45,873 nt of DNA, taken from the NCBI GenBank assembly GCA_017546505.1, contig JAFYWV010000084.1, positions 1 to 45,873 on the forward strand, written 5' to 3'. The notes under the pieces were generated by a model that ran no database searches, was not told the DNA's origin, and saw only the letters and a list, made by a program, of their open reading frames with translations. A program made the translations under genes and the position numbers. Source of the DNA: Bacteroidaceae bacterium. GTDB lineage: Bacteria > Bacteroidota > Bacteroidia > Bacteroidales > Bacteroidaceae. Shown one piece after another: positions 1 through 45,873 of the stretch (position 1 is the first letter of the stretch; each line of letters begins with the position of its first letter).

Positions 1-141
1 CTTTGAGCGTGTGCGTTTCCGGGGTCAATTTCAAGAGACTCGGTAACAAGGTCTTGCACGTTATCTCCGTAAATATTCTTTGCATCGATGTTAGATGCAA
101 TGTTTTGGACTGTGGTGTGAACGCTACCGCTTACACCGCCC
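1..141. repeat. Terminal overlap, left copy (identical to 45733-45873)
   Basis: These 141 bases are identical to the last 141 bases of the window. The repeat lies inside one open reading frame, which continues in frame when the two copies are merged. It is therefore best read as the overlap of an assembled circle rather than a biological terminal repeat. The length of 141 equals a common maximum k-mer of short-read assemblers (established knowledge), which supports an assembly origin. Confidence 0.95.
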
Positions 142-1622
142 GAAATAGCACCTGCAACGGTATCGAAAGCGATTCCTTCAATGGAGTCCCAAAAAACTTT
201 CCATTTAGCATCCGACTCGCTCATACCATTCGCAATATACTCGTTAAGCATTGCGTTGAAATTGCTCTTATCCTGCATAATGAAAGCATCTGCGATGTTA
301 CTGAAGATAGCCGTAAGCCCTTCCTCTGCTCCCTCTGCGCCTGCCTGCTTGAGTATGTTCTTTATGAGCCCTTTGAGGGTAGATGCCGATCCAAGCTTGA
401 ATAGATTGTCTATACCAACCATTTCTGCGACACCTTCAAAAACACCAAGAGACAAACCGTAGAGTACTGCTTGACCTTCTGATGCGCCACGGGAAATGGC
501 ATCGTCTATACCTGATGCGGCACCTTGACCGAAGTATGAAATGAGCGTTCCGGCTGAACCGAGTGTATAAGCAGAAGCCATACTCTGCGCAATGCTTGTG
601 CCGAGACCGTAAACATCGCCCAATCCTTTGCCCCCAATCAGAGGGATATCCTCATTAAGAACGCCGCCCGCCTCGTTAAGGTGAGTGGATATTCCGCTCG
701 TTACCGCTTGCGAATACTCAAAGGGAGATACAAAGCCGTCGGATGTGATCGGTCTACCTGCGGCAACCATAGCCAAATCGTTCAGGGTGTCTGCTAAGCC
801 GAAAGGCGCTGTAGCAATCGCCCCCAAGGTATGACCGGCCCCTGCCCATCCGTTTGATGTGGCAGATTTTACAATCTTTTCGAGCGCCTTTGCTTCGGTC
901 TCTTTATTGTTACTGTTGTTGGTTTCGATTGCATACTGATATGCTTTTTCAGGAGAAGACATATACAAATAGCCGAACATCTTCTGCTGTTCTTCCGTCC
1001 AATCATCCTTTGGCTTTCTGTAACTTTCATCGTTGCGATAGTCATATACGACATTATTGAAAGCCGTATTAAAGGGATTATCACTTGCTGTTGTGAATCC
1101 ACGAATAATAGATTCTTCCAACGCAGACGGTTTTTCGCTTTTTGCATTTCCTTGGTCCGAAAGGTACTTTTGCCATCCGAGCGTGGCTTCCTCCGAATTG
1201 ATGATCTTGTAATTCTCATACCAAGAATTATAGGAATCAGCGCTATCGAACTGAGAATAGAATTTGTTGATAGAATCAAAGTTACTACCAAATTCCCCAA
1301 GAGCAGAGGTGAGATTGCCGTATGTTTCATCGTCAAAATTCTTTCTGTTCTTGTAGAAATAGGCTTGAAGTGTATCGTACCTTGAGCCGAGATCGCTCAA
1401 AGAGCGGTGCGCGCTGTCATAGTCAATACTAAAATTGCCCGCGCCGCTCAAAAAGCTGTTCGCGTCCGATACAAAGGTGTTTATGTAGTTGTCGTCTACG
1501 CCGGAGGTATCGAGGGAATTGTAATACTGTTTTTTATAGTATCTATCCATTCCCCCGCCGGCAGTAGAGACAGGTGTAGAACTCTGTTTTTTTCTCTTGT
1601 AAAACCTGTCCATTCCACTCAT
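1..1622 (-). CDS. Giant polyvalent protein, N-terminal 540 residues (continues at 45732)
   Basis: This is the start of a 4,508-residue protein whose gene crosses the circle junction; the rest is at 33828-45873. The ATG at 1622 follows AAGGAGG with 8-base spacing, and that ribosome site overlaps the stop of the upstream gene. The first 40 residues contain a duplicated GMDR[FY]YK-like motif. Residues about 45-230 are rich in Tyr, Asn, Ser and Asp. Residues about 250-510 hold several Gly/Ala-rich, moderately hydrophobic segments (for example GAGHTLGAIATAPFGLADTL and AGAISGGVSGSVHTTVQNIA) resembling glycine-zipper membrane-active stretches. No enzyme domain is recognised in this part. By analogy with internal virion proteins of podoviruses, this region may help packaging into the capsid or passage across the host membrane; that is inference. 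It is the last of the late structural genes, just after a peptidoglycan-binding protein. Confidence 0.9.
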   Translation of the reverse strand, partial: MSGMDRFYKRKKQSSTPVSTAGGGMDRYYKKQYYNSLDTSGVDDNYINTFVSDANSFLSGAGNFSIDYDSAHRSLSDLGSRYDTLQAYFYKNRKNFDDETYGNLTSALGEFGSNFDSINKFYSQFDSADSYNSWYENYKIINSEEATLGWQKYLSDQGNAKSEKPSALEESIIRGFTTASDNPFNTAFNNVVYDYRNDESYRKPKDDWTEEQQKMFGYLYMSSPEKAYQYAIETNNSNNKETEAKALEKIVKSATSNGWAGAGHTLGAIATAPFGLADTLNDLAMVAAGRPITSDGFVSPFEYSQAVTSGISTHLNEAGGVLNEDIPLIGGKGLGDVYGLGTSIAQSMASAYTLGSAGTLISYFGQGAASGIDDAISRGASEGQAVLYGLSLGVFEGVAEMVGIDNLFKLGSASTLKGLIKNILKQAGAEGAEEGLTAIFSNIADAFIMQDKSNFNAMLNEYIANGMSESDAKWKVFWDSIEGIAFDTVAGAISGGVSGSVHTTVQNIASNIDAKNIYGDNVQDLVTESLEIDPGNAHAQ

Positions 1623-1635
1623 AAATTACGCCTCC

Positions 1636-3195
1636 TTAAATGTTAAGGTTCTTTTGAAGCTTTTTAACGTAAGATTTCGCATCCGATTTCTGCATTCCTT
1701 CTTTAACCAAATAATCAACAAGATTATCCATCCGGATTTGCTCGCCGTTAGGTGCTTTGACAATAGCGTTATTATCGACGCCCCAAAGCCAATTGACACC
1801 GCCATCATCGACAACCGACCAACCGCTTGTGCTTTTCACCATTTCGCTGTAAGAAATTGATTTGCTTCCATCTTCGTTATCTTTATACTTTTCATTATGA
1901 TCCATATATGTAGATATCAGCTTGTCGGCTTCATCTTCTGTAATAGTGCCTGCATCAGCGAGCCCATAAGCCCAATTTGCAAGAGCGTCGTTACTCTCAA
2001 ATTCTGCCGCCTTATTTTCCATTGCACTCGTAATGTTGGAAGGTTGTTTGCCTGTATCACCCTGCGGGGAACCACCAACATACTTTGCATATGCCTCAGC
2101 TGCCGAGAGGCCGCCTGCGGCTTCTTTAGATGCGGGACCGTAATAGCCGTCAGCATCAACGCCGAGTGCGGCCTGCAATTCCTTAACCTGACCGTTTGTA
2201 AGCGAGCCGTTGTTGTAGCTTGTGCCGCTCGAAGTTTTGCCGGTGTAAGATTTGGTAGTGCCTTCCGATTCTTTTGCGTATTGCTCTTTCTGCCACTCCC
2301 ATTGATCTTCGGACAATTCGAACTCTTTCTGCCATTTCTCGTCGGCAATCGCGTTTCTGTACTCGTCATAAGCGTAAGACTTATCATCGGCGTACTTGCC
2401 GTAATCGAAGGAACGCTCGTCGTTATATACGCCTGTGAGATAATCTCTTTCGGCAAGCCATTGATTGTAGGAGTCTTGATATCTGCCGTAGTCCTGATTC
2501 TCCTGATCGGCAAGCATACCGTACTGATTATAGAGGTCTTGCCCTTCTTGGTTGTACTTGTCAAGAGCCATTGCGTAAAGCTCGGGAACAACCTCGTTAA
2601 GCTGTGAGAGGTAAGACTGATACGCCTGATTTCCTGCGGAAGAAGCGTAGGAATTACCGTAGCCGCCTGTCATAGCCGCCGCCTGACCCATAGTGTCCTG
2701 CATAGCGAGCTTACCAAGCGCAGTATATTGATCTTTATACTGTTGATAAAGCGCGTCGCTGTTGACGTCGTAAGAAAATTCCTCACGATTTAGGATTCTG
2801 TCGATTATCGAATTGATCTGACCTTGCCATTGCGACTCATACGCGCCCGGCTTTGCCAAAAGCTGTTGTTGCAGGGCCGCATTTGCTTGCGTTACCGCGT
2901 CGCTTTCTTTGTAGTCGCCATACGAGAAACCGTTGTTAGTAGCCCCATTCGACGCATCGGTTTTGTTATTGCTTGAGGTATTTGCGGCGGTAAGCGCGCC
3001 CCAAGTGTTATTGCCTACAATGCCGTCCACGGTAAGACCGTTATTCTTCTGATAGTCCTTGACCGCCGCCAAGGTGTTATCACCAAAGATGCCGTCCTCG
3101 GTAAGGCTGTAGCCGTTTTGGTTCAAGATCTTCTGCAACTGCAAAACGGAGTCGCCGCTTGAACCTTTAGAGACTTGTGTGTATGATTTAGCCAT
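1636..3195 (-). CDS. Virion protein with peptidoglycan-binding domain
   Basis: A 519-residue protein. Residues about 12-68 form a PG_binding_1 domain (VLQLQKILNQNGYSL, then DGIFGDNTLAAVKDYQ and GLTVDGIVGNNTWGAL). A second, partial copy (VKELQAALGVDADGYYGPAS) lies in the middle, near residue 340. Between them is a long Gln/Tyr/Asp/Glu-rich, probably helical region with many YxxQYxxxAxQxxQDY-like segments. No lytic catalytic domain is visible. The start ATG has GGAGG nine bases upstream. It sits between the fibre gene and the giant polyvalent gene, where podoviruses carry internal virion or ejected proteins. I infer a cell-wall-engaging virion protein that helps DNA and protein entry. The peptidoglycan-binding assignment is firm; the role is inferred. 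Confidence 0.85.
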   Translation of the reverse strand: MAKSYTQVSKGSSGDSVLQLQKILNQNGYSLTEDGIFGDNTLAAVKDYQKNNGLTVDGIVGNNTWGALTAANTSSNNKTDASNGATNNGFSYGDYKESDAVTQANAALQQQLLAKPGAYESQWQGQINSIIDRILNREEFSYDVNSDALYQQYKDQYTALGKLAMQDTMGQAAAMTGGYGNSYASSAGNQAYQSYLSQLNEVVPELYAMALDKYNQEGQDLYNQYGMLADQENQDYGRYQDSYNQWLAERDYLTGVYNDERSFDYGKYADDKSYAYDEYRNAIADEKWQKEFELSEDQWEWQKEQYAKESEGTTKSYTGKTSSGTSYNNGSLTNGQVKELQAALGVDADGYYGPASKEAAGGLSAAEAYAKYVGGSPQGDTGKQPSNITSAMENKAAEFESNDALANWAYGLADAGTITEDEADKLISTYMDHNEKYKDNEDGSKSISYSEMVKSTSGWSVVDDGGVNWLWGVDNNAIVKAPNGEQIRMDNLVDYLVKEGMQKSDAKSYVKKLQKNLNI

Positions 3196-3213
3196 TCTTT
3201 ATTTCCTCCGTTA

Positions 3214-5322
3214 TTATGCATAGGTACCCACGACATACAATCGGACGGTGACCGTAGTCGCGCTGATTGTTTTGTCGCTTATAATTCTTATATTTACTGC
3301 GTTGGTACCTGATACGCCACCGTTGCTTATCCAATAATAGCCAACAGCTGTACCCGACACCATCGCACTACTGATAGTAAAAGGTGCCTGAATTGCAATA
3401 GAGCCCGTTCGATATACTGTTCCGTTCAATGTAGATGTACCGGGTGCTACATCGAATTCTCCGAACATTTCGTATGTTCCGCTTTTCCACTTTTTGTACG
3501 TCCAACCGCCGCTTGTCCCCTGATCGATCACAAAGTCCGTGCAGGCACTATCAAATTCTGTGGATACCATCACGCGCACCCAATCGCTCCACTCCGAGCC
3601 GTTGTAATGCCGCCAAATAGTCGTTCTGCCATAATACATCGTTTGCCGAATGTAGTCTTTGTGCTGAAGCTCTCGTACCTCAAGCCCAAAACCGCCCTCT
3701 GTATATGGCGAGTCGGTGATATACTTGGTGTTCGTTGCGTTCGGTGAGTAATAGCACCCCGGTGCTCGTATATCTGCAAGGGTAATAGGCGCTTCTTTTG
3801 TTGCGGTTAGCATCGTACCGAGTGTAAGATTATCCAAAGCACCGCCGTGAACCTGTCCGTCTATGTCAACGCGCGGTTCTCCGTCTCCGGGATCTACGGC
3901 AAAGCGGAATATACCTATACTCCTACCCTTGTATGCTCTTGGGATATCTACGGTTGCAAACGCCGTCGCTATGCCGACCTGATAAGCGTCAGCCCCTCCG
4001 AGATCATCAATTACTCCAACCTGAATTACATACGCGGCTGTCGCAGATGATACCACTCCGGAGATCGCCCCGGAATCCACCGTGTCAGCACTCGTGCTAT
4101 CTCCCGAAAGTAAGGTGATCCAATTAGAAAAGGTTTTTGTGCTTTCAAGACGGTATCTGTACCTGATATCGCAGAAGTTCTTTTGCACACCATTCGATGT
4201 GACCTTACTGTAACTTCTTTTTGCAATGATCCTGAGATGTGTACCGTCCTCAGCAATATTTCCGCTTGCATCGCACCTCGCACAAACGATCGTGCTATTG
4301 CCGCTTGCGGGTAATATGTTCGGTTTATTATAGGGGAGAACGGTAATGTTTCGCTCTACCTCTGTATAATATCCTCTTGAATCTGTAACCTTCGCCTTTA
4401 CGGTTATCGTTCCGGGGGTATCGAGATAGTCGGATAGATACGGCGATGAATAGCTCTTGCCCGCTACGGTAAGGCTATACGCGGATATCGTTGCCCCGTA
4501 CTTTCCCGCGCCTGTAAACGTAGTCGCCTGTACCTTGCTTTTTCCCTGAACGTACAGAGAAGCAAACGCGGAAGCGAGAGAGCTTATAGGCGAGAGCACC
4601 AACGTGACCGTGGGTTTTGTATCGGCATTGTTAGGTACTGTGACCGTGAATGTCTCAACGTCAGCAGAGCCAACCGCTTTTTTAGCTTCGGTGTCTGAAT
4701 ACGTATATAGCGTAACGGTCATAGTTGCCTTTGCCGCATCTGTTATGTAATTTGCAACCTTAATTGGGATTTCATACCCATCGTAGGTATAGAGAGTAGT
4801 TTGATTTGGATGTATGGCACCGGTGGTATAATTCCAATCGCCAAGAGAAAACTTTAGCTTATATCTGAAAGATGCCGACTTCGGATACCACTTGACCTGA
4901 CAAGCGTTGCCGAGCGTTCTATTTGCGGCAGAGGAAATAGTAGAAGCTCTCGGGATAGTATCGAGCGTAATTGTCGCACTGCAATCGGTAGATTCAAGCG
5001 TCGTGCCGTCTATTCCACCTTCTGCCGATATTACAACGGACTTTGTTCCGTCGCTTGTGTGTGATACCGTAGCCGTAAGCGTGATAGCCTTAGTCCATTC
5101 ACCGTACTTTATGGTGATATAATTGTTTTCCGTTTTCTCGGTGCCGCCAATAGCAAGAGTAAAGCTTCCTGTTCCATGCGTAGTATAGTTATTCAGCCTT
5201 TTGTAATATAGGGTCGCAGTAACAGAACTCGTATTCGCGTCAACGTCAACAACAGACGACCACACGATTTTGGAGCTGATACCCGCATTATTTGTCGTTC
5301 CGCTTATGGTTCCACTTGCCAT
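3214..5322 (-). CDS. Phage tail/fibre protein, DUF859-like with pyocin-knob module
   Basis: A 702-residue, mostly beta-strand protein rich in Thr, Ser, Gly and Val. The N-terminal 120 residues (start MASGTISGTT; SSVTATLYYKRLNNYTTHGT) resemble the DUF859 family of phage tail proteins. Several immunoglobulin-like stretches follow. Residues about 515-583 resemble a pyocin-knob fibre module (GCYYSPNATNTKYI to WRHYNGSEWSDWVRV). The last 100 residues look like a fibre tip (YKKWKSGTYEMFGEFDV). The start ATG follows AGGAGG at 10 bases; that site overlaps the stop of the preceding gene. No transmembrane segment is seen. Likely part of the tail fibre or appendage that touches the host surface. The exact receptor is unknown. 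Confidence 0.8.
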   Translation of the reverse strand: MASGTISGTTNNAGISSKIVWSSVVDVDANTSSVTATLYYKRLNNYTTHGTGSFTLAIGGTEKTENNYITIKYGEWTKAITLTATVSHTSDGTKSVVISAEGGIDGTTLESTDCSATITLDTIPRASTISSAANRTLGNACQVKWYPKSASFRYKLKFSLGDWNYTTGAIHPNQTTLYTYDGYEIPIKVANYITDAAKATMTVTLYTYSDTEAKKAVGSADVETFTVTVPNNADTKPTVTLVLSPISSLASAFASLYVQGKSKVQATTFTGAGKYGATISAYSLTVAGKSYSSPYLSDYLDTPGTITVKAKVTDSRGYYTEVERNITVLPYNKPNILPASGNSTIVCARCDASGNIAEDGTHLRIIAKRSYSKVTSNGVQKNFCDIRYRYRLESTKTFSNWITLLSGDSTSADTVDSGAISGVVSSATAAYVIQVGVIDDLGGADAYQVGIATAFATVDIPRAYKGRSIGIFRFAVDPGDGEPRVDIDGQVHGGALDNLTLGTMLTATKEAPITLADIRAPGCYYSPNATNTKYITDSPYTEGGFGLEVRELQHKDYIRQTMYYGRTTIWRHYNGSEWSDWVRVMVSTEFDSACTDFVIDQGTSGGWTYKKWKSGTYEMFGEFDVAPGTSTLNGTVYRTGSIAIQAPFTISSAMVSGTAVGYYWISNGGVSGTNAVNIRIISDKTISATTVTVRLYVVGTYA

Positions 5323-5325
5323 ATA

Positions 5326-6237
5326 TTACTCACCTCCTGCAAATTTAAGAGTAAAGCCTCTTGAAAAGTCGAGAATAAAGCCGCCGCCGATTAAGTTATA
5401 CAGTATTTCCACGCTTGTGATAAATAACTTATAATCGCTGATATAAGCGACCTCGTCGTTATTCTGATCGTAGAACGAAAGCCTTTCAGCCGTAAAACGC
5501 GCAAATTTCCTGAACGTTTCTACGCCGTTCACGGTGTTGGTCTGTCCAACCTCAAAGCCGTACACCGGCAATCCTTCTTCATTGATGTAGAGCTCACCTG
5601 ATCTTGTGTAAGCGTCAACCGTTAGAATGGCTTCCAAGCGCGTGGTAGTAGCGGCAATTTGATCGGTTAGATCCTTTGAAACGCTGGATATACTTTCAGA
5701 TAAATTGTTCGTGGCGTCCTTCAAACTATCCGAGAGCCCCTTGGCGGTATCCTCGATATTTTGTTTGATGCCTGATACCTCTCCGCTCACTTTGGAGTCA
5801 AGCGTATGAAGGTTTGTAAAAGCGCCTTGCACATCGGTACTTATCGTTTGAATACTCGTAAAGTTTTGCGTTATTGATTTGGAATTTGCATCAATGTTTT
5901 GCGCTGTTTGCTCTGTATACGTGCCGAAATCAGACTGCGCTACATATACGCCCTCAAGTTTTTTGCTTATCTTATCGTAATATGCTTCCACTATATCAGC
6001 GGATTTTATAATAAGAGGCTTAAGGACGGAAAACATTGCACTACCGCTCATATTTGCAGAGCTTTCAGAACTGCTTCCGCGTTGCGAGGTAATAACAATA
6101 CTATCGGAGGATGTTCCCAAAGTGCTAAACGCAAATTCAAGCTCGCCTACCAATTGGTGGAGATAGCTTCTTATTTGGGCAAGCTGCTCCTTTTCGCTCA
6201 GTCCGTTGATATTCGGTAATCTTAGGTTAAGTGCCAT
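5326..6237 (-). CDS. Coiled-coil tail protein (conserved phage structural protein)
   Basis: A 303-residue protein. The N-terminus (MALNLRLPNINGLSEKEQLA) is of a type I associate with Bacillota phage tail proteins. Residues about 100-210 are a long coiled coil rich in Thr, Ser, Asp and Gln (ITQNFTSIQTISTDVQGA; LSESISSVSKDLTDQIAATT). The C-terminal 90 residues are beta-rich (YTRSGELYINEEGLPVYGFE). Its ATG overlaps the stop of the nozzle-like gene as TAATG, with GGAAG upstream, so the two are probably translationally coupled. The next gene starts just downstream. It probably connects the tail body to the fibre; the function is not established. Confidence 0.75.
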   Translation of the reverse strand: MALNLRLPNINGLSEKEQLAQIRSYLHQLVGELEFAFSTLGTSSDSIVITSQRGSSSESSANMSGSAMFSVLKPLIIKSADIVEAYYDKISKKLEGVYVAQSDFGTYTEQTAQNIDANSKSITQNFTSIQTISTDVQGAFTNLHTLDSKVSGEVSGIKQNIEDTAKGLSDSLKDATNNLSESISSVSKDLTDQIAATTTRLEAILTVDAYTRSGELYINEEGLPVYGFEVGQTNTVNGVETFRKFARFTAERLSFYDQNNDEVAYISDYKLFITSVEILYNLIGGGFILDFSRGFTLKFAGGE

Positions 6238-8006
6238 TACAAATCACTTCCTTGCTCAATGGTTTTGCAGATGGAATATATTTTAGCCTCTCCCTCGCCT
6301 ACAATTTTCAGTCGGAAGTGGTCGCTTCGTTTCGGTCTTATAGGGACCGAGAAGGATTTTAGCGTTATTCCGTCCATAGCGTACAACTGTACCCATTCCC
6401 CGGTAGAGTCATATTGAACGTAAAAATATACTCTTGCTCCGTGCGTAAGCTTCATTCTTACATCAAGTCGCGATATGTATTTTTTATCGGGAGAGTCGGT
6501 TCCGATCACGCCGGTTACGGCTTCCCATTTCACCGGAGACGCGTCTGTGATTCCGGTGCCTTTGACGGTCTTGATTTGATTATCTGCATAGTCGATATAG
6601 TACAATTCGCCTCGGCAGTTGCAAAACTCTACGGCGCGGGTATTATCTTCTCTGTGCCACATTCCTTTTAAGGTGTCATACACAAAGAGGTTATATTGCT
6701 CGTTGGCATCCTGCATAGAGACGTAATACTTATTGCCGATCGTTCCGGCAACGGCTTTCCCGTATGGAACATCGCCAAGCGCAGAAGATATCTCCGCAGG
6801 GAGAGAACCATCAAACGAGCAGATCGCTGACCTCGCTTTGTAATACAATACCTCGTTTACAATAGCAAGGCTCTTTTCGCTTCCTTTTTGAACTCCGCGA
6901 CAGTTGGTTGTCTGTATATGATAGTTTGCAGGGTAGTTGCCATATACCTTATGCATACAGGTTTCCTTGAAGAAAAGAGGATATCCCAAATGCGTAATAG
7001 CACCTGTAAACTGTCCGTCGGTACCGAGAGAGGCCGCGTAGCTGTCTGTGCTGATGCCCTCAAAGCTGTACCAATTTTTGAAATCTCCAAGCTTTGACGC
7101 GTATATCTCGTTGACAAACTCGCCATCAACAGACAATCCGTATCTGCAACCCCAAAGGCGGTTTTCCGACTCTATGATAAAGTCCATATTCGGCATCTGT
7201 CTTTTAATAGTGATAGGGGAAGCGGCCGCTTGCGTCTTTACTTGGTCTATAATTCCGATAACGATGATATAATTATCATCGCGCCCTTGAATTATCATCG
7301 TGTTGTTGAGATCCGCAAGCTCGTCAATCTCAACGCCCGAAATTCTAACACCGTCACCGACTGCAAAAGGAGTGCCTATGCCGGTTGCGGATATCTTTAT
7401 ATATGTAGTGGCTACGGCTACCCACATAGCACTCTTATCAGAATACTGTTTCAGAGTGTGAGGCACGGTCGACATATCAATCCAATAATCAAGGTTCTCG
7501 GGATCTTCCGGTGCCGTTGTGCCATACGTGATATTTTCTTGTGAGTAGTCCGTTCCGTCTAATTTGCAATGTGTAAAGGTTGTGCTTGTCTTGGTCGTTA
7601 CAGTGGCTTCAATGTTATCAAACTCATAGCTGCCGTCCGATTTCGGTGTGGTGTTTACCCATACCTTGTCGGGCATAATGATAACGTAACCGCCCATCGA
7701 AACAAGCGTTTTCGGGCAATCCTTTGCCGCCGTTGAAAGTTTGGCATCAATTCTGTACTCATTGATAACAAAATCCGAGCCGTCCACGTAGCAAAGCGAA
7801 TCTTTGGAGATCAGGCCCTGCGGGTTTTCGGGTGATGCATATACGCCTCTTTTAGATCTTGGAGAGAGTATAGGGTAATCATCCGAGGTCAGGTTCGTCA
7901 TTTCGTAAAACTCGCCGTCACCAATGCGGAGATTATGATTATACCCGCCAAATCTTTCTATCATTTCCCTTGAAGTAGATAATTCCGATAAAATAGGATA
8001 TTTCAT
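6237..8006 (-). CDS. Tail nozzle-like protein (T7 gp12-type position)
   Basis: A 589-residue beta-rich protein. The central section, about residues 270-420, has the pattern of podovirus tail tubular B or nozzle proteins: an NRLWGCRYG motif, then EIYASKLGDFKNW, then DGQFTGAITHLGYPLFFKET. It follows a small adaptor-sized gene and precedes the fibre genes, matching the T7 order of capsid, gp11 and gp12. The assignment rests on pattern and position and has not been checked by search. No signal peptide or membrane segment is seen. Its stop overlaps the next start. If correct, the product forms the end of a short non-contractile tail; the absence of tape-measure, tail-tube and sheath genes agrees with this. 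Confidence 0.7.
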   Translation of the reverse strand: MKYPILSELSTSREMIERFGGYNHNLRIGDGEFYEMTNLTSDDYPILSPRSKRGVYASPENPQGLISKDSLCYVDGSDFVINEYRIDAKLSTAAKDCPKTLVSMGGYVIIMPDKVWVNTTPKSDGSYEFDNIEATVTTKTSTTFTHCKLDGTDYSQENITYGTTAPEDPENLDYWIDMSTVPHTLKQYSDKSAMWVAVATTYIKISATGIGTPFAVGDGVRISGVEIDELADLNNTMIIQGRDDNYIIVIGIIDQVKTQAAASPITIKRQMPNMDFIIESENRLWGCRYGLSVDGEFVNEIYASKLGDFKNWYSFEGISTDSYAASLGTDGQFTGAITHLGYPLFFKETCMHKVYGNYPANYHIQTTNCRGVQKGSEKSLAIVNEVLYYKARSAICSFDGSLPAEISSALGDVPYGKAVAGTIGNKYYVSMQDANEQYNLFVYDTLKGMWHREDNTRAVEFCNCRGELYYIDYADNQIKTVKGTGITDASPVKWEAVTGVIGTDSPDKKYISRLDVRMKLTHGARVYFYVQYDSTGEWVQLYAMDGITLKSFSVPIRPKRSDHFRLKIVGEGEAKIYSICKTIEQGSDL

Positions 8007-8021
8007 TACTCTCTCCTCTCG

Positions 8022-8396
8022 TTAAAATATGAACCGATTTCCTTTGCTCAGAGGCATATGTGTACGGTTATAGTATTTCTCATAGGCCGCATAAGCCGCG
8101 TTATACATCACCATACTATTGTTATATTTGCCGTACTCGTTGTTTGCATAGTCAATATGCATTTCAAGATAACGGATATATACCTCGTCGTAAGGCGCGG
8201 GAACAAGAAGCTCTGTATTTGTGTCCGTATCGAGGTCATAACCGTTAAACGTAATATTCTCTGCGCCTTCGTGAGTGTCAATGATCTCGTTTTTGATAGT
8301 CGCATCAATACGGGAAAGCCACGCGATTTTCTCTGTTTGAGAGTAGCTGTTAGGCTTCACAGCGTCTACACGGCTGATAGCTTCAAGAATTGTCAT
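8022..8396 (-). CDS. Head-tail adaptor-like protein
   Basis: A 124-residue, mainly helical protein starting MTILEAISRVDAVKPNSYSQ. Position (second gene after the capsid gene and just before the nozzle-like protein), size and helical character fit the adaptor or gp11-like connector that sits between portal and tail nozzle. The ATG has GGAGG eight bases upstream. A hairpin terminator-like element lies immediately upstream. No named motif is present, so the role is mostly contextual. Confidence 0.68.
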   Translation of the reverse strand: MTILEAISRVDAVKPNSYSQTEKIAWLSRIDATIKNEIIDTHEGAENITFNGYDLDTDTNTELLVPAPYDEVYIRYLEMHIDYANNEYGKYNNSMVMYNAAYAAYEKYYNRTHMPLSKGNRFIF

Positions 8397-8418
8397 TGTG
8401 TTTTCCTCCTATTGGAAA

Positions 8419-8438
8419 GGGGAGCTGTGAAGCCCCCC
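8419..8438. terminator. Hairpin between small virion gene and adaptor gene
   Basis: An 8-base-pair stem (GGGGAGCT with AGCCCCCC, one G-U pair) and a 4-base loop. On the plus strand it is followed by ATTTTTAAG, and on the minus strand by TTTCC. It sits in the 46-base gap before the adaptor gene. It is probably a weak or attenuating terminator for late minus-strand transcription, or an RNA-stability element. Confidence 0.55.
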
Positions 8439-8442
8439 ATTT

Positions 8443-8694
8443 TTAAGTGGACGCTCCGGGCAAAGGTTTATTTGCCGCGTCCAAAAGCTCGTCTACGGTC
8501 GCGTCATATTTTTCTTGCGCCGCAACAGATCTGTCGTACTCTGCCTTAACGAAATCAGGTACCATAGACTTTTTACCTCGCGGCAGAACGTAGTTTACAC
8601 CGTTAATACCGATAACAAGGTTAGGTTCGTCGTTTGCCGCGCCCTTAGGTACAAACAATTCAACGCGGTTATCTGCTTTATTCGTAGTTGCCAT
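8443..8694 (-). CDS. Small virion-region protein, 83 aa
   Basis: An 83-residue protein starting MATTNKADNRVELFVPKGAA and containing NLVIGINGVNYVLPRGKK, with a helical C-terminal half (AEYDRSVAAQEKYDATVDEL). It lies directly after the major capsid gene and before the adaptor-like gene, with GGAGG nine bases before its ATG. Small proteins of this shape next to N4-gp56-type capsids are common in Bacillota phages; their function is not known to me. It could be a head decoration or head-completion protein. Confidence 0.75.
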   Translation of the reverse strand: MATTNKADNRVELFVPKGAANDEPNLVIGINGVNYVLPRGKKSMVPDFVKAEYDRSVAAQEKYDATVDELLDAANKPLPGAST

Positions 8695-8710
8695 AGTTTT
8701 ATTCCTCCTT

Positions 8711-8744
8711 AAAAAATAGGGGGCAGGGAGTTAGCCCCACCCCC
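8711..8744 (-). terminator. Terminator after the major capsid gene
   Basis: On the minus strand a GC-rich hairpin of about 10 pairs (GGGGGTGGGG, loop CTAACT, then CCTGCCCCC) is followed by TATTTTTT. It lies 9 bases after the capsid gene stop and before the ribosome site of the next gene. No new promoter is visible behind it, so it is probably a partial terminator that lets capsid mRNA exceed that of the downstream tail genes. Confidence 0.75.
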
Positions 8745-8752
8745 ACAAAAGA

Positions 8753-9853
8753 TTAGTTGGTTTCGTCGGTTGCGCTGTAGCTCGAGCAGCTCATAATACG
8801 GAGCGTACGCTCGGAGTAAAGAATGGTTGCACCGTTGGTCTCGAACTTATAGCCGATAGTAGAGAACTGATTGAGAGGACCGCCGACCTGCGACTTGTCC
8901 TTAACGATCATTTCAAGCGCGCCGCCCTCGGGGTCGATGATACCGAAAGCGTCTTTACCGAACATATAGGTTGCGTAGGTTACGCCGCCCGCCTTGTTTT
9001 TGTAGGTGTCGCCGCCAAGGATAGGTGCGAATACGTTCTCAATGAAGCGGCAGTTGTGGAGCTCGCCAATCTCACCGTTGAAGATTTCATCAGGCTTTGC
9101 GTACTTGTGAGCCTCGATCCACTCCTTGGACTTGCGGAGATCATACGCAACAGAGGGATGAATAACGGCATAGTACTTACCGTTAATGGTAGGTACGCGG
9201 TTCTTCTTCATAATGGTAACAGCCTTTGCTACCATATCGGGAGTAAACAAGCTCATTACGGTGGCGCTTGCTTCCATTGCGGCGGGCGATGTAGGAGTGC
9301 CTGCTACCGTACCGTCTGCGAGAGTGATGTTGTCGCAGTAAAGTACGTTGGTGTTTACGAGAAGCGCGTCACGGATAAGGGTCTCTTGGGTCTCTGCCGC
9401 AGATGCGCCCATTTCCTCGGTTGCGCCGAGAATAACGTCGTCATAAGCGCGAAGCTCGAGAGTGTCGGAAACAGCGGCGTAAGTACCGTACTGATCAATG
9501 GAGCCGGTCTTGTAGCTCATACCGAACTTTTGACCGGTAGGAATAACACCTTCTTGAAGCTTGGTAGCCTTTGCAAAGGTGTTCCACTTTCTCCACTCAA
9601 CGGTCTTGCCGTGTCTCTTGGGAAGTGTCTGTTTCTTTGCGAACTGTGCATAGAACAGCTCTACGCGAGCGTTTTCAAGAAGCTCAGTATCGTAGAACGT
9701 CTTAAGCTCGCCGTTCATAGTGTTGACATTGTCAAACTCTGTGGTAGCACCGGTGTAAGCGTTGACATAATTGCCGGTAGCGTTTACTACATTACCGGCC
9801 TCAGCAAAAAGCTGAAGATTGAGGCGCATAAGCGCGTAAAAAATAGTTTTCAT
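8753..9853 (-). CDS. Major capsid protein, N4-gp56 family, with Prp-type N-terminal cleavage motif
   Basis: A 366-residue protein. The section from KTFYDTELLENARVELFYAQ through KTVEWRKWNTFAKATKLQEG and SMSYKT-like, QYGTYAAVSDTLELR and DDVILGATEEMGASA matches the N4-gp56 major capsid family pattern (HK97 fold). Residues 12-18 are LNLQLFA, identical to the motif near the start of the scaffold protein and nearly identical to the LNLQFFA site of ribosomal protein L27 in Bacillota, which Prp protease cuts. The phage Prp gene lies two genes upstream. Cleavage between the F and A would remove about 17 residues. The start ATG has AAGGAG upstream. Confidence 0.9.
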   Translation of the reverse strand: MKTIFYALMRLNLQLFAEAGNVVNATGNYVNAYTGATTEFDNVNTMNGELKTFYDTELLENARVELFYAQFAKKQTLPKRHGKTVEWRKWNTFAKATKLQEGVIPTGQKFGMSYKTGSIDQYGTYAAVSDTLELRAYDDVILGATEEMGASAAETQETLIRDALLVNTNVLYCDNITLADGTVAGTPTSPAAMEASATVMSLFTPDMVAKAVTIMKKNRVPTINGKYYAVIHPSVAYDLRKSKEWIEAHKYAKPDEIFNGEIGELHNCRFIENVFAPILGGDTYKNKAGGVTYATYMFGKDAFGIIDPEGGALEMIVKDKSQVGGPLNQFSTIGYKFETNGATILYSERTLRIMSCSSYSATDETN

Positions 9854-9910
9854 AAGTGTTTCTCCTTCCGAAAATAAGATTTTGTTGATTTCGGGGAGAA
9901 CTGTATGCGG

Positions 9911-10921
9911 TTATCTGCTTCCGGGATACACTTTCTCCCCACGAGCCAATTTGTCGCGAAGGTCTTTCTTGAAAGCCTCTCGCTGTTCGCGGCTCGCTTT
10001 GCTGTAGTCGAATGTGGTTACGGAAGGTGCCTGACCGTTGGCTCCTGCTTCGTCGGGGCGTCTTGCTCCTGCCTGAATTGAGTTGGAGATTTTCTGCGCT
10101 GTCTTTTGCGCTGTTGCCTGCATAGCGGCTGTTTGGATCTCATTTCTGTGTACGGCATAATATGCATCTTCGACGCTGATACCTACGTTAGGAGAGGTCA
10201 TTCGGGCAAACGCGGGGTTTTGAAGCTCTTTGCGCAGATCGAAGTTAGGGAACACCTTTTTTAATGCCTCGCCTTGCTGTTCAAGTCCGATAATGTGATT
10301 TCTTATCTTCTGCTCCTGCAAGGTTCGCGCTTCTTCTCTCTGCTGTCTCTGCGTGTCTCGCTCCTGTTGGTCGATCTTCTTGGCGGTTTCAACGGACACG
10401 CCCATAGAAAGGGCCTTGTCCTCATAGTAGCCGTCGTCGTCGCTCACTTTCTTTGCAAGTGCCTCATAATCAATGTTGGCAGGGTCAAGGTTGTACTTTC
10501 TTGCAAGAAGCTCCAAAGCAGGAGTAACCTTGGCAAGCGCCTCTTCTGCGCCCTTTGCTGACTTAAGTCGAGACTGCACAGTGGCTTGCATCTGCTTATT
10601 GTACTCGGGGTCTGCCATAATCTCATCCCAACTCATACGAGCGGGTGTAGTAGCGGTCTTTGTTTCTTCCGTCGGGTTATCAGAAGCGGCGGCCTTCTCT
10701 GTGGTTTCCGTCGCGCTTTCTGCTTTCTGCTCGGTCTGTACCGCGCTTTCGGCAGGTTTGGCGGCGTATTTCGCCCGTTTGCGAATCTTATCTTCGGGAA
10801 CACCCAATTCCCTCAGTCTCTGTCCGGCGTCAACAGTCGCATTATCGCCCGATGTTGCGCCCTCTCCACCGCCGTCGCCATCTGCGAACAGCTGAAGATT
10901 AAGCAATTTAATGTTATTCAT
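9911..10921 (-). CDS. Scaffold protein with Prp-type N-terminal motif
   Basis: A 336-residue, highly charged protein (Ala/Glu/Lys/Gln rich) just upstream of the capsid gene, the classical scaffold position. It starts MNNIKLLNLQLFADGDGG, carrying the LNLQLFA motif shared with the capsid protein. Residues about 40-95 are low complexity (Thr/Glu/Ala/Lys), and 115-290 are helical. The C-terminus, about 300-336, is basic (SKASREQREAFKKDLRDKL), as expected for a capsid-binding tail. Start ATG with GGAGG nine bases upstream. It probably guides procapsid assembly and is trimmed or expelled after cleavage. Confidence 0.85.
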   Translation of the reverse strand: MNNIKLLNLQLFADGDGGGEGATSGDNATVDAGQRLRELGVPEDKIRKRAKYAAKPAESAVQTEQKAESATETTEKAAASDNPTEETKTATTPARMSWDEIMADPEYNKQMQATVQSRLKSAKGAEEALAKVTPALELLARKYNLDPANIDYEALAKKVSDDDGYYEDKALSMGVSVETAKKIDQQERDTQRQQREEARTLQEQKIRNHIIGLEQQGEALKKVFPNFDLRKELQNPAFARMTSPNVGISVEDAYYAVHRNEIQTAAMQATAQKTAQKISNSIQAGARRPDEAGANGQAPSVTTFDYSKASREQREAFKKDLRDKLARGEKVYPGSR

Positions 10922-10946
10922 TGAGTCAATCCTCCGATATTATTCT

Positions 10947-10985
10947 GCCGTTATGGACGGCGAGTCCTATACAATGCCCGAAGGC
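10947..10985 (-). promoter_or_regulatory. Two small hairpins in the leader between Prp and scaffold
   Basis: In the 77-base gap, the minus-strand RNA can form GCCGT/ACGGC with a 5-base loop (10947-10961) and a short GCC(TTC)GGGC stem-loop (10976-10985). Neither is followed by a T tract. They may set mRNA stability or separate low protease expression from high scaffold and capsid expression. This is weak, structure-only evidence. Confidence 0.3.
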
Positions 10986-10998
10986 TTATATACTGTTG

Positions 10999-11322
10999 TT
11001 ATCCCATCACCTTATACGTGATATAATCGGGATAATTGGACGCGAGAAGCGCGAAGCCTGCGCATATAGAACTGAATATCAGCTGAACAACAGAACTATA
11101 TCTGCGAACAGCATCACAACGCACCTTTGCGTCTCCCGCTTCAAGCTTGATAGTAGGGTATTTTGCTTGCCCTGACTCTACCAATGTTTCAACGTTTACG
11201 GCAAGAGTATAGGCAAGGATGGAAGCGGAGGCGCACACGAGATCGTGTCCGGGCTCTCCGCTGTTTGCGTGTCCTGTTACAGTAAGCATATTGTATTTCT
11301 TGTGATATACTGCTTCAATCAT
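10999..11322 (-). CDS. prp: Ribosomal-processing cysteine protease Prp homologue (prohead-type role)
   Basis: A 107-residue protein with the Prp family signature: GHANSGEPGHDLVCASASIL carries the catalytic His and, about 12 residues on, the catalytic Cys. The length fits the family (about 105-115 residues). Bacterial Prp cuts the N-terminal extension of ribosomal protein L27 at the LNLQFF/A site; in staphylococcal phage 80alpha, host Prp processes capsid and scaffold (established knowledge). Here the phage encodes its own copy between portal and scaffold, and both scaffold and capsid carry LNLQLFA near their start. I infer it is the phage's maturation protease. ATG at 11322, with GGAGG seven bases upstream. 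Confidence 0.9.
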   Translation of the reverse strand: MIEAVYHKKYNMLTVTGHANSGEPGHDLVCASASILAYTLAVNVETLVESGQAKYPTIKLEAGDAKVRCDAVRRYSSVVQLIFSSICAGFALLASNYPDYITYKVMG

Positions 11323-11335
11323 CTGTACACCTCCA

Positions 11336-13309
11336 TCAACTCGGCTGTGATGCCTGACTTGAACGGCTTCTTGCGTTCTTCATCCTTGTGGTTTCATTCT
11401 TTCCGTTGCCGGAAATATGATCGCTTTGTGTGAGCTGTGCGGCACCACCCGGAGCGGGAGCACCGCCGCCTGTCATCATAAGCACGTCTTGTGCAATGCT
11501 TTCTGCCGCCGCAGGATCGTATTGCTGTGCGAAGGCAAGAGCAAGTTGCATATATTGAAGGAGCTTTTGATACATCGTACCGTTCTGCGATACCTTCTGC
11601 ATAATGCCGTCCTTACCGTCAAACTCCATCATATCAAGGCACATAAGAGCCTGATCGGTCATTTGCGGGTTAAAGAAGCCCATTTGGAAGAACTGTACTG
11701 CAAGCTCGTTTTGCGAGATCTTGGTATATACGTTCTTCTTCTGTGCCGAAACAGCAATATCGAATACAGGAAGTCTATATCCCATATCCTGTCCGAAGTC
11801 GTTGCCTTGATACTGAGGCTGTAAACCTTGGTTGGTGTAGCTGATATATTGCTCTGCGCCATACTGACCGATTATGCGGAACTTACGAGGCATATCGTAG
11901 AACTGACGGATAAGCTCGATACTGATTTCCACTACCTGACTGTACTTACGGTACGCGGCGCGTGTGCTGTCCTTGGAGCCCTTTCCGCTTGCTTCCTGCA
12001 ATGCCGCAATAGCAGAAGCGGCTGTTACACCGGAGCTGATATTGCCGGTGCTTGTCTCGGTATTACCCGAGGTCTCGCGCAATTCCTGAATCACGCGGTC
12101 GAGCACATTGATATAATTTCCGTCAAGCGAATTATGCTGAATAAGTCTGATTGCGTTTTCATCTATATTACCCGAGGTGTGAACAATAGCCTTTGAAAGA
12201 TCAAGGAATTCTTCCTCTTTCACCGTTCCGTCACCGCGAACGAAATAACGCGGAATTGAACCCGCCATAGCGTTCTTGACAAAGCTCGAGTTGAGTAGAT
12301 CAATCGTTGTTTGAGGACTGCGGCACAAATCAACGTAGCCGTAACCACAGGGCGAACCTTCAATAGGGAATAGTGCATCAAACACATACGGATACATACC
12401 GTGGTCATATAGGCCGCGTTCTGCTGCCGATAGTCCTGTTTCAATCATCAAAGGTTGACCGCTAACAGGATCAATCTGCTGTTCAGTAGGTCTTTGTGTG
12501 TCGTTCTCGGTAGCATATATCACGGTGTCGCCTACGTATTTGCAATAGTGGAGCACCTTGCGCCCCTGCATATACTTGTGATAGTAGACTTCAATTACCG
12601 TGGCCTTGTTCTCGTCGTTGACGTGATCGTCATACAGAAATTTAGTGCTAACGAAGTCTTTGCCCTTGAGCTTTCCTTTAAGCTCGGGGTATTTCTGTTC
12701 CAAAAGGTCCTTGTCGTGAAGCTCTGTATGGAAGAAATAGCGGCTCTTTTGAATGTCGGTAATGCCCGGCTCCCAATAGATATTCAGGAGATTGACACAC
12801 TCTACCGCAATATCACCAAGGCCGTTAAGCCTCGACTTATCCCAAATAACCTTATAAACGCCTGTGCCGGTCTTAATCTTCTGCCACATAGCGTTGGAAT
12901 ATGTATCTTCAAAGTGGTTCTGTTCAAGCACACAAGGGATAATAGCGGATAGCATACGCGCCTCGCCCCTGTCTCCTTCTTCACGCGGTAGAATATTCGG
13001 TTCGGGGTATGCGTCCATAGCGTCGGCGTGCTTACTTACCAAAACGTTATGAAGCCAACCGGAAACACTCGTATAGCTACCGTCTTTGCCAATATTGGTT
13101 TCTTTCTGTTCCTGTTGAGTATTGCGGAGCTTCCACCAATCCTCGGAGGCGATAATGCGCTGTTCTGTGCGCGCCTTTCCGGTCTTGTACTCCTGCAAAA
13201 TACTTGTAAACTTCTTTACCTGATCGGAACCGATAACTGCCTGCATAGGAGCTTGTGCGGGTTGTGCGACGGCCGCGCCCATTGCTTCGGGTCTCTGTTC
13301 GATTTCCAT
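11336..13309 (-). CDS. Portal protein
   Basis: A 657-residue protein starting MEIEQRPEAMGAAVAQPAQA at ATG 13309, with GGAG six bases upstream. A longer frame upstream has no ribosome site and would overlap TerL. It lies between TerL and the Prp, scaffold and capsid genes, the expected portal place. Visible portal-like features are the long helical segment with SGVTAASAIAALQEASGKGS, the preceding NISSG, and the wing region with WKLRNTQQEQKETNIGK at the N-terminus. The last 60 residues are Ser/Gly/Ala/Gln-rich and basic. It forms the dodecameric DNA channel at one capsid vertex. Family identification rests on pattern and position. Confidence 0.85.
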   Translation of the reverse strand: MEIEQRPEAMGAAVAQPAQAPMQAVIGSDQVKKFTSILQEYKTGKARTEQRIIASEDWWKLRNTQQEQKETNIGKDGSYTSVSGWLHNVLVSKHADAMDAYPEPNILPREEGDRGEARMLSAIIPCVLEQNHFEDTYSNAMWQKIKTGTGVYKVIWDKSRLNGLGDIAVECVNLLNIYWEPGITDIQKSRYFFHTELHDKDLLEQKYPELKGKLKGKDFVSTKFLYDDHVNDENKATVIEVYYHKYMQGRKVLHYCKYVGDTVIYATENDTQRPTEQQIDPVSGQPLMIETGLSAAERGLYDHGMYPYVFDALFPIEGSPCGYGYVDLCRSPQTTIDLLNSSFVKNAMAGSIPRYFVRGDGTVKEEEFLDLSKAIVHTSGNIDENAIRLIQHNSLDGNYINVLDRVIQELRETSGNTETSTGNISSGVTAASAIAALQEASGKGSKDSTRAAYRKYSQVVEISIELIRQFYDMPRKFRIIGQYGAEQYISYTNQGLQPQYQGNDFGQDMGYRLPVFDIAVSAQKKNVYTKISQNELAVQFFQMGFFNPQMTDQALMCLDMMEFDGKDGIMQKVSQNGTMYQKLLQYMQLALAFAQQYDPAAAESIAQDVLMMTGGGAPAPGGAAQLTQSDHISGNGKNETTRMKNARSRSSQASQPS

Positions 13310-13322
13310 AGGGTTCTCCTCT

Positions 13323-14738
13323 CTAATATCGCTGTGTATCTGTAAACTGATTGAGTGGGTCGGATATGATAGTCCTTGGTGCCTTGTGAACGATTGGTTG
13401 AATAGGTCTTGACATACACATATACCGTATCTCGTCGGGACAGTGGTCCTCGAGCTTTGTGTCAAGGTCCTCGGGCTTCGTTTCCGAGTACATCATAAGC
13501 GGGATCGTGCGTATTGCCGCCTTGCAGTTGTTGAAGAAGTACATACGCGGATAGCCGTTATCATCGAATTGAAAGCGATAGTGTACCTGCATCCATCCCG
13601 GTATGCGCTCATTGTCGCCCGGGGAGAAGTATATGCCATACTTCATAGCGGTCTCTGCTATACTCTCTCCTCGTGAGCTATCCCATATTGCAGGGTCGGC
13701 CACGCTGTCCACGATCTTGCGGTTCTTCAACCAAGGGTGTTCGCGCTCAAACTCGCATATTCTCCGGAATTGTTCGTCAGGGCTCCACTTAACACCCTCG
13801 TCGGGGGTCTGTGTGCATCCGTACATTTCCATAATGCGATATAGAACGCCGTCATAGTCCACCGCCCAATACCCAAGAGAAAAGGGCTTATTATATCCAA
13901 AGTCATAAGAGCGCATTATATTCCACCCTCGCGGCGGTTCAAACGGCTCAATAACGTGTGTGAATCTGCGCTGTTCTAACGCTTCCTCTACCGTTATACC
14001 AGCCTTTGCGCATAGATCTATGTCGGGTGTTAGTCTGAAATCCTCAAAGAATTGCCCCTCGAATATATCCCACCGCCCATATAACCACGCCTCGCGCAGT
14101 TTTGGCGGCAATGCTTCCAACTGTTTGATATAGTCGGGCTGACTCTCCATAAGAGCCTTATTGTCAGTTACAAGAGCCTGAATAAACTCGTAGTCTGTTG
14201 GAACCTCGCCACTCTCGTATTGCTTATCAATGAATAGGCGCTTAATATATCCGTGTGATACGCCGCCGGGGTTGCAGGTGTAATAGATGCGCTTTGGAAA
14301 GCTGTTGACACCACGCACGCAGGCTGTGATCTTCTTGATCCACATTTCTTGAAGCTGTGTAGCCTCGTCAAGGAAGATAACGTCATACTCTGCACCCTGA
14401 TATTGGTCAAGGTCCTTGTCGTTGTTACAATAGCCGAATTTGATCGTGCTACCGTTCGGGAAAGTAAATATCTTCTCTGACTTATTGTACTTTGCTATGC
14501 CGTTCAGCTCGTCTCGTAGCTGATTGATATGGTTATTTACAAGCTCCGGATATGTACGGCGTACAATAAGCACCTTAATACCACCAAAATTCAAACAAAG
14601 CCGCTTTGCCTTGTCACGCACCGCCCACGACTTGCCGCCGCCACGTGCGCCGCCATAGCCTATATGCTTCGCGTGTGAGGCAAGGAACAGCTTCTGTCTC
14701 TCGTTCGGTGCTTGTAATACAAGTTGCCTCCTACCCAT
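13323..14738 (-). CDS. terL: Terminase large subunit
   Basis: A 471-residue protein. Residues 27-37 hold the Walker A motif (GYGGARGGGKS), and YDVIFLDEATQLQ near 117-129 is Walker B. The C-terminal half has nuclease-domain acidic residues (SYDFGYNKPFSLGYWAVDYDG; IVDSVADPAIWDSSRGESIA). Start: ATG 14738, with GGAGG six bases upstream. It overlaps the end of TerS by 8 bases, so translation is probably coupled. It powers DNA packaging through the portal and cuts the concatemer. The presence of TerS/TerL with a circular genome is compatible with headful (pac) or cos packaging; I see no evidence to choose. Confidence 0.93.
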   Translation of the reverse strand: MGRRQLVLQAPNERQKLFLASHAKHIGYGGARGGGKSWAVRDKAKRLCLNFGGIKVLIVRRTYPELVNNHINQLRDELNGIAKYNKSEKIFTFPNGSTIKFGYCNNDKDLDQYQGAEYDVIFLDEATQLQEMWIKKITACVRGVNSFPKRIYYTCNPGGVSHGYIKRLFIDKQYESGEVPTDYEFIQALVTDNKALMESQPDYIKQLEALPPKLREAWLYGRWDIFEGQFFEDFRLTPDIDLCAKAGITVEEALEQRRFTHVIEPFEPPRGWNIMRSYDFGYNKPFSLGYWAVDYDGVLYRIMEMYGCTQTPDEGVKWSPDEQFRRICEFEREHPWLKNRKIVDSVADPAIWDSSRGESIAETAMKYGIYFSPGDNERIPGWMQVHYRFQFDDNGYPRMYFFNNCKAAIRTIPLMMYSETKPEDLDTKLEDHCPDEIRYMCMSRPIQPIVHKAPRTIISDPLNQFTDTQRY

Positions 14739-15201
14739 TCCATTCCTCCGGTCCTGCCGCAAATACGATCTCAATCTCATTCACGGTATCATCTTCCTTG
14801 TCGGCCTGCCTACGAAGGTTGGCAATACGTGCCTCCTGCTCTCTGCTATCGGCCTCAGACTTGATACCAAGAAGCTCCCGCAGATCGCAAAGGGAAGCGG
14901 TCAACCGTCTGACTGCCGTTGTGTCTTTCGGGTCGACGGCGTTGATGGCCGCTGTCAGCTTGGCTGTCATAGTATAAACCATATCGTTATACTTTGCCGC
15001 TTGATTTGCCTTCTTGTCGGAAATTTTTTCAATGCTTTTTGTAACAGTCTTGTCTTTTAACTGTTTACGCTGTCCCTGCCAATCCTCCGCTTTTGCGCGG
15101 TTGTATATGGCGGTCACGCTTACGTCATATTTTTTTGCGAGCTTCCTGTATGAAGAAGACTCGTCTGCGATATATTCTTCTCTAACTGCGTTCCAATCCA
15201 C
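14731..15201 (-). CDS. terS: Terminase small subunit
   Basis: A 156-residue protein starting with GTG at 15201 (GGAG eight bases upstream). Residues about 17-40 form a helix-turn-helix (YRKLAKKYDVSVTAIYNRAK), followed by WQGQRKQ and a long helical oligomerisation region. This layout matches phage small terminases, which recognise the packaging site and recruit TerL. It is the first gene of the late operon: a promoter-like element lies 34 bases upstream and a terminator ends the early operon just beyond that. Its stop overlaps TerL. Confidence 0.88.
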   Translation of the reverse strand: MDWNAVREEYIADESSSYRKLAKKYDVSVTAIYNRAKAEDWQGQRKQLKDKTVTKSIEKISDKKANQAAKYNDMVYTMTAKLTAAINAVDPKDTTAVRRLTASLCDLRELLGIKSEADSREQEARIANLRRQADKEDDTVNEIEIVFAAGPEEWNG

Positions 15202-15234
15202 ACAGGTTTAGCTCCTTTCGCAATTTCTAAAAAC

Positions 15235-15263
15235 ATTATAATACAAGTGTTTGTTCGTTCTAA
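15235..15263 (-). promoter_or_regulatory. Candidate late promoter before terS
   Basis: On the minus strand TTAGAA (15258-15263), 17 bases, then a perfect TATAAT (15235-15240). The -10 box is ideal; the -35 box is weak (3 of 6), so an activator may be needed. It sits between the early-operon terminator and terS, so it is in the right place for late transcription. No dedicated late activator was recognised, although the Cys-rich protein at 15306-15527 is a candidate. Confidence 0.6.
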
Positions 15264-15276
15264 ACATACCCCCTAC

Positions 15277-15301
15277 AAAAGAGGGAGCCTATGACTCCCC
15301 C
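15277..15301 (-). terminator. Terminator ending the early operon
   Basis: On the minus strand a 7-pair stem (GGGGGAG with CTCCCTC, one G-U pair) and a 7-base loop are followed by TTTTG. It lies 5 bases after the stop of the Cys-rich gene at 15306. It separates the early minus-strand block from the late block, which then begins at its own promoter. Confidence 0.75.
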
Positions 15302-15305
15302 TAAG

Positions 15306-15527
15306 TTATGTATCCGGATATTTTTGATTTAGCATCTGATACACCATACAGCTTTTATGACACTTGATATCGTTGCAAAAGCAATTAGTGTACTCCTTAA
15401 GCCGCTTTGTGTCCTCAAACACTAAATTTATTGTGGTGCTATCGTCCGTCCCCTCACAGCATATCCTGTTGTCACTATGCTTTCGGTAGAAAGGACACAC
15501 AACATACTTGGAGACATATTGCGACAT
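15306..15527 (-). CDS. Cys-rich small protein (zinc-binding), pre-terminase
   Basis: A 73-residue protein starting MSQYVSKYVVCPFYRKHSDN at ATG 15527, with AAAGGTGA just upstream. A longer upstream frame has no ribosome site. Conserved-looking cysteines (CPFYRK, RICCEG, CFCNDIKCHKSC) suggest a zinc-binding fold. Similar proteins sit immediately before terS in many Clostridia phages; their function is not established, and a transcription or late-switch role is plausible from position. Last gene of the early block, followed by a terminator. Confidence 0.78.
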   Translation of the reverse strand: MSQYVSKYVVCPFYRKHSDNRICCEGTDDSTTINLVFEDTKRLKEYTNCFCNDIKCHKSCMVYQMLNQKYPDT

Positions 15528-15543
15528 TTTATCACCTTTCTTT

Positions 15544-16107
15544 CTATGGAAGCTTAGGTTTTTCAAGCGGTAGATAATATGTAACAGGAGAATGCCCGAG
15601 CCAAACACACCAAATCATATCGAGCAAAGAGCCCCCTTGACCTGTGAAATCCGGTCGCCACGTCAATGGCAACACGAACGCCGGTTTAAGATCCTGAAAG
15701 ATATTTAGCCTTTTTGACGAGTGCCAATACTGCGATTTTAGTAGCAGGGCAAAAGGCTTATTTCTTTTTGCGGAGGTTACAATAAATTCTTGCGCGAGAC
15801 AAAATGGCGGGTTGGTAATGATCCAATCATACTGCTCCTCGCTCATTTCTGTTGTGAGATAATCCTGATCGTATATAAGATCTGTTCCTATAACGTGGTA
15901 TCCTCTCTTCTTCATCACGTCAACCATAGCATTCGTGCCGCAAGCAGGCTCCCATATCTTGGTATCGCGCGTTATCAAATGGTGTTTTTCCAAAAAGTCG
16001 AGCAATGCAACAGTACATTCCGGCGGCGTTGGATAATAATCGTTTTTGCGCCGGTTACCGTTGGCTCCTACGATTTTCAACGATTTTGTAGGTTCATTGT
16101 CGGTCAT
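15544..16107 (-). CDS. DNA N6-adenine methyltransferase-like protein
   Basis: A 187-residue protein. NDYYPTPPECTVALLDFLEK, IWEPACGTNAM (motif I, SAM binding) and WIITNPPF (motif IV, catalytic) are the signatures of a phage-type adenine methyltransferase. The small size fits a solitary enzyme without a target-recognition extension, and there is no restriction partner. I chose ATG 16107 because GGCGG lies eight bases upstream; an upstream GTG at 16116 is too close to that site. It overlaps or abuts the DUF3850-like gene. It probably modifies phage DNA to evade host restriction, adding to the methylase in the giant protein. Confidence 0.85.
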   Translation of the reverse strand: MTDNEPTKSLKIVGANGNRRKNDYYPTPPECTVALLDFLEKHHLITRDTKIWEPACGTNAMVDVMKKRGYHVIGTDLIYDQDYLTTEMSEEQYDWIITNPPFCLAQEFIVTSAKRNKPFALLLKSQYWHSSKRLNIFQDLKPAFVLPLTWRPDFTGQGGSLLDMIWCVWLGHSPVTYYLPLEKPKLP

Positions 16108-16108
16108 A

Positions 16109-16357
16109 TCACTCACCGCCTTTCAAACCAAGCACAACAAAGCCTTCTTTGCAGTATTCAGGGCTATCTATCATATAGCAAATTTCTTTTTCGATTGTTC
16201 TGCCTGTGTATTCACCACCGCAGTATTCTTGCAAATGGAGAATATCACCGACTTTATAGCCACGGTCATTGAAGCGAATTTCAAACGTCTTTATTCCGCT
16301 ATCAACATCCATAAAGTATTTAGGCAGAATTTTTACATAATGGTGTTGTCTGCTCAT
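16109..16357 (-). CDS. DUF3850 (ASCH/PUA-like) small protein
   Basis: An 82-residue protein starting MSRQHHYVKILPKYFMDVDS, with the DUF3850 pattern: KILPKYFxxVxSGxKTFEIR, FNDRGYKVGDILHLQEY, then FVVLGLK at the end. Families of the ASCH/PUA-like fold bind RNA or modified nucleotides (family knowledge); no direct role is known here. Its ATG overlaps the stop of the upstream gene (ATGA), with GGCGG six bases before. Part of a tightly overlapping string of small early genes. Confidence 0.82.
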   Translation of the reverse strand: MSRQHHYVKILPKYFMDVDSGIKTFEIRFNDRGYKVGDILHLQEYCGGEYTGRTIEKEICYMIDSPEYCKEGFVVLGLKGGE

Positions 16358-16650
16358 TCCGCACCGCCTTTCTTCGGTGGTTCGGGAAGCGGCATCCAAT
16401 GGGTGACGGTTTTATCGGTAAATCCCAAACTATAAGCTGCGTAATAATCCGCATCGACCTCACCACTCATGTTGAAAGTTATAACCGTCATAGAATCTTC
16501 AGGCAACATCTCCTCAACGCTTATCCACTCTTGCTTTCGGTAGCCTGCGTTGTAAAGGGCTTCTGCTAAACCTCTCATAGAAATATAACCTTTTTTTACA
16601 TTTATGGCGTTCTGCAACACCGTCGCCATTTCCTCAATCTGCTTTTTCAT
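16354..16650 (-). CDS. DUF551-containing small protein
   Basis: A 98-residue protein. The C-terminal two thirds match the DUF551 pattern: EWISVEEMLPED, VITFNMSGEVDADYYAAY, and the terminal THWMPLPEPP. The N-terminal 40 residues are helical (IEEMATVLQNAINVKKGY; RGLAEALYNAGYRKQ), a fusion commonly seen in phages. Function unknown. ATG 16650 has GGAGG eight bases upstream and overlaps the previous stop. Confidence 0.83.
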   Translation of the reverse strand: MKKQIEEMATVLQNAINVKKGYISMRGLAEALYNAGYRKQEWISVEEMLPEDSMTVITFNMSGEVDADYYAAYSLGFTDKTVTHWMPLPEPPKKGGAE

Positions 16651-16964
16651 CGGTTTCCCCTCCTGTTCAAACGATCTTTGTGGTATTTTACTAACGATTT
16701 AGCTTGTTTAAGTGATACGGCGTGGTAATCAAGTCTGCAACCAACCAAAGGCTCGACACAATTTGCATCGCTACCATAAGAGCCTTTGTGCTGAACAAAA
16801 TCGCCACTATTTGGAAATCGTATGGTGTAACCGTCCCAAAATCTTCTCAACTTGGCCTTTATACCGATCTTGATGCAGTAATCATACAGCTTTTTTATCG
16901 CCGTGTAGTTCGGGTTCAACTCGTCTCTCCAAGGCGTATGCGGTTTCTCTTTGTATTCTTCCAT
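16647..16964 (-). CDS. Hypothetical early protein, 105 aa
   Basis: A basic, mixed alpha/beta protein starting MEEYKEKPHTPWRDELNPNY. It contains KLRRFWDGYTIRFPNSGDFV and ends with a basic helix (AKSLVKYHKDRLNRRGNR). I do not recognise the family. ATG 16964 has GAGG about nine bases upstream; a GTG at 16979 is possible. It lies between the replisome organiser and the DUF551 gene and overlaps its neighbour's start by 4 bases. Confidence 0.72.
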   Translation of the reverse strand: MEEYKEKPHTPWRDELNPNYTAIKKLYDYCIKIGIKAKLRRFWDGYTIRFPNSGDFVQHKGSYGSDANCVEPLVGCRLDYHAVSLKQAKSLVKYHKDRLNRRGNR

Positions 16965-16975
16965 ATGGTTTAACC

Positions 16976-17686
16976 TCACTTTTTAATTTTCCGATCCTTC
17001 TTAGCCATATCCAAGATGGCCTGAAAGTGGGTCTTTTTCTTGTACTTCTGTCCGTTCTTTTCGCAGTCACGAACAACGCCGACATAGTAATTAAATTCGT
17101 CCAAAGACAGCTCGTCCAAAAGGTAATCCCTCTCGGCATCACTCAACATAACGACACCGCCGCCAAGTTCACCGTACATCAACTCCCGCTGAATACGCTC
17201 TTTTTCCTCGCGCGCTATAGAACGATTGAATGAATGAAATTCTGTATCTTCTTCTCCTTCTTCTTCTATATCGTTACAATGCGTTACATCGGCGTTACTT
17301 TTGTTAGCTCTGCATCTTGCAACCCTTTCACGCGTTTGCTTGCGAATTTTTTCAAGGCCTTCTACATTTTGATATGTCTCCCAATTGATAACCTGAATAA
17401 ATCCGGCGTCGTCTTTGATAATCATATCGAGATCCTGAAATACCTTGATAGCCGTATCCACTACGGCCCGGGGCTTTCTCAGCTCGTCAGAGAGAGAAAC
17501 AGAATCAAAAGGCATTTGTGGAGTGATGTAAACCGCGCCATCGTCGTTTATTTCTCCTGCAAGGCAGAGAAGCTTTAGCCAAATAACAATGATCGTGTCG
17601 CCGTTCTTCATTCGCTCTATCGCGCTGATCTTTCGGCTTGTGCGAAATGTTTTCAGGTATAGTTTTATCCACTCGGCTTCAGCCAT
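16976..17686 (-). CDS. Replisome organiser (phage_rep_org_N / DnaD-like)
   Basis: A 236-residue protein. Residues 1-120 match the phage replisome-organiser N-terminal domain (AEWIKLYLKTFRTSRKISAI, then GDTIIVIWLKLLCLAGEIND and GAVYITPQMPFDSVSLSDEL), a winged helix. The linker has a poly-acidic EEEGEEDTE segment. The C-terminal part (YYVGVVRDCEKNGQKYKKKT, FQAILDMAKKDRK) is DnaD-like. It binds the origin and recruits host helicase (family knowledge). No phage helicase, primase or polymerase gene was found, so replication should rely on host machinery. ATG 17686 has GAGG eight bases upstream. Confidence 0.85.
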   Translation of the reverse strand: MAEAEWIKLYLKTFRTSRKISAIERMKNGDTIIVIWLKLLCLAGEINDDGAVYITPQMPFDSVSLSDELRKPRAVVDTAIKVFQDLDMIIKDDAGFIQVINWETYQNVEGLEKIRKQTRERVARCRANKSNADVTHCNDIEEEGEEDTEFHSFNRSIAREEKERIQRELMYGELGGGVVMLSDAERDYLLDELSLDEFNYYVGVVRDCEKNGQKYKKKTHFQAILDMAKKDRKIKK

Positions 17687-17696
17687 ATATTCCACC

Positions 17697-18398
17697 TCAC
17701 TTTCCGCAGGCCTTTATCTTAATACCTCTCGGCACCTTTCGTGCCACCTTTGCTATAAATTCAGCCTCGCGGCTCGTTGCGTCTGATAGGTGCAATAGGT
17801 GTATCTCTCTGCACTCGGAGAGATCAAGGGTAGAGAGGTAGTCGCATAAGGTATCAATTTCCATATGCGCATTGGTAATACGGTGTCGCACCTTTTCGGG
17901 GAGCTTCTCACAGCGTTCAAGCACCGTCTTGTCATAGTTCGCTTCAATAGCGAGAATGTTAAGCCCCGGAAACTTATACCGCAGGTTTACCGTGTCAGTC
18001 GCAAAGGCGAGCACGTCACCGTCCACGCGGCTCTTGATAAGAAATCCGAGCGGTTCTGCTGCGTCGTGAAAGGTGGTGAAGGGAACAATGTCAAAACTGC
18101 CGATGTTGAATTGCTCCATATGCTCTATCAACTTTGCTAAATCTGCATATCCCAACGCCTCTGACGTGCCGGGGCTCATATAAACATCCATACCGCGTCG
18201 AAGAAGATCATCAACGCTCTTGGCGTGGTCCTTGTGCTCGTGACTTACAAGACAAGCCTTAAACTCGGATAGGGAAAAGCCCGCGAGCTTCTGTAATTGT
18301 TTGTACGGTACCCCGCACTCAAGGAGAATGCGGGTATCGCGATCACTCACAACATAGGCGTTGCCGTGGGAGGAAGATGCTAAGGATTCAAACTTCAT
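17697..18398 (-). CDS. Metallo-beta-lactamase-fold hydrolase (WalJ/YycJ-like)
   Basis: A 233-residue protein starting MKFESLASSSHGNAYVVSDR. The SSSHGN motif and VSHEHKDHAKSV (HxHxDH) are typical of the WalJ/YycJ branch of metallo-beta-lactamase-fold proteins. Later metal ligands are suggested by FATDT and by HLSD near the C-terminus. WalJ proteins are 5'-exonucleases (family knowledge), so a role in DNA processing or recombination is likely, next to the SbcC-like ATPase. ATG 18398 has GGAGG ten bases upstream and overlaps the preceding stop (ATATGA). Confidence 0.85.
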   Translation of the reverse strand: MKFESLASSSHGNAYVVSDRDTRILLECGVPYKQLQKLAGFSLSEFKACLVSHEHKDHAKSVDDLLRRGMDVYMSPGTSEALGYADLAKLIEHMEQFNIGSFDIVPFTTFHDAAEPLGFLIKSRVDGDVLAFATDTVNLRYKFPGLNILAIEANYDKTVLERCEKLPEKVRHRITNAHMEIDTLCDYLSTLDLSECREIHLLHLSDATSREAEFIAKVARKVPRGIKIKACGK

Positions 18399-18985
18399 AT
18401 AGGACACACCTCCCCGGTGTCCGTGTTTACCGCGATGGTGGTCTCGGGTGCGTGATATTTCTGATACTGCGTAGATTTCTTGATCTGTTCCTGAGTCCAA
18501 GCAGGCAGTTTTTCAAAAACGGCATCGTTCCAATCGTCCATATCCCAAGTGAACATTTCTGTTTTTGATACAGGGGCAGGGAAGCCCTTCGGAATCGGCA
18601 TTACGCTATCTACGTTGGCATATTCGCCGGTATCATTCAGTACCACATTCAGCTGACAAGCCTTTCCGAGCTGATCAAACAAATCAAGCTCCATAAAATC
18701 CTCGTCGGAATAGTTCTTGCTGTTCCAACCACCGAGGAATGTCCTCAGCTTACTGTTTTTCTTTGTTGCAACAGAGAACTCTTTGCTTAATTGTCGTTCT
18801 TCCATTTTGCCTTCGATCTCGATTGTCTCGCTCGGCAAAGCCCAAATGAACTTGACCTTGTTGGAATAACTTTTGTACATTTCCGAATACTGCTCACCAA
18901 GATCAACCACGCCAATACAAACTGCCATATAAACGCCCGGCTCTACCGGCGGCACCTTCGGTTTTGCTCTATCTTTAATCTTCAT
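18395..18985 (-). CDS. Putative ssDNA-binding/recombination accessory protein
   Basis: A 196-residue protein starting MKIKDRAKPKVPPVEPGVYM. Its central beta-rich region (KVKFIWALPSETIEIEGKME; LSKEFSVATKKNSKLRTFLG; LFDQLGKACQLNVVLND) is of a type widely found in Bacillota phages beside recombination ATPases, and is often considered single-strand DNA-binding-like. This is memory of context rather than a proven function. The start at 18985 overlaps the end of the ATPase gene by 11 bases; AAGGAG lies about 13 bases upstream, rather far, so coupling is likely. No enzymatic motif is visible. Confidence 0.65.
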   Translation of the reverse strand: MKIKDRAKPKVPPVEPGVYMAVCIGVVDLGEQYSEMYKSYSNKVKFIWALPSETIEIEGKMEERQLSKEFSVATKKNSKLRTFLGGWNSKNYSDEDFMELDLFDQLGKACQLNVVLNDTGEYANVDSVMPIPKGFPAPVSKTEMFTWDMDDWNDAVFEKLPAWTQEQIKKSTQYQKYHAPETTIAVNTDTGEVCPI

Positions 18986-20912
18986 AACGTACTTTCAACT
19001 CCTTATCGTTTTCTGATACTACAAGTCGAATGATCTGACCTTCCGACTGTTCAAGCTTGGTAACGCTCTCTGCGTTGTCTACGAATAACGGCACCGTAAC
19101 ACCGTATGCTTTGGAAAGAGTATTGATAATATCAACGCCTACGTTGATCTTTGCGCCGTTGTTGATATTGATGTAAGGTACGCCCTCATAAACGACGTCG
19201 CAACGGTCCTCAATACCGCCGTTTGCCTGCTCGCGGAACAGACGGAAACGTGCAATGCGGAACAGACTGTTGATGCTGTTCTCTACAAACTGCGTCTTAT
19301 AGCGCGTGTATTCTTCAATCAGGAACAGGATACGCTCGATAGCGTCAAGGCAGGCGGCGGCGTTTTTGGCGTCCTCTTGCAGTTCCTCAACACGCTTGCG
19401 AGAATATTCAAGCAAAGACTCCTTGCTGAGGATGGCGTTCTGATATTGGATCTCCAATACGATTGCGGCTCTCTCCTTCTGCAAACCTTCCTTAATATCA
19501 AATACAGATTGTGAAAGGTCGTGAAGCTCTCCGTTCAGGACGTCGATTTCATCGTCGATAAGCGCTTTTCTTTGGGCGTAGTCTGCAAGGTCGTGTATTT
19601 CAACCTTTTCGCTCTCCGCTTTCATAATATCGCTCTCAATATATGCGATAGTATCGTCCAAGGCTTCGAGCTCTTTCTTTGTCGCCTCAATACGCGTCTC
19701 GGTCACAGCCTTGTTATTTTTGTACTCATTGGCTTGCGCTTCGATATATGTGAGCTTGTCCCTCTTTGCCGATTCAAAGGCTTCCTGCGCCTTCTTCTGC
19801 TGTTCTGCGGGGAGTGGTTGGCCGCAGGTAGGACATTCCTTGTCGGTGAACGTCTCGCGGCTCAAAGCAATCCACGCGTTTCTCGAATCTACAATGCCTT
19901 GCTCATATCTGTTAAGCAAATCCATATCGTTCTTGAGTCCCGATTTTTTTCTTGCAAGAGTACCGTTTGCAGTGATAAGATCGGATTTCAATTTAACGAT
20001 GCTGACGGTACTTGTTTTTTGACTTGCCCGGTGTGCTTCGTTTTCGGCTTCAAGTTGCGAAAGCTTCAATCTTGCCTCGCGGATCTCGATCTTCTTCGTC
20101 TCAATGGCGTTGTTGTTCTCAATGGAAACGATCTGCGCGTCAATACGCTCCTTTTCAGCCTGAAGCTCCGAAAGCTTGTTTCTTGCAGAGGGAAAATCAA
20201 GTGCCTCAACGTCCTCAATGGTCTTTTGACATTCGCTGATACGCGCGGGGATCTCGGTTTTTGCACCAACGAATCCGCGCTTCTCGGCGGCAAGCTTCTT
20301 TTTATAGTCGTCAATAGAAAGCTTACCCATACTCTCGAGCAGGGGAATGAATCGCTCGTCGGTTGCCATAATCTGCGCGTCGTCCATAACGCCCGCCACA
20401 CGGAACAATACCCCGCGACGTTCCTGCCAAGAGATACCGTCGGCAAAGTGTGATACACTCGTGAGCAGTCTGAACGTGTCCTCGTCAATGAGCGCGTCAA
20501 TCTTTTCGGAGAAAACGAACTTCTTGCAAGGTACGCCGTCTATGTAATACTCGCTCGTGTTGCCGTCGTATGTGGGCTCTGTGCTTCCGCGCTTTGTGCT
20601 CCATACCTCTTTTTGAGTGCGGCGCAGGGTGATTTCCTCACCGTCCACAAGCAATACAGCCTCAACCGCAGTCTCAGCCAAATGGTCCCGAACATCGCCA
20701 AACTCATTGAGCGGCTTAATTTCGATATTCTTCTCGCCGTTGCCTTTGCTATCCTTACCGAAAAGCAACCACGTCAAAGCGTCATAAATACTTGTCTTGC
20801 CGGTTGCGTTGTCGCCGTAAATGGAAGCGCTACTGCCTCCAAAATCGAGCACAAGGCTCTTGTGGCACTTGAAATTCTCAAGAGCGAGCTTCTTAATGCG
20901 AATATGTTTCAT
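18975..20912 (-). CDS. SbcC/Rad50-like SMC-type ATPase
   Basis: A 645-residue protein. Walker A (YGDNATGKTS) lies at residues 32-41 after an LENFKCHKSLVLDF start typical of SMC-like ATPases. Long coiled coils flank a zinc-hook CPTCGQPLP near residue 358. A Walker B-like LFVDNAESV lies near 608. It is shorter than bacterial SbcC, as is usual for phage recombination ATPases. No separate SbcD nuclease is present; the WalJ-like hydrolase two genes away may be the partner nuclease (inference). ATG 20912 has GGAGG ten bases upstream and overlaps the stop of a 44-codon gene. Confidence 0.88.
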   Translation of the reverse strand: MKHIRIKKLALENFKCHKSLVLDFGGSSASIYGDNATGKTSIYDALTWLLFGKDSKGNGEKNIEIKPLNEFGDVRDHLAETAVEAVLLVDGEEITLRRTQKEVWSTKRGSTEPTYDGNTSEYYIDGVPCKKFVFSEKIDALIDEDTFRLLTSVSHFADGISWQERRGVLFRVAGVMDDAQIMATDERFIPLLESMGKLSIDDYKKKLAAEKRGFVGAKTEIPARISECQKTIEDVEALDFPSARNKLSELQAEKERIDAQIVSIENNNAIETKKIEIREARLKLSQLEAENEAHRASQKTSTVSIVKLKSDLITANGTLARKKSGLKNDMDLLNRYEQGIVDSRNAWIALSRETFTDKECPTCGQPLPAEQQKKAQEAFESAKRDKLTYIEAQANEYKNNKAVTETRIEATKKELEALDDTIAYIESDIMKAESEKVEIHDLADYAQRKALIDDEIDVLNGELHDLSQSVFDIKEGLQKERAAIVLEIQYQNAILSKESLLEYSRKRVEELQEDAKNAAACLDAIERILFLIEEYTRYKTQFVENSINSLFRIARFRLFREQANGGIEDRCDVVYEGVPYININNGAKINVGVDIINTLSKAYGVTVPLFVDNAESVTKLEQSEGQIIRLVVSENDKELKVRYED

Positions 20913-21043
20913 AATTTTGCTACCTCCGCTTGTACGATCTGTTCCACTTCTTCATAGGTGGCACCGCTGTTGATTGCCTTATCTACACTGCGGCAGAAGA
21001 ACCACACAAACCATTCCTTCAGTTTTTTAATCAGATATTTCAT
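20909..21043 (-). CDS. Small early protein, 44 aa
   Basis: A 44-codon gene starting MKYLIKKLKEWFVWFFCRSV at ATG 21043, with AAGGAG eight bases upstream, and ending in TGA that overlaps the ATG of the ATPase gene (ATGA). The N-terminal half is aromatic and basic, perhaps membrane-associated or amphipathic; the rest is acidic and helical (TYEEVEQIVQAEVAKL). No family recognised. Position and ribosome site support a real, translationally coupled gene. Confidence 0.72.
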   Translation of the reverse strand: MKYLIKKLKEWFVWFFCRSVDKAINSGATYEEVEQIVQAEVAKL

Positions 21044-21055
21044 CTTATGTACTCC

Positions 21056-21238
21056 TTATTTTTTATTGAGTTTTTTGGACGCGATCTTCTGATATTCGTC
21101 CGGGTGCGCGGTGTAATAGATTGACATAGCCTCACCTATCCGTCGCGCCATTTTTTCGCGCTGTTCAGGAGTGATTTTATCAACAGGCTTTCCACCAACA
21201 AAAAAACTATATGTAAGTTTCTGTTTTCCGATTGCCAT
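21056..21238 (-). CDS. Small early protein, 60 aa
   Basis: A 60-residue protein starting MAIGKQKLTYSFFVGGKPVD, with PEQREKMARRIGEAMSIYYT and ending in KKLNKK. ATG 21238 has GGAGG five bases upstream; a longer upstream frame lacks a ribosome site. Similar short basic proteins are common in Bacillota mobile elements; function unknown. It lies in the early operon ahead of the 44-aa gene and the ATPase. Confidence 0.75.
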   Translation of the reverse strand: MAIGKQKLTYSFFVGGKPVDKITPEQREKMARRIGEAMSIYYTAHPDEYQKIASKKLNKK

Positions 21239-21298
21239 ATTTCCCTCCGATAAATCATTATGCTTTATATTATGCCGGTTCACTTGACCTTGTGAATG

Positions 21299-21706
21299 TT
21301 AGCTCAGATCAATCAGCTCGCGCATAATAACTTCGATGTAGCGCTTGATGGATAGAGGATCTTCCAAATCATCCTGCTTAAGCGAACCAAGGAACTCTCC
21401 AACCTTTTCGCGGAAAGTGCGTAAATACAGAATGTCGATATCTTTCGATAGCTTCTTCATCTTGTTGAATACTGCTTCGTTGGTTTTGAAGTTATCAGAC
21501 GTGACGATGCTCATTTCATCATTTAATACAAAACAAATCGTCGGTGCGGCATCGGTAACATCTTCGGAGAACAAGTCGACTTGTTTCTCATAGAATTTCA
21601 CGGAAATGGGGTATTGGGTCGAGCTGATTTTTACTTCAAAGTTTGCACTTGCCGCAAAGCTTTGCAGCTCATTGATCTTGTAATTGAGTTTATTGATAGT
21701 ACTCAT
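21299..21706 (-). CDS. Hypothetical early protein, 135 aa
   Basis: A 135-residue protein starting MSTINKLNYKINELQSFAAS. Mixed alpha/beta, with a C-terminal helical half (SKDIDILYLRTFREKVGEFL). No family recognised and no motif seen. ATG 21706 has GGAGG six bases upstream. It is the second gene of the early operon, directly behind an operator copy at 21731-21746. It could be a recombination or regulatory protein; the sequence does not decide. Confidence 0.72.
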   Translation of the reverse strand: MSTINKLNYKINELQSFAASANFEVKISSTQYPISVKFYEKQVDLFSEDVTDAAPTICFVLNDEMSIVTSDNFKTNEAVFNKMKKLSKDIDILYLRTFREKVGEFLGSLKQDDLEDPLSIKRYIEVIMRELIDLS

Positions 21707-21730
21707 TTTGTTCCTCCTGATAATTTATTT

Positions 21731-21746
21731 GTGTCGTACAGGACAC
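21731..21746. promoter_or_regulatory. Operator copy 3 (GTGTC-N6-GACAC)
   Basis: GTGTCGTACAGGACAC, a palindrome of 5-base arms around 6 bases, differs at one position from the copy at 21977-21992 and is also followed by TTTT. It lies just after the stop of the Cro-like gene and before the 135-aa gene, so a bound regulator could act as a roadblock or loop partner for the main operators. Confidence 0.7.
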
Positions 21747-21749
21747 TTT

Positions 21750-21944
21750 TTAGGCAAAAAAAATACCCATAGGAGATTCGAGTTTTAAGTAGTCTACGAT
21801 GGTTTGAATCTCGCTCTGAGTAAATTCGGATGTTCCATTACACTTTCTATAAAATGCAGAGCGGGAAATTCCAATAATTTTACACATTTCTTCAATGGTA
21901 ACACCCTTTTTCTTCATTTCGTATTCGAGTAATGCTTTGTCCAT
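21750..21944 (-). CDS. Cro-like XRE DNA-binding protein
   Basis: A 64-residue helix-turn-helix protein starting MDKALLEYEMKKKGVTIEEM; the HTH is CKIIGISRSAFYRKCNGTSE. Size and fold are those of Cro-type regulators. It is the first gene of the leftward early operon and divergent from the repressor gene at 22128. ATG 21944 has GGAGG seven bases upstream. It likely binds the same operators (21977-21992, 22078-22096) to promote the lytic state. The operator at 21731-21746 directly follows its stop. Confidence 0.82.
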   Translation of the reverse strand: MDKALLEYEMKKKGVTIEEMCKIIGISRSAFYRKCNGTSEFTQSEIQTIVDYLKLESPMGIFFA

Positions 21945-21976
21945 ATGCTATCCTCCTTCTTTCTGTAATTCGTTTT

Positions 21977-21992
21977 GTGTCGTAAAGGACAC
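21977..21992. promoter_or_regulatory. Operator copy 2 at the early promoter start site
   Basis: GTGTCGTAAAGGACAC palindrome with 5-base arms. It lies just downstream of the -10 box of the leftward early promoter (21997-22002), over the expected start site, so a bound repressor would block transcription of the Cro-like gene and the early operon. It shares the 9-mer GACACTTTT with the other two copies. Confidence 0.75.
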
Positions 21993-21996
21993 TTTT

Positions 21997-22025
21997 ATGA
22001 TAACACATCAAAATCCATTTGTCAA
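21997..22025 (-). promoter_or_regulatory. Leftward early (lytic) promoter
   Basis: On the minus strand a perfect TTGACA (22020-22025), 17 bases, then TATCAT (21997-22002). It drives the Cro-like gene 53 bases downstream and the early operon. The operator at 21977-21992 covers the start site. This is the key lytic switch promoter. Confidence 0.85.
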
Positions 22026-22074
22026 TAGTTTTTTTGTCTTTTTGGAAACTTTTTTTGAATTTTTGCTAAAAAGG

Positions 22075-22103
22075 TTGCACAAAAGACACTTTTGTGTTAT
22101 AAT
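22075..22103 (+). promoter_or_regulatory. Rightward repressor promoter with embedded operator 1
   Basis: TTGCAC (22075-22080), 17 bases, then TATAAT (22098-22103). The whole spacer is filled by the perfect palindrome CACAAAAG-ACA-CTTTTGTG (22078-22096), so a bound regulator would compete directly with RNA polymerase. It reads into the repressor gene at 22128 (AGGAGG ribosome site). It allows autoregulation by the repressor or shut-off by the Cro-like protein. Confidence 0.85.
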
Positions 22104-22127
22104 GTAGACGAATAGGAGGTGAAATAT

Positions 22128-22487
22128 ATGGCAAGTGGAGATATGGCGAGAAGAATTAAAGCGTTGAGACAGGCTAAAGGTCTGACATTAGAGCAGGTAG
22201 CTACCGTTGTTGGTGTTGGAAAAAGCACGGTTCGCAAATGGGAAACAGGTATGATCGCCAATATGAAAAGAGATAAAATAGCACTCCTCGCGAAAGCGTT
22301 GGATACAACACCCGCGTATCTTATGGGATGGAAAGATGATTCACAAGAACAACAGTCCCCCGGGGAGCCAAAACTAACCGAGGGAGAAATAGTATTACTT
22401 GATTTGTTCAGACAGATTCCTGAAGAACAGCAGCAGGTGTTTCTTGAGATGGGGCGTGTGTACGCAAATAGTCTAAAAAAAGACTAA
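22128..22487 (+). CDS. Repressor, XRE family (CI-like)
   Basis: A 119-residue protein starting MASGDMARRIKALRQAKGLT at ATG 22128 (AGGAGG eight bases upstream; a GTG three codons earlier overlaps that site). The HTH is LTLEQVATVVGVGKSTVRKW. After the DNA-binding domain comes LLAKALDTTPAYLMGWKDDS, a usual XRE extension, then a short helical tail. There is no LexA-type peptidase domain, so it cannot self-cleave; induction must work another way. Divergent from the Cro-like gene, with operators in both promoters. Its last 80 bases overlap an antisense small gene under a LexA box. Confidence 0.83.
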   Translation: MASGDMARRIKALRQAKGLTLEQVATVVGVGKSTVRKWETGMIANMKRDKIALLAKALDTTPAYLMGWKDDSQEQQSPGEPKLTEGEIVLLDLFRQIPEEQQQVFLEMGRVYANSLKKD

Positions 22488-22563
22488 GCATATAGTTAGC
22501 AACTTTTTCGGGATCGTTACTATTGTGAATTATCTCGATCAATTCTTTTTCATTTTGTGTCAT
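22408..22563 (-). CDS. SOS-controlled small protein, 51 aa, antisense to repressor 3' end
   Basis: A 51-codon gene starting MTQNEKELIEIIHNSNDPEK at ATG 22563, with AAGGGG nine bases upstream, ending at TGA 22408. It runs against the 3' end of the repressor gene (80-base overlap). The protein is helical and acidic (VANYMLSLFLDYLR), followed by a Gln/Pro/Glu tail. Short proteins of this shape are common beside repressors in Bacillota prophages, though I know of no proven function. A promoter with a LexA box lies just upstream, so it should be expressed on DNA damage. I infer an antirepressor or induction factor. Confidence 0.65.
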   Translation of the reverse strand: MTQNEKELIEIIHNSNDPEKVANYMLSLFLDYLRTHAPSQETPAAVLQESV

Positions 22564-22596
22564 ACCTTAAAACCCCTTTCTCCTATGTACAAATAA

Positions 22597-22644
22597 GAAC
22601 GTATGTTCTGATTTTATTATAAAACACGCCAAATAAACCGTCAA
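22597..22644 (-). promoter_or_regulatory. LexA (SOS) box and promoter of the 51-aa gene
   Basis: On the minus strand TTGACG (22639-22644), 17 bases, TATAAT (22616-22621). Immediately downstream, over the expected start site, lies GAACATACGTTC (22597-22608; plus strand GAACGTATGTTC), an exact fit to the Bacillota LexA consensus GAAC-RNRY-GTTC. This predicts repression by host LexA and release upon SOS. The gene starts 34 bases further. Confidence 0.82.
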
Positions 22645-22722
22645 TACGAGAAAAACAAGAATTGCCGTATCATCGGTATATTGTCAAAATTATATATCGA
22701 TTGATACCCAAAATTCAATACT

Positions 22723-22797
22723 CAAATTTGCGGTTTCATTCGGCAAATTTACGGTTTAAATAGGCAAATTTGCGTAACCGATACGGAAATTCGCGTA
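22723..22797 (+). repeat. Iterated direct repeats (AAATTTGCG type) before the second HTH gene
   Basis: Three copies of CAAATTT[GA]CG (22723, 22744, 22764; the first two continue as GTTT) and a degenerate fourth, GAAATTCGCG (22786), are spaced 20-22 bases apart, two helical turns. They lie immediately upstream of the XRE/coiled-coil gene at 22818. They are likely binding sites for that protein or its rival; iterons of a replication origin are an alternative. No clear promoter boxes were found in this stretch. The remaining bases from 22645 to 22722 are AT-rich without other features. Confidence 0.6.
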
Positions 22798-22817
22798 TAG
22801 AAAGGATTTTTTACATT

Positions 22818-23204
22818 ATGTATCGTGATAGACTCGAAGAATTAAGAAAAGAAAAAAATATCACAACCAAAAAGTGGTCGGAAGAAAGTGGTGTTTCCAT
22901 TGATACAATCACTCGCATTCTTCATCCGGAAAATCCAGAAAAGGATTCCCCGCGAGTTAGCACATTAGAGGAATTGTGTAAAGTTCTCGGCGTTGAGCTT
23001 TGGGAAATATTTTACACCGGGGATAAAAGCTTTGTGTATTTACAAACGGCGCTCGCTTCCATCAAAGCCGAGCGTGATGCTCTTCTCATAGAGAATGGCG
23101 CTCTCAAAGACAAAGTGGACACTCTCAGAGATAAGGTTGACGATCTGAAGGACGAGATTATCTTCTTACATAACCACTACATCAAACAGAAGCAAAACGG
23201 GTGA
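22818..23204 (+). CDS. XRE DNA-binding protein with C-terminal coiled coil
   Basis: A 128-residue protein starting MYRDRLEELRKEKNITTKKW at ATG 22818; AAAGGA lies upstream at a rather long distance of about 13 bases. The HTH is TKKWSEESGVSIDTITRILH, then LEELCKVLGVELWEIF. The last 55 residues form a leucine-zipper-like coiled coil (LIENGALKDKVDTLRDKVDD). It probably binds as dimer or higher oligomer, consistent with the iterated repeats upstream. Second gene of the rightward lysogeny block; a second regulator or accessory repressor. Confidence 0.8.
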   Translation: MYRDRLEELRKEKNITTKKWSEESGVSIDTITRILHPENPEKDSPRVSTLEELCKVLGVELWEIFYTGDKSFVYLQTALASIKAERDALLIENGALKDKVDTLRDKVDDLKDEIIFLHNHYIKQKQNG

Positions 23205-23210
23205 TGCAGA

Positions 23211-23567
23211 ATGAAGAAACTATTTGAACGTCTAAAAGAACTTTACTATGGTATGTTGCCGTGGCTTTTATTGATTGGTGTGCCGATTATACTATGTATT
23301 TTGATCGGTATAGTATTCGCCGGGGAAGAAATCCTCCAAGCCCTGACGCAACTTGATAAAACTTATGGTTCTTGGCTTTGGGGCATAATATTGTACCTCT
23401 TCGGCGGCGTCGCACTATTTAACCTATTTATCGGCTTTATACTAACAATTGAAAAGATATCAAAAAAGTTAAGCGAAAAATGGATATATATATTCATCAT
23501 TGTAACAGCGTTTGGAATATTCGCATTGACTTTACTATGGAAAGGAGCACACAGTGGAATATCATAA
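23211..23567 (+). CDS. Membrane protein of the lysogeny module (3 TM)
   Basis: A 118-residue protein with three predicted membrane segments: about 17-38 (LPWLLLIGVPIILCILIGIV), 56-80 (LWGIILYLFGGVALFNLFIG) and 91-110 (WIYIFIIVTAFGIFALTLLW). It lies 6 bases after the XRE gene and overlaps the integrase start by 14 bases, so it belongs to the lysogenic block. No family recognised. Small membrane proteins in this place often act in superinfection exclusion; that is inference only. Confidence 0.72.
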   Translation: MKKLFERLKELYYGMLPWLLLIGVPIILCILIGIVFAGEEILQALTQLDKTYGSWLWGIILYLFGGVALFNLFIGFILTIEKISKKLSEKWIYIFIIVTAFGIFALTLLWKGAHSGIS

Positions 23568-25044
23568 ATTACACGAAACTGATCTATTGAAAATCGGCGC
23601 GGCATATATCCGTGTATCCGACGAGAGACAGGACGAATATAGCCCGGACTCGCAGTTAAAGAAGATTCGCGAGCACGCCGCAAGAGACGGTGTAACGATT
23701 CCCGACGAGTACGTCTTTTATGACGATGGTATATCGGGAAGAAGCGTAAAAAAGAGAGACGATTTCAAACGAATGATCGCAATAGCAAAAGAAAAGACAC
23801 ATCCGTTTGAGGTGATCTATGTGTGGAAGTTTTCGAGATTTGCCCGAAATCAAGAGGAGAGCTTGGTATATAAGAATCTTCTCAAAAGGTTTGGCGTATC
23901 CGTAGTATCCGTTTCACAGACCATTCCCGATGGACCTTTCGGCTCACTCATTGAGAGAGTAATTGAATGGATGGATGAATTTTATTCTGTCAACCTCGCA
24001 GAAGAAGTAAAAAGAGGTATGACCGAAAAGGTTTCACGTGGAGAGCCTGTTGTTCCACCTCCATTTGGATATATAATGAAGGATAGAAAATATTATCCTG
24101 ATGAAGAAGGCGGGACCGCAAACATAGTCAGAGAGATATTTGAACGTTACGCGAACGGCGAAAAACAGCGTGTAATCGCAATATCCCTTGGAGAACGTGG
24201 TGTTCGCACAAGACAAGGCAATATGCCTGAGAACAGGTGGATTGATTATATTCTACGTAACCCTTGCTACATAGGGAAAATACGTTGGAGTCGTGATGGT
24301 GTAAGAGCCGTAAGCAAACGAGATTTCGATAACGATAATATTATGGTCATTGATAGTGATCACGAACCGCTTATCTCTATGGAACTGTGGGATAAGGTGC
24401 AAGGAATGCTTGATGCTCAAAAGAAGGCATATCCTAAATTCGCCCGGAAGGAACAACCTGTTGACTATATACTCAAGGGCCTTGTTCGGTGTAGTGCCTG
24501 CGGCGGTACGCTTGCGATCAATGGAATGAGTGGTAAAGCAAAGGTGCGTTGCTTACAATGCTGTAATTATGCAAGAGGATCTTGCCACACATCACACGGC
24601 GTCACCCTTCCTAAAATAGAGGCGGTATTTATGGAAGCGTTGAGAGAGGCCGCAGAAGAAAAGCAATTTACCCTCGTCCCAAGAACACCGAAAAAAGCTG
24701 ATCCGACCGCAGTTGATTATGACAAGCTTATTGCAGTCGAAGAACGCAGACTCGAAAGAGCAAGGGAAGCATACCTCGCGGAAATAGACACAATCGAACA
24801 GTATGCTCAAAACAAAAAGGATATCACAGCAAGAATAGCAGACCTGATAAAAAAGCGCGACAGAGAAACCATAACAGAGATCGACGTAGATGCTTTTGCA
24901 GAAAAGGTTATGTGTACTGTTGAGCTGATCGAAAGGGATGATATCACCGAGGCGGCAAAAAATGAAGCCCTCCGCACTATAATAGAGAAGATAGTATTCG
25001 AAAAGGCTAAAGGAAATTTAGCTATTTATTTTCACGATATTTGA
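23554..25044 (+). CDS. int: Large serine integrase
   Basis: A 496-residue large serine recombinase. Residues 16-40 (AAYIRVSDERQDEYSPDSQL) carry the catalytic Ser22, and WKFSRFARN near 90 carries conserved arginines of the resolvase domain. A recombinase domain (about 170-270) and a zinc ribbon (VRCSACGGTL; RCLQCCNYARGSCH, about 310-350) follow, then a coiled coil (ERRLERAREAYLAEIDTIEQ). Length and domain order match phage integrases. Start GTG 23554 with GGAG six bases upstream, overlapping the preceding membrane-protein gene. It catalyses attP x attB integration. The candidate attP begins at its stop codon. No obvious recombination directionality factor was identified. Confidence 0.94.
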   Translation: MEYHKLHETDLLKIGAAYIRVSDERQDEYSPDSQLKKIREHAARDGVTIPDEYVFYDDGISGRSVKKRDDFKRMIAIAKEKTHPFEVIYVWKFSRFARNQEESLVYKNLLKRFGVSVVSVSQTIPDGPFGSLIERVIEWMDEFYSVNLAEEVKRGMTEKVSRGEPVVPPPFGYIMKDRKYYPDEEGGTANIVREIFERYANGEKQRVIAISLGERGVRTRQGNMPENRWIDYILRNPCYIGKIRWSRDGVRAVSKRDFDNDNIMVIDSDHEPLISMELWDKVQGMLDAQKKAYPKFARKEQPVDYILKGLVRCSACGGTLAINGMSGKAKVRCLQCCNYARGSCHTSHGVTLPKIEAVFMEALREAAEEKQFTLVPRTPKKADPTAVDYDKLIAVEERRLERAREAYLAEIDTIEQYAQNKKDITARIADLIKKRDRETITEIDVDAFAEKVMCTVELIERDDITEAAKNEALRTIIEKIVFEKAKGNLAIYFHDI

Positions 25045-25091
25045 TTAGCATAAATTACATCTTGGTCCACCAAATTGCAATTTATGATAAT
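25044..25091. other. attP: Candidate attP site (48-bp imperfect dyad)
   Basis: Immediately at the integrase stop is an imperfect inverted repeat of two 23-base arms around the central dinucleotide CC (25067-25068). The core TTGGT-CC-ACCAA is perfect, and 19 of 23 positions match in each arm. Length, symmetry with an asymmetric centre and position fit attP sites of large serine integrases (about 50 bp, beside int). Because it is intact, this sequence is the excised or virion form. The matching attB cannot be seen here. Confidence 0.8.
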
Positions 25092-25112
25092 AGCGAAAAA
25101 CGCAGTAAAATA

Positions 25113-25139
25113 GCACCCCCGACGTGGGGGTGCCTTTTT
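25113..25139. terminator. Bidirectional terminator between integrase and amidase
   Basis: A perfect 8-pair stem GCACCCCC/GGGGGTGC with loop GACGT. On the plus strand it is followed by CTTTTTATT, ending integrase transcription; on the minus strand by TATTTTAC, ending the late/lysis transcripts. It separates the convergent lysogeny and lysis blocks. Confidence 0.9.
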
Positions 25140-25155
25140 ATTATGCCCTCTCGCC

Positions 25156-25701
25156 TCAGATTTCTGCGCCCAAGGTCGTTAAGATGCCTTTGGCTATTGC
25201 TTGCCCCATCTTTTTTCGCTTCGCCTTAGAGGACAGAATTTTGAGGTCTCCGGCGTTGTCTACAAAAGCGCACTCAACGATTACCGCCGGGCAAGACGTT
25301 TGACGGATAAAGCCGTAATAGTCTTTCCCTTTGCTGTTCTTTCGTATCTTCGCGCCGCGCGAGTTCTGTCCGATCTTCACAATTTCCGCGAGGATATTAT
25401 TTGCGAGGACCTTACCGGTGCCGCCGCCGTAGTGGTAGTAGACTTCCGCACCATCACCGCCGCCTGCGTTATTGTGAATATCTACCGCGAGATCAGGAGA
25501 ATAAGCATTGCACTCTTTGATTTCCTCGCTCACCGCGTCGTTCTCGTCTTTTGTGCGGCTCATTTTCACAGAAACGCCGTAGCTCTTAAGAACGTCACGA
25601 CAAGCCTTTGCAATATCTAAATTCAGCTCCTTTTCCTTAACGTCGTTCGCCACCGCGCCGGGATCGCTCCCACCGTGGCCGACTCCTATAAACACCTTCA
25701 T
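25156..25701 (-). CDS. Endolysin: N-acetylmuramoyl-L-alanine amidase (Amidase_3)
   Basis: A 181-residue zinc amidase. The Amidase_3 zinc ligands are visible: His in IGVGHGGSDPGAV, Glu in EKELNLDIAK, His in DIHNNAGGG; the catalytic Glu is in VIVECAFVDN. There is no separate wall-binding domain, so the protein is a bare catalytic domain. It cuts the bond between lactyl-muramic acid and the stem peptide. ATG 25701 directly follows the holin stop (TAGATG), with GGGGG seven bases upstream, so the lysis pair is coupled. No signal peptide, so the holin is needed for release. Confidence 0.93.
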   Translation of the reverse strand: MKVFIGVGHGGSDPGAVANDVKEKELNLDIAKACRDVLKSYGVSVKMSRTKDENDAVSEEIKECNAYSPDLAVDIHNNAGGGDGAEVYYHYGGGTGKVLANNILAEIVKIGQNSRGAKIRKNSKGKDYYGFIRQTSCPAVIVECAFVDNAGDLKILSSKAKRKKMGQAIAKGILTTLGAEI

Positions 25702-25938
25702 CTACACACCCCCTTTCATCTTATCGAGCACAGGCTGTATCACCCCATTCCACGAAGCGGACAACCCTGCCGCAAAAGCACCGATAATTAAGCTCCCGGC
25801 AACGCTCTTTAGCGCGTGAAGGTCAAACACATCAACCCCCGCTATCTGCGTACTGAACGCGGCAACAAGATAGGCGATGCTTGACTGCAAGAATCTTTGC
25901 GCGGCTTTCTTTACTACATCTTTTGCCTTTTCATTCAT
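25702..25938 (-). CDS. Holin
   Basis: A 78-residue protein with two membrane segments, about 20-38 (SSIAYLVAAFSTQIAGV) and 43-64 (LKSVAGSLIIGAFAAGLSAS), a charged N-terminus (NEKAKDVVKKAAQ) and a charged tail. Size and topology, and its place right before the amidase, identify it as holin. ATG 25938 has AAGGAG eight bases upstream. A hairpin terminator upstream (25973-25999) may limit its expression until late. Confidence 0.85.
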   Translation of the reverse strand: MNEKAKDVVKKAAQRFLQSSIAYLVAAFSTQIAGVDVFDLHALKSVAGSLIIGAFAAGLSASWNGVIQPVLDKMKGGV

Positions 25939-25972
25939 TTATACCACTCCTTTATGTATTATCTATAACAAA

Positions 25973-25999
25973 AAGGGCACCCCTTACGGAATGTCCCTT
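25973..25999 (-). terminator. Terminator/attenuator before the holin gene
   Basis: On the minus strand AAGGGA-CATTCC-GTAA-GGGGTG-CCCTT forms a hairpin with a few G-U pairs, followed by TTTG. It overlaps the stop codon of the membrane-protein gene at 25984 and lies 35 bases before the holin start. No strong promoter follows, so it probably attenuates holin and amidase expression, delaying lysis. Confidence 0.65.
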
Positions 26000-26982
26000 T
26001 CATTATTCAATTTATCTTCTTCAGAAAGATAGCACTCAATATCTCCGTACTTGTTTCCGAGCTTAAGATAGATCTTGTTCTCGATAAACTTTAGGTACTG
26101 TTGGATATAGTTGTTCTTCGCTTGCAACTGCTTTACCTCAACGGTGTTGTAAGCCTTTGCGCCAATGTCGTATCCCTGCGCCATACGGTAGAGAAGAACA
26201 ATGAGCTTGAACGCCGTATACATTACTCTTGAAAAGCTGATATCAGATGTCAACGTGATTGCCACGGATACGGTGATCAATGCGGCAAATACAGCCTTGG
26301 TGTACATTCCTACCGAGTGTGTTTTCTTGTAAATGAATTCTTCTCCCGATAACGGAACACCGCCACGAGAAAGCGCGTCTGCATTGTTGAACAGAAGAAT
26401 AGACTCGTTGAGTTCCACAGGCTCAAGGCGATTCAATTCCATAATCTTTTCAGCCTTCTTAAAGCCAAACTTTTGAATGAGGCGGTGGTACGGCATATCC
26501 TTGACCTTGTTCCATTCTTCTTTTGTAAGACGGAGATATCGGAGACGAGTTGCCGTAGCCTGCTTTATCTCGTTGTCAATCTGCCACTCACAGAACACAG
26601 ACATAAACATCGTGCCTGCATCGTGTGCCGCTTTTACAAGCCTATCAAACTCCTTACGAGCATTTACATACTCTTCGTCAAGCTTTCCTCCCGTTGTGCC
26701 GATTTGTATCATCAAGATCTCTCCGATGACAAACATAGCCACCGTAACGATACCGTCCGACATAAGTCTTATATCGAGTACGGGAGCTCCAAAGTCTGTC
26801 CAAATGAAACCGATCAGCAGGAAGGGGAGCAGTAGGCACACGAACAGCGTGAGGTTTGAGCCTATGATTTGTACAAGATTCTTGGATGAAATGTTGTACT
26901 CCTTTTGGCGGTCTGTCCATTTCTTTTTTTCGGCGCGAATCTTCTCCAATCCACTATCCGTCGTTCTATCTAAATCATTCAT
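25984..26982 (-). CDS. Membrane protein of unknown function, 332 aa
   Basis: A 332-residue protein. Two hydrophobic pairs are visible: about 43-65 (LTLFVCLLLPFLLIGFIW) and 75-95 (IVTVAMFVIGEILMIQIGT), then about 228-245 (AVFAALITVSVAITLT) and a further hydrophobic stretch (YTAFKLIVLLYRMA). Between them is a soluble helical region (EEYVNARKEFDRLVKAAHDA; LRYLRLTKEEWNKVKD). No family recognised. Its ATG overlaps the end of the 137-aa membrane gene (8 bases), and it precedes the lysis pair. It may help host takeover, superinfection control or lysis timing; the sequence does not decide. Confidence 0.75.
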   Translation of the reverse strand: MNDLDRTTDSGLEKIRAEKKKWTDRQKEYNISSKNLVQIIGSNLTLFVCLLLPFLLIGFIWTDFGAPVLDIRLMSDGIVTVAMFVIGEILMIQIGTTGGKLDEEYVNARKEFDRLVKAAHDAGTMFMSVFCEWQIDNEIKQATATRLRYLRLTKEEWNKVKDMPYHRLIQKFGFKKAEKIMELNRLEPVELNESILLFNNADALSRGGVPLSGEEFIYKKTHSVGMYTKAVFAALITVSVAITLTSDISFSRVMYTAFKLIVLLYRMAQGYDIGAKAYNTVEVKQLQAKNNYIQQYLKFIENKIYLKLGNKYGDIECYLSEEDKLNNERDIP

Positions 26983-27388
26983 TCTTTGCCTCTTTCTTTC
27001 CGAAGAAATTCTCTCCGATGCCGGTCATCATAGTACCAATGCCACAGCCGATTAAGCCCATCCAAAATACCGTGGTCAGGTCTTTCAAAAAGTTACTGAT
27101 AAATATCAGCACGTAGCATATGATCAGACCCACAATCCAACCGAGAAGAGGAGGGGCGTGGTTGAGTTTGAGTCTCTCTTCAAAAAATCGAAACACCGAC
27201 TTCCTGAAGATCATCGCCACCACAATGAGGATCAGAATTGCACCGACTCCAATCGAGCGGCCTGTGCCGTGAACCGTTTTCCAAATGGGAAACTTTTCGC
27301 AGATCGCCCAAACGGGGAAGAGGCAAGAGATCAGCACCCCTCCCCATTTGAACAGACGATAAATCCTATTCCGCTTCTTGTCCGTCAT
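26975..27388 (-). CDS. Small membrane protein, 137 aa (4 TM)
   Basis: A 137-residue protein starting MTDKKRNRIYRLFKWGGVLI at ATG 27388 with GGAGG nine bases upstream; a longer upstream frame lacks a site. Four predicted membrane segments: about 17-32, 46-62 (VGAILILIVVAMIF), 81-103 (LLGWIVGLIICYVLIFISNF) and 109-128 (FWMGLIGCGIGTMMTG). It overlaps the signal-peptide protein gene by 23 bases and the 332-aa membrane gene. Holin-like in size but not next to the amidase; function unknown. Confidence 0.74.
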   Translation of the reverse strand: MTDKKRNRIYRLFKWGGVLISCLFPVWAICEKFPIWKTVHGTGRSIGVGAILILIVVAMIFRKSVFRFFEERLKLNHAPPLLGWIVGLIICYVLIFISNFLKDLTTVFWMGLIGCGIGTMMTGIGENFFGKKEAKNE

Positions 27389-28061
27389 TGGTAATCGCCT
27401 CCGTTTTTTCTGCTTCGGCAATAGCACCGACAGCGGCGCGGTGTCGAGCATAAAGCTCTTCCTTCTTGGCGTTGGGAATGTTAGCAAGAACAAGGAGTTC
27501 TGCTACCTCGTTTGCAAGCTCAACGTTTGCGAGCTTGGCCGTTTTCAAGTGAGCGTGAACCTCGGAAAGTGTCTGTTCAAGCTTCTGCTTTTCCTCGGAG
27601 CTCGCCCGGCATTCTGTAAGCAATTTTTCAATTACCGTTTTATACCCGGCAATCAATTCCTCAAGCGTTTGTTTCTCTGCGGCGTTTACCCGGAATTCCG
27701 TGAGCATTTTTTCAAATTCCACCTGATATCCGGTTAACGCAGACGTCACATCTTCCATCTTTGCAAGAGCCTGACTGATGGCAGATTGGCTGTTCTCGGC
27801 AACGGTTACTGCATTATTATTGACTGTGCCGATAGACTTGTTTAGGGTCTTGTGCTTGATCTTGTTGTAAAAGGCGGTAAGAAGAAGCGTGATAATAACC
27901 GAGATTTCTTCAAGGTGCTCTTTGATGTACCCGACGATCTCATCCGTGAGAGTAGGTTCTTGCACGACAATTTCGGGGGCTTCACCCTCGGCAATGGCGA
28001 CAACGGGAAATGCGCAGAGCAACAGGACAGCGCATATCACAAAAGCAAAAATTCTTTTCAT
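27366..28061 (-). CDS. Secreted/membrane coiled-coil protein, 231 aa
   Basis: A 231-residue protein with a clear signal peptide (MKRIFAFVICAVLLLCAFPV, likely cut after AIA near residue 24), a membrane segment about 44-62 (ISVIITLLLTAFYNKI) and a long coiled coil about 75-200 (QSAISQALAKMEDVTSALTG; EEKQKLEQTLSEVHAHLKTA). The C-terminal LVLANIPNAKKEELYARH is a stretch I recall from related gut-phage proteins. Function unknown; the location upstream of the lysis genes suggests an envelope role. ATG with AAGGAG eight bases upstream. Confidence 0.78.
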   Translation of the reverse strand: MKRIFAFVICAVLLLCAFPVVAIAEGEAPEIVVQEPTLTDEIVGYIKEHLEEISVIITLLLTAFYNKIKHKTLNKSIGTVNNNAVTVAENSQSAISQALAKMEDVTSALTGYQVEFEKMLTEFRVNAAEKQTLEELIAGYKTVIEKLLTECRASSEEKQKLEQTLSEVHAHLKTAKLANVELANEVAELLVLANIPNAKKEELYARHRAAVGAIAEAEKTEAITNDGQEAE

Positions 28062-28074
28062 TGGTTCTTTCTCC

Positions 28075-28464
28075 TTAATTGATTAAAAAGTTAAGCGAAT
28101 TGGTGTCAAAGATGTTGCGGAGTTGACGGATCTCTTCTCGCAGTTCCTCGCACTCCTTCTCGGCTTCATCAAGACGGCAGTTTAATCCCATAAATTCAAC
28201 GGCCGATTGATGCGGCGGGGTAATTCGACCGGCCATAAGCGTGACCTTCTCCAACGTGTAAACTTTTCCGCTTTCATCTGTAAAGGTCGCTCCAAAGCTA
28301 CCGGTACAACCATTGCACACAATAGGCATAATCGCCTCGGCTCCCGCAGGTATTTTTATTTCGGTATTCCCGATCTTTAAAACACCGCCGCGATCACAGC
28401 CGATTCGCATCGGATCATTACCGTGGATCAAGCCTTTCATATTGTTAAATGTCGTGATTTTCAT
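28075..28464 (-). CDS. Hypothetical phage protein, 129 aa, coiled-coil C-terminus
   Basis: A 129-residue protein starting MKITTFNNMKGLIHGNDPMR. The N-terminal 85 residues look beta-rich (VLKIGNTEIKIPAGAEAIMP; FGATFTDESGKVYTLEKVTL), and the C-terminus is a short coiled coil (EAEKECEELREEIRQLRNIF). No family name is known to me. It could be a trimerising tail accessory. ATG 28464 has only a weak ribosome site (AGTGAG), perhaps coupled to the small gene upstream. Confidence 0.7.
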   Translation of the reverse strand: MKITTFNNMKGLIHGNDPMRIGCDRGGVLKIGNTEIKIPAGAEAIMPIVCNGCTGSFGATFTDESGKVYTLEKVTLMAGRITPPHQSAVEFMGLNCRLDEAEKECEELREEIRQLRNIFDTNSLNFLIN

Positions 28465-28480
28465 ATGTTTCTCACTTTCT

Positions 28481-28576
28481 TCATTTATCCTTCGCCGCCA
28501 CCATCAATGCTGCGGTGAAATATCCGAGCATAAACGATAACGGCACAATCCATAGTAAATGTAATGCGTTTATCAT
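28481..28576 (-). CDS. Small membrane protein, 31 aa
   Basis: A 31-codon gene starting MINALHLLWIVPLSFMLGYF and ending AAKDK, at ATG 28576 with GAGG six bases upstream. It is one hydrophobic helix with a short charged C-terminus. Tiny single-span proteins like this are frequent in phages of Bacillota; function unknown. It fills the gap between the fibre enzyme and the 129-aa gene. Confidence 0.65.
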   Translation of the reverse strand: MINALHLLWIVPLSFMLGYFTAALMVAAKDK

Positions 28577-28587
28577 TTGTCACCTCG

Positions 28588-30192
28588 TTAAATAGGTTGG
28601 TTTTTCGTTATGATTGCATTTGCGCCTGTGCCAAGACCCGAAAATCTCAAATATGGTGCGAAAGCACTATCAGTTTGTCTTAGGTCACAAGTTAGTGTTA
28701 AGTCACCCGTCGAAGCGTCGACCTCATATTGAAACTGTTGAATGCGTGCGGTGTTAATATATCCCGCTGTTTTGAAACTTTTATCTGCGTAAAATGCCGC
28801 ATACACGCCCTGATTTGGATATGTTCCTTGTCTAAAGTCGATGCCTTTAAAGTAGAACTTGTCTCCAACTACAACATCACTAACATCAAGATAACCCGTT
28901 GTCACGTGACCTTCTTCTGTCTTTTCTGTACCACTTGAAGAACTTAAACGAGTTTTGTCTGCGTAACCGATAGTATCAAGAAGGTTTACAATTTCTTCGG
29001 GTTCATCAGGTTCATCAGGTGTATCAGGGATTTCGGGTTCATCTGTTTCAGGTTCATTAGGTGTTTCAGTGATTTCACCTGTAATATAATTTAAATTTCT
29101 ATCATAACCTGCACCATAACAAACGGCATTGATTGTATTGGTTTCAAGGTCAATGCAATAAACCACAAAAGCGGTATCTTTACCTGTGTTTTTGGTTTTG
29201 TTATAAGTTGCCTTATCAGCCCACGCACCCCCGTATTGGTTCGCTCTGTTTATGCCCGCGTCAGGTGTTGCCATTCTCCATACTTTTGTAGGGTCAATGG
29301 TAACGTTGATATTCCCCTTATTGATATAAGCTGTTAAAAGGTTGTGAATATGTCCGTGAATGTTACCAATCAATTTAGCAGAGTTTTTCCCTGCGAAATT
29401 GCATTCCAAACCGCCGCCAATCCAACTCACACCTTTCTCGTATGCATCAACTATATTAGCGAAAGCATATACTTCTGCAGTATCATACCAATCAATAGGG
29501 TGGTGTGACAAAATAAGAATTTGCCAATTTTCCACATCTTCTTTTGACGAAAGATCAAGAGAATTTATAAACCATCGGTATTGTTCAGTAGAACAATAAA
29601 GATTCGCATTGCCGTTCTCTACGGTATTGGGACAGATCACTCTTAACTTGTAATCTTCAAAATCCTTGTAATAATACCCACCGATTTTATCACCCCACAC
29701 AACATTATCGCTATATGCTTGAATAAGTCTGTGCGTAATAGGGAAATTATCGGCATAATAATCGTGGTTGCCTTGCAGTCGCATATTGGGAGCAAAACGC
29801 AAATCATTCAAAAAGTTGTTAATATCTTTGAAATCGCTAAGAGCTCCGTTTCTATCATCAGCAGGGTAACCGTCCGCATAGTCACCAAGCACCGCAACAG
29901 CATCAAGTTTGACGCGGCTATCAATATATTTAAGTGCTTGACAAGCGTGTTTGATTCCATCAAGATATTTGCCGCTACCGTCATTGTAACCATAGTGCAT
30001 ATCCGTTATAGCCGCAAATGTAAATGTTCTGTTACCCTGTGCGGCTATAATTCTATCAATCACGCTTTTTGCTTCTGTGATAACATAGTCGGGTGGATTA
30101 CCCATACTTTCAACGATGCCATCTTCAATATGCTCGATGTGTTCCGCCTCAAGAACATCTCCTTTTTTTAGGTTTAATCTACTATAAGCCAT
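28588..30192 (-). CDS. Tail-fibre metallophosphoesterase
   Basis: A 534-residue protein. The N-terminal 35 residues (LNLKKGDVLEAEHIEHIEDG) are a tail-attachment type start seen in Bacillota phage fibres. Calcineurin-like motifs follow in order: DMHYG (DxH), AVLGDYADG (GDxxD), LQGNHDYY (GNHD), LSHHPI and IHGHIHN (GHxH). All metal ligands are present, so activity is likely. A low-complexity Glu/Pro/Asp linker near 378-400 (EPETDEPEIPDTPDEPDEPE) leads to a beta-rich C-terminal domain. The enzyme may remove phosphate or cleave a phosphodiester in surface polymers such as teichoic acids; the substrate is inferred. ATG with AGGGGG upstream. Confidence 0.85.
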   Translation of the reverse strand: MAYSRLNLKKGDVLEAEHIEHIEDGIVESMGNPPDYVITEAKSVIDRIIAAQGNRTFTFAAITDMHYGYNDGSGKYLDGIKHACQALKYIDSRVKLDAVAVLGDYADGYPADDRNGALSDFKDINNFLNDLRFAPNMRLQGNHDYYADNFPITHRLIQAYSDNVVWGDKIGGYYYKDFEDYKLRVICPNTVENGNANLYCSTEQYRWFINSLDLSSKEDVENWQILILSHHPIDWYDTAEVYAFANIVDAYEKGVSWIGGGLECNFAGKNSAKLIGNIHGHIHNLLTAYINKGNINVTIDPTKVWRMATPDAGINRANQYGGAWADKATYNKTKNTGKDTAFVVYCIDLETNTINAVCYGAGYDRNLNYITGEITETPNEPETDEPEIPDTPDEPDEPEEIVNLLDTIGYADKTRLSSSSGTEKTEEGHVTTGYLDVSDVVVGDKFYFKGIDFRQGTYPNQGVYAAFYADKSFKTAGYINTARIQQFQYEVDASTGDLTLTCDLRQTDSAFAPYLRFSGLGTGANAIITKNQPI

Positions 30193-30206
30193 AGATTACA
30201 CCCCCT

Positions 30207-31211
30207 TTAGGTTGTGGTGTGCGTGTACGGTTCCGCGTTAGAGAATGGGGAGTCAGAAAAGAATGTGCCGTCGCCTTTTGCCTTTACTGCAAGCTTTACG
30301 GCTTCGCCATCCGTGAATTTGTCGCTTCCTGTCAGCAAGAAGTGAATACCACCAAGCGACACAAAGTCATTGTCGCCGTAGGTGGAGTGGTTTGTGGGTG
30401 ACGAGCTGAAAATGACGTATTTTGCGTTAGGCGCGTACTCTTCTACCAAACCTTGAATGTATTCGGCATTCAAATACGCCTCTTGAAAATCCTCCCACCT
30501 TAATCCTTTGATAAATGTCGAATGACTCATTCCTGTATAAAACGCGATTTTATACCCACCAATCGCATTAACACCGTTCCCGAAAGGACCGACACAAGCG
30601 TAGTTGTTTTCACCGGGGATTCTCAAGTGGTCTGTAAGTTCGGTGATCGGGATAAAATCGGTACGGCGGCTCGCGGTGTTAGCACTATAAAAGCGGATAG
30701 TGCCGTTGTCGATTAGCAATTGGGAAATGATGGCATCGCCAAAGTCAACGTTGTACACGTTTGCATTTCCATAATTGGTCTTAACCTGAATTGCCTTATC
30801 TTTGGCTGAATACTCCAACCCTGTTACTTTGAAGTCAACTGCGGAAGGTGTATTGAAATAAACGGTTCCTTGGAACGGAACGCCACTGAAAGAAGACATA
30901 GACGTTTTTACGTTAAGAAATCCGGTAACTCGCACATAATAGACATAACCGTTTTCGGTTAGCTTTGTAATGGGCGCAATATTTTTAACCACGTTTTCGT
31001 TAGTAACGAGTTCTTCTTCTGCCGGATTTCCATTATCACCGATTGAACCAACAATTTGCAATTGTTGCAAAATCTGTTGCGTTTCAAGAGGGGCGTCACC
31101 GGATGGAACGAAAACTTCTTTGCCGTTTTCTGTTTTGGTCGTGCCTTTCCACAACTCGTAAGCTTGCGCGTTTGTAACAGGTTCACCTTTTACGTAATAA
31201 AAAGTTGCCAT
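30207..31211 (-). CDS. Fibre/receptor-region protein, 334 aa
   Basis: A 334-residue protein starting MATFYYVKGEPVTNAQAYEL. Beta-rich throughout (NGYVYYVRVTGFLNVKTSMS; TVYFNTPSAVDFKVTGLEYS); no catalytic motif seen. It lies between the repeat protein and the metallophosphoesterase fibre and is probably part of the host-recognition apparatus. ATG 31211 has AAGGAG nine bases upstream. The specific family is not recognised. Confidence 0.72.
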   Translation of the reverse strand: MATFYYVKGEPVTNAQAYELWKGTTKTENGKEVFVPSGDAPLETQQILQQLQIVGSIGDNGNPAEEELVTNENVVKNIAPITKLTENGYVYYVRVTGFLNVKTSMSSFSGVPFQGTVYFNTPSAVDFKVTGLEYSAKDKAIQVKTNYGNANVYNVDFGDAIISQLLIDNGTIRFYSANTASRRTDFIPITELTDHLRIPGENNYACVGPFGNGVNAIGGYKIAFYTGMSHSTFIKGLRWEDFQEAYLNAEYIQGLVEEYAPNAKYVIFSSSPTNHSTYGDNDFVSLGGIHFLLTGSDKFTDGEAVKLAVKAKGDGTFFSDSPFSNAEPYTHTTT

Positions 31212-31247
31212 AATTTAATTCTCCTTAAATGATTTTTATAATGAATA

Positions 31248-32930
31248 TTAGATGCCACCATAGCCAAGGATAGCCTTGCCGAGAATGGCTCTGCCGAGAA
31301 TAGACGTCGTATCGTCTTCTTTATCGATACAGAGTTGGATGTTAGGCGCGTTGAGTTGCGTGATAACGGGCAAAGGCTCTTCCTCGCCACCTACTTCTAC
31401 CGGCACAATGTCAATGGTAGGCGTTTTAAGTACGCCTTTGGCTACTGTTGTGTCGTAAGTATCTGCATCTGCCATAATATAGGCAAAGTCCTCTTTGTAA
31501 GCCTCTTCTTCATAGTCGGAGTTGAACGCGACATACGCCGCGCCACCGAAAAGCGTGTTGGCGTATTGCTTTATCTCTTCTACCGTCAGCGTATCCTTGC
31601 TGCCTATATCAGTTACATTCAAACTGCCAACGAACGACAACAAGTGAGGAGCAGAGAAAAACAATACTTTCGGGTATTCTGGAAATGTAGTATCAAAGTC
31701 TTGTACACAATATCCATTGGGACCGTTTACAAGGTCGGCTATTGCCACAATATTCGAGTGTGCTTTTCCTGCCCAAGTATGTCTGTTTTGGACGATACCA
31801 TTTGCGTCAATAATGCCATAGTTATCAAACCGCATTTTCGCAATGTCGATAACCTTTACAATCTCAATGGCAGGTTCTGTAAGCTTTGTAATTGTGACTG
31901 TAGGTGCTTCTTCGTCACGAGCATAGTCTATCTCTATGCGGATTTCAGGGGAGCGTAGCTTCTGTATCGTAGGATCTTCTTCCTTTTCGGGTTCCTCTTC
32001 GATTCTCTCAATTGTGATATCGGGTTGGGCAAGGCTCGTGATGATGATTTCGGGCTCTTTGTCTGTCTCCGTGTCCAATACCTCAATCTTAATATCGGGA
32101 GTGTTAAGTGCTTTGATAGCAGGCTTTTGCTCTTCGTAAATATCTGCGGTTACTTCAACCACAGAGATGTTCGGCTTCGCAAGAGGTGTGATAACGGGAA
32201 GATCTTCCTCGATATCCTCGTCTACCTTTTCGATTTGGATGATAGGCATAGCAAGCTGTACGATCTCGATTTCCTCGCCTTCGCCTGTTTCGCTATCAAT
32301 CTTTGCTATAACGATTTTCGGCGCATCAAGCTTTTTGATAACTACTTCCGGGATGTCCTCTTCGTTTTCGCTAACCTCTGCAATATAGATATTTGGCTTG
32401 TCGAGCGGTTTTATCGTAGGCTTTTCCTCGACATCGCTATCGCTGTCAACAAAGTCAATGATAATTTCAGGGGGAGCAAGCGCGACAGGCTTTGGCTTTT
32501 CGTCCTCAACAACATCACTATCGACCTTTTCGATTTTAATTGTCGGTTTGGCAAGCGGTGTTAGCGTAGGTGTTTCACCGCTTCCGTCATCTCCAAACGC
32601 CGACACAATTTCAATCTTCGGTGCCGGTAGCTTTGCAATAAGATTGATTATGCTCTCCTCAAAGTCTTCAACAGTAATCTCACCCGTATTGCCGCCAATA
32701 GCACGGATTTCATCCGCTACATCATCAAGTGTTTTTAACTGAATGATATACTCGTCTTCGGTCGCAACAGGTGCGGTTGTTTCAACCTTGCCATCTCGCA
32801 ATGCCTTTCTGAACTCTCTGACAGGAATTTTGCCCGTTATTACGTGAGAGCGTTTGGCGTGGTATATCTTTATTGCATTGCCTATCTTTTCGAGCGCAAC
32901 ACGCTTAATGTTGAGTCTATCTTCCTGCAT
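31248..32930 (-). CDS. Acidic tandem-repeat fibre/structural protein
   Basis: A protein of about 560 residues (ATG 32930; a GTG three codons earlier is possible). After a helical N-terminus of about 100 residues come some eleven tandem units of about 25 residues with the pattern xPxIxIxxVxxxxxEExPxIxxL, for example KPTIKIEKVDSDVVEDEKPK and APKIVIAKIDSETGEGEEIE. A folded section follows (about 370-500), and two more repeat-like units precede a Gly/Ile-rich end. The repeats are strongly acidic and probably beta-strand forming, giving an extended or Ca2+-binding stalk. It overlaps nothing in other frames that looks real. Family unknown; likely a receptor-binding stalk. Confidence 0.78.
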   Translation of the reverse strand: MQEDRLNIKRVALEKIGNAIKIYHAKRSHVITGKIPVREFRKALRDGKVETTAPVATEDEYIIQLKTLDDVADEIRAIGGNTGEITVEDFEESIINLIAKLPAPKIEIVSAFGDDGSGETPTLTPLAKPTIKIEKVDSDVVEDEKPKPVALAPPEIIIDFVDSDSDVEEKPTIKPLDKPNIYIAEVSENEEDIPEVVIKKLDAPKIVIAKIDSETGEGEEIEIVQLAMPIIQIEKVDEDIEEDLPVITPLAKPNISVVEVTADIYEEQKPAIKALNTPDIKIEVLDTETDKEPEIIITSLAQPDITIERIEEEPEKEEDPTIQKLRSPEIRIEIDYARDEEAPTVTITKLTEPAIEIVKVIDIAKMRFDNYGIIDANGIVQNRHTWAGKAHSNIVAIADLVNGPNGYCVQDFDTTFPEYPKVLFFSAPHLLSFVGSLNVTDIGSKDTLTVEEIKQYANTLFGGAAYVAFNSDYEEEAYKEDFAYIMADADTYDTTVAKGVLKTPTIDIVPVEVGGEEEPLPVITQLNAPNIQLCIDKEDDTTSILGRAILGKAILGYGGI

Positions 32931-32931
32931 A

Positions 32932-33756
32932 TCATACACTCACTTCCTCTGCCCTTGGGAGACGGTTCAATAGCTCGGTTACCAATTCATTCTTGTCGGC
33001 TTCGGTGAAATAGTCTGTGCCTTTAATGGGAGTATAACCACCGTTGCCATCCTTACCGTCCTTACCGTCCTTGCCATCTACACCATCCTTGCCATCAGCG
33101 CCGTCTTTACCGTCAGCGCCGGGAGGACCTTTCAAATCGGCAGAAGATGTTCCGATTGTGGAAGTGACAGTCAACACCGAACCTTCCCAAGAGTGGGTAA
33201 CGCCTCTAAGTACTGCGTCCTCGGCTCTCGCTACGGCTTCTTCGGCCTTCCTAACAGCTTCAGCGGCGTTTGCCGCAACGGACGCTCTTTCTACTTCTGC
33301 TGCTGCTCTTTCAAGCTCCGCTTGCTGTCTCGCGTTTTCCGACAAAATGATGCTGTCGAGGGTGTTTTTTTCGCTCTCTGAAAAGATAATTTCATCGTCA
33401 AGGAGAACGCGGTGGTCTACCACCATAGTAAATCTCGGGCAGGTAAGCATTCTACCGGCGGGGCTGTATATGCGAATTTCACAATAAGAAACACCCTCGA
33501 CATTCGTCGTATTTGCGGTAAAGTCATATCGGACAATGTTGTTTTTTTCGATTATACAATCGTTAAACAGGGTATTACCGTCGGGTTTTTTTGCAATAAA
33601 AACTGCTCTGCATCCGTCCGGGAGGATGAAAGGCTTTCCATCATCAATTAAGTTGATATAAAATCCCCAAATCGTGTCGTTTAGCATTACCGGAATCGAC
33701 ACCTGCGACTGAGTCAATTTTATATCCAAAGAAAATTTGTATTTTGAACGAAGCAT
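32932..33756 (-). CDS. Baseplate upper/receptor-connector protein (BppU-like) with collagen-like stalk
   Basis: A 274-residue protein starting MLRSKYKFSLDIKLTQSQVS at ATG 33756 (AGGAGG eight bases upstream; an earlier GTG overlaps that site). The N-terminal 120 residues match the BppU N-terminal fold pattern (FYINLIDDGKPFILPDGCRA; YCEIRIYSPAGRMLTCPRFT). Residues about 125-180 are a coiled coil (ARQQAELERAAAEVERA), followed by a collagen-like run of GxD/GKD repeats (GPPGADGKDGADGKDGVDGK). The C-terminus is helical. First gene of the receptor-binding block after the giant gene; it likely links fibres to the tail. The start codon of the next gene lies just beyond its stop. Confidence 0.83.
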   Translation of the reverse strand: MLRSKYKFSLDIKLTQSQVSIPVMLNDTIWGFYINLIDDGKPFILPDGCRAVFIAKKPDGNTLFNDCIIEKNNIVRYDFTANTTNVEGVSYCEIRIYSPAGRMLTCPRFTMVVDHRVLLDDEIIFSESEKNTLDSIILSENARQQAELERAAAEVERASVAANAAEAVRKAEEAVARAEDAVLRGVTHSWEGSVLTVTSTIGTSSADLKGPPGADGKDGADGKDGVDGKDGKDGKDGNGGYTPIKGTDYFTEADKNELVTELLNRLPRAEEVSV

Positions 33757-33793
33757 ATACGACACCTCCTATAAGTCACTAACAGAATAACAC

Positions 33794-33822
33794 AAAAGGG
33801 GGTAGGTTCTAAACCTACCCCC
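33794..33822 (-). terminator. Terminator after the giant polyvalent gene
   Basis: On the minus strand an 11-pair stem GGGGGTAGGTT/AACCTACCCCC with loop TAG is followed by TTTTG. It lies 5 bases after the stop of the giant gene and about 38 bases before the next start. The receptor-binding block thus probably needs read-through, or a promoter within the short gap that I could not identify. Confidence 0.88.
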
Positions 33823-33827
33823 CTGCT

Positions 33828-36800
33828 TTAATGCCAAGGTGCTTCGTTTATTGTGCTTTGCGCCCAACCGAACGCATAGTAAAGGCTATCTTTTTGTCTT
33901 GCCGACAAACTCATAGAATTGATGTAAGCAAGTACCTTTGCCTTTTTGGAGCCGGATATTGCTTTTCCGTTCGCGTCAACGTCTGCCGAAACGCTTGAAT
34001 TATACTGCCAAATGTCATAGAATACCTCAGCCTCTATGCCGTAAGGTTCGCAGTAAGTGTTGTACGCATTCACGGCAGAATAGGAAATTCCTTCAAGGTT
34101 CGGGTGTTCTATCACGAAGGAAAGAACGCTCACCTTCTCGATCGCTTTCTCTTGCGTCATACCGCCGTATCGCATATACATTTCAATAGCGCGGCTCACG
34201 GTGATGTTGCCCGCCATAACCTCGTCGTCGATATCGTCGTATTCAATACCTGTTACGACAACAGCACTCCACTTGTTAACAGCCTCGGTGATCTCGTCGC
34301 TGTCCATATCGGTGTACTTTTCAAGCATACTCGTCGCCTGCGCCTTTGAGATCTCGCCGCCGCGATACCATTCGCCAACCTTGCTTTTTACCTTGCTGTA
34401 AATATCCTTTTCGGTGTAGCCGTGAGACGTGAGCTCAGACATAGCCGCCTTAAGGTCGCCGCCATTTCGAACAGCGTCATAGATGGAATCGTATCGGGAA
34501 TATCCGTCGCCGGCTTCCCAACCTGAAACGGTGAAGTACGCCTCGTCCTCGTTGTCAACAAGGCCCTGCTCGAGCAATTCGCTTGCGGCTTCATCGAACG
34601 TCAGATAACCGTCCTGATAAGCATACTTGATCTCGTTCTTATCGCCCGGATCGTAAGTCTTTACCTTAAGACTCGGTGCCATAGCTCCAACGATGTTGTT
34701 CCACGCGGTGATAATCTCGCGCGTTGCCGCCGCCATAGGAAGTCCCGCCATACCGGAAACCGCCTGCAATAGCTTGTAAATGCCGCCGTACCAAGTGTAG
34801 TTGGTATCCTCTCCGGAGATCTTATCATACAGTATCTCCACACCGTTTACAAGGCTGTCATACCATTGCATAAATACCGATTGTGGAGGATTGCCGTAGG
34901 TATCAACGCCGAAGATGGAGGCAAGTTCTTTGGCAAGATCGTAGAAGTCTGCAAGTATCGGCAGCTTGTTAATCGGCATAATCTCGTCAACAACGTTGCC
35001 GCCGAACGCTTCAAGCCACTTTTCAATAAAGGTCTCATAATCGTCATCGTCGCGCATTGCATCTGCCACCGCCTGTACTGCGGCCAAAATAACAGCGCTC
35101 ACAGCGTAAGAATATATTGTCCGTCCGATCATTCGCTTGTTCTTATCCCAAGCCTGCGAACGTGTCATACCGCGCTTTAAGTCAGCGTTGTACTTGTCAA
35201 CGGCGTCAATCACCATACTTGCGGTGGTCGTAGGCTCGCTCATAAAGGAACCGACAAGACGTGCAAACGCGCCTTTGCTTCGCAGAAACTCATTCTTCGT
35301 GAGCACGCTGTCAACAACCTGAGTCTTATAGATAACGTCCTCAAATACCTTTGTCACAGCCTCGTAGAAGCCATCGTCGCCCGGCTTAAGGTTCTGCTTT
35401 TTCTGAACCTCTGCTTTGCACGCGCTCCACATAGCCGCCCAAGTAATGGTGTCTGCCTGCTCAGCACCCCACATACCAACGTCACCAATCTTATCCATTA
35501 CTGTGGATTTATGCTTGATTGTATCAGTCAGTCCTCGGGAAATGTTTACGTCATAGAATCCGAGAGATTTCCACGCGGCAATACCGCTGTATTTTCTCAT
35601 TTCCTCGATATTCTGCTTAATAGCGGAAGGTCTCAACTTCAAGCCCTTCATAATAGATCCGTAGTCTATCAGAAGTGCCGCGCGCGTAATCGCCAAAGGC
35701 TGTTGTACTACTACGCGGAAGTTATATGCAACCTGTGCCATATTGTAACGGCGCGTCGCGTTCATTCCTATCGTATCGGTTGGAATGCCCTGTGCCTCGG
35801 TGCCGTTAAAGGCTTTGAGAATATTGAGTACAAAGGTCTCGGCATATCCTTGACGCCCGCTTCCGGGTCTCGATTCTTCAGGCACACCGTACACTCTCGA
35901 CATCTGCTCTCTTACACTATTCGCAACGTATCTGTTGCCGTCTGCGTCCTCGGTTTTCTGCTGATAGTTAAACCACTTGATCGCATCGAGTACCGGCAAA
36001 GCCATAGCGTTATACTGCGCCATACTTGCCATATGATTTGAAAATACGTCGAAAATACTGTAAACGACAATTCGATTGTTCGCCTTTTCGTTACGAGACT
36101 TTGTAAAGCTCATATTGAGAAGGGCGTACAAACTTGCCGCACTCGGCTGTTCGTCTGCCGTAGATTGAAGGTGTCTGCCGTCGGAGTTGATAGGGAAGTA
36201 CTTCTCGTTTGTGAACAGTTCTTCGCCAAAGCGTTTTATCGAAACGTAGTTACCCCACGCGCCGCCTTGCTCCTGCATAAACTTTTGCAAAGCGTCTGCG
36301 ACTTCTTTCTGTCTCGGGGTCAGCGCATTGACAATGTCGGCAATATTCTGTTCGGTCAGCGGGTGACCGTTATCGGAAATCTTCTTGCCGCCCTGCGTGT
36401 ATGTTGCAACGCGGAAGCCCTCACCAAGCATATGACGGAGCGAGTCAGGCTGTTTGGAAAGCTCGTAGAAGGACATTATATCGGAAACGCGCATTTTGAC
36501 GATCTTGCCGCCGAGATTGATTTCCTTGATCTCCTTCTCCCAATCGTTTACCTCTTTCGTGGTATAGGTCTTTTCAGCAAACTCAACGATCTTCTGCGTA
36601 TTGAAAGCGAGTTGCGCTTGACCGCGACGGAGGCTGTCATAGATTGCTACGCCGCCATTGCCGAAACGTTCAAAAGCAAACGCCGGTCGTATCTGTTGCC
36701 AAAATACGAAGTTAGAAACGCCTCCGGCTTTTCCGTCGTCGCTCGACATTGCCGAAAGAGCTTCAATAGAGTTGTCGCCTGCATTGTAAACGTGCTGATA

Positions 36801-39800
36801 CATCGCGTTCGCGTGGAATTTGTTTACCTGCGTAATGTACGCTTTTAGTACTCGTACCACAGAAGAAAGTTCCTTTAATTCCTCGCTCGTCATTCTGTTA
36901 ATGACAAACTCGCCGCTTTTCTCTCCTACAAGCTTTTGAATATCATCAATAAAGCTCTGCAACTTTTCCATAAAGTTCGGAGGCAAGTCGTTGTAGCCGG
37001 AATACATACCACTCACATCAATGTTTTGCTTGAGCGCTGATTTCAACGCATTAAGCCGCGTTACAAACTCCGTATCTGCCTTTGTTGCTTCTCCGCCTCG
37101 GAGCTGTTGTTTGCTCGTGAAGTCGATAGAAGAAAGGAAGGGAATAACGGTGTTTTTCAGCGCATCGGGAATGTGCTTTACAATATCCTTATTATTAGGC
37201 TTCAACACCCAATTTGTAAGCTCGGTCACATCGGCTTTGATACGCTCGCGGTACTTCTTGATCGCCGCAGAGTTTCGTGTACGGTCGCGCCAACGCTTCA
37301 AGATCTCGGCACCGTGTTGTCTTTCGGCTGTCTCAACAACCTTGCGCGCTTTCTTCAGCACGTTTCCAAGGACCTCTTTATCCTCAACCGAAAGCACCTC
37401 AGTACTTGCCGCCTTGATCTGTTCATCAAGAACGCGCATACGGTTCAATGTCTGTGCCGCCGCTTCTCGGTCTACGTTTGCGCCAAACTGTTGCTCCTTG
37501 TAGAGTCTACCTTGCTCTGCTCGATCGTCCTGCAAGCCCTCAAGCCTTGAAAGTCGACTTTTGAAGATTTGCACAGCGTCACGCTCTGCATCGGTAAGTT
37601 TACCACTCATTAGGAGTTCTTCTGCCGCCATAGCAAGCACTTCACGGTCGGTCAGCGTGTTTGTACGCTGTTGCTCTTGCTCGTCAGAGTTAAGGTATTC
37701 TCGGCTCTGCTCCTGAACGGTGTCCTCGGACACGCTATCAAGCGACTGTTCCTCTTTCGGGTTCAGGATCTCCATAACCTCATTATAGCGGGCGCGCTTT
37801 TGGTCAAGTTCTGCCTGCTTTGCGAAAGGCTCTGCAATCAGTTTTTCCTGTTCCGCAATATCCTTTTGCACTTCTGTGAGGTCGTGCTCCCACAGTTTCA
37901 CCCTTTCGTCAATACTTTCGGCAACACCTGCAAGCTGACTGATCATAAAGGTTGTATTACTCGGATAGGTTTTGAACGGATAGCCTTGCTTACCCACAAG
38001 CAAGCCGTTTATACCCTCGCTCGACTTTATCACGCGAAGCTCAAAACCTGCAAAATTACCGATGGTATTATAGCTGTCAAAAGTCGCTCTTGTTGTCGCC
38101 TCTGCCATCAGCGCGACGCCCGCTTCTTTCTTATCGGTGTACTTCTTGTTACCAACGGTAATAGAGAATTTCTCGTCAGAATAAGTGTCTTTTCTCGCGG
38201 CAATATCTGCTTTGCCGTTTGCAATCTGCTTTTCAAGAGACGCGATTTGACCGTTATCTCTCGACAAACGTTCCTTTGCGGAACGGACCGCAGAAATATG
38301 TGCTCGGTACAAGCTTTCCAACTTCTTAATAGCGGTGTCAAGCTCTACCTGTTCCATAATCAGAGGACTACCGGAAGCCAACGCCTTGACCTCGGCAGCA
38401 GATAGTGTTACTTCTCCTGTGTCCTCGGTCTCGCGGCCTACATTCTCACCGTTCATTACCTGATTGATGAAGTTCTGCTTTCGATCAAGAATATCCCAAA
38501 GGCGTGCATCAAAGCTTCCCTCTGTAACGTAGGTGTATTTAGATACTTCCTCGTTTATATTCTTCTGTCTGAAAGCACGTCCGTCTCTCTGCTCAACGTC
38601 GCCGGGTCTCCACGGTGCGTCAAGGTGGTGGATAGCAACAATACGTTTCTGCGCGTTCATACCAACGCCCATTTTACCGGTAGAGCCAATCAATACTCTT
38701 ACCTTGCCCTCGTTCACATCGTCAAACAGTTTCTTTTTCTTTGCGTCGGTGTCTGCCTCGTGAATAAAAGCAATTTCCTTTGCGGGAATGCCGCCCTGAC
38801 GCAAGCGAGTTTTAAGGTCGTCGTAGAGCTGTGCGCTCTCCATATCCGTTTCAATATCCTCGGTCGCGGTTGCGTTGTTATTGCTCGCGCCCTTCGGTGT
38901 TGCCATATCACAGAATATAAGCTGTGTTCCCTTGATACTCTTGCTCTCGTTATATTCCTTGAGAACATTGTCAGCGCAACGATAGATTTTACAGCCTTCC
39001 TCATACGGGAGGGAAGGGTCTATCATACGCTGAGTATAGGATATTTTTCTGCCGTCCGACGTGATCTTCAACATATTATCCTCGGAAGGATCTACGTTCT
39101 TGATATTGTCGGCACGCTGTTCAAGCTCTTTCATATAATCGCGTTGGAATTGTCCGGGCTCGCATACGACAACGTTTACCTTGCCGCCCTTCATCGTCGG
39201 GATCTTAAGCCCGGGAACGTCGGTAAGCACGTCAGCAAAGTTACGGAACAACAGTTGAAGCTCGCTCATATTCTTAAAGCGCGAAAAACTCTGTTTCACA
39301 CGGTAGCCTTGTCCACTCGGCTTGATCTCTACGCCGTTCACAACCTCGCCAAACTGTTTTGCCCACGCGTCAAAGGTGGAAAGTCCAAGCTGATTCAAGA
39401 GATCGGGTTGCAGATACTTCTGCATAATATACATTTCCGACATAGAGTTCATAACAGGTGTAGCAGTAGCAAATACGATACCGCGACCGCCGTTGAGTTG
39501 TTGCAGATAGCGTACCTTTGTATAAAGGTCAAAAGCACGTTTTGAACCGTCCTTGTTGCCAAGGCCTGCAACGTTGGTCATAGAAGTGGTGTAGAACAGA
39601 TTTTTGAAGTTGTGAGCCTCGTCCACAAAGAGAGAGTCAACGCCTAACTGTTCAAAATCTATATTGTCCTCGTCCTTCGCCTTATCGGTCAGCTTGTCGA
39701 TCTTTGCCTGCAAGGATTTACGCTTCTTTTCGAGGTCCTTTACAGACAACGCCTTATCGCCCTTGTCGGCTTTGGCTTCCTCGATAGCGGCAATAACGCT

Positions 39801-42800
39801 GTCGATCTGCTCCTGATAGAGCTGTCTTGTAAAATCGTCAGACATAGGAAGCTTCTCAAACTGTTCATAGGAAACGATAACTGCGTCGTACTCTCCGTTT
39901 GCGATACGGTTCATAAATACCTTTCGGTTAGCGGCCGTAAAGTCGGAGGCTTCCGCGACGAGTAGCTTCGCAGTAGGGAAGATATCCATAAATTCTTTGC
40001 CCCATTGTGCTACGAGCGATTTAGGAACGGCGAACATAGGCTTCTTTACAAGTCCGAGTTCTTTCAGCTTCATAGCCGACGCCGCCATTTCAAAGGTTTT
40101 ACCCGCCCCCACTCTGTGAGCGAGAAGGGTATTACCACCCGAAGAAATAACGCGCTGTACTGCGTCCTTTTGGTGTGGACGCAAAGATTTTTCAGCGTTC
40201 ATACCGTTCACGGTAAGATTTTCGCCGTTGTATTTCGGTGTAACAACAGAATTGAACACCTCGTTATAAAGCGTTGCGAGCTCTCCGCGTCTCGCTTCGT
40301 CACGCCACAGCCACTCCTGAAATTCTTTTTGAATGTTCTCGATCTTTTCGTTTGCCGCCGCAGTAGCGTCCTTATTGACTACAAAGGAGCCGTCGTCAAG
40401 CTTATCCTTGATTACAACGCTCTTGCTGTTCAGCATAGCGTCAAACAGGTCGAGGAAGGTCCTGCGCGAAGTACCCCACTTCTGCGTGTTCGCCGAGTTC
40501 ATTTTCAGGTGACGACCTTTCAGCTCTACGGTAAAGTTTCCGGTATCGCGGTTTCTCGTAACGTCAACGTCTTGTCTCCACTCGCTGTTTCGTCCACCGA
40601 GCATATACGCCGCAAAGTCGGAATATACGCTGTTCGGAATCCAAGGAGTACCGGGGTTGACAAAGATATCCTGATAGCCAACGTCCTCCGGCATAACCGA
40701 TTTGAGCGCTTCCACGTTGTTTTTATAATCAGCGTCGAGCGGTACAAGTGCCTCTGCATCGCGGAGCTTTGCGCGCACGTTACCGGAAAGATAGGTTTCT
40801 GCTGTTTCAAGGTCCCCATTACGATTTTTGAAAGCCTTGCGGCTGTCAATGAGTTCTCTTGTAACGTCTGCCTCTGTCTTGCCTGTGATTCTTGCAATAA
40901 GAGCAGTATCAACGCCGCCGGTCTGATTGACCGAAACGATAAGACCCTCTGCAACGTCCTTTGCCGACGTTACGGTGCGGTTAGGACTGATAGTGTTCTT
41001 TGAGAAAATATCCGCTTTGGTCGCCTTTTTGGTTTCGGGGTTCCAATTTTCAAGGGCGAAAAGGGAATAACGGTCGGGATCTTCGATAAAAGCGTTTCTA
41101 TTTGCCTGAGAATTGATAAATCCGTATTTCTTTACGAAAGCGTCGTAAACCTTATTCAACTCTGTACGCGCCTTTTTGATTTCGGTATCATTCAGCCCTT
41201 GCTGTTGATAGTTTATCAAATTACGCGCGGCGTCGCGGATTTCAAGCATAGCGGAAATACGCTCTGCGGCTCCATTCGCTTTGTTTATTTCAACAAGCTC
41301 GCCGCCTTTGTTCTGATATACCTTTCCTTCCTTTACGACAAGGCCATTTTCTTTGGTCTTTTTGCTCGCTCTCTCCACGGCAAAATTGGTTTTCTCTCGG
41401 CTAAGTGTCGCGGGATATTCCATCTTGCCCTCGATATGAGAGAAAGCCTCGCGGATTTGGTCGGCAAGACTGCCTCGGTCGGTTAACGGCTTGTAGGTAA
41501 CTGTCGTTTCTCCGTATCTTCCTCTTGTCGCAGTAGGAACGCCTAAAACCATTTCCGGGTGATTTTCAAAGTAATTATTGGCGTATTCCCCTGTTTTATA
41601 ATTGTAAGGTGCTTCGAGGAAATCCTCGCCTGAATAAGTTGTATTTGCGGCTCTCTTTTTGAGAATGAGAATGTCTGCTACAACATCAGTACCTGCGTTA
41701 CTCTTGAAAGCGGAATTGGGCAAGCGGATAGCTCCGAGAAGATCAGCCTTTTGCATAATATAGCGGCGCACCGTATTGTCTCGGCTGCTCATTGTATAAG
41801 AGGACGTAATAAACATTACGATACCGCCCGGACGCACCTTATCAAGCGCTTTTGCAAAGAAATAGTTGTGAATAGCGCTTGTTACCTTTTTCGGATATGC
41901 CTTGTCATAAATGGCTACTTTGCCGAAAGGTACGTTACCAATAGCCACGTCCATATAATTATCGGGGATATTAGCCTTTTCAAAGCCCTGAATACGCACG
42001 TCAGCGTTCGGGTAAAGGTGCTTTGCAATAAGACCGGTAATGCTGTCAAGCTCCACCATCGTCCAACTCTTGACCTTTGAGGTCATAGCCGTAGGCATAG
42101 CCCCGACGAAGTTACCAACGCCCGAGGAAGGTTCAAGCATACGACCGCCATTAAAACCAAGGCGTTCAAGCCCACCGTACATAGCCTTTATAACCGGAAT
42201 ATCTGTATAGAAGGCATCTGTTGTGCTTGCTCTTGCGGCGCGAAATTCCTCGTCAGTCAGCAATTCCTTCAGCTCGGTATATTCCTTGCTCCAATCCGAC
42301 TTTTTCTCATCAAAGGCATCGGACAGACCGCCCCAACCAATGTACTTGGAGAGGATAGCCTGCTCTGCTTCGGTTGCATATCTGCTCTCCGATTCAAGCT
42401 GTTTTACAAGGCGAATAGCTTCAATATTAGCCTTATATCTCGATTTCTCGCCGTTGGGCAGGTCAAGACTATCGCCAATAACGAAGTTGCGGCCCTTCGG
42501 TTGTTCGGTGGACTGTTGCGCAACCTGTTCGGTTACTTCCTCGTGAAGTGCTTCTGCCGCTTTGCCACCGTCATTTATGTCGGTCGCAGAATTATCAGTA
42601 GCCTCGCGCTTGTCAATGGCTTCCTTTACTTGGTTCCATTTTGTAACATCGCTGTCCTTGCCCAATTCTCCGATAATCACCGGAGCGAAAGTGGGTAGAC
42701 CCTGCTTGTCGTAGATATCTACCTGAATGATATTCTTCTTGGCAGACATCTTGTTGATCTTAAGCCTATATCCTTTCTCCTTGGCATAAGATTCCGCGTC

Positions 42801-45800
42801 CTTATATGATGTTATCCGATCATCTCGTCGTAGATCTCCGCTCTGACGATCTCCCTCGCTTGATTCTCTGCGAGTCTGTTCACCGATATCAGATCGCACA
42901 TCATCTCGTCGAGTCTCTTGTCCTCGTTCGACAGAATCTCCCACAGCGTCCCCTCGTTGTACATCTCTCGGTACATCTTCGGTTTGTGGTTCATCCAATA
43001 CTCGTGTATCTCCCGACCTATCGGGCTCAGGCTGTTGTATTGTGCCTCGGTTATCAGCATTTTCGACATTTGTGTTTGCCTCCTGTTTATTGTGATTAAA
43101 CCATTCGTTAGCTACTTGATCGCCGTATCCTGCGTCAATATACTGCTGTAAAACCTTCTTTGCTTCCTCGTCGTAATTGACTTTTTCAAAAATCTCTTTG
43201 ATAGTCGCGGAAGGATTATCTTCTACAAGCACCTCAATGAGATCACTTGATGCCACCGTACTGTAAGCAATAGGGGATTTCTTACCCGGAATATGCCACT
43301 CTACGTCGTGACTTGCCCAATCGCTCTTTTTTGTGCGTACAGGCTTTGCCTTTTCCGCTTTAGGCACTTCCGTTTCAGCAACCGTTTCAGCAACCGTTTC
43401 GTCAACTGATTTTTTCGGTGCGTTTTCTTTCTTGAACTGCTCGTGAATAGACGCAAGCTCGTTTATGTATGCATCGAAATCGTGGAAGGCATTATCAAGG
43501 TTTGCTTTTAAATCCCCGACGATTTGGCCGGCGGAGTAATGCCCATATATTGTAGCATTGATTTCATCATATATTTTTTCTATCTGATTTGCGGTTATAT
43601 CGAATAGGTCAATGCCATAATTATTTGCGGGTCGTTCAATTAGACGTTGCCCCATATCAGAGGTTGTATCAAGCATATCGGGTGTGCGCGCAATGAAATC
43701 CAAATACGGTTGGAATTGTAACTGTTTCATAACGTGCGTAGCTTCGTGTGGCACGATCATACCGCGATATTTTTCGTCGAGTCCTTCGCGTATATATATT
43801 TTGCCACCATTAGAGAACGCTTGAACGTTTCTATCCCAAGCGGATTTCTTGACTACATATCCTTCTATGCCGTATTCTGCAAGTTTTGCATATTCTTCGG
43901 CTTCTGCTGTCCCTTTTTTGGGAACGATAAACGAGTCTTCCGAAAATCGTTTTTCTGTTTGGCTTAACTCTCCTCGTCGTCCCCGAGGTCTATCAGGAGC
44001 TTGTCGAATTCCTCTATTTTCTTCCGATACTCCGGATCTGTCTCCATCTTCTTCTTGTGATCCTTCAGAGATTGAATTTCCTCCGGGGTGAACGGTCTCG
44101 GTCCTTTGCTCTTGTTCTGCATTGTTAATACCTCCGTCAGTATTGTTATTGCTTTCGGCTTCTGTTGCCACGGTCATTTGGTAATTTTCAACCGCTTCCA
44201 AAGCAACCTTATCAAAGAGTTTCACAATGTTTTCGACGTACTTCACGCTCTCGCCCACTTGTTCCTTGAGGGCGTTTGCCTCACGAGAGGAATTATGACC
44301 GATAGAATTGAAATATTCTTTCAAATCAGAAACAAACTCCTTTAGCATACCAAGAAGCTTATCGAAAATAGTTTTATGTTTTGTTGCGAGCTCTTCCACA
44401 AAATTCGCGTCAGGCAGAATGTCCGTCATAGCTTCGGCAACCACTTCTCGGCTTGCCTTGTCATAATCCATTCCTTCGCTCTGCGCTTGTTTCGTTTCAA
44501 TAAGGTCGTTTACGTTTTCTCCGCGCTCTGTAAGGGTATCAAATACCACTTTTCTGAACTCATTATACCATATCGGATTCCATTTTTCAATAAAATGGCA
44601 AAATTCGTGAGAAAAAGTGCGAAGCATTGTGTATTTTGCAAGGTCGTTTACACCCTTGATATTAGCAAGTCCTGCGTTAATATCAATGTAGATCGTGTCC
44701 TCGCTCCACTTGAATTTGCCTTGCGCTCCCTCAAATGTGCCGTCGGCGTTTGGTTCGGATTTGAACAGTACAATATCAATGCCGGTAGCCTCTGCATAGG
44801 TGGAAAGGAGCTTATACGCTGTATTCTGCGTATCGTTGAACGTGCTCTTGAGATCAGAGATCGTCACGCCCTCGCCCTTTACGGTGCCTTTTCTTCGGCC
44901 TGTTTTGCCGTTTGCCTTTGCCTTGTTTGCCGTGTCCTGCTCTTTTGCGGTGGTAGTGGACGCATCTGCGCCTGCCGCGTGTGCAAGCTCGCGTTGCTTC
45001 TCGGTAAGATATGCCGTCGCCTCGCTGTTCATAGCGTAGGAAAGGGAAACACCGCTTTTGCCCATATCATAGGCCACTTGATACGCCGCGTCATACTTTG
45101 CTACGTCCTGTCCCTCGGTATAGGTGCTGACCATTGCCCCCGCCTGCGCTCCGTATTTCTCCGACGCGCTCTCCAAGGTGACGCCGCTTTCTTCTGTTTG
45201 TGAGACTTCCGTAGATGCCTCAATTTTCGCTTCTGCCACATTTTCCTGCGCGGTGGGGTTCTCGGTCGCGGGAATGGTTTGTGCTTCTTGCACGTTGCCC
45301 GCCTGCGCGGTTTCAATGTTCTGCGCGGTAGCCGTTTGAGGTTCCTGCGGAGCCGTCTCGGTCTCTGCAATCAGTCGACTGTATTCTTCGGGATTGATTC
45401 TATCGGTGCCGATACGCTCTGCCCAAGCAGAAGAATATCCACCGGAGTTGATGTTTTCGGTGTTCAGCTCGTTAGCCACGCGCTGACCGAATTTACTGTT
45501 GCTTATAGTACGCTTTTCTGCGTAGGTGAGTTTTTCGCCGCTTGCCTGTTTTGTAAGAGCTTCAGCAATAGCCTTTACGTCGCCTCTTTCTCCAAGCTCG
45601 ACAAGGCGGTTTTCTGCCGCGCTACGAATGGAAGTCGTGTCATTTTTGAGCATTGCAGACTCGTTAGCATCAACAAGTCGGTTGATCTGATAGCCCGACA
45701 CATTCTTTCCATTATCAAGTCTTGCCTGCATTCTTTGAGCGTGTGCGTTTCCGGGGTCAATTTCAAGAGACTCGGTAACAAGGTCTTGCACGTTATCTCC

Positions 45801-45873
45801 GTAAATATTCTTTGCATCGATGTTAGATGCAATGTTTTGGACTGTGGTGTGAACGCTACCGCTTACACCGCCC
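33828..45873 (-). CDS. Giant polyvalent protein: two zincins, N6-DNA methylase, SNF2 helicase (DarB-like)
   Basis: This is the main part of the 4,508-residue protein; it is open at the window edge and continues at position 141. Full-length numbering: zincin motif HEFCH near 916; second zincin motif HEATH near 1203; methylase motif I (LEPSSGVGNF) near 1737 and catalytic NVPF near 1807; SNF2 Walker A (AHRVGAGKT) near 2409, DEAH near 2577, ATATP near 2625; helicase C-terminal motifs with WRPGDVEQRDGRAFRQ near 2914; long coiled coils about 3000-3300; a hydrophobic segment (AVSAVILAAVQAVADAM) about 4010 to 4030; and short helical repeats at the C-terminus. Fused methylase and SNF2 helicase occur in P1 DarB and in the polyvalent proteins of phages and conjugative elements, which are delivered with the DNA to counter restriction (family knowledge). 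Ejection from the virion is inferred. The NVPF motif differs from NPPY/NPPF, and methylase activity is untested. Disordered linkers near 43964-44122 and 42812-43069 are overprinted by small genes. A strong terminator follows the stop. Confidence 0.93.
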   Translation of the reverse strand, partial: GGVSGSVHTTVQNIASNIDAKNIYGDNVQDLVTESLEIDPGNAHAQRMQARLDNGKNVSGYQINRLVDANESAMLKNDTTSIRSAAENRLVELGERGDVKAIAEALTKQASGEKLTYAEKRTISNSKFGQRVANELNTENINSGGYSSAWAERIGTDRINPEEYSRLIAETETAPQEPQTATAQNIETAQAGNVQEAQTIPATENPTAQENVAEAKIEASTEVSQTEESGVTLESASEKYGAQAGAMVSTYTEGQDVAKYDAAYQVAYDMGKSGVSLSYAMNSEATAYLTEKQRELAHAAGADASTTTAKEQDTANKAKANGKTGRRKGTVKGEGVTISDLKSTFNDTQNTAYKLLSTYAEATGIDIVLFKSEPNADGTFEGAQGKFKWSEDTIYIDINAGLANIKGVNDLAKYTMLRTFSHEFCHFIEKWNPIWYNEFRKVVFDTLTERGENVNDLIETKQAQSEGMDYDKASREVVAEAMTDILPDANFVEELATKHKTIFDKLLGMLKEFVSDLKEYFNSIGHNSSREANALKEQVGESVKYVENIVKLFDKVALEAVENYQMTVATEAESNNNTDGGINNAEQEQRTETVHPGGNSISEGSQEEDGDRSGVSEENRGIRQAPDRPRGRRGELSQTEKRFSEDSFIVPKKGTAEAEEYAKLAEYGIEGYVVKKSAWDRNVQAFSNGGKIYIREGLDEKYRGMIVPHEATHVMKQLQFQPYLDFIARTPDMLDTTSDMGQRLIERPANNYGIDLFDITANQIEKIYDEINATIYGHYSAGQIVGDLKANLDNAFHDFDAYINELASIHEQFKKENAPKKSVDETVAETVAETEVPKAEKAKPVRTKKSDWASHDVEWHIPGKKSPIAYSTVASSDLIEVLVEDNPSATIKEIFEKVNYDEEAKKVLQQYIDAGYGDQVANEWFNHNKQEANTNVENADNRGTIQQPEPDRSGDTRVLDEPQTEDVPRDVQRGDAVGDSVERGQETRRDDVRSDIGEQTRRESSEGDRQSGDLRRDDRITSYKDAESYAKEKGYRLKINKMSAKKNIIQVDIYDKQGLPTFAPVIIGELGKDSDVTKWNQVKEAIDKREATDNSATDINDGGKAAEALHEEVTEQVAQQSTEQPKGRNFVIGDSLDLPNGEKSRYKANIEAIRLVKQLESESRYATEAEQAILSKYIGWGGLSDAFDEKKSDWSKEYTELKELLTDEEFRAARASTTDAFYTDIPVIKAMYGGLERLGFNGGRMLEPSSGVGNFVGAMPTAMTSKVKSWTMVELDSITGLIAKHLYPNADVRIQGFEKANIPDNYMDVAIGNVPFGKVAIYDKAYPKKVTSAIHNYFFAKALDKVRPGGIVMFITSSYTMSSRDNTVRRYIMQKADLLGAIRLPNSAFKSNAGTDVVADILILKKRAANTTYSGEDFLEAPYNYKTGEYANNYFENHPEMVLGVPTATRGRYGETTVTYKPLTDRGSLADQIREAFSHIEGKMEYPATLSREKTNFAVERASKKTKENGLVVKEGKVYQNKGGELVEINKANGAAERISAMLEIRDAARNLINYQQQGLNDTEIKKARTELNKVYDAFVKKYGFINSQANRNAFIEDPDRYSLFALENWNPETKKATKADIFSKNTISPNRTVTSAKDVAEGLIVSVNQTGGVDTALIARITGKTEADVTRELIDSRKAFKNRNGDLETAETYLSGNVRAKLRDAEALVPLDADYKNNVEALKSVMPEDVGYQDIFVNPGTPWIPNSVYSDFAAYMLGGRNSEWRQDVDVTRNRDTGNFTVELKGRHLKMNSANTQKWGTSRRTFLDLFDAMLNSKSVVIKDKLDDGSFVVNKDATAAANEKIENIQKEFQEWLWRDEARRGELATLYNEVFNSVVTPKYNGENLTVNGMNAEKSLRPHQKDAVQRVISSGGNTLLAHRVGAGKTFEMAASAMKLKELGLVKKPMFAVPKSLVAQWGKEFMDIFPTAKLLVAEASDFTAANRKVFMNRIANGEYDAVIVSYEQFEKLPMSDDFTRQLYQEQIDSVIAAIEEAKADKGDKALSVKDLEKKRKSLQAKIDKLTDKAKDEDNIDFEQLGVDSLFVDEAHNFKNLFYTTSMTNVAGLGNKDGSKRAFDLYTKVRYLQQLNGGRGIVFATATPVMNSMSEMYIMQKYLQPDLLNQLGLSTFDAWAKQFGEVVNGVEIKPSGQGYRVKQSFSRFKNMSELQLLFRNFADVLTDVPGLKIPTMKGGKVNVVVCEPGQFQRDYMKELEQRADNIKNVDPSEDNMLKITSDGRKISYTQRMIDPSLPYEEGCKIYRCADNVLKEYNESKSIKGTQLIFCDMATPKGASNNNATATEDIETDMESAQLYDDLKTRLRQGGIPAKEIAFIHEADTDAKKKKLFDDVNEGKVRVLIGSTGKMGVGMNAQKRIVAIHHLDAPWRPGDVEQRDGRAFRQKNINEEVSKYTYVTEGSFDARLWDILDRKQNFINQVMNGENVGRETEDTGEVTLSAAEVKALASGSPLIMEQVELDTAIKKLESLYRAHISAVRSAKERLSRDNGQIASLEKQIANGKADIAARKDTYSDEKFSITVGNKKYTDKKEAGVALMAEATTRATFDSYNTIGNFAGFELRVIKSSEGINGLLVGKQGYPFKTYPSNTTFMISQLAGVAESIDERVKLWEHDLTEVQKDIAEQEKLIAEPFAKQAELDQKRARYNEVMEILNPKEEQSLDSVSEDTVQEQSREYLNSDEQEQQRTNTLTDREVLAMAAEELLMSGKLTDAERDAVQIFKSRLSRLEGLQDDRAEQGRLYKEQQFGANVDREAAAQTLNRMRVLDEQIKAASTEVLSVEDKEVLGNVLKKARKVVETAERQHGAEILKRWRDRTRNSAAIKKYRERIKADVTELTNWVLKPNNKDIVKHIPDALKNTVIPFLSSIDFTSKQQLRGGEATKADTEFVTRLNALKSALKQNIDVSGMYSGYNDLPPNFMEKLQSFIDDIQKLVGEKSGEFVINRMTSEELKELSSVVRVLKAYITQVNKFHANAMYQHVYNAGDNSIEALSAMSSDDGKAGGVSNFVFWQQIRPAFAFERFGNGGVAIYDSLRRGQAQLAFNTQKIVEFAEKTYTTKEVNDWEKEIKEINLGGKIVKMRVSDIMSFYELSKQPDSLRHMLGEGFRVATYTQGGKKISDNGHPLTEQNIADIVNALTPRQKEVADALQKFMQEQGGAWGNYVSIKRFGEELFTNEKYFPINSDGRHLQSTADEQPSAASLYALLNMSFTKSRNEKANNRIVVYSIFDVFSNHMASMAQYNAMALPVLDAIKWFNYQQKTEDADGNRYVANSVREQMSRVYGVPEESRPGSGRQGYAETFVLNILKAFNGTEAQGIPTDTIGMNATRRYNMAQVAYNFRVVVQQPLAITRAALLIDYGSIMKGLKLRPSAIKQNIEEMRKYSGIAAWKSLGFYDVNISRGLTDTIKHKSTVMDKIGDVGMWGAEQADTITWAAMWSACKAEVQKKQNLKPGDDGFYEAVTKVFEDVIYKTQVVDSVLTKNEFLRSKGAFARLVGSFMSEPTTTASMVIDAVDKYNADLKRGMTRSQAWDKNKRMIGRTIYSYAVSAVILAAVQAVADAMRDDDDYETFIEKWLEAFGGNVVDEIMPINKLPILADFYDLAKELASIFGVDTYGNPPQSVFMQWYDSLVNGVEILYDKISGEDTNYTWYGGIYKLLQAVSGMAGLPMAAATREIITAWNNIVGAMAPSLKVKTYDPGDKNEIKYAYQDGYLTFDEAASELLEQGLVDNEDEAYFTVSGWEAGDGYSRYDSIYDAVRNGGDLKAAMSELTSHGYTEKDIYSKVKSKVGEWYRGGEISKAQATSMLEKYTDMDSDEITEAVNKWSAVVVTGIEYDDIDDEVMAGNITVSRAIEMYMRYGGMTQEKAIEKVSVLSFVIEHPNLEGISYSAVNAYNTYCEPYGIEAEVFYDIWQYNSSVSADVDANGKAISGSKKAKVLAYINSMSLSARQKDSLYYAFGWAQSTINEAPWH
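42812..43069 (-). CDS. Nested gene, 85 aa, TnpV-like, inside the giant gene (+1 frame)
   Basis: An 85-codon frame starts at ATG 43069, nine bases after AGGAGG, in the +1 frame of the giant gene. The product is helix-rich. Its core (LSPIGREIHEYWMNHKP, then an LWEIL stretch, then NQAREIVRAEI near the end) resembles the TnpV family of small proteins from Bacillota mobile elements, which share a PIGxxxxxYLxxHRPxLY-like start and an xxxARExV end. I judge this from memory of the family, not a search. TnpV function is not established. The overlapping giant-protein sequence here is a low-complexity Arg/Asp/Gln/Glu linker just before the methylase region, so constraint may lie mainly on this nested frame. 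Its length is somewhat short for TnpV. It may make a separate late protein. Confidence 0.65.
   Translation of the reverse strand: MSKMLITEAQYNSLSPIGREIHEYWMNHKPKMYREMYNEGTLWEILSNEDKRLDEMMCDLISVNRLAENQAREIVRAEIYDEMIG
43964..44122 (-). CDS. Nested small gene, 52 aa, inside the giant gene (+1 frame)
   Basis: A 52-codon frame starts at ATG 44122 with GGAGG eight bases upstream, and ends with TAA at 43964. It lies in the +1 frame relative to the giant gene. The product begins MQNKSKGPRPFTPEEIQSLK and ends DLGDDEES. It is charged and predicted helical, with an ordinary protein-like composition. In the same stretch the giant protein is a low-complexity linker rich in Glu, Gly, Arg and Asn, between its two zincin regions. 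A good ribosome site, a natural ATG and the contrast in composition support a real overprinted gene. I do not recognise the family. It could be a chance frame, but the second nested frame at 42812-43069 has the same design and the same relative frame. Expression with the late operon is expected. Confidence 0.62.
   Translation of the reverse strand: MQNKSKGPRPFTPEEIQSLKDHKKKMETDPEYRKKIEEFDKLLIDLGDDEES
45733..45873. repeat. Terminal overlap, right copy (identical to 1-141)
   Basis: This is the second copy of the 141-base overlap. Merging the copies gives a circular genome of 45,732 bp. With the junction closed, the frame of the giant gene is continuous: 1622 plus 11,905 bases equals 4,509 codons including the stop. 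A true packaged direct terminal repeat cutting the middle of a 13.5-kb gene is possible but unlikely. Confidence 0.95.

Follow-up and report, generated by a model that had tools for sequence, protein, structure and literature searches.

Does a reading frame of 52 codons that lies wholly inside a giant phage-type gene, and that is preceded by a ribosome site of its own, represent a separate gene or a fortuitous opening in a permissive frame? Annotation commonly discards open reading frames that sit within longer genes, and because of this conserved small phage proteins can stay invisible. The window, i.e. the whole stretch of DNA analyzed here, is an entire contig of 45,873 bases from an assembly of 2.6 Mb in 130 contigs, and its phage-type matches comprise a P22-like portal, a terminase large subunit, and capsid, tail, internal virion and endolysin-type proteins. 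The sequence comparisons presented below make it very probable that 43964-44122 on the minus strand is a real protein-coding gene, contained entirely in the giant phage gene and read in its +1 frame.

The giant gene and the frames nested in it

The features on which the analysis centers are the following:

33828..45872, minus strand: giant polyvalent-type gene with two HExxH motifs, a methylase and an SNF2 helicase
44157..44996, minus strand: zincin-like region 1 (HEFCH), used as the query for relatives and as the single-frame control
43734..43748, minus strand: HEATH motif of zincin-like region 2, downstream of the 52-aa nested gene
43964..44122, minus strand: probable nested gene of 52 aa in the giant's +1 frame, from the ATG at 44122 to the TAA stop at 43964
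44131..44135, minus strand: GGAGG ribosome site, with an 8-base spacer to the ATG at 44122
42812..43069, minus strand: second nested gene, 85 aa, TnpV-like, in the giant's +1 frame
43079..43084, minus strand: AGGAGG ribosome site of the TnpV-like gene

The giant frame runs for 4,014 codons without a stop and is still open at the contig end. That end, at 45872, truncates the gene, leaving less than 1 kb upstream of the zincin region, where most relatives have about 2 to 3.6 kb. Pfam models match SNF2-rel_dom (2.4e-11), Helicase_C (2.2e-5) and Eco57I (1e-5), and the giant hence combines an SNF2 helicase with an adenine methylase in one chain, as polyvalent proteins do. The two HExxH motifs, HEFCH at 44609-44595 and HEATH at 43748-43734, were seen in the translation, the Pfam search of the giant at E 0.01 being without a peptidase match.

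Translation of the minus strand from 44122 to 43964 gives MQNKSKGPRPFTPEEIQSLKDHKKKMETDPEYRKKIEEFDKLLIDLGDDEES, followed by a stop. The initial annotation, which gave no strand, had described a 52-codon frame with the arrangement GGAGG-8-ATG here, in a Glu/Gly/Arg-rich linker between two zincin regions; both the frame and its placement are borne out, with the strand being minus and the HEFCH and HEATH motifs flanking it within a Glu/Gly/Arg-rich stretch of the giant. The giant's +1 frame is common to this ORF and the 85-aa ORF at 42812..43069.

Expectation from a single genome

The level of chance was gauged by 2,000 synonymous shuffles of the giant gene, scored for ORFs of at least 50 aa with a ribosome site and an ATG. 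At least one such ORF arose in 843 of the 2,000 shuffles (42%) and at least two in 195 (10%), nearly all of them in the +1 frame. Within this genome alone the 52-aa ORF is unremarkable. Since shuffles so often yield such ORFs, and nearly always in +1, two cases sharing a frame are weak evidence by themselves, and the earlier claim that the common frame offset makes them independent support does not hold: +1 is simply the permissive frame. Statistics from the single genome were for the same reason rejected as support for the nested gene. A scan by codon usage ranks the two nested ORFs first and second among the window's 37 +1 segments of at least 35 aa; one +2 segment outscores both, the +2 rows being confounded by a background built on +1 only. 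What rises above chance in the 52-aa ORF is, as judged from its relatives, its conservation.

Relatives of the giant and conservation of the 52-aa family

Viral contigs searched with the 52-aa protein yielded four loci, three of which have a homologous ORF in the +1 frame of a giant, two of these three being one sequence by their match figures. Further giants, found by searching with the zincin region, came both from viral contigs and from contigs of genomes, the latter mostly Clostridia assemblies and one labelled Treponema. The same region matched 1 of 395 genomes of the class, namely the window's own, had no match in plasmid records and gave one weak match in phage records. Removal of repeats left 36 loci, to which profiles of the nested families were applied. 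Entries that had been refetched or had identical match figures (L013, L015, L020, L022, L024-L029 and later re-fetches) were counted once. Of the 36, 34 bear a giant gene; L043 and L044, with zincin ORFs of only 323 and 483 aa, were left out, while the short ORFs of L037 (821 aa) and L070 (1,113 aa) were counted as giants. The zincin rows of L018 and L019 are identical, so that the 34 giant-bearing loci amount to 33 distinct ones.

The 52-aa family is present in ten of the 34 (the window, L012, L014, L016, L021, L023, L030, L032, L033 and L034), as matched by a profile that was derived from these same ten sequences. All ten copies lie on the giant's strand in its +1 frame, the homologues being 33-76% identical to the window copy, with an invariant core T-D-x-x-Y-R. 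Every copy has its own ATG and stop, and nine carry GGAGGT, L030 having AAGGA instead. The initial annotation had staked the gene on survival of its start, ribosome site and frame in relatives, and these do survive, ATG and frame throughout and GGAGGT in all copies except one. The Thr-Asp-Gly-Gly that the giant frame encodes around the ribosome site is also mostly conserved, and because of this GGAGGT alone cannot separate the two frames. In a tree of the zincin region the carriers of the 52-aa gene cluster, requiring 3 changes against a shuffled mean of 8.9, with none of 500 shuffles as low.

Beyond the nested copies, no 52-aa homologues were found in viral contigs, nor freestanding ones in phage records; among 101 and 399 related genomes they were absent except for the window's own and a DnaA-like match, and the DNA of the nested region had no match in phage records. 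Several candidates were set aside: three phage records at E >= 0.7, L005 (a partial match within a 607-aa frame), and L046 and L050, which we read as a DnaA-like carboxy end and a helix-turn-helix-like phage protein, respectively.

Which frame selection sees

In the +1 arrangement the second position of a nested codon is the third position of a giant codon, and the two frames thus predict different patterns of change. Changes were counted over all pairs of 10 copies of the 52-aa gene, 17 of the 21 TnpV-like copies and 18 zincin rows. By giant positions 1, 2 and 3 the control, zincin region 1, shows 11,898, 9,668 and 23,947 changes (18 sequences), and the 52-aa gene 1,308, 1,101 and 861 (10 sequences, 45 pairs). 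The giant's third position is the least changed inside the nested gene, the reverse of the control. In four separate pairs third-position changes make up 64 of 249 in the 52-aa gene versus 515 of 870 in zincin region 1 (Fisher 4e-21), and in the window and its nearest relative L012 alone 4 of 23 versus 128 of 182 (p=1.3e-6).

The pattern was also followed along an alignment of 11 giants in 54 fifty-codon windows (2,700 codons), with a four-pair set that differs from that of the Fisher test, one including L023-L032 and the other L030-L032. A third-position share of at most 0.33 by the four-pair count occurs in three of the 54, of which one falls on the 52-aa gene and the other two on the TnpV-like gene; the remaining ones range from 0.42 to 0.83. 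At the level of sequence, the 52-aa frame is shown to be under protein-coding selection, and the codon-position pattern together with conservation in ten giants supplies the selected inner frame expected of a nested gene pair.

The outer frame is likewise maintained across the overlap. It is free of stops across the 52-aa gene in all ten giants, and when each nested protein was randomly recoded with the codon usage of the window's giant in 3,000 trials, the giant frame stayed open in at most 1 of 3,000 for the window copy and at most 1.4% for the other nine. Because random recoding so seldom leaves the frame open, keeping it open comes at a cost. No constraint on the residues of the giant across the 52-aa gene was detected with two-fold codons at the same nested residue (16/64 versus 104/354 in the control, p=0.55); the same test on the TnpV-like gene gave 27/149 versus 190/629 (p=0.003). 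The plain reading of these sequences is that at the 52-aa gene the giant frame has to stay open, and that it is the nested protein that is conserved.

The TnpV-like gene and other nested genes or candidates

The 85-aa protein of the window matches TnpV (Pfam PF14198) with E 3.9e-5 and 24.0 bits, below the cut-off of 27; since the PF14198 gathering score is missed, the gene is termed TnpV-like and not a TnpV member. In its family 15 of 17 members match TnpV at E <= 0.1, the best at 2e-6. Copies of this family lie inside the giant, in its +1 frame, at 21 of the 34 giant-bearing loci. By our count AGGAGG precedes 17 of these 21 copies, the start in L066 being uncertain; L012, L064 and L072 have a shorter ribosome-site core, and no ribosome site was found for the L073 copy. 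Tblastn of the protein against plasmid and phage records at E 0.01 gave no match. Weak matches of the TnpV profile inside zincin region 1 were regarded as chance. In the midpoint-rooted zincin tree carriers of the TnpV-like gene and other giants fall on both sides of the deepest branch. Because the gene resembles an already known family, it may have been captured rather than born by overprinting.

Further nested frames were recognized in giants, the first two families in giants that lack the TnpV-like gene:

L067:9705-10044 and L074:10215-10554, giant's +1 frame: 113-aa nested family
L035:6297-6654 and L069:11106-11463, giant's +1 frame: 119-aa nested family
L036 and L037, close relatives, giant's +1 frame: 71-aa nested family
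L036:6569-6782 and L037:8724-8871, 9390-9591 and 9963-10176, +1 frame: small nested ORFs
L017:8865-9012: 49-aa nested ORF with AGGAGG, just after zincin region 1

The pair L067/L074 has weak ribosome sites and displays a coding pattern in the nested frame (22, 21 and 51 changes in 120 codons, a few of which precede the start; control, 71, 52 and 125 in 272 codons). The single giant ORF of L037 holds three small nested +1 ORFs, one of them common to L036, and the 49-aa one among the three matches an Rv0078B-related antitoxin family weakly (E 0.0025, below cut-off). Single-case +1 ORFs number one each in L017, L065 and L071 and two in L037. Codon usage, too, gives high scores to those of L017 and L071; the single candidates of L065 and L037 are based on an ORF and a ribosome-like site. 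The L017 ORF occupies the linker corresponding to that of the 52-aa gene, yet does not match the 52-aa family.

Taken together, one or more nested +1 genes or candidates occur in 30 of the 34 giant-bearing loci. Of the other four, L018 and L070 break off shortly past the zincin region; in L062 and L068 a scan showed ribosome-site-like ORFs that were unconvincing and not counted as genes. In two pairs of giants, exchange at a single site can be followed in the giant frame. The giants of L073, with the TnpV-like gene, and L067, with the 113-aa gene, have near-identical residues up to AENNH-x-LEER, after which the nested genes differ; the flanks KYGTT...VVIDKTGPQ and DDGVYAT...HPA-x-LVESAAMAAV are common to L069, with the 119-aa gene, and L071, with a 136-aa ORF of its own. 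Phmmer searches with the 113-, 119- and 136-aa proteins at E 0.001 found no link between the nested proteins in either pair. The proposal that such linkers act as a reservoir for nested genes gains support from these counts and from the two cases, because in each case flanks that match between two relatives border nested genes with no relation to each other. Judged from their sequences, the linkers of the giant genes seem to be slots in which hidden small genes of different kinds are accommodated. We lean, with some reserve, to the wider view that the linkers of giant injected-type phage proteins would be exchangeable docking slots, in which the same flanks receive unrelated +1 cargo encoding early effectors made together with the giant. 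As a separate observation, the linkers of L021, L035, L038 and L062 have a recurring small domain after zincin region 1 (the contig of L021 has FTITDDAENKITSIKFDGKP, and the others are similar).

Alternative explanations

One objection is that the 52-aa ORF arose by chance, the +1 frame being permissive and a Gly-Gly encoded as GGA GGT mimicking a ribosome site. Both the 42% of shuffles with at least one such ORF and the conservation of the giant's own residues around GGAGGT speak for it. Homology across ten giants and the inverted codon-position pattern speak against it, as does a longer other-frame ORF (142 aa, 40526-40954) that shows an ordinary third-position share of 0.49-0.64, and we regard this account as extremely improbable. 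Frameshifting might alternatively carry ribosomes into the nested frame, which would then furnish an alternative linker of the giant chain instead of a separate protein. A position between two domain regions and a length that varies among relatives would suit such a role; against this, all ten copies have their own ATG and stop and nine have GGAGGT, which renders frameshifting very unlikely. A free 52-aa protein encoded by a nested gene remains the preferred reading, and the two further proposals bear on its function and its origin.

As to function, the protein could be an antitoxin-like factor of the epsilon type that, in the course of infection, neutralizes a toxin or a defence protein of the host. 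The one lead to a function is a match of the family profile to epsilon_1 (6epg) over 31 positions around TD-x-x-[FY]-RK-x-x-E with E=0.0035, a likeness too weak for membership; short charged helices reach such scores by chance, the same few letters recur in a DnaA carboxy end and in a phage protein, and the window copy has no Pfam family at cut-off, so we think this identification unlikely. As to origin, separate genes could have been fused into the giant, with the small genes lying between them becoming nested when stops were lost; the nested genes would then be older than the linkers. This fits their occupancy of linkers between domains and the match of 15 of 17 members of the second nested family to TnpV, which was described from transposons. 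None of the examined loci showed an unfused arrangement in which these small genes lie among domain genes that are still separate; the short zincin ORFs of L043 and L044 have no match to the nested families, and tblastn found no TnpV-like relative in plasmid or phage records. We consider fusion a possible origin, though one we would not bet on; it concerns origin and is compatible with the nested-gene reading.

Predicted product and its implications

For the 52-aa gene, ribosomes would start at the internal GGAGG-ATG on the mRNA of the giant and release a free, highly charged, Glu/Lys-rich and probably helical protein of 52 aa. The Glu/Gly/Arg composition of the linker would mostly be the other-frame reading of codons rich in GAG, GAA and AAG, which yields Gly, Arg and Glu. 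The linkers may then be viewed as slots whose small cargo genes are expressed along with the giant, and the 52-aa product would act early in infection alongside this injected-type protein, possibly against host defences. Its most likely role, still uncertain, is that of a small accessory or counter-defence factor. In Pfam no family reaches its cut-off with the window copy (Com_YlbF, PF06133, attains 19.8 bits, below 23.9, and matches 1 of 10 members), and NCBIfam and PHROGs gave nothing usable.

The nested gene would explain the odd Glu/Gly/Arg composition of the giant's linkers, and if the slot view is true, Arg/Gly/Asp/Glu-rich linkers of such proteins could be a signature of hidden genes more generally. 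Were linkers of giant proteins commonly to hide genes, more should be findable by scanning for a least-changed third codon position. The locus would also exemplify one sequence serving two proteins, of which one frame may need only openness.

Comparison with known systems

Polyvalent proteins of phages and conjugative elements, predicted to enter the host with the DNA, were described by Iyer et al. 2017 (PMC5512222). The giant resembles those in the account given there in its very large size, multidomain architecture, zincin-like HExxH motifs and SNF2-adenine methylase pair. The main text of that paper has the words 'overlapping' and 'TnpV' nowhere and 'nested' twice, both times of a hairpin fold; relative to polyvalent proteins as its main text describes them, second-frame genes in linkers are a new feature. 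Among the literature matches listed, in a search reaching few subscription papers and no bioRxiv preprints, no title or start of an abstract concerns nested genes in polyvalent proteins, and the overlap terms located in the text of PMC13299392 belong to two gene variants of a terminase and to the title of a reference. The second nested family of the window is akin to TnpV, with 15 of 17 members matching PF14198, and differs from it in that 21 copies sit inside giant genes in the +1 frame.

A close parallel to such an arrangement is offered by Rz1 of phage lambda, whose reading frame differs from that of the enclosing Rz. The likeness lies in a small gene that a phage carries within another one, out of frame with it and with its own start. 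Rz1 is embedded in another phage gene (PMC5295617, PMC6139136). Together Rz and Rz1 make up a two-part lysis complex. In the present case, by contrast, the outer gene is giant and multidomain, and the genes nested in it differ between relatives.
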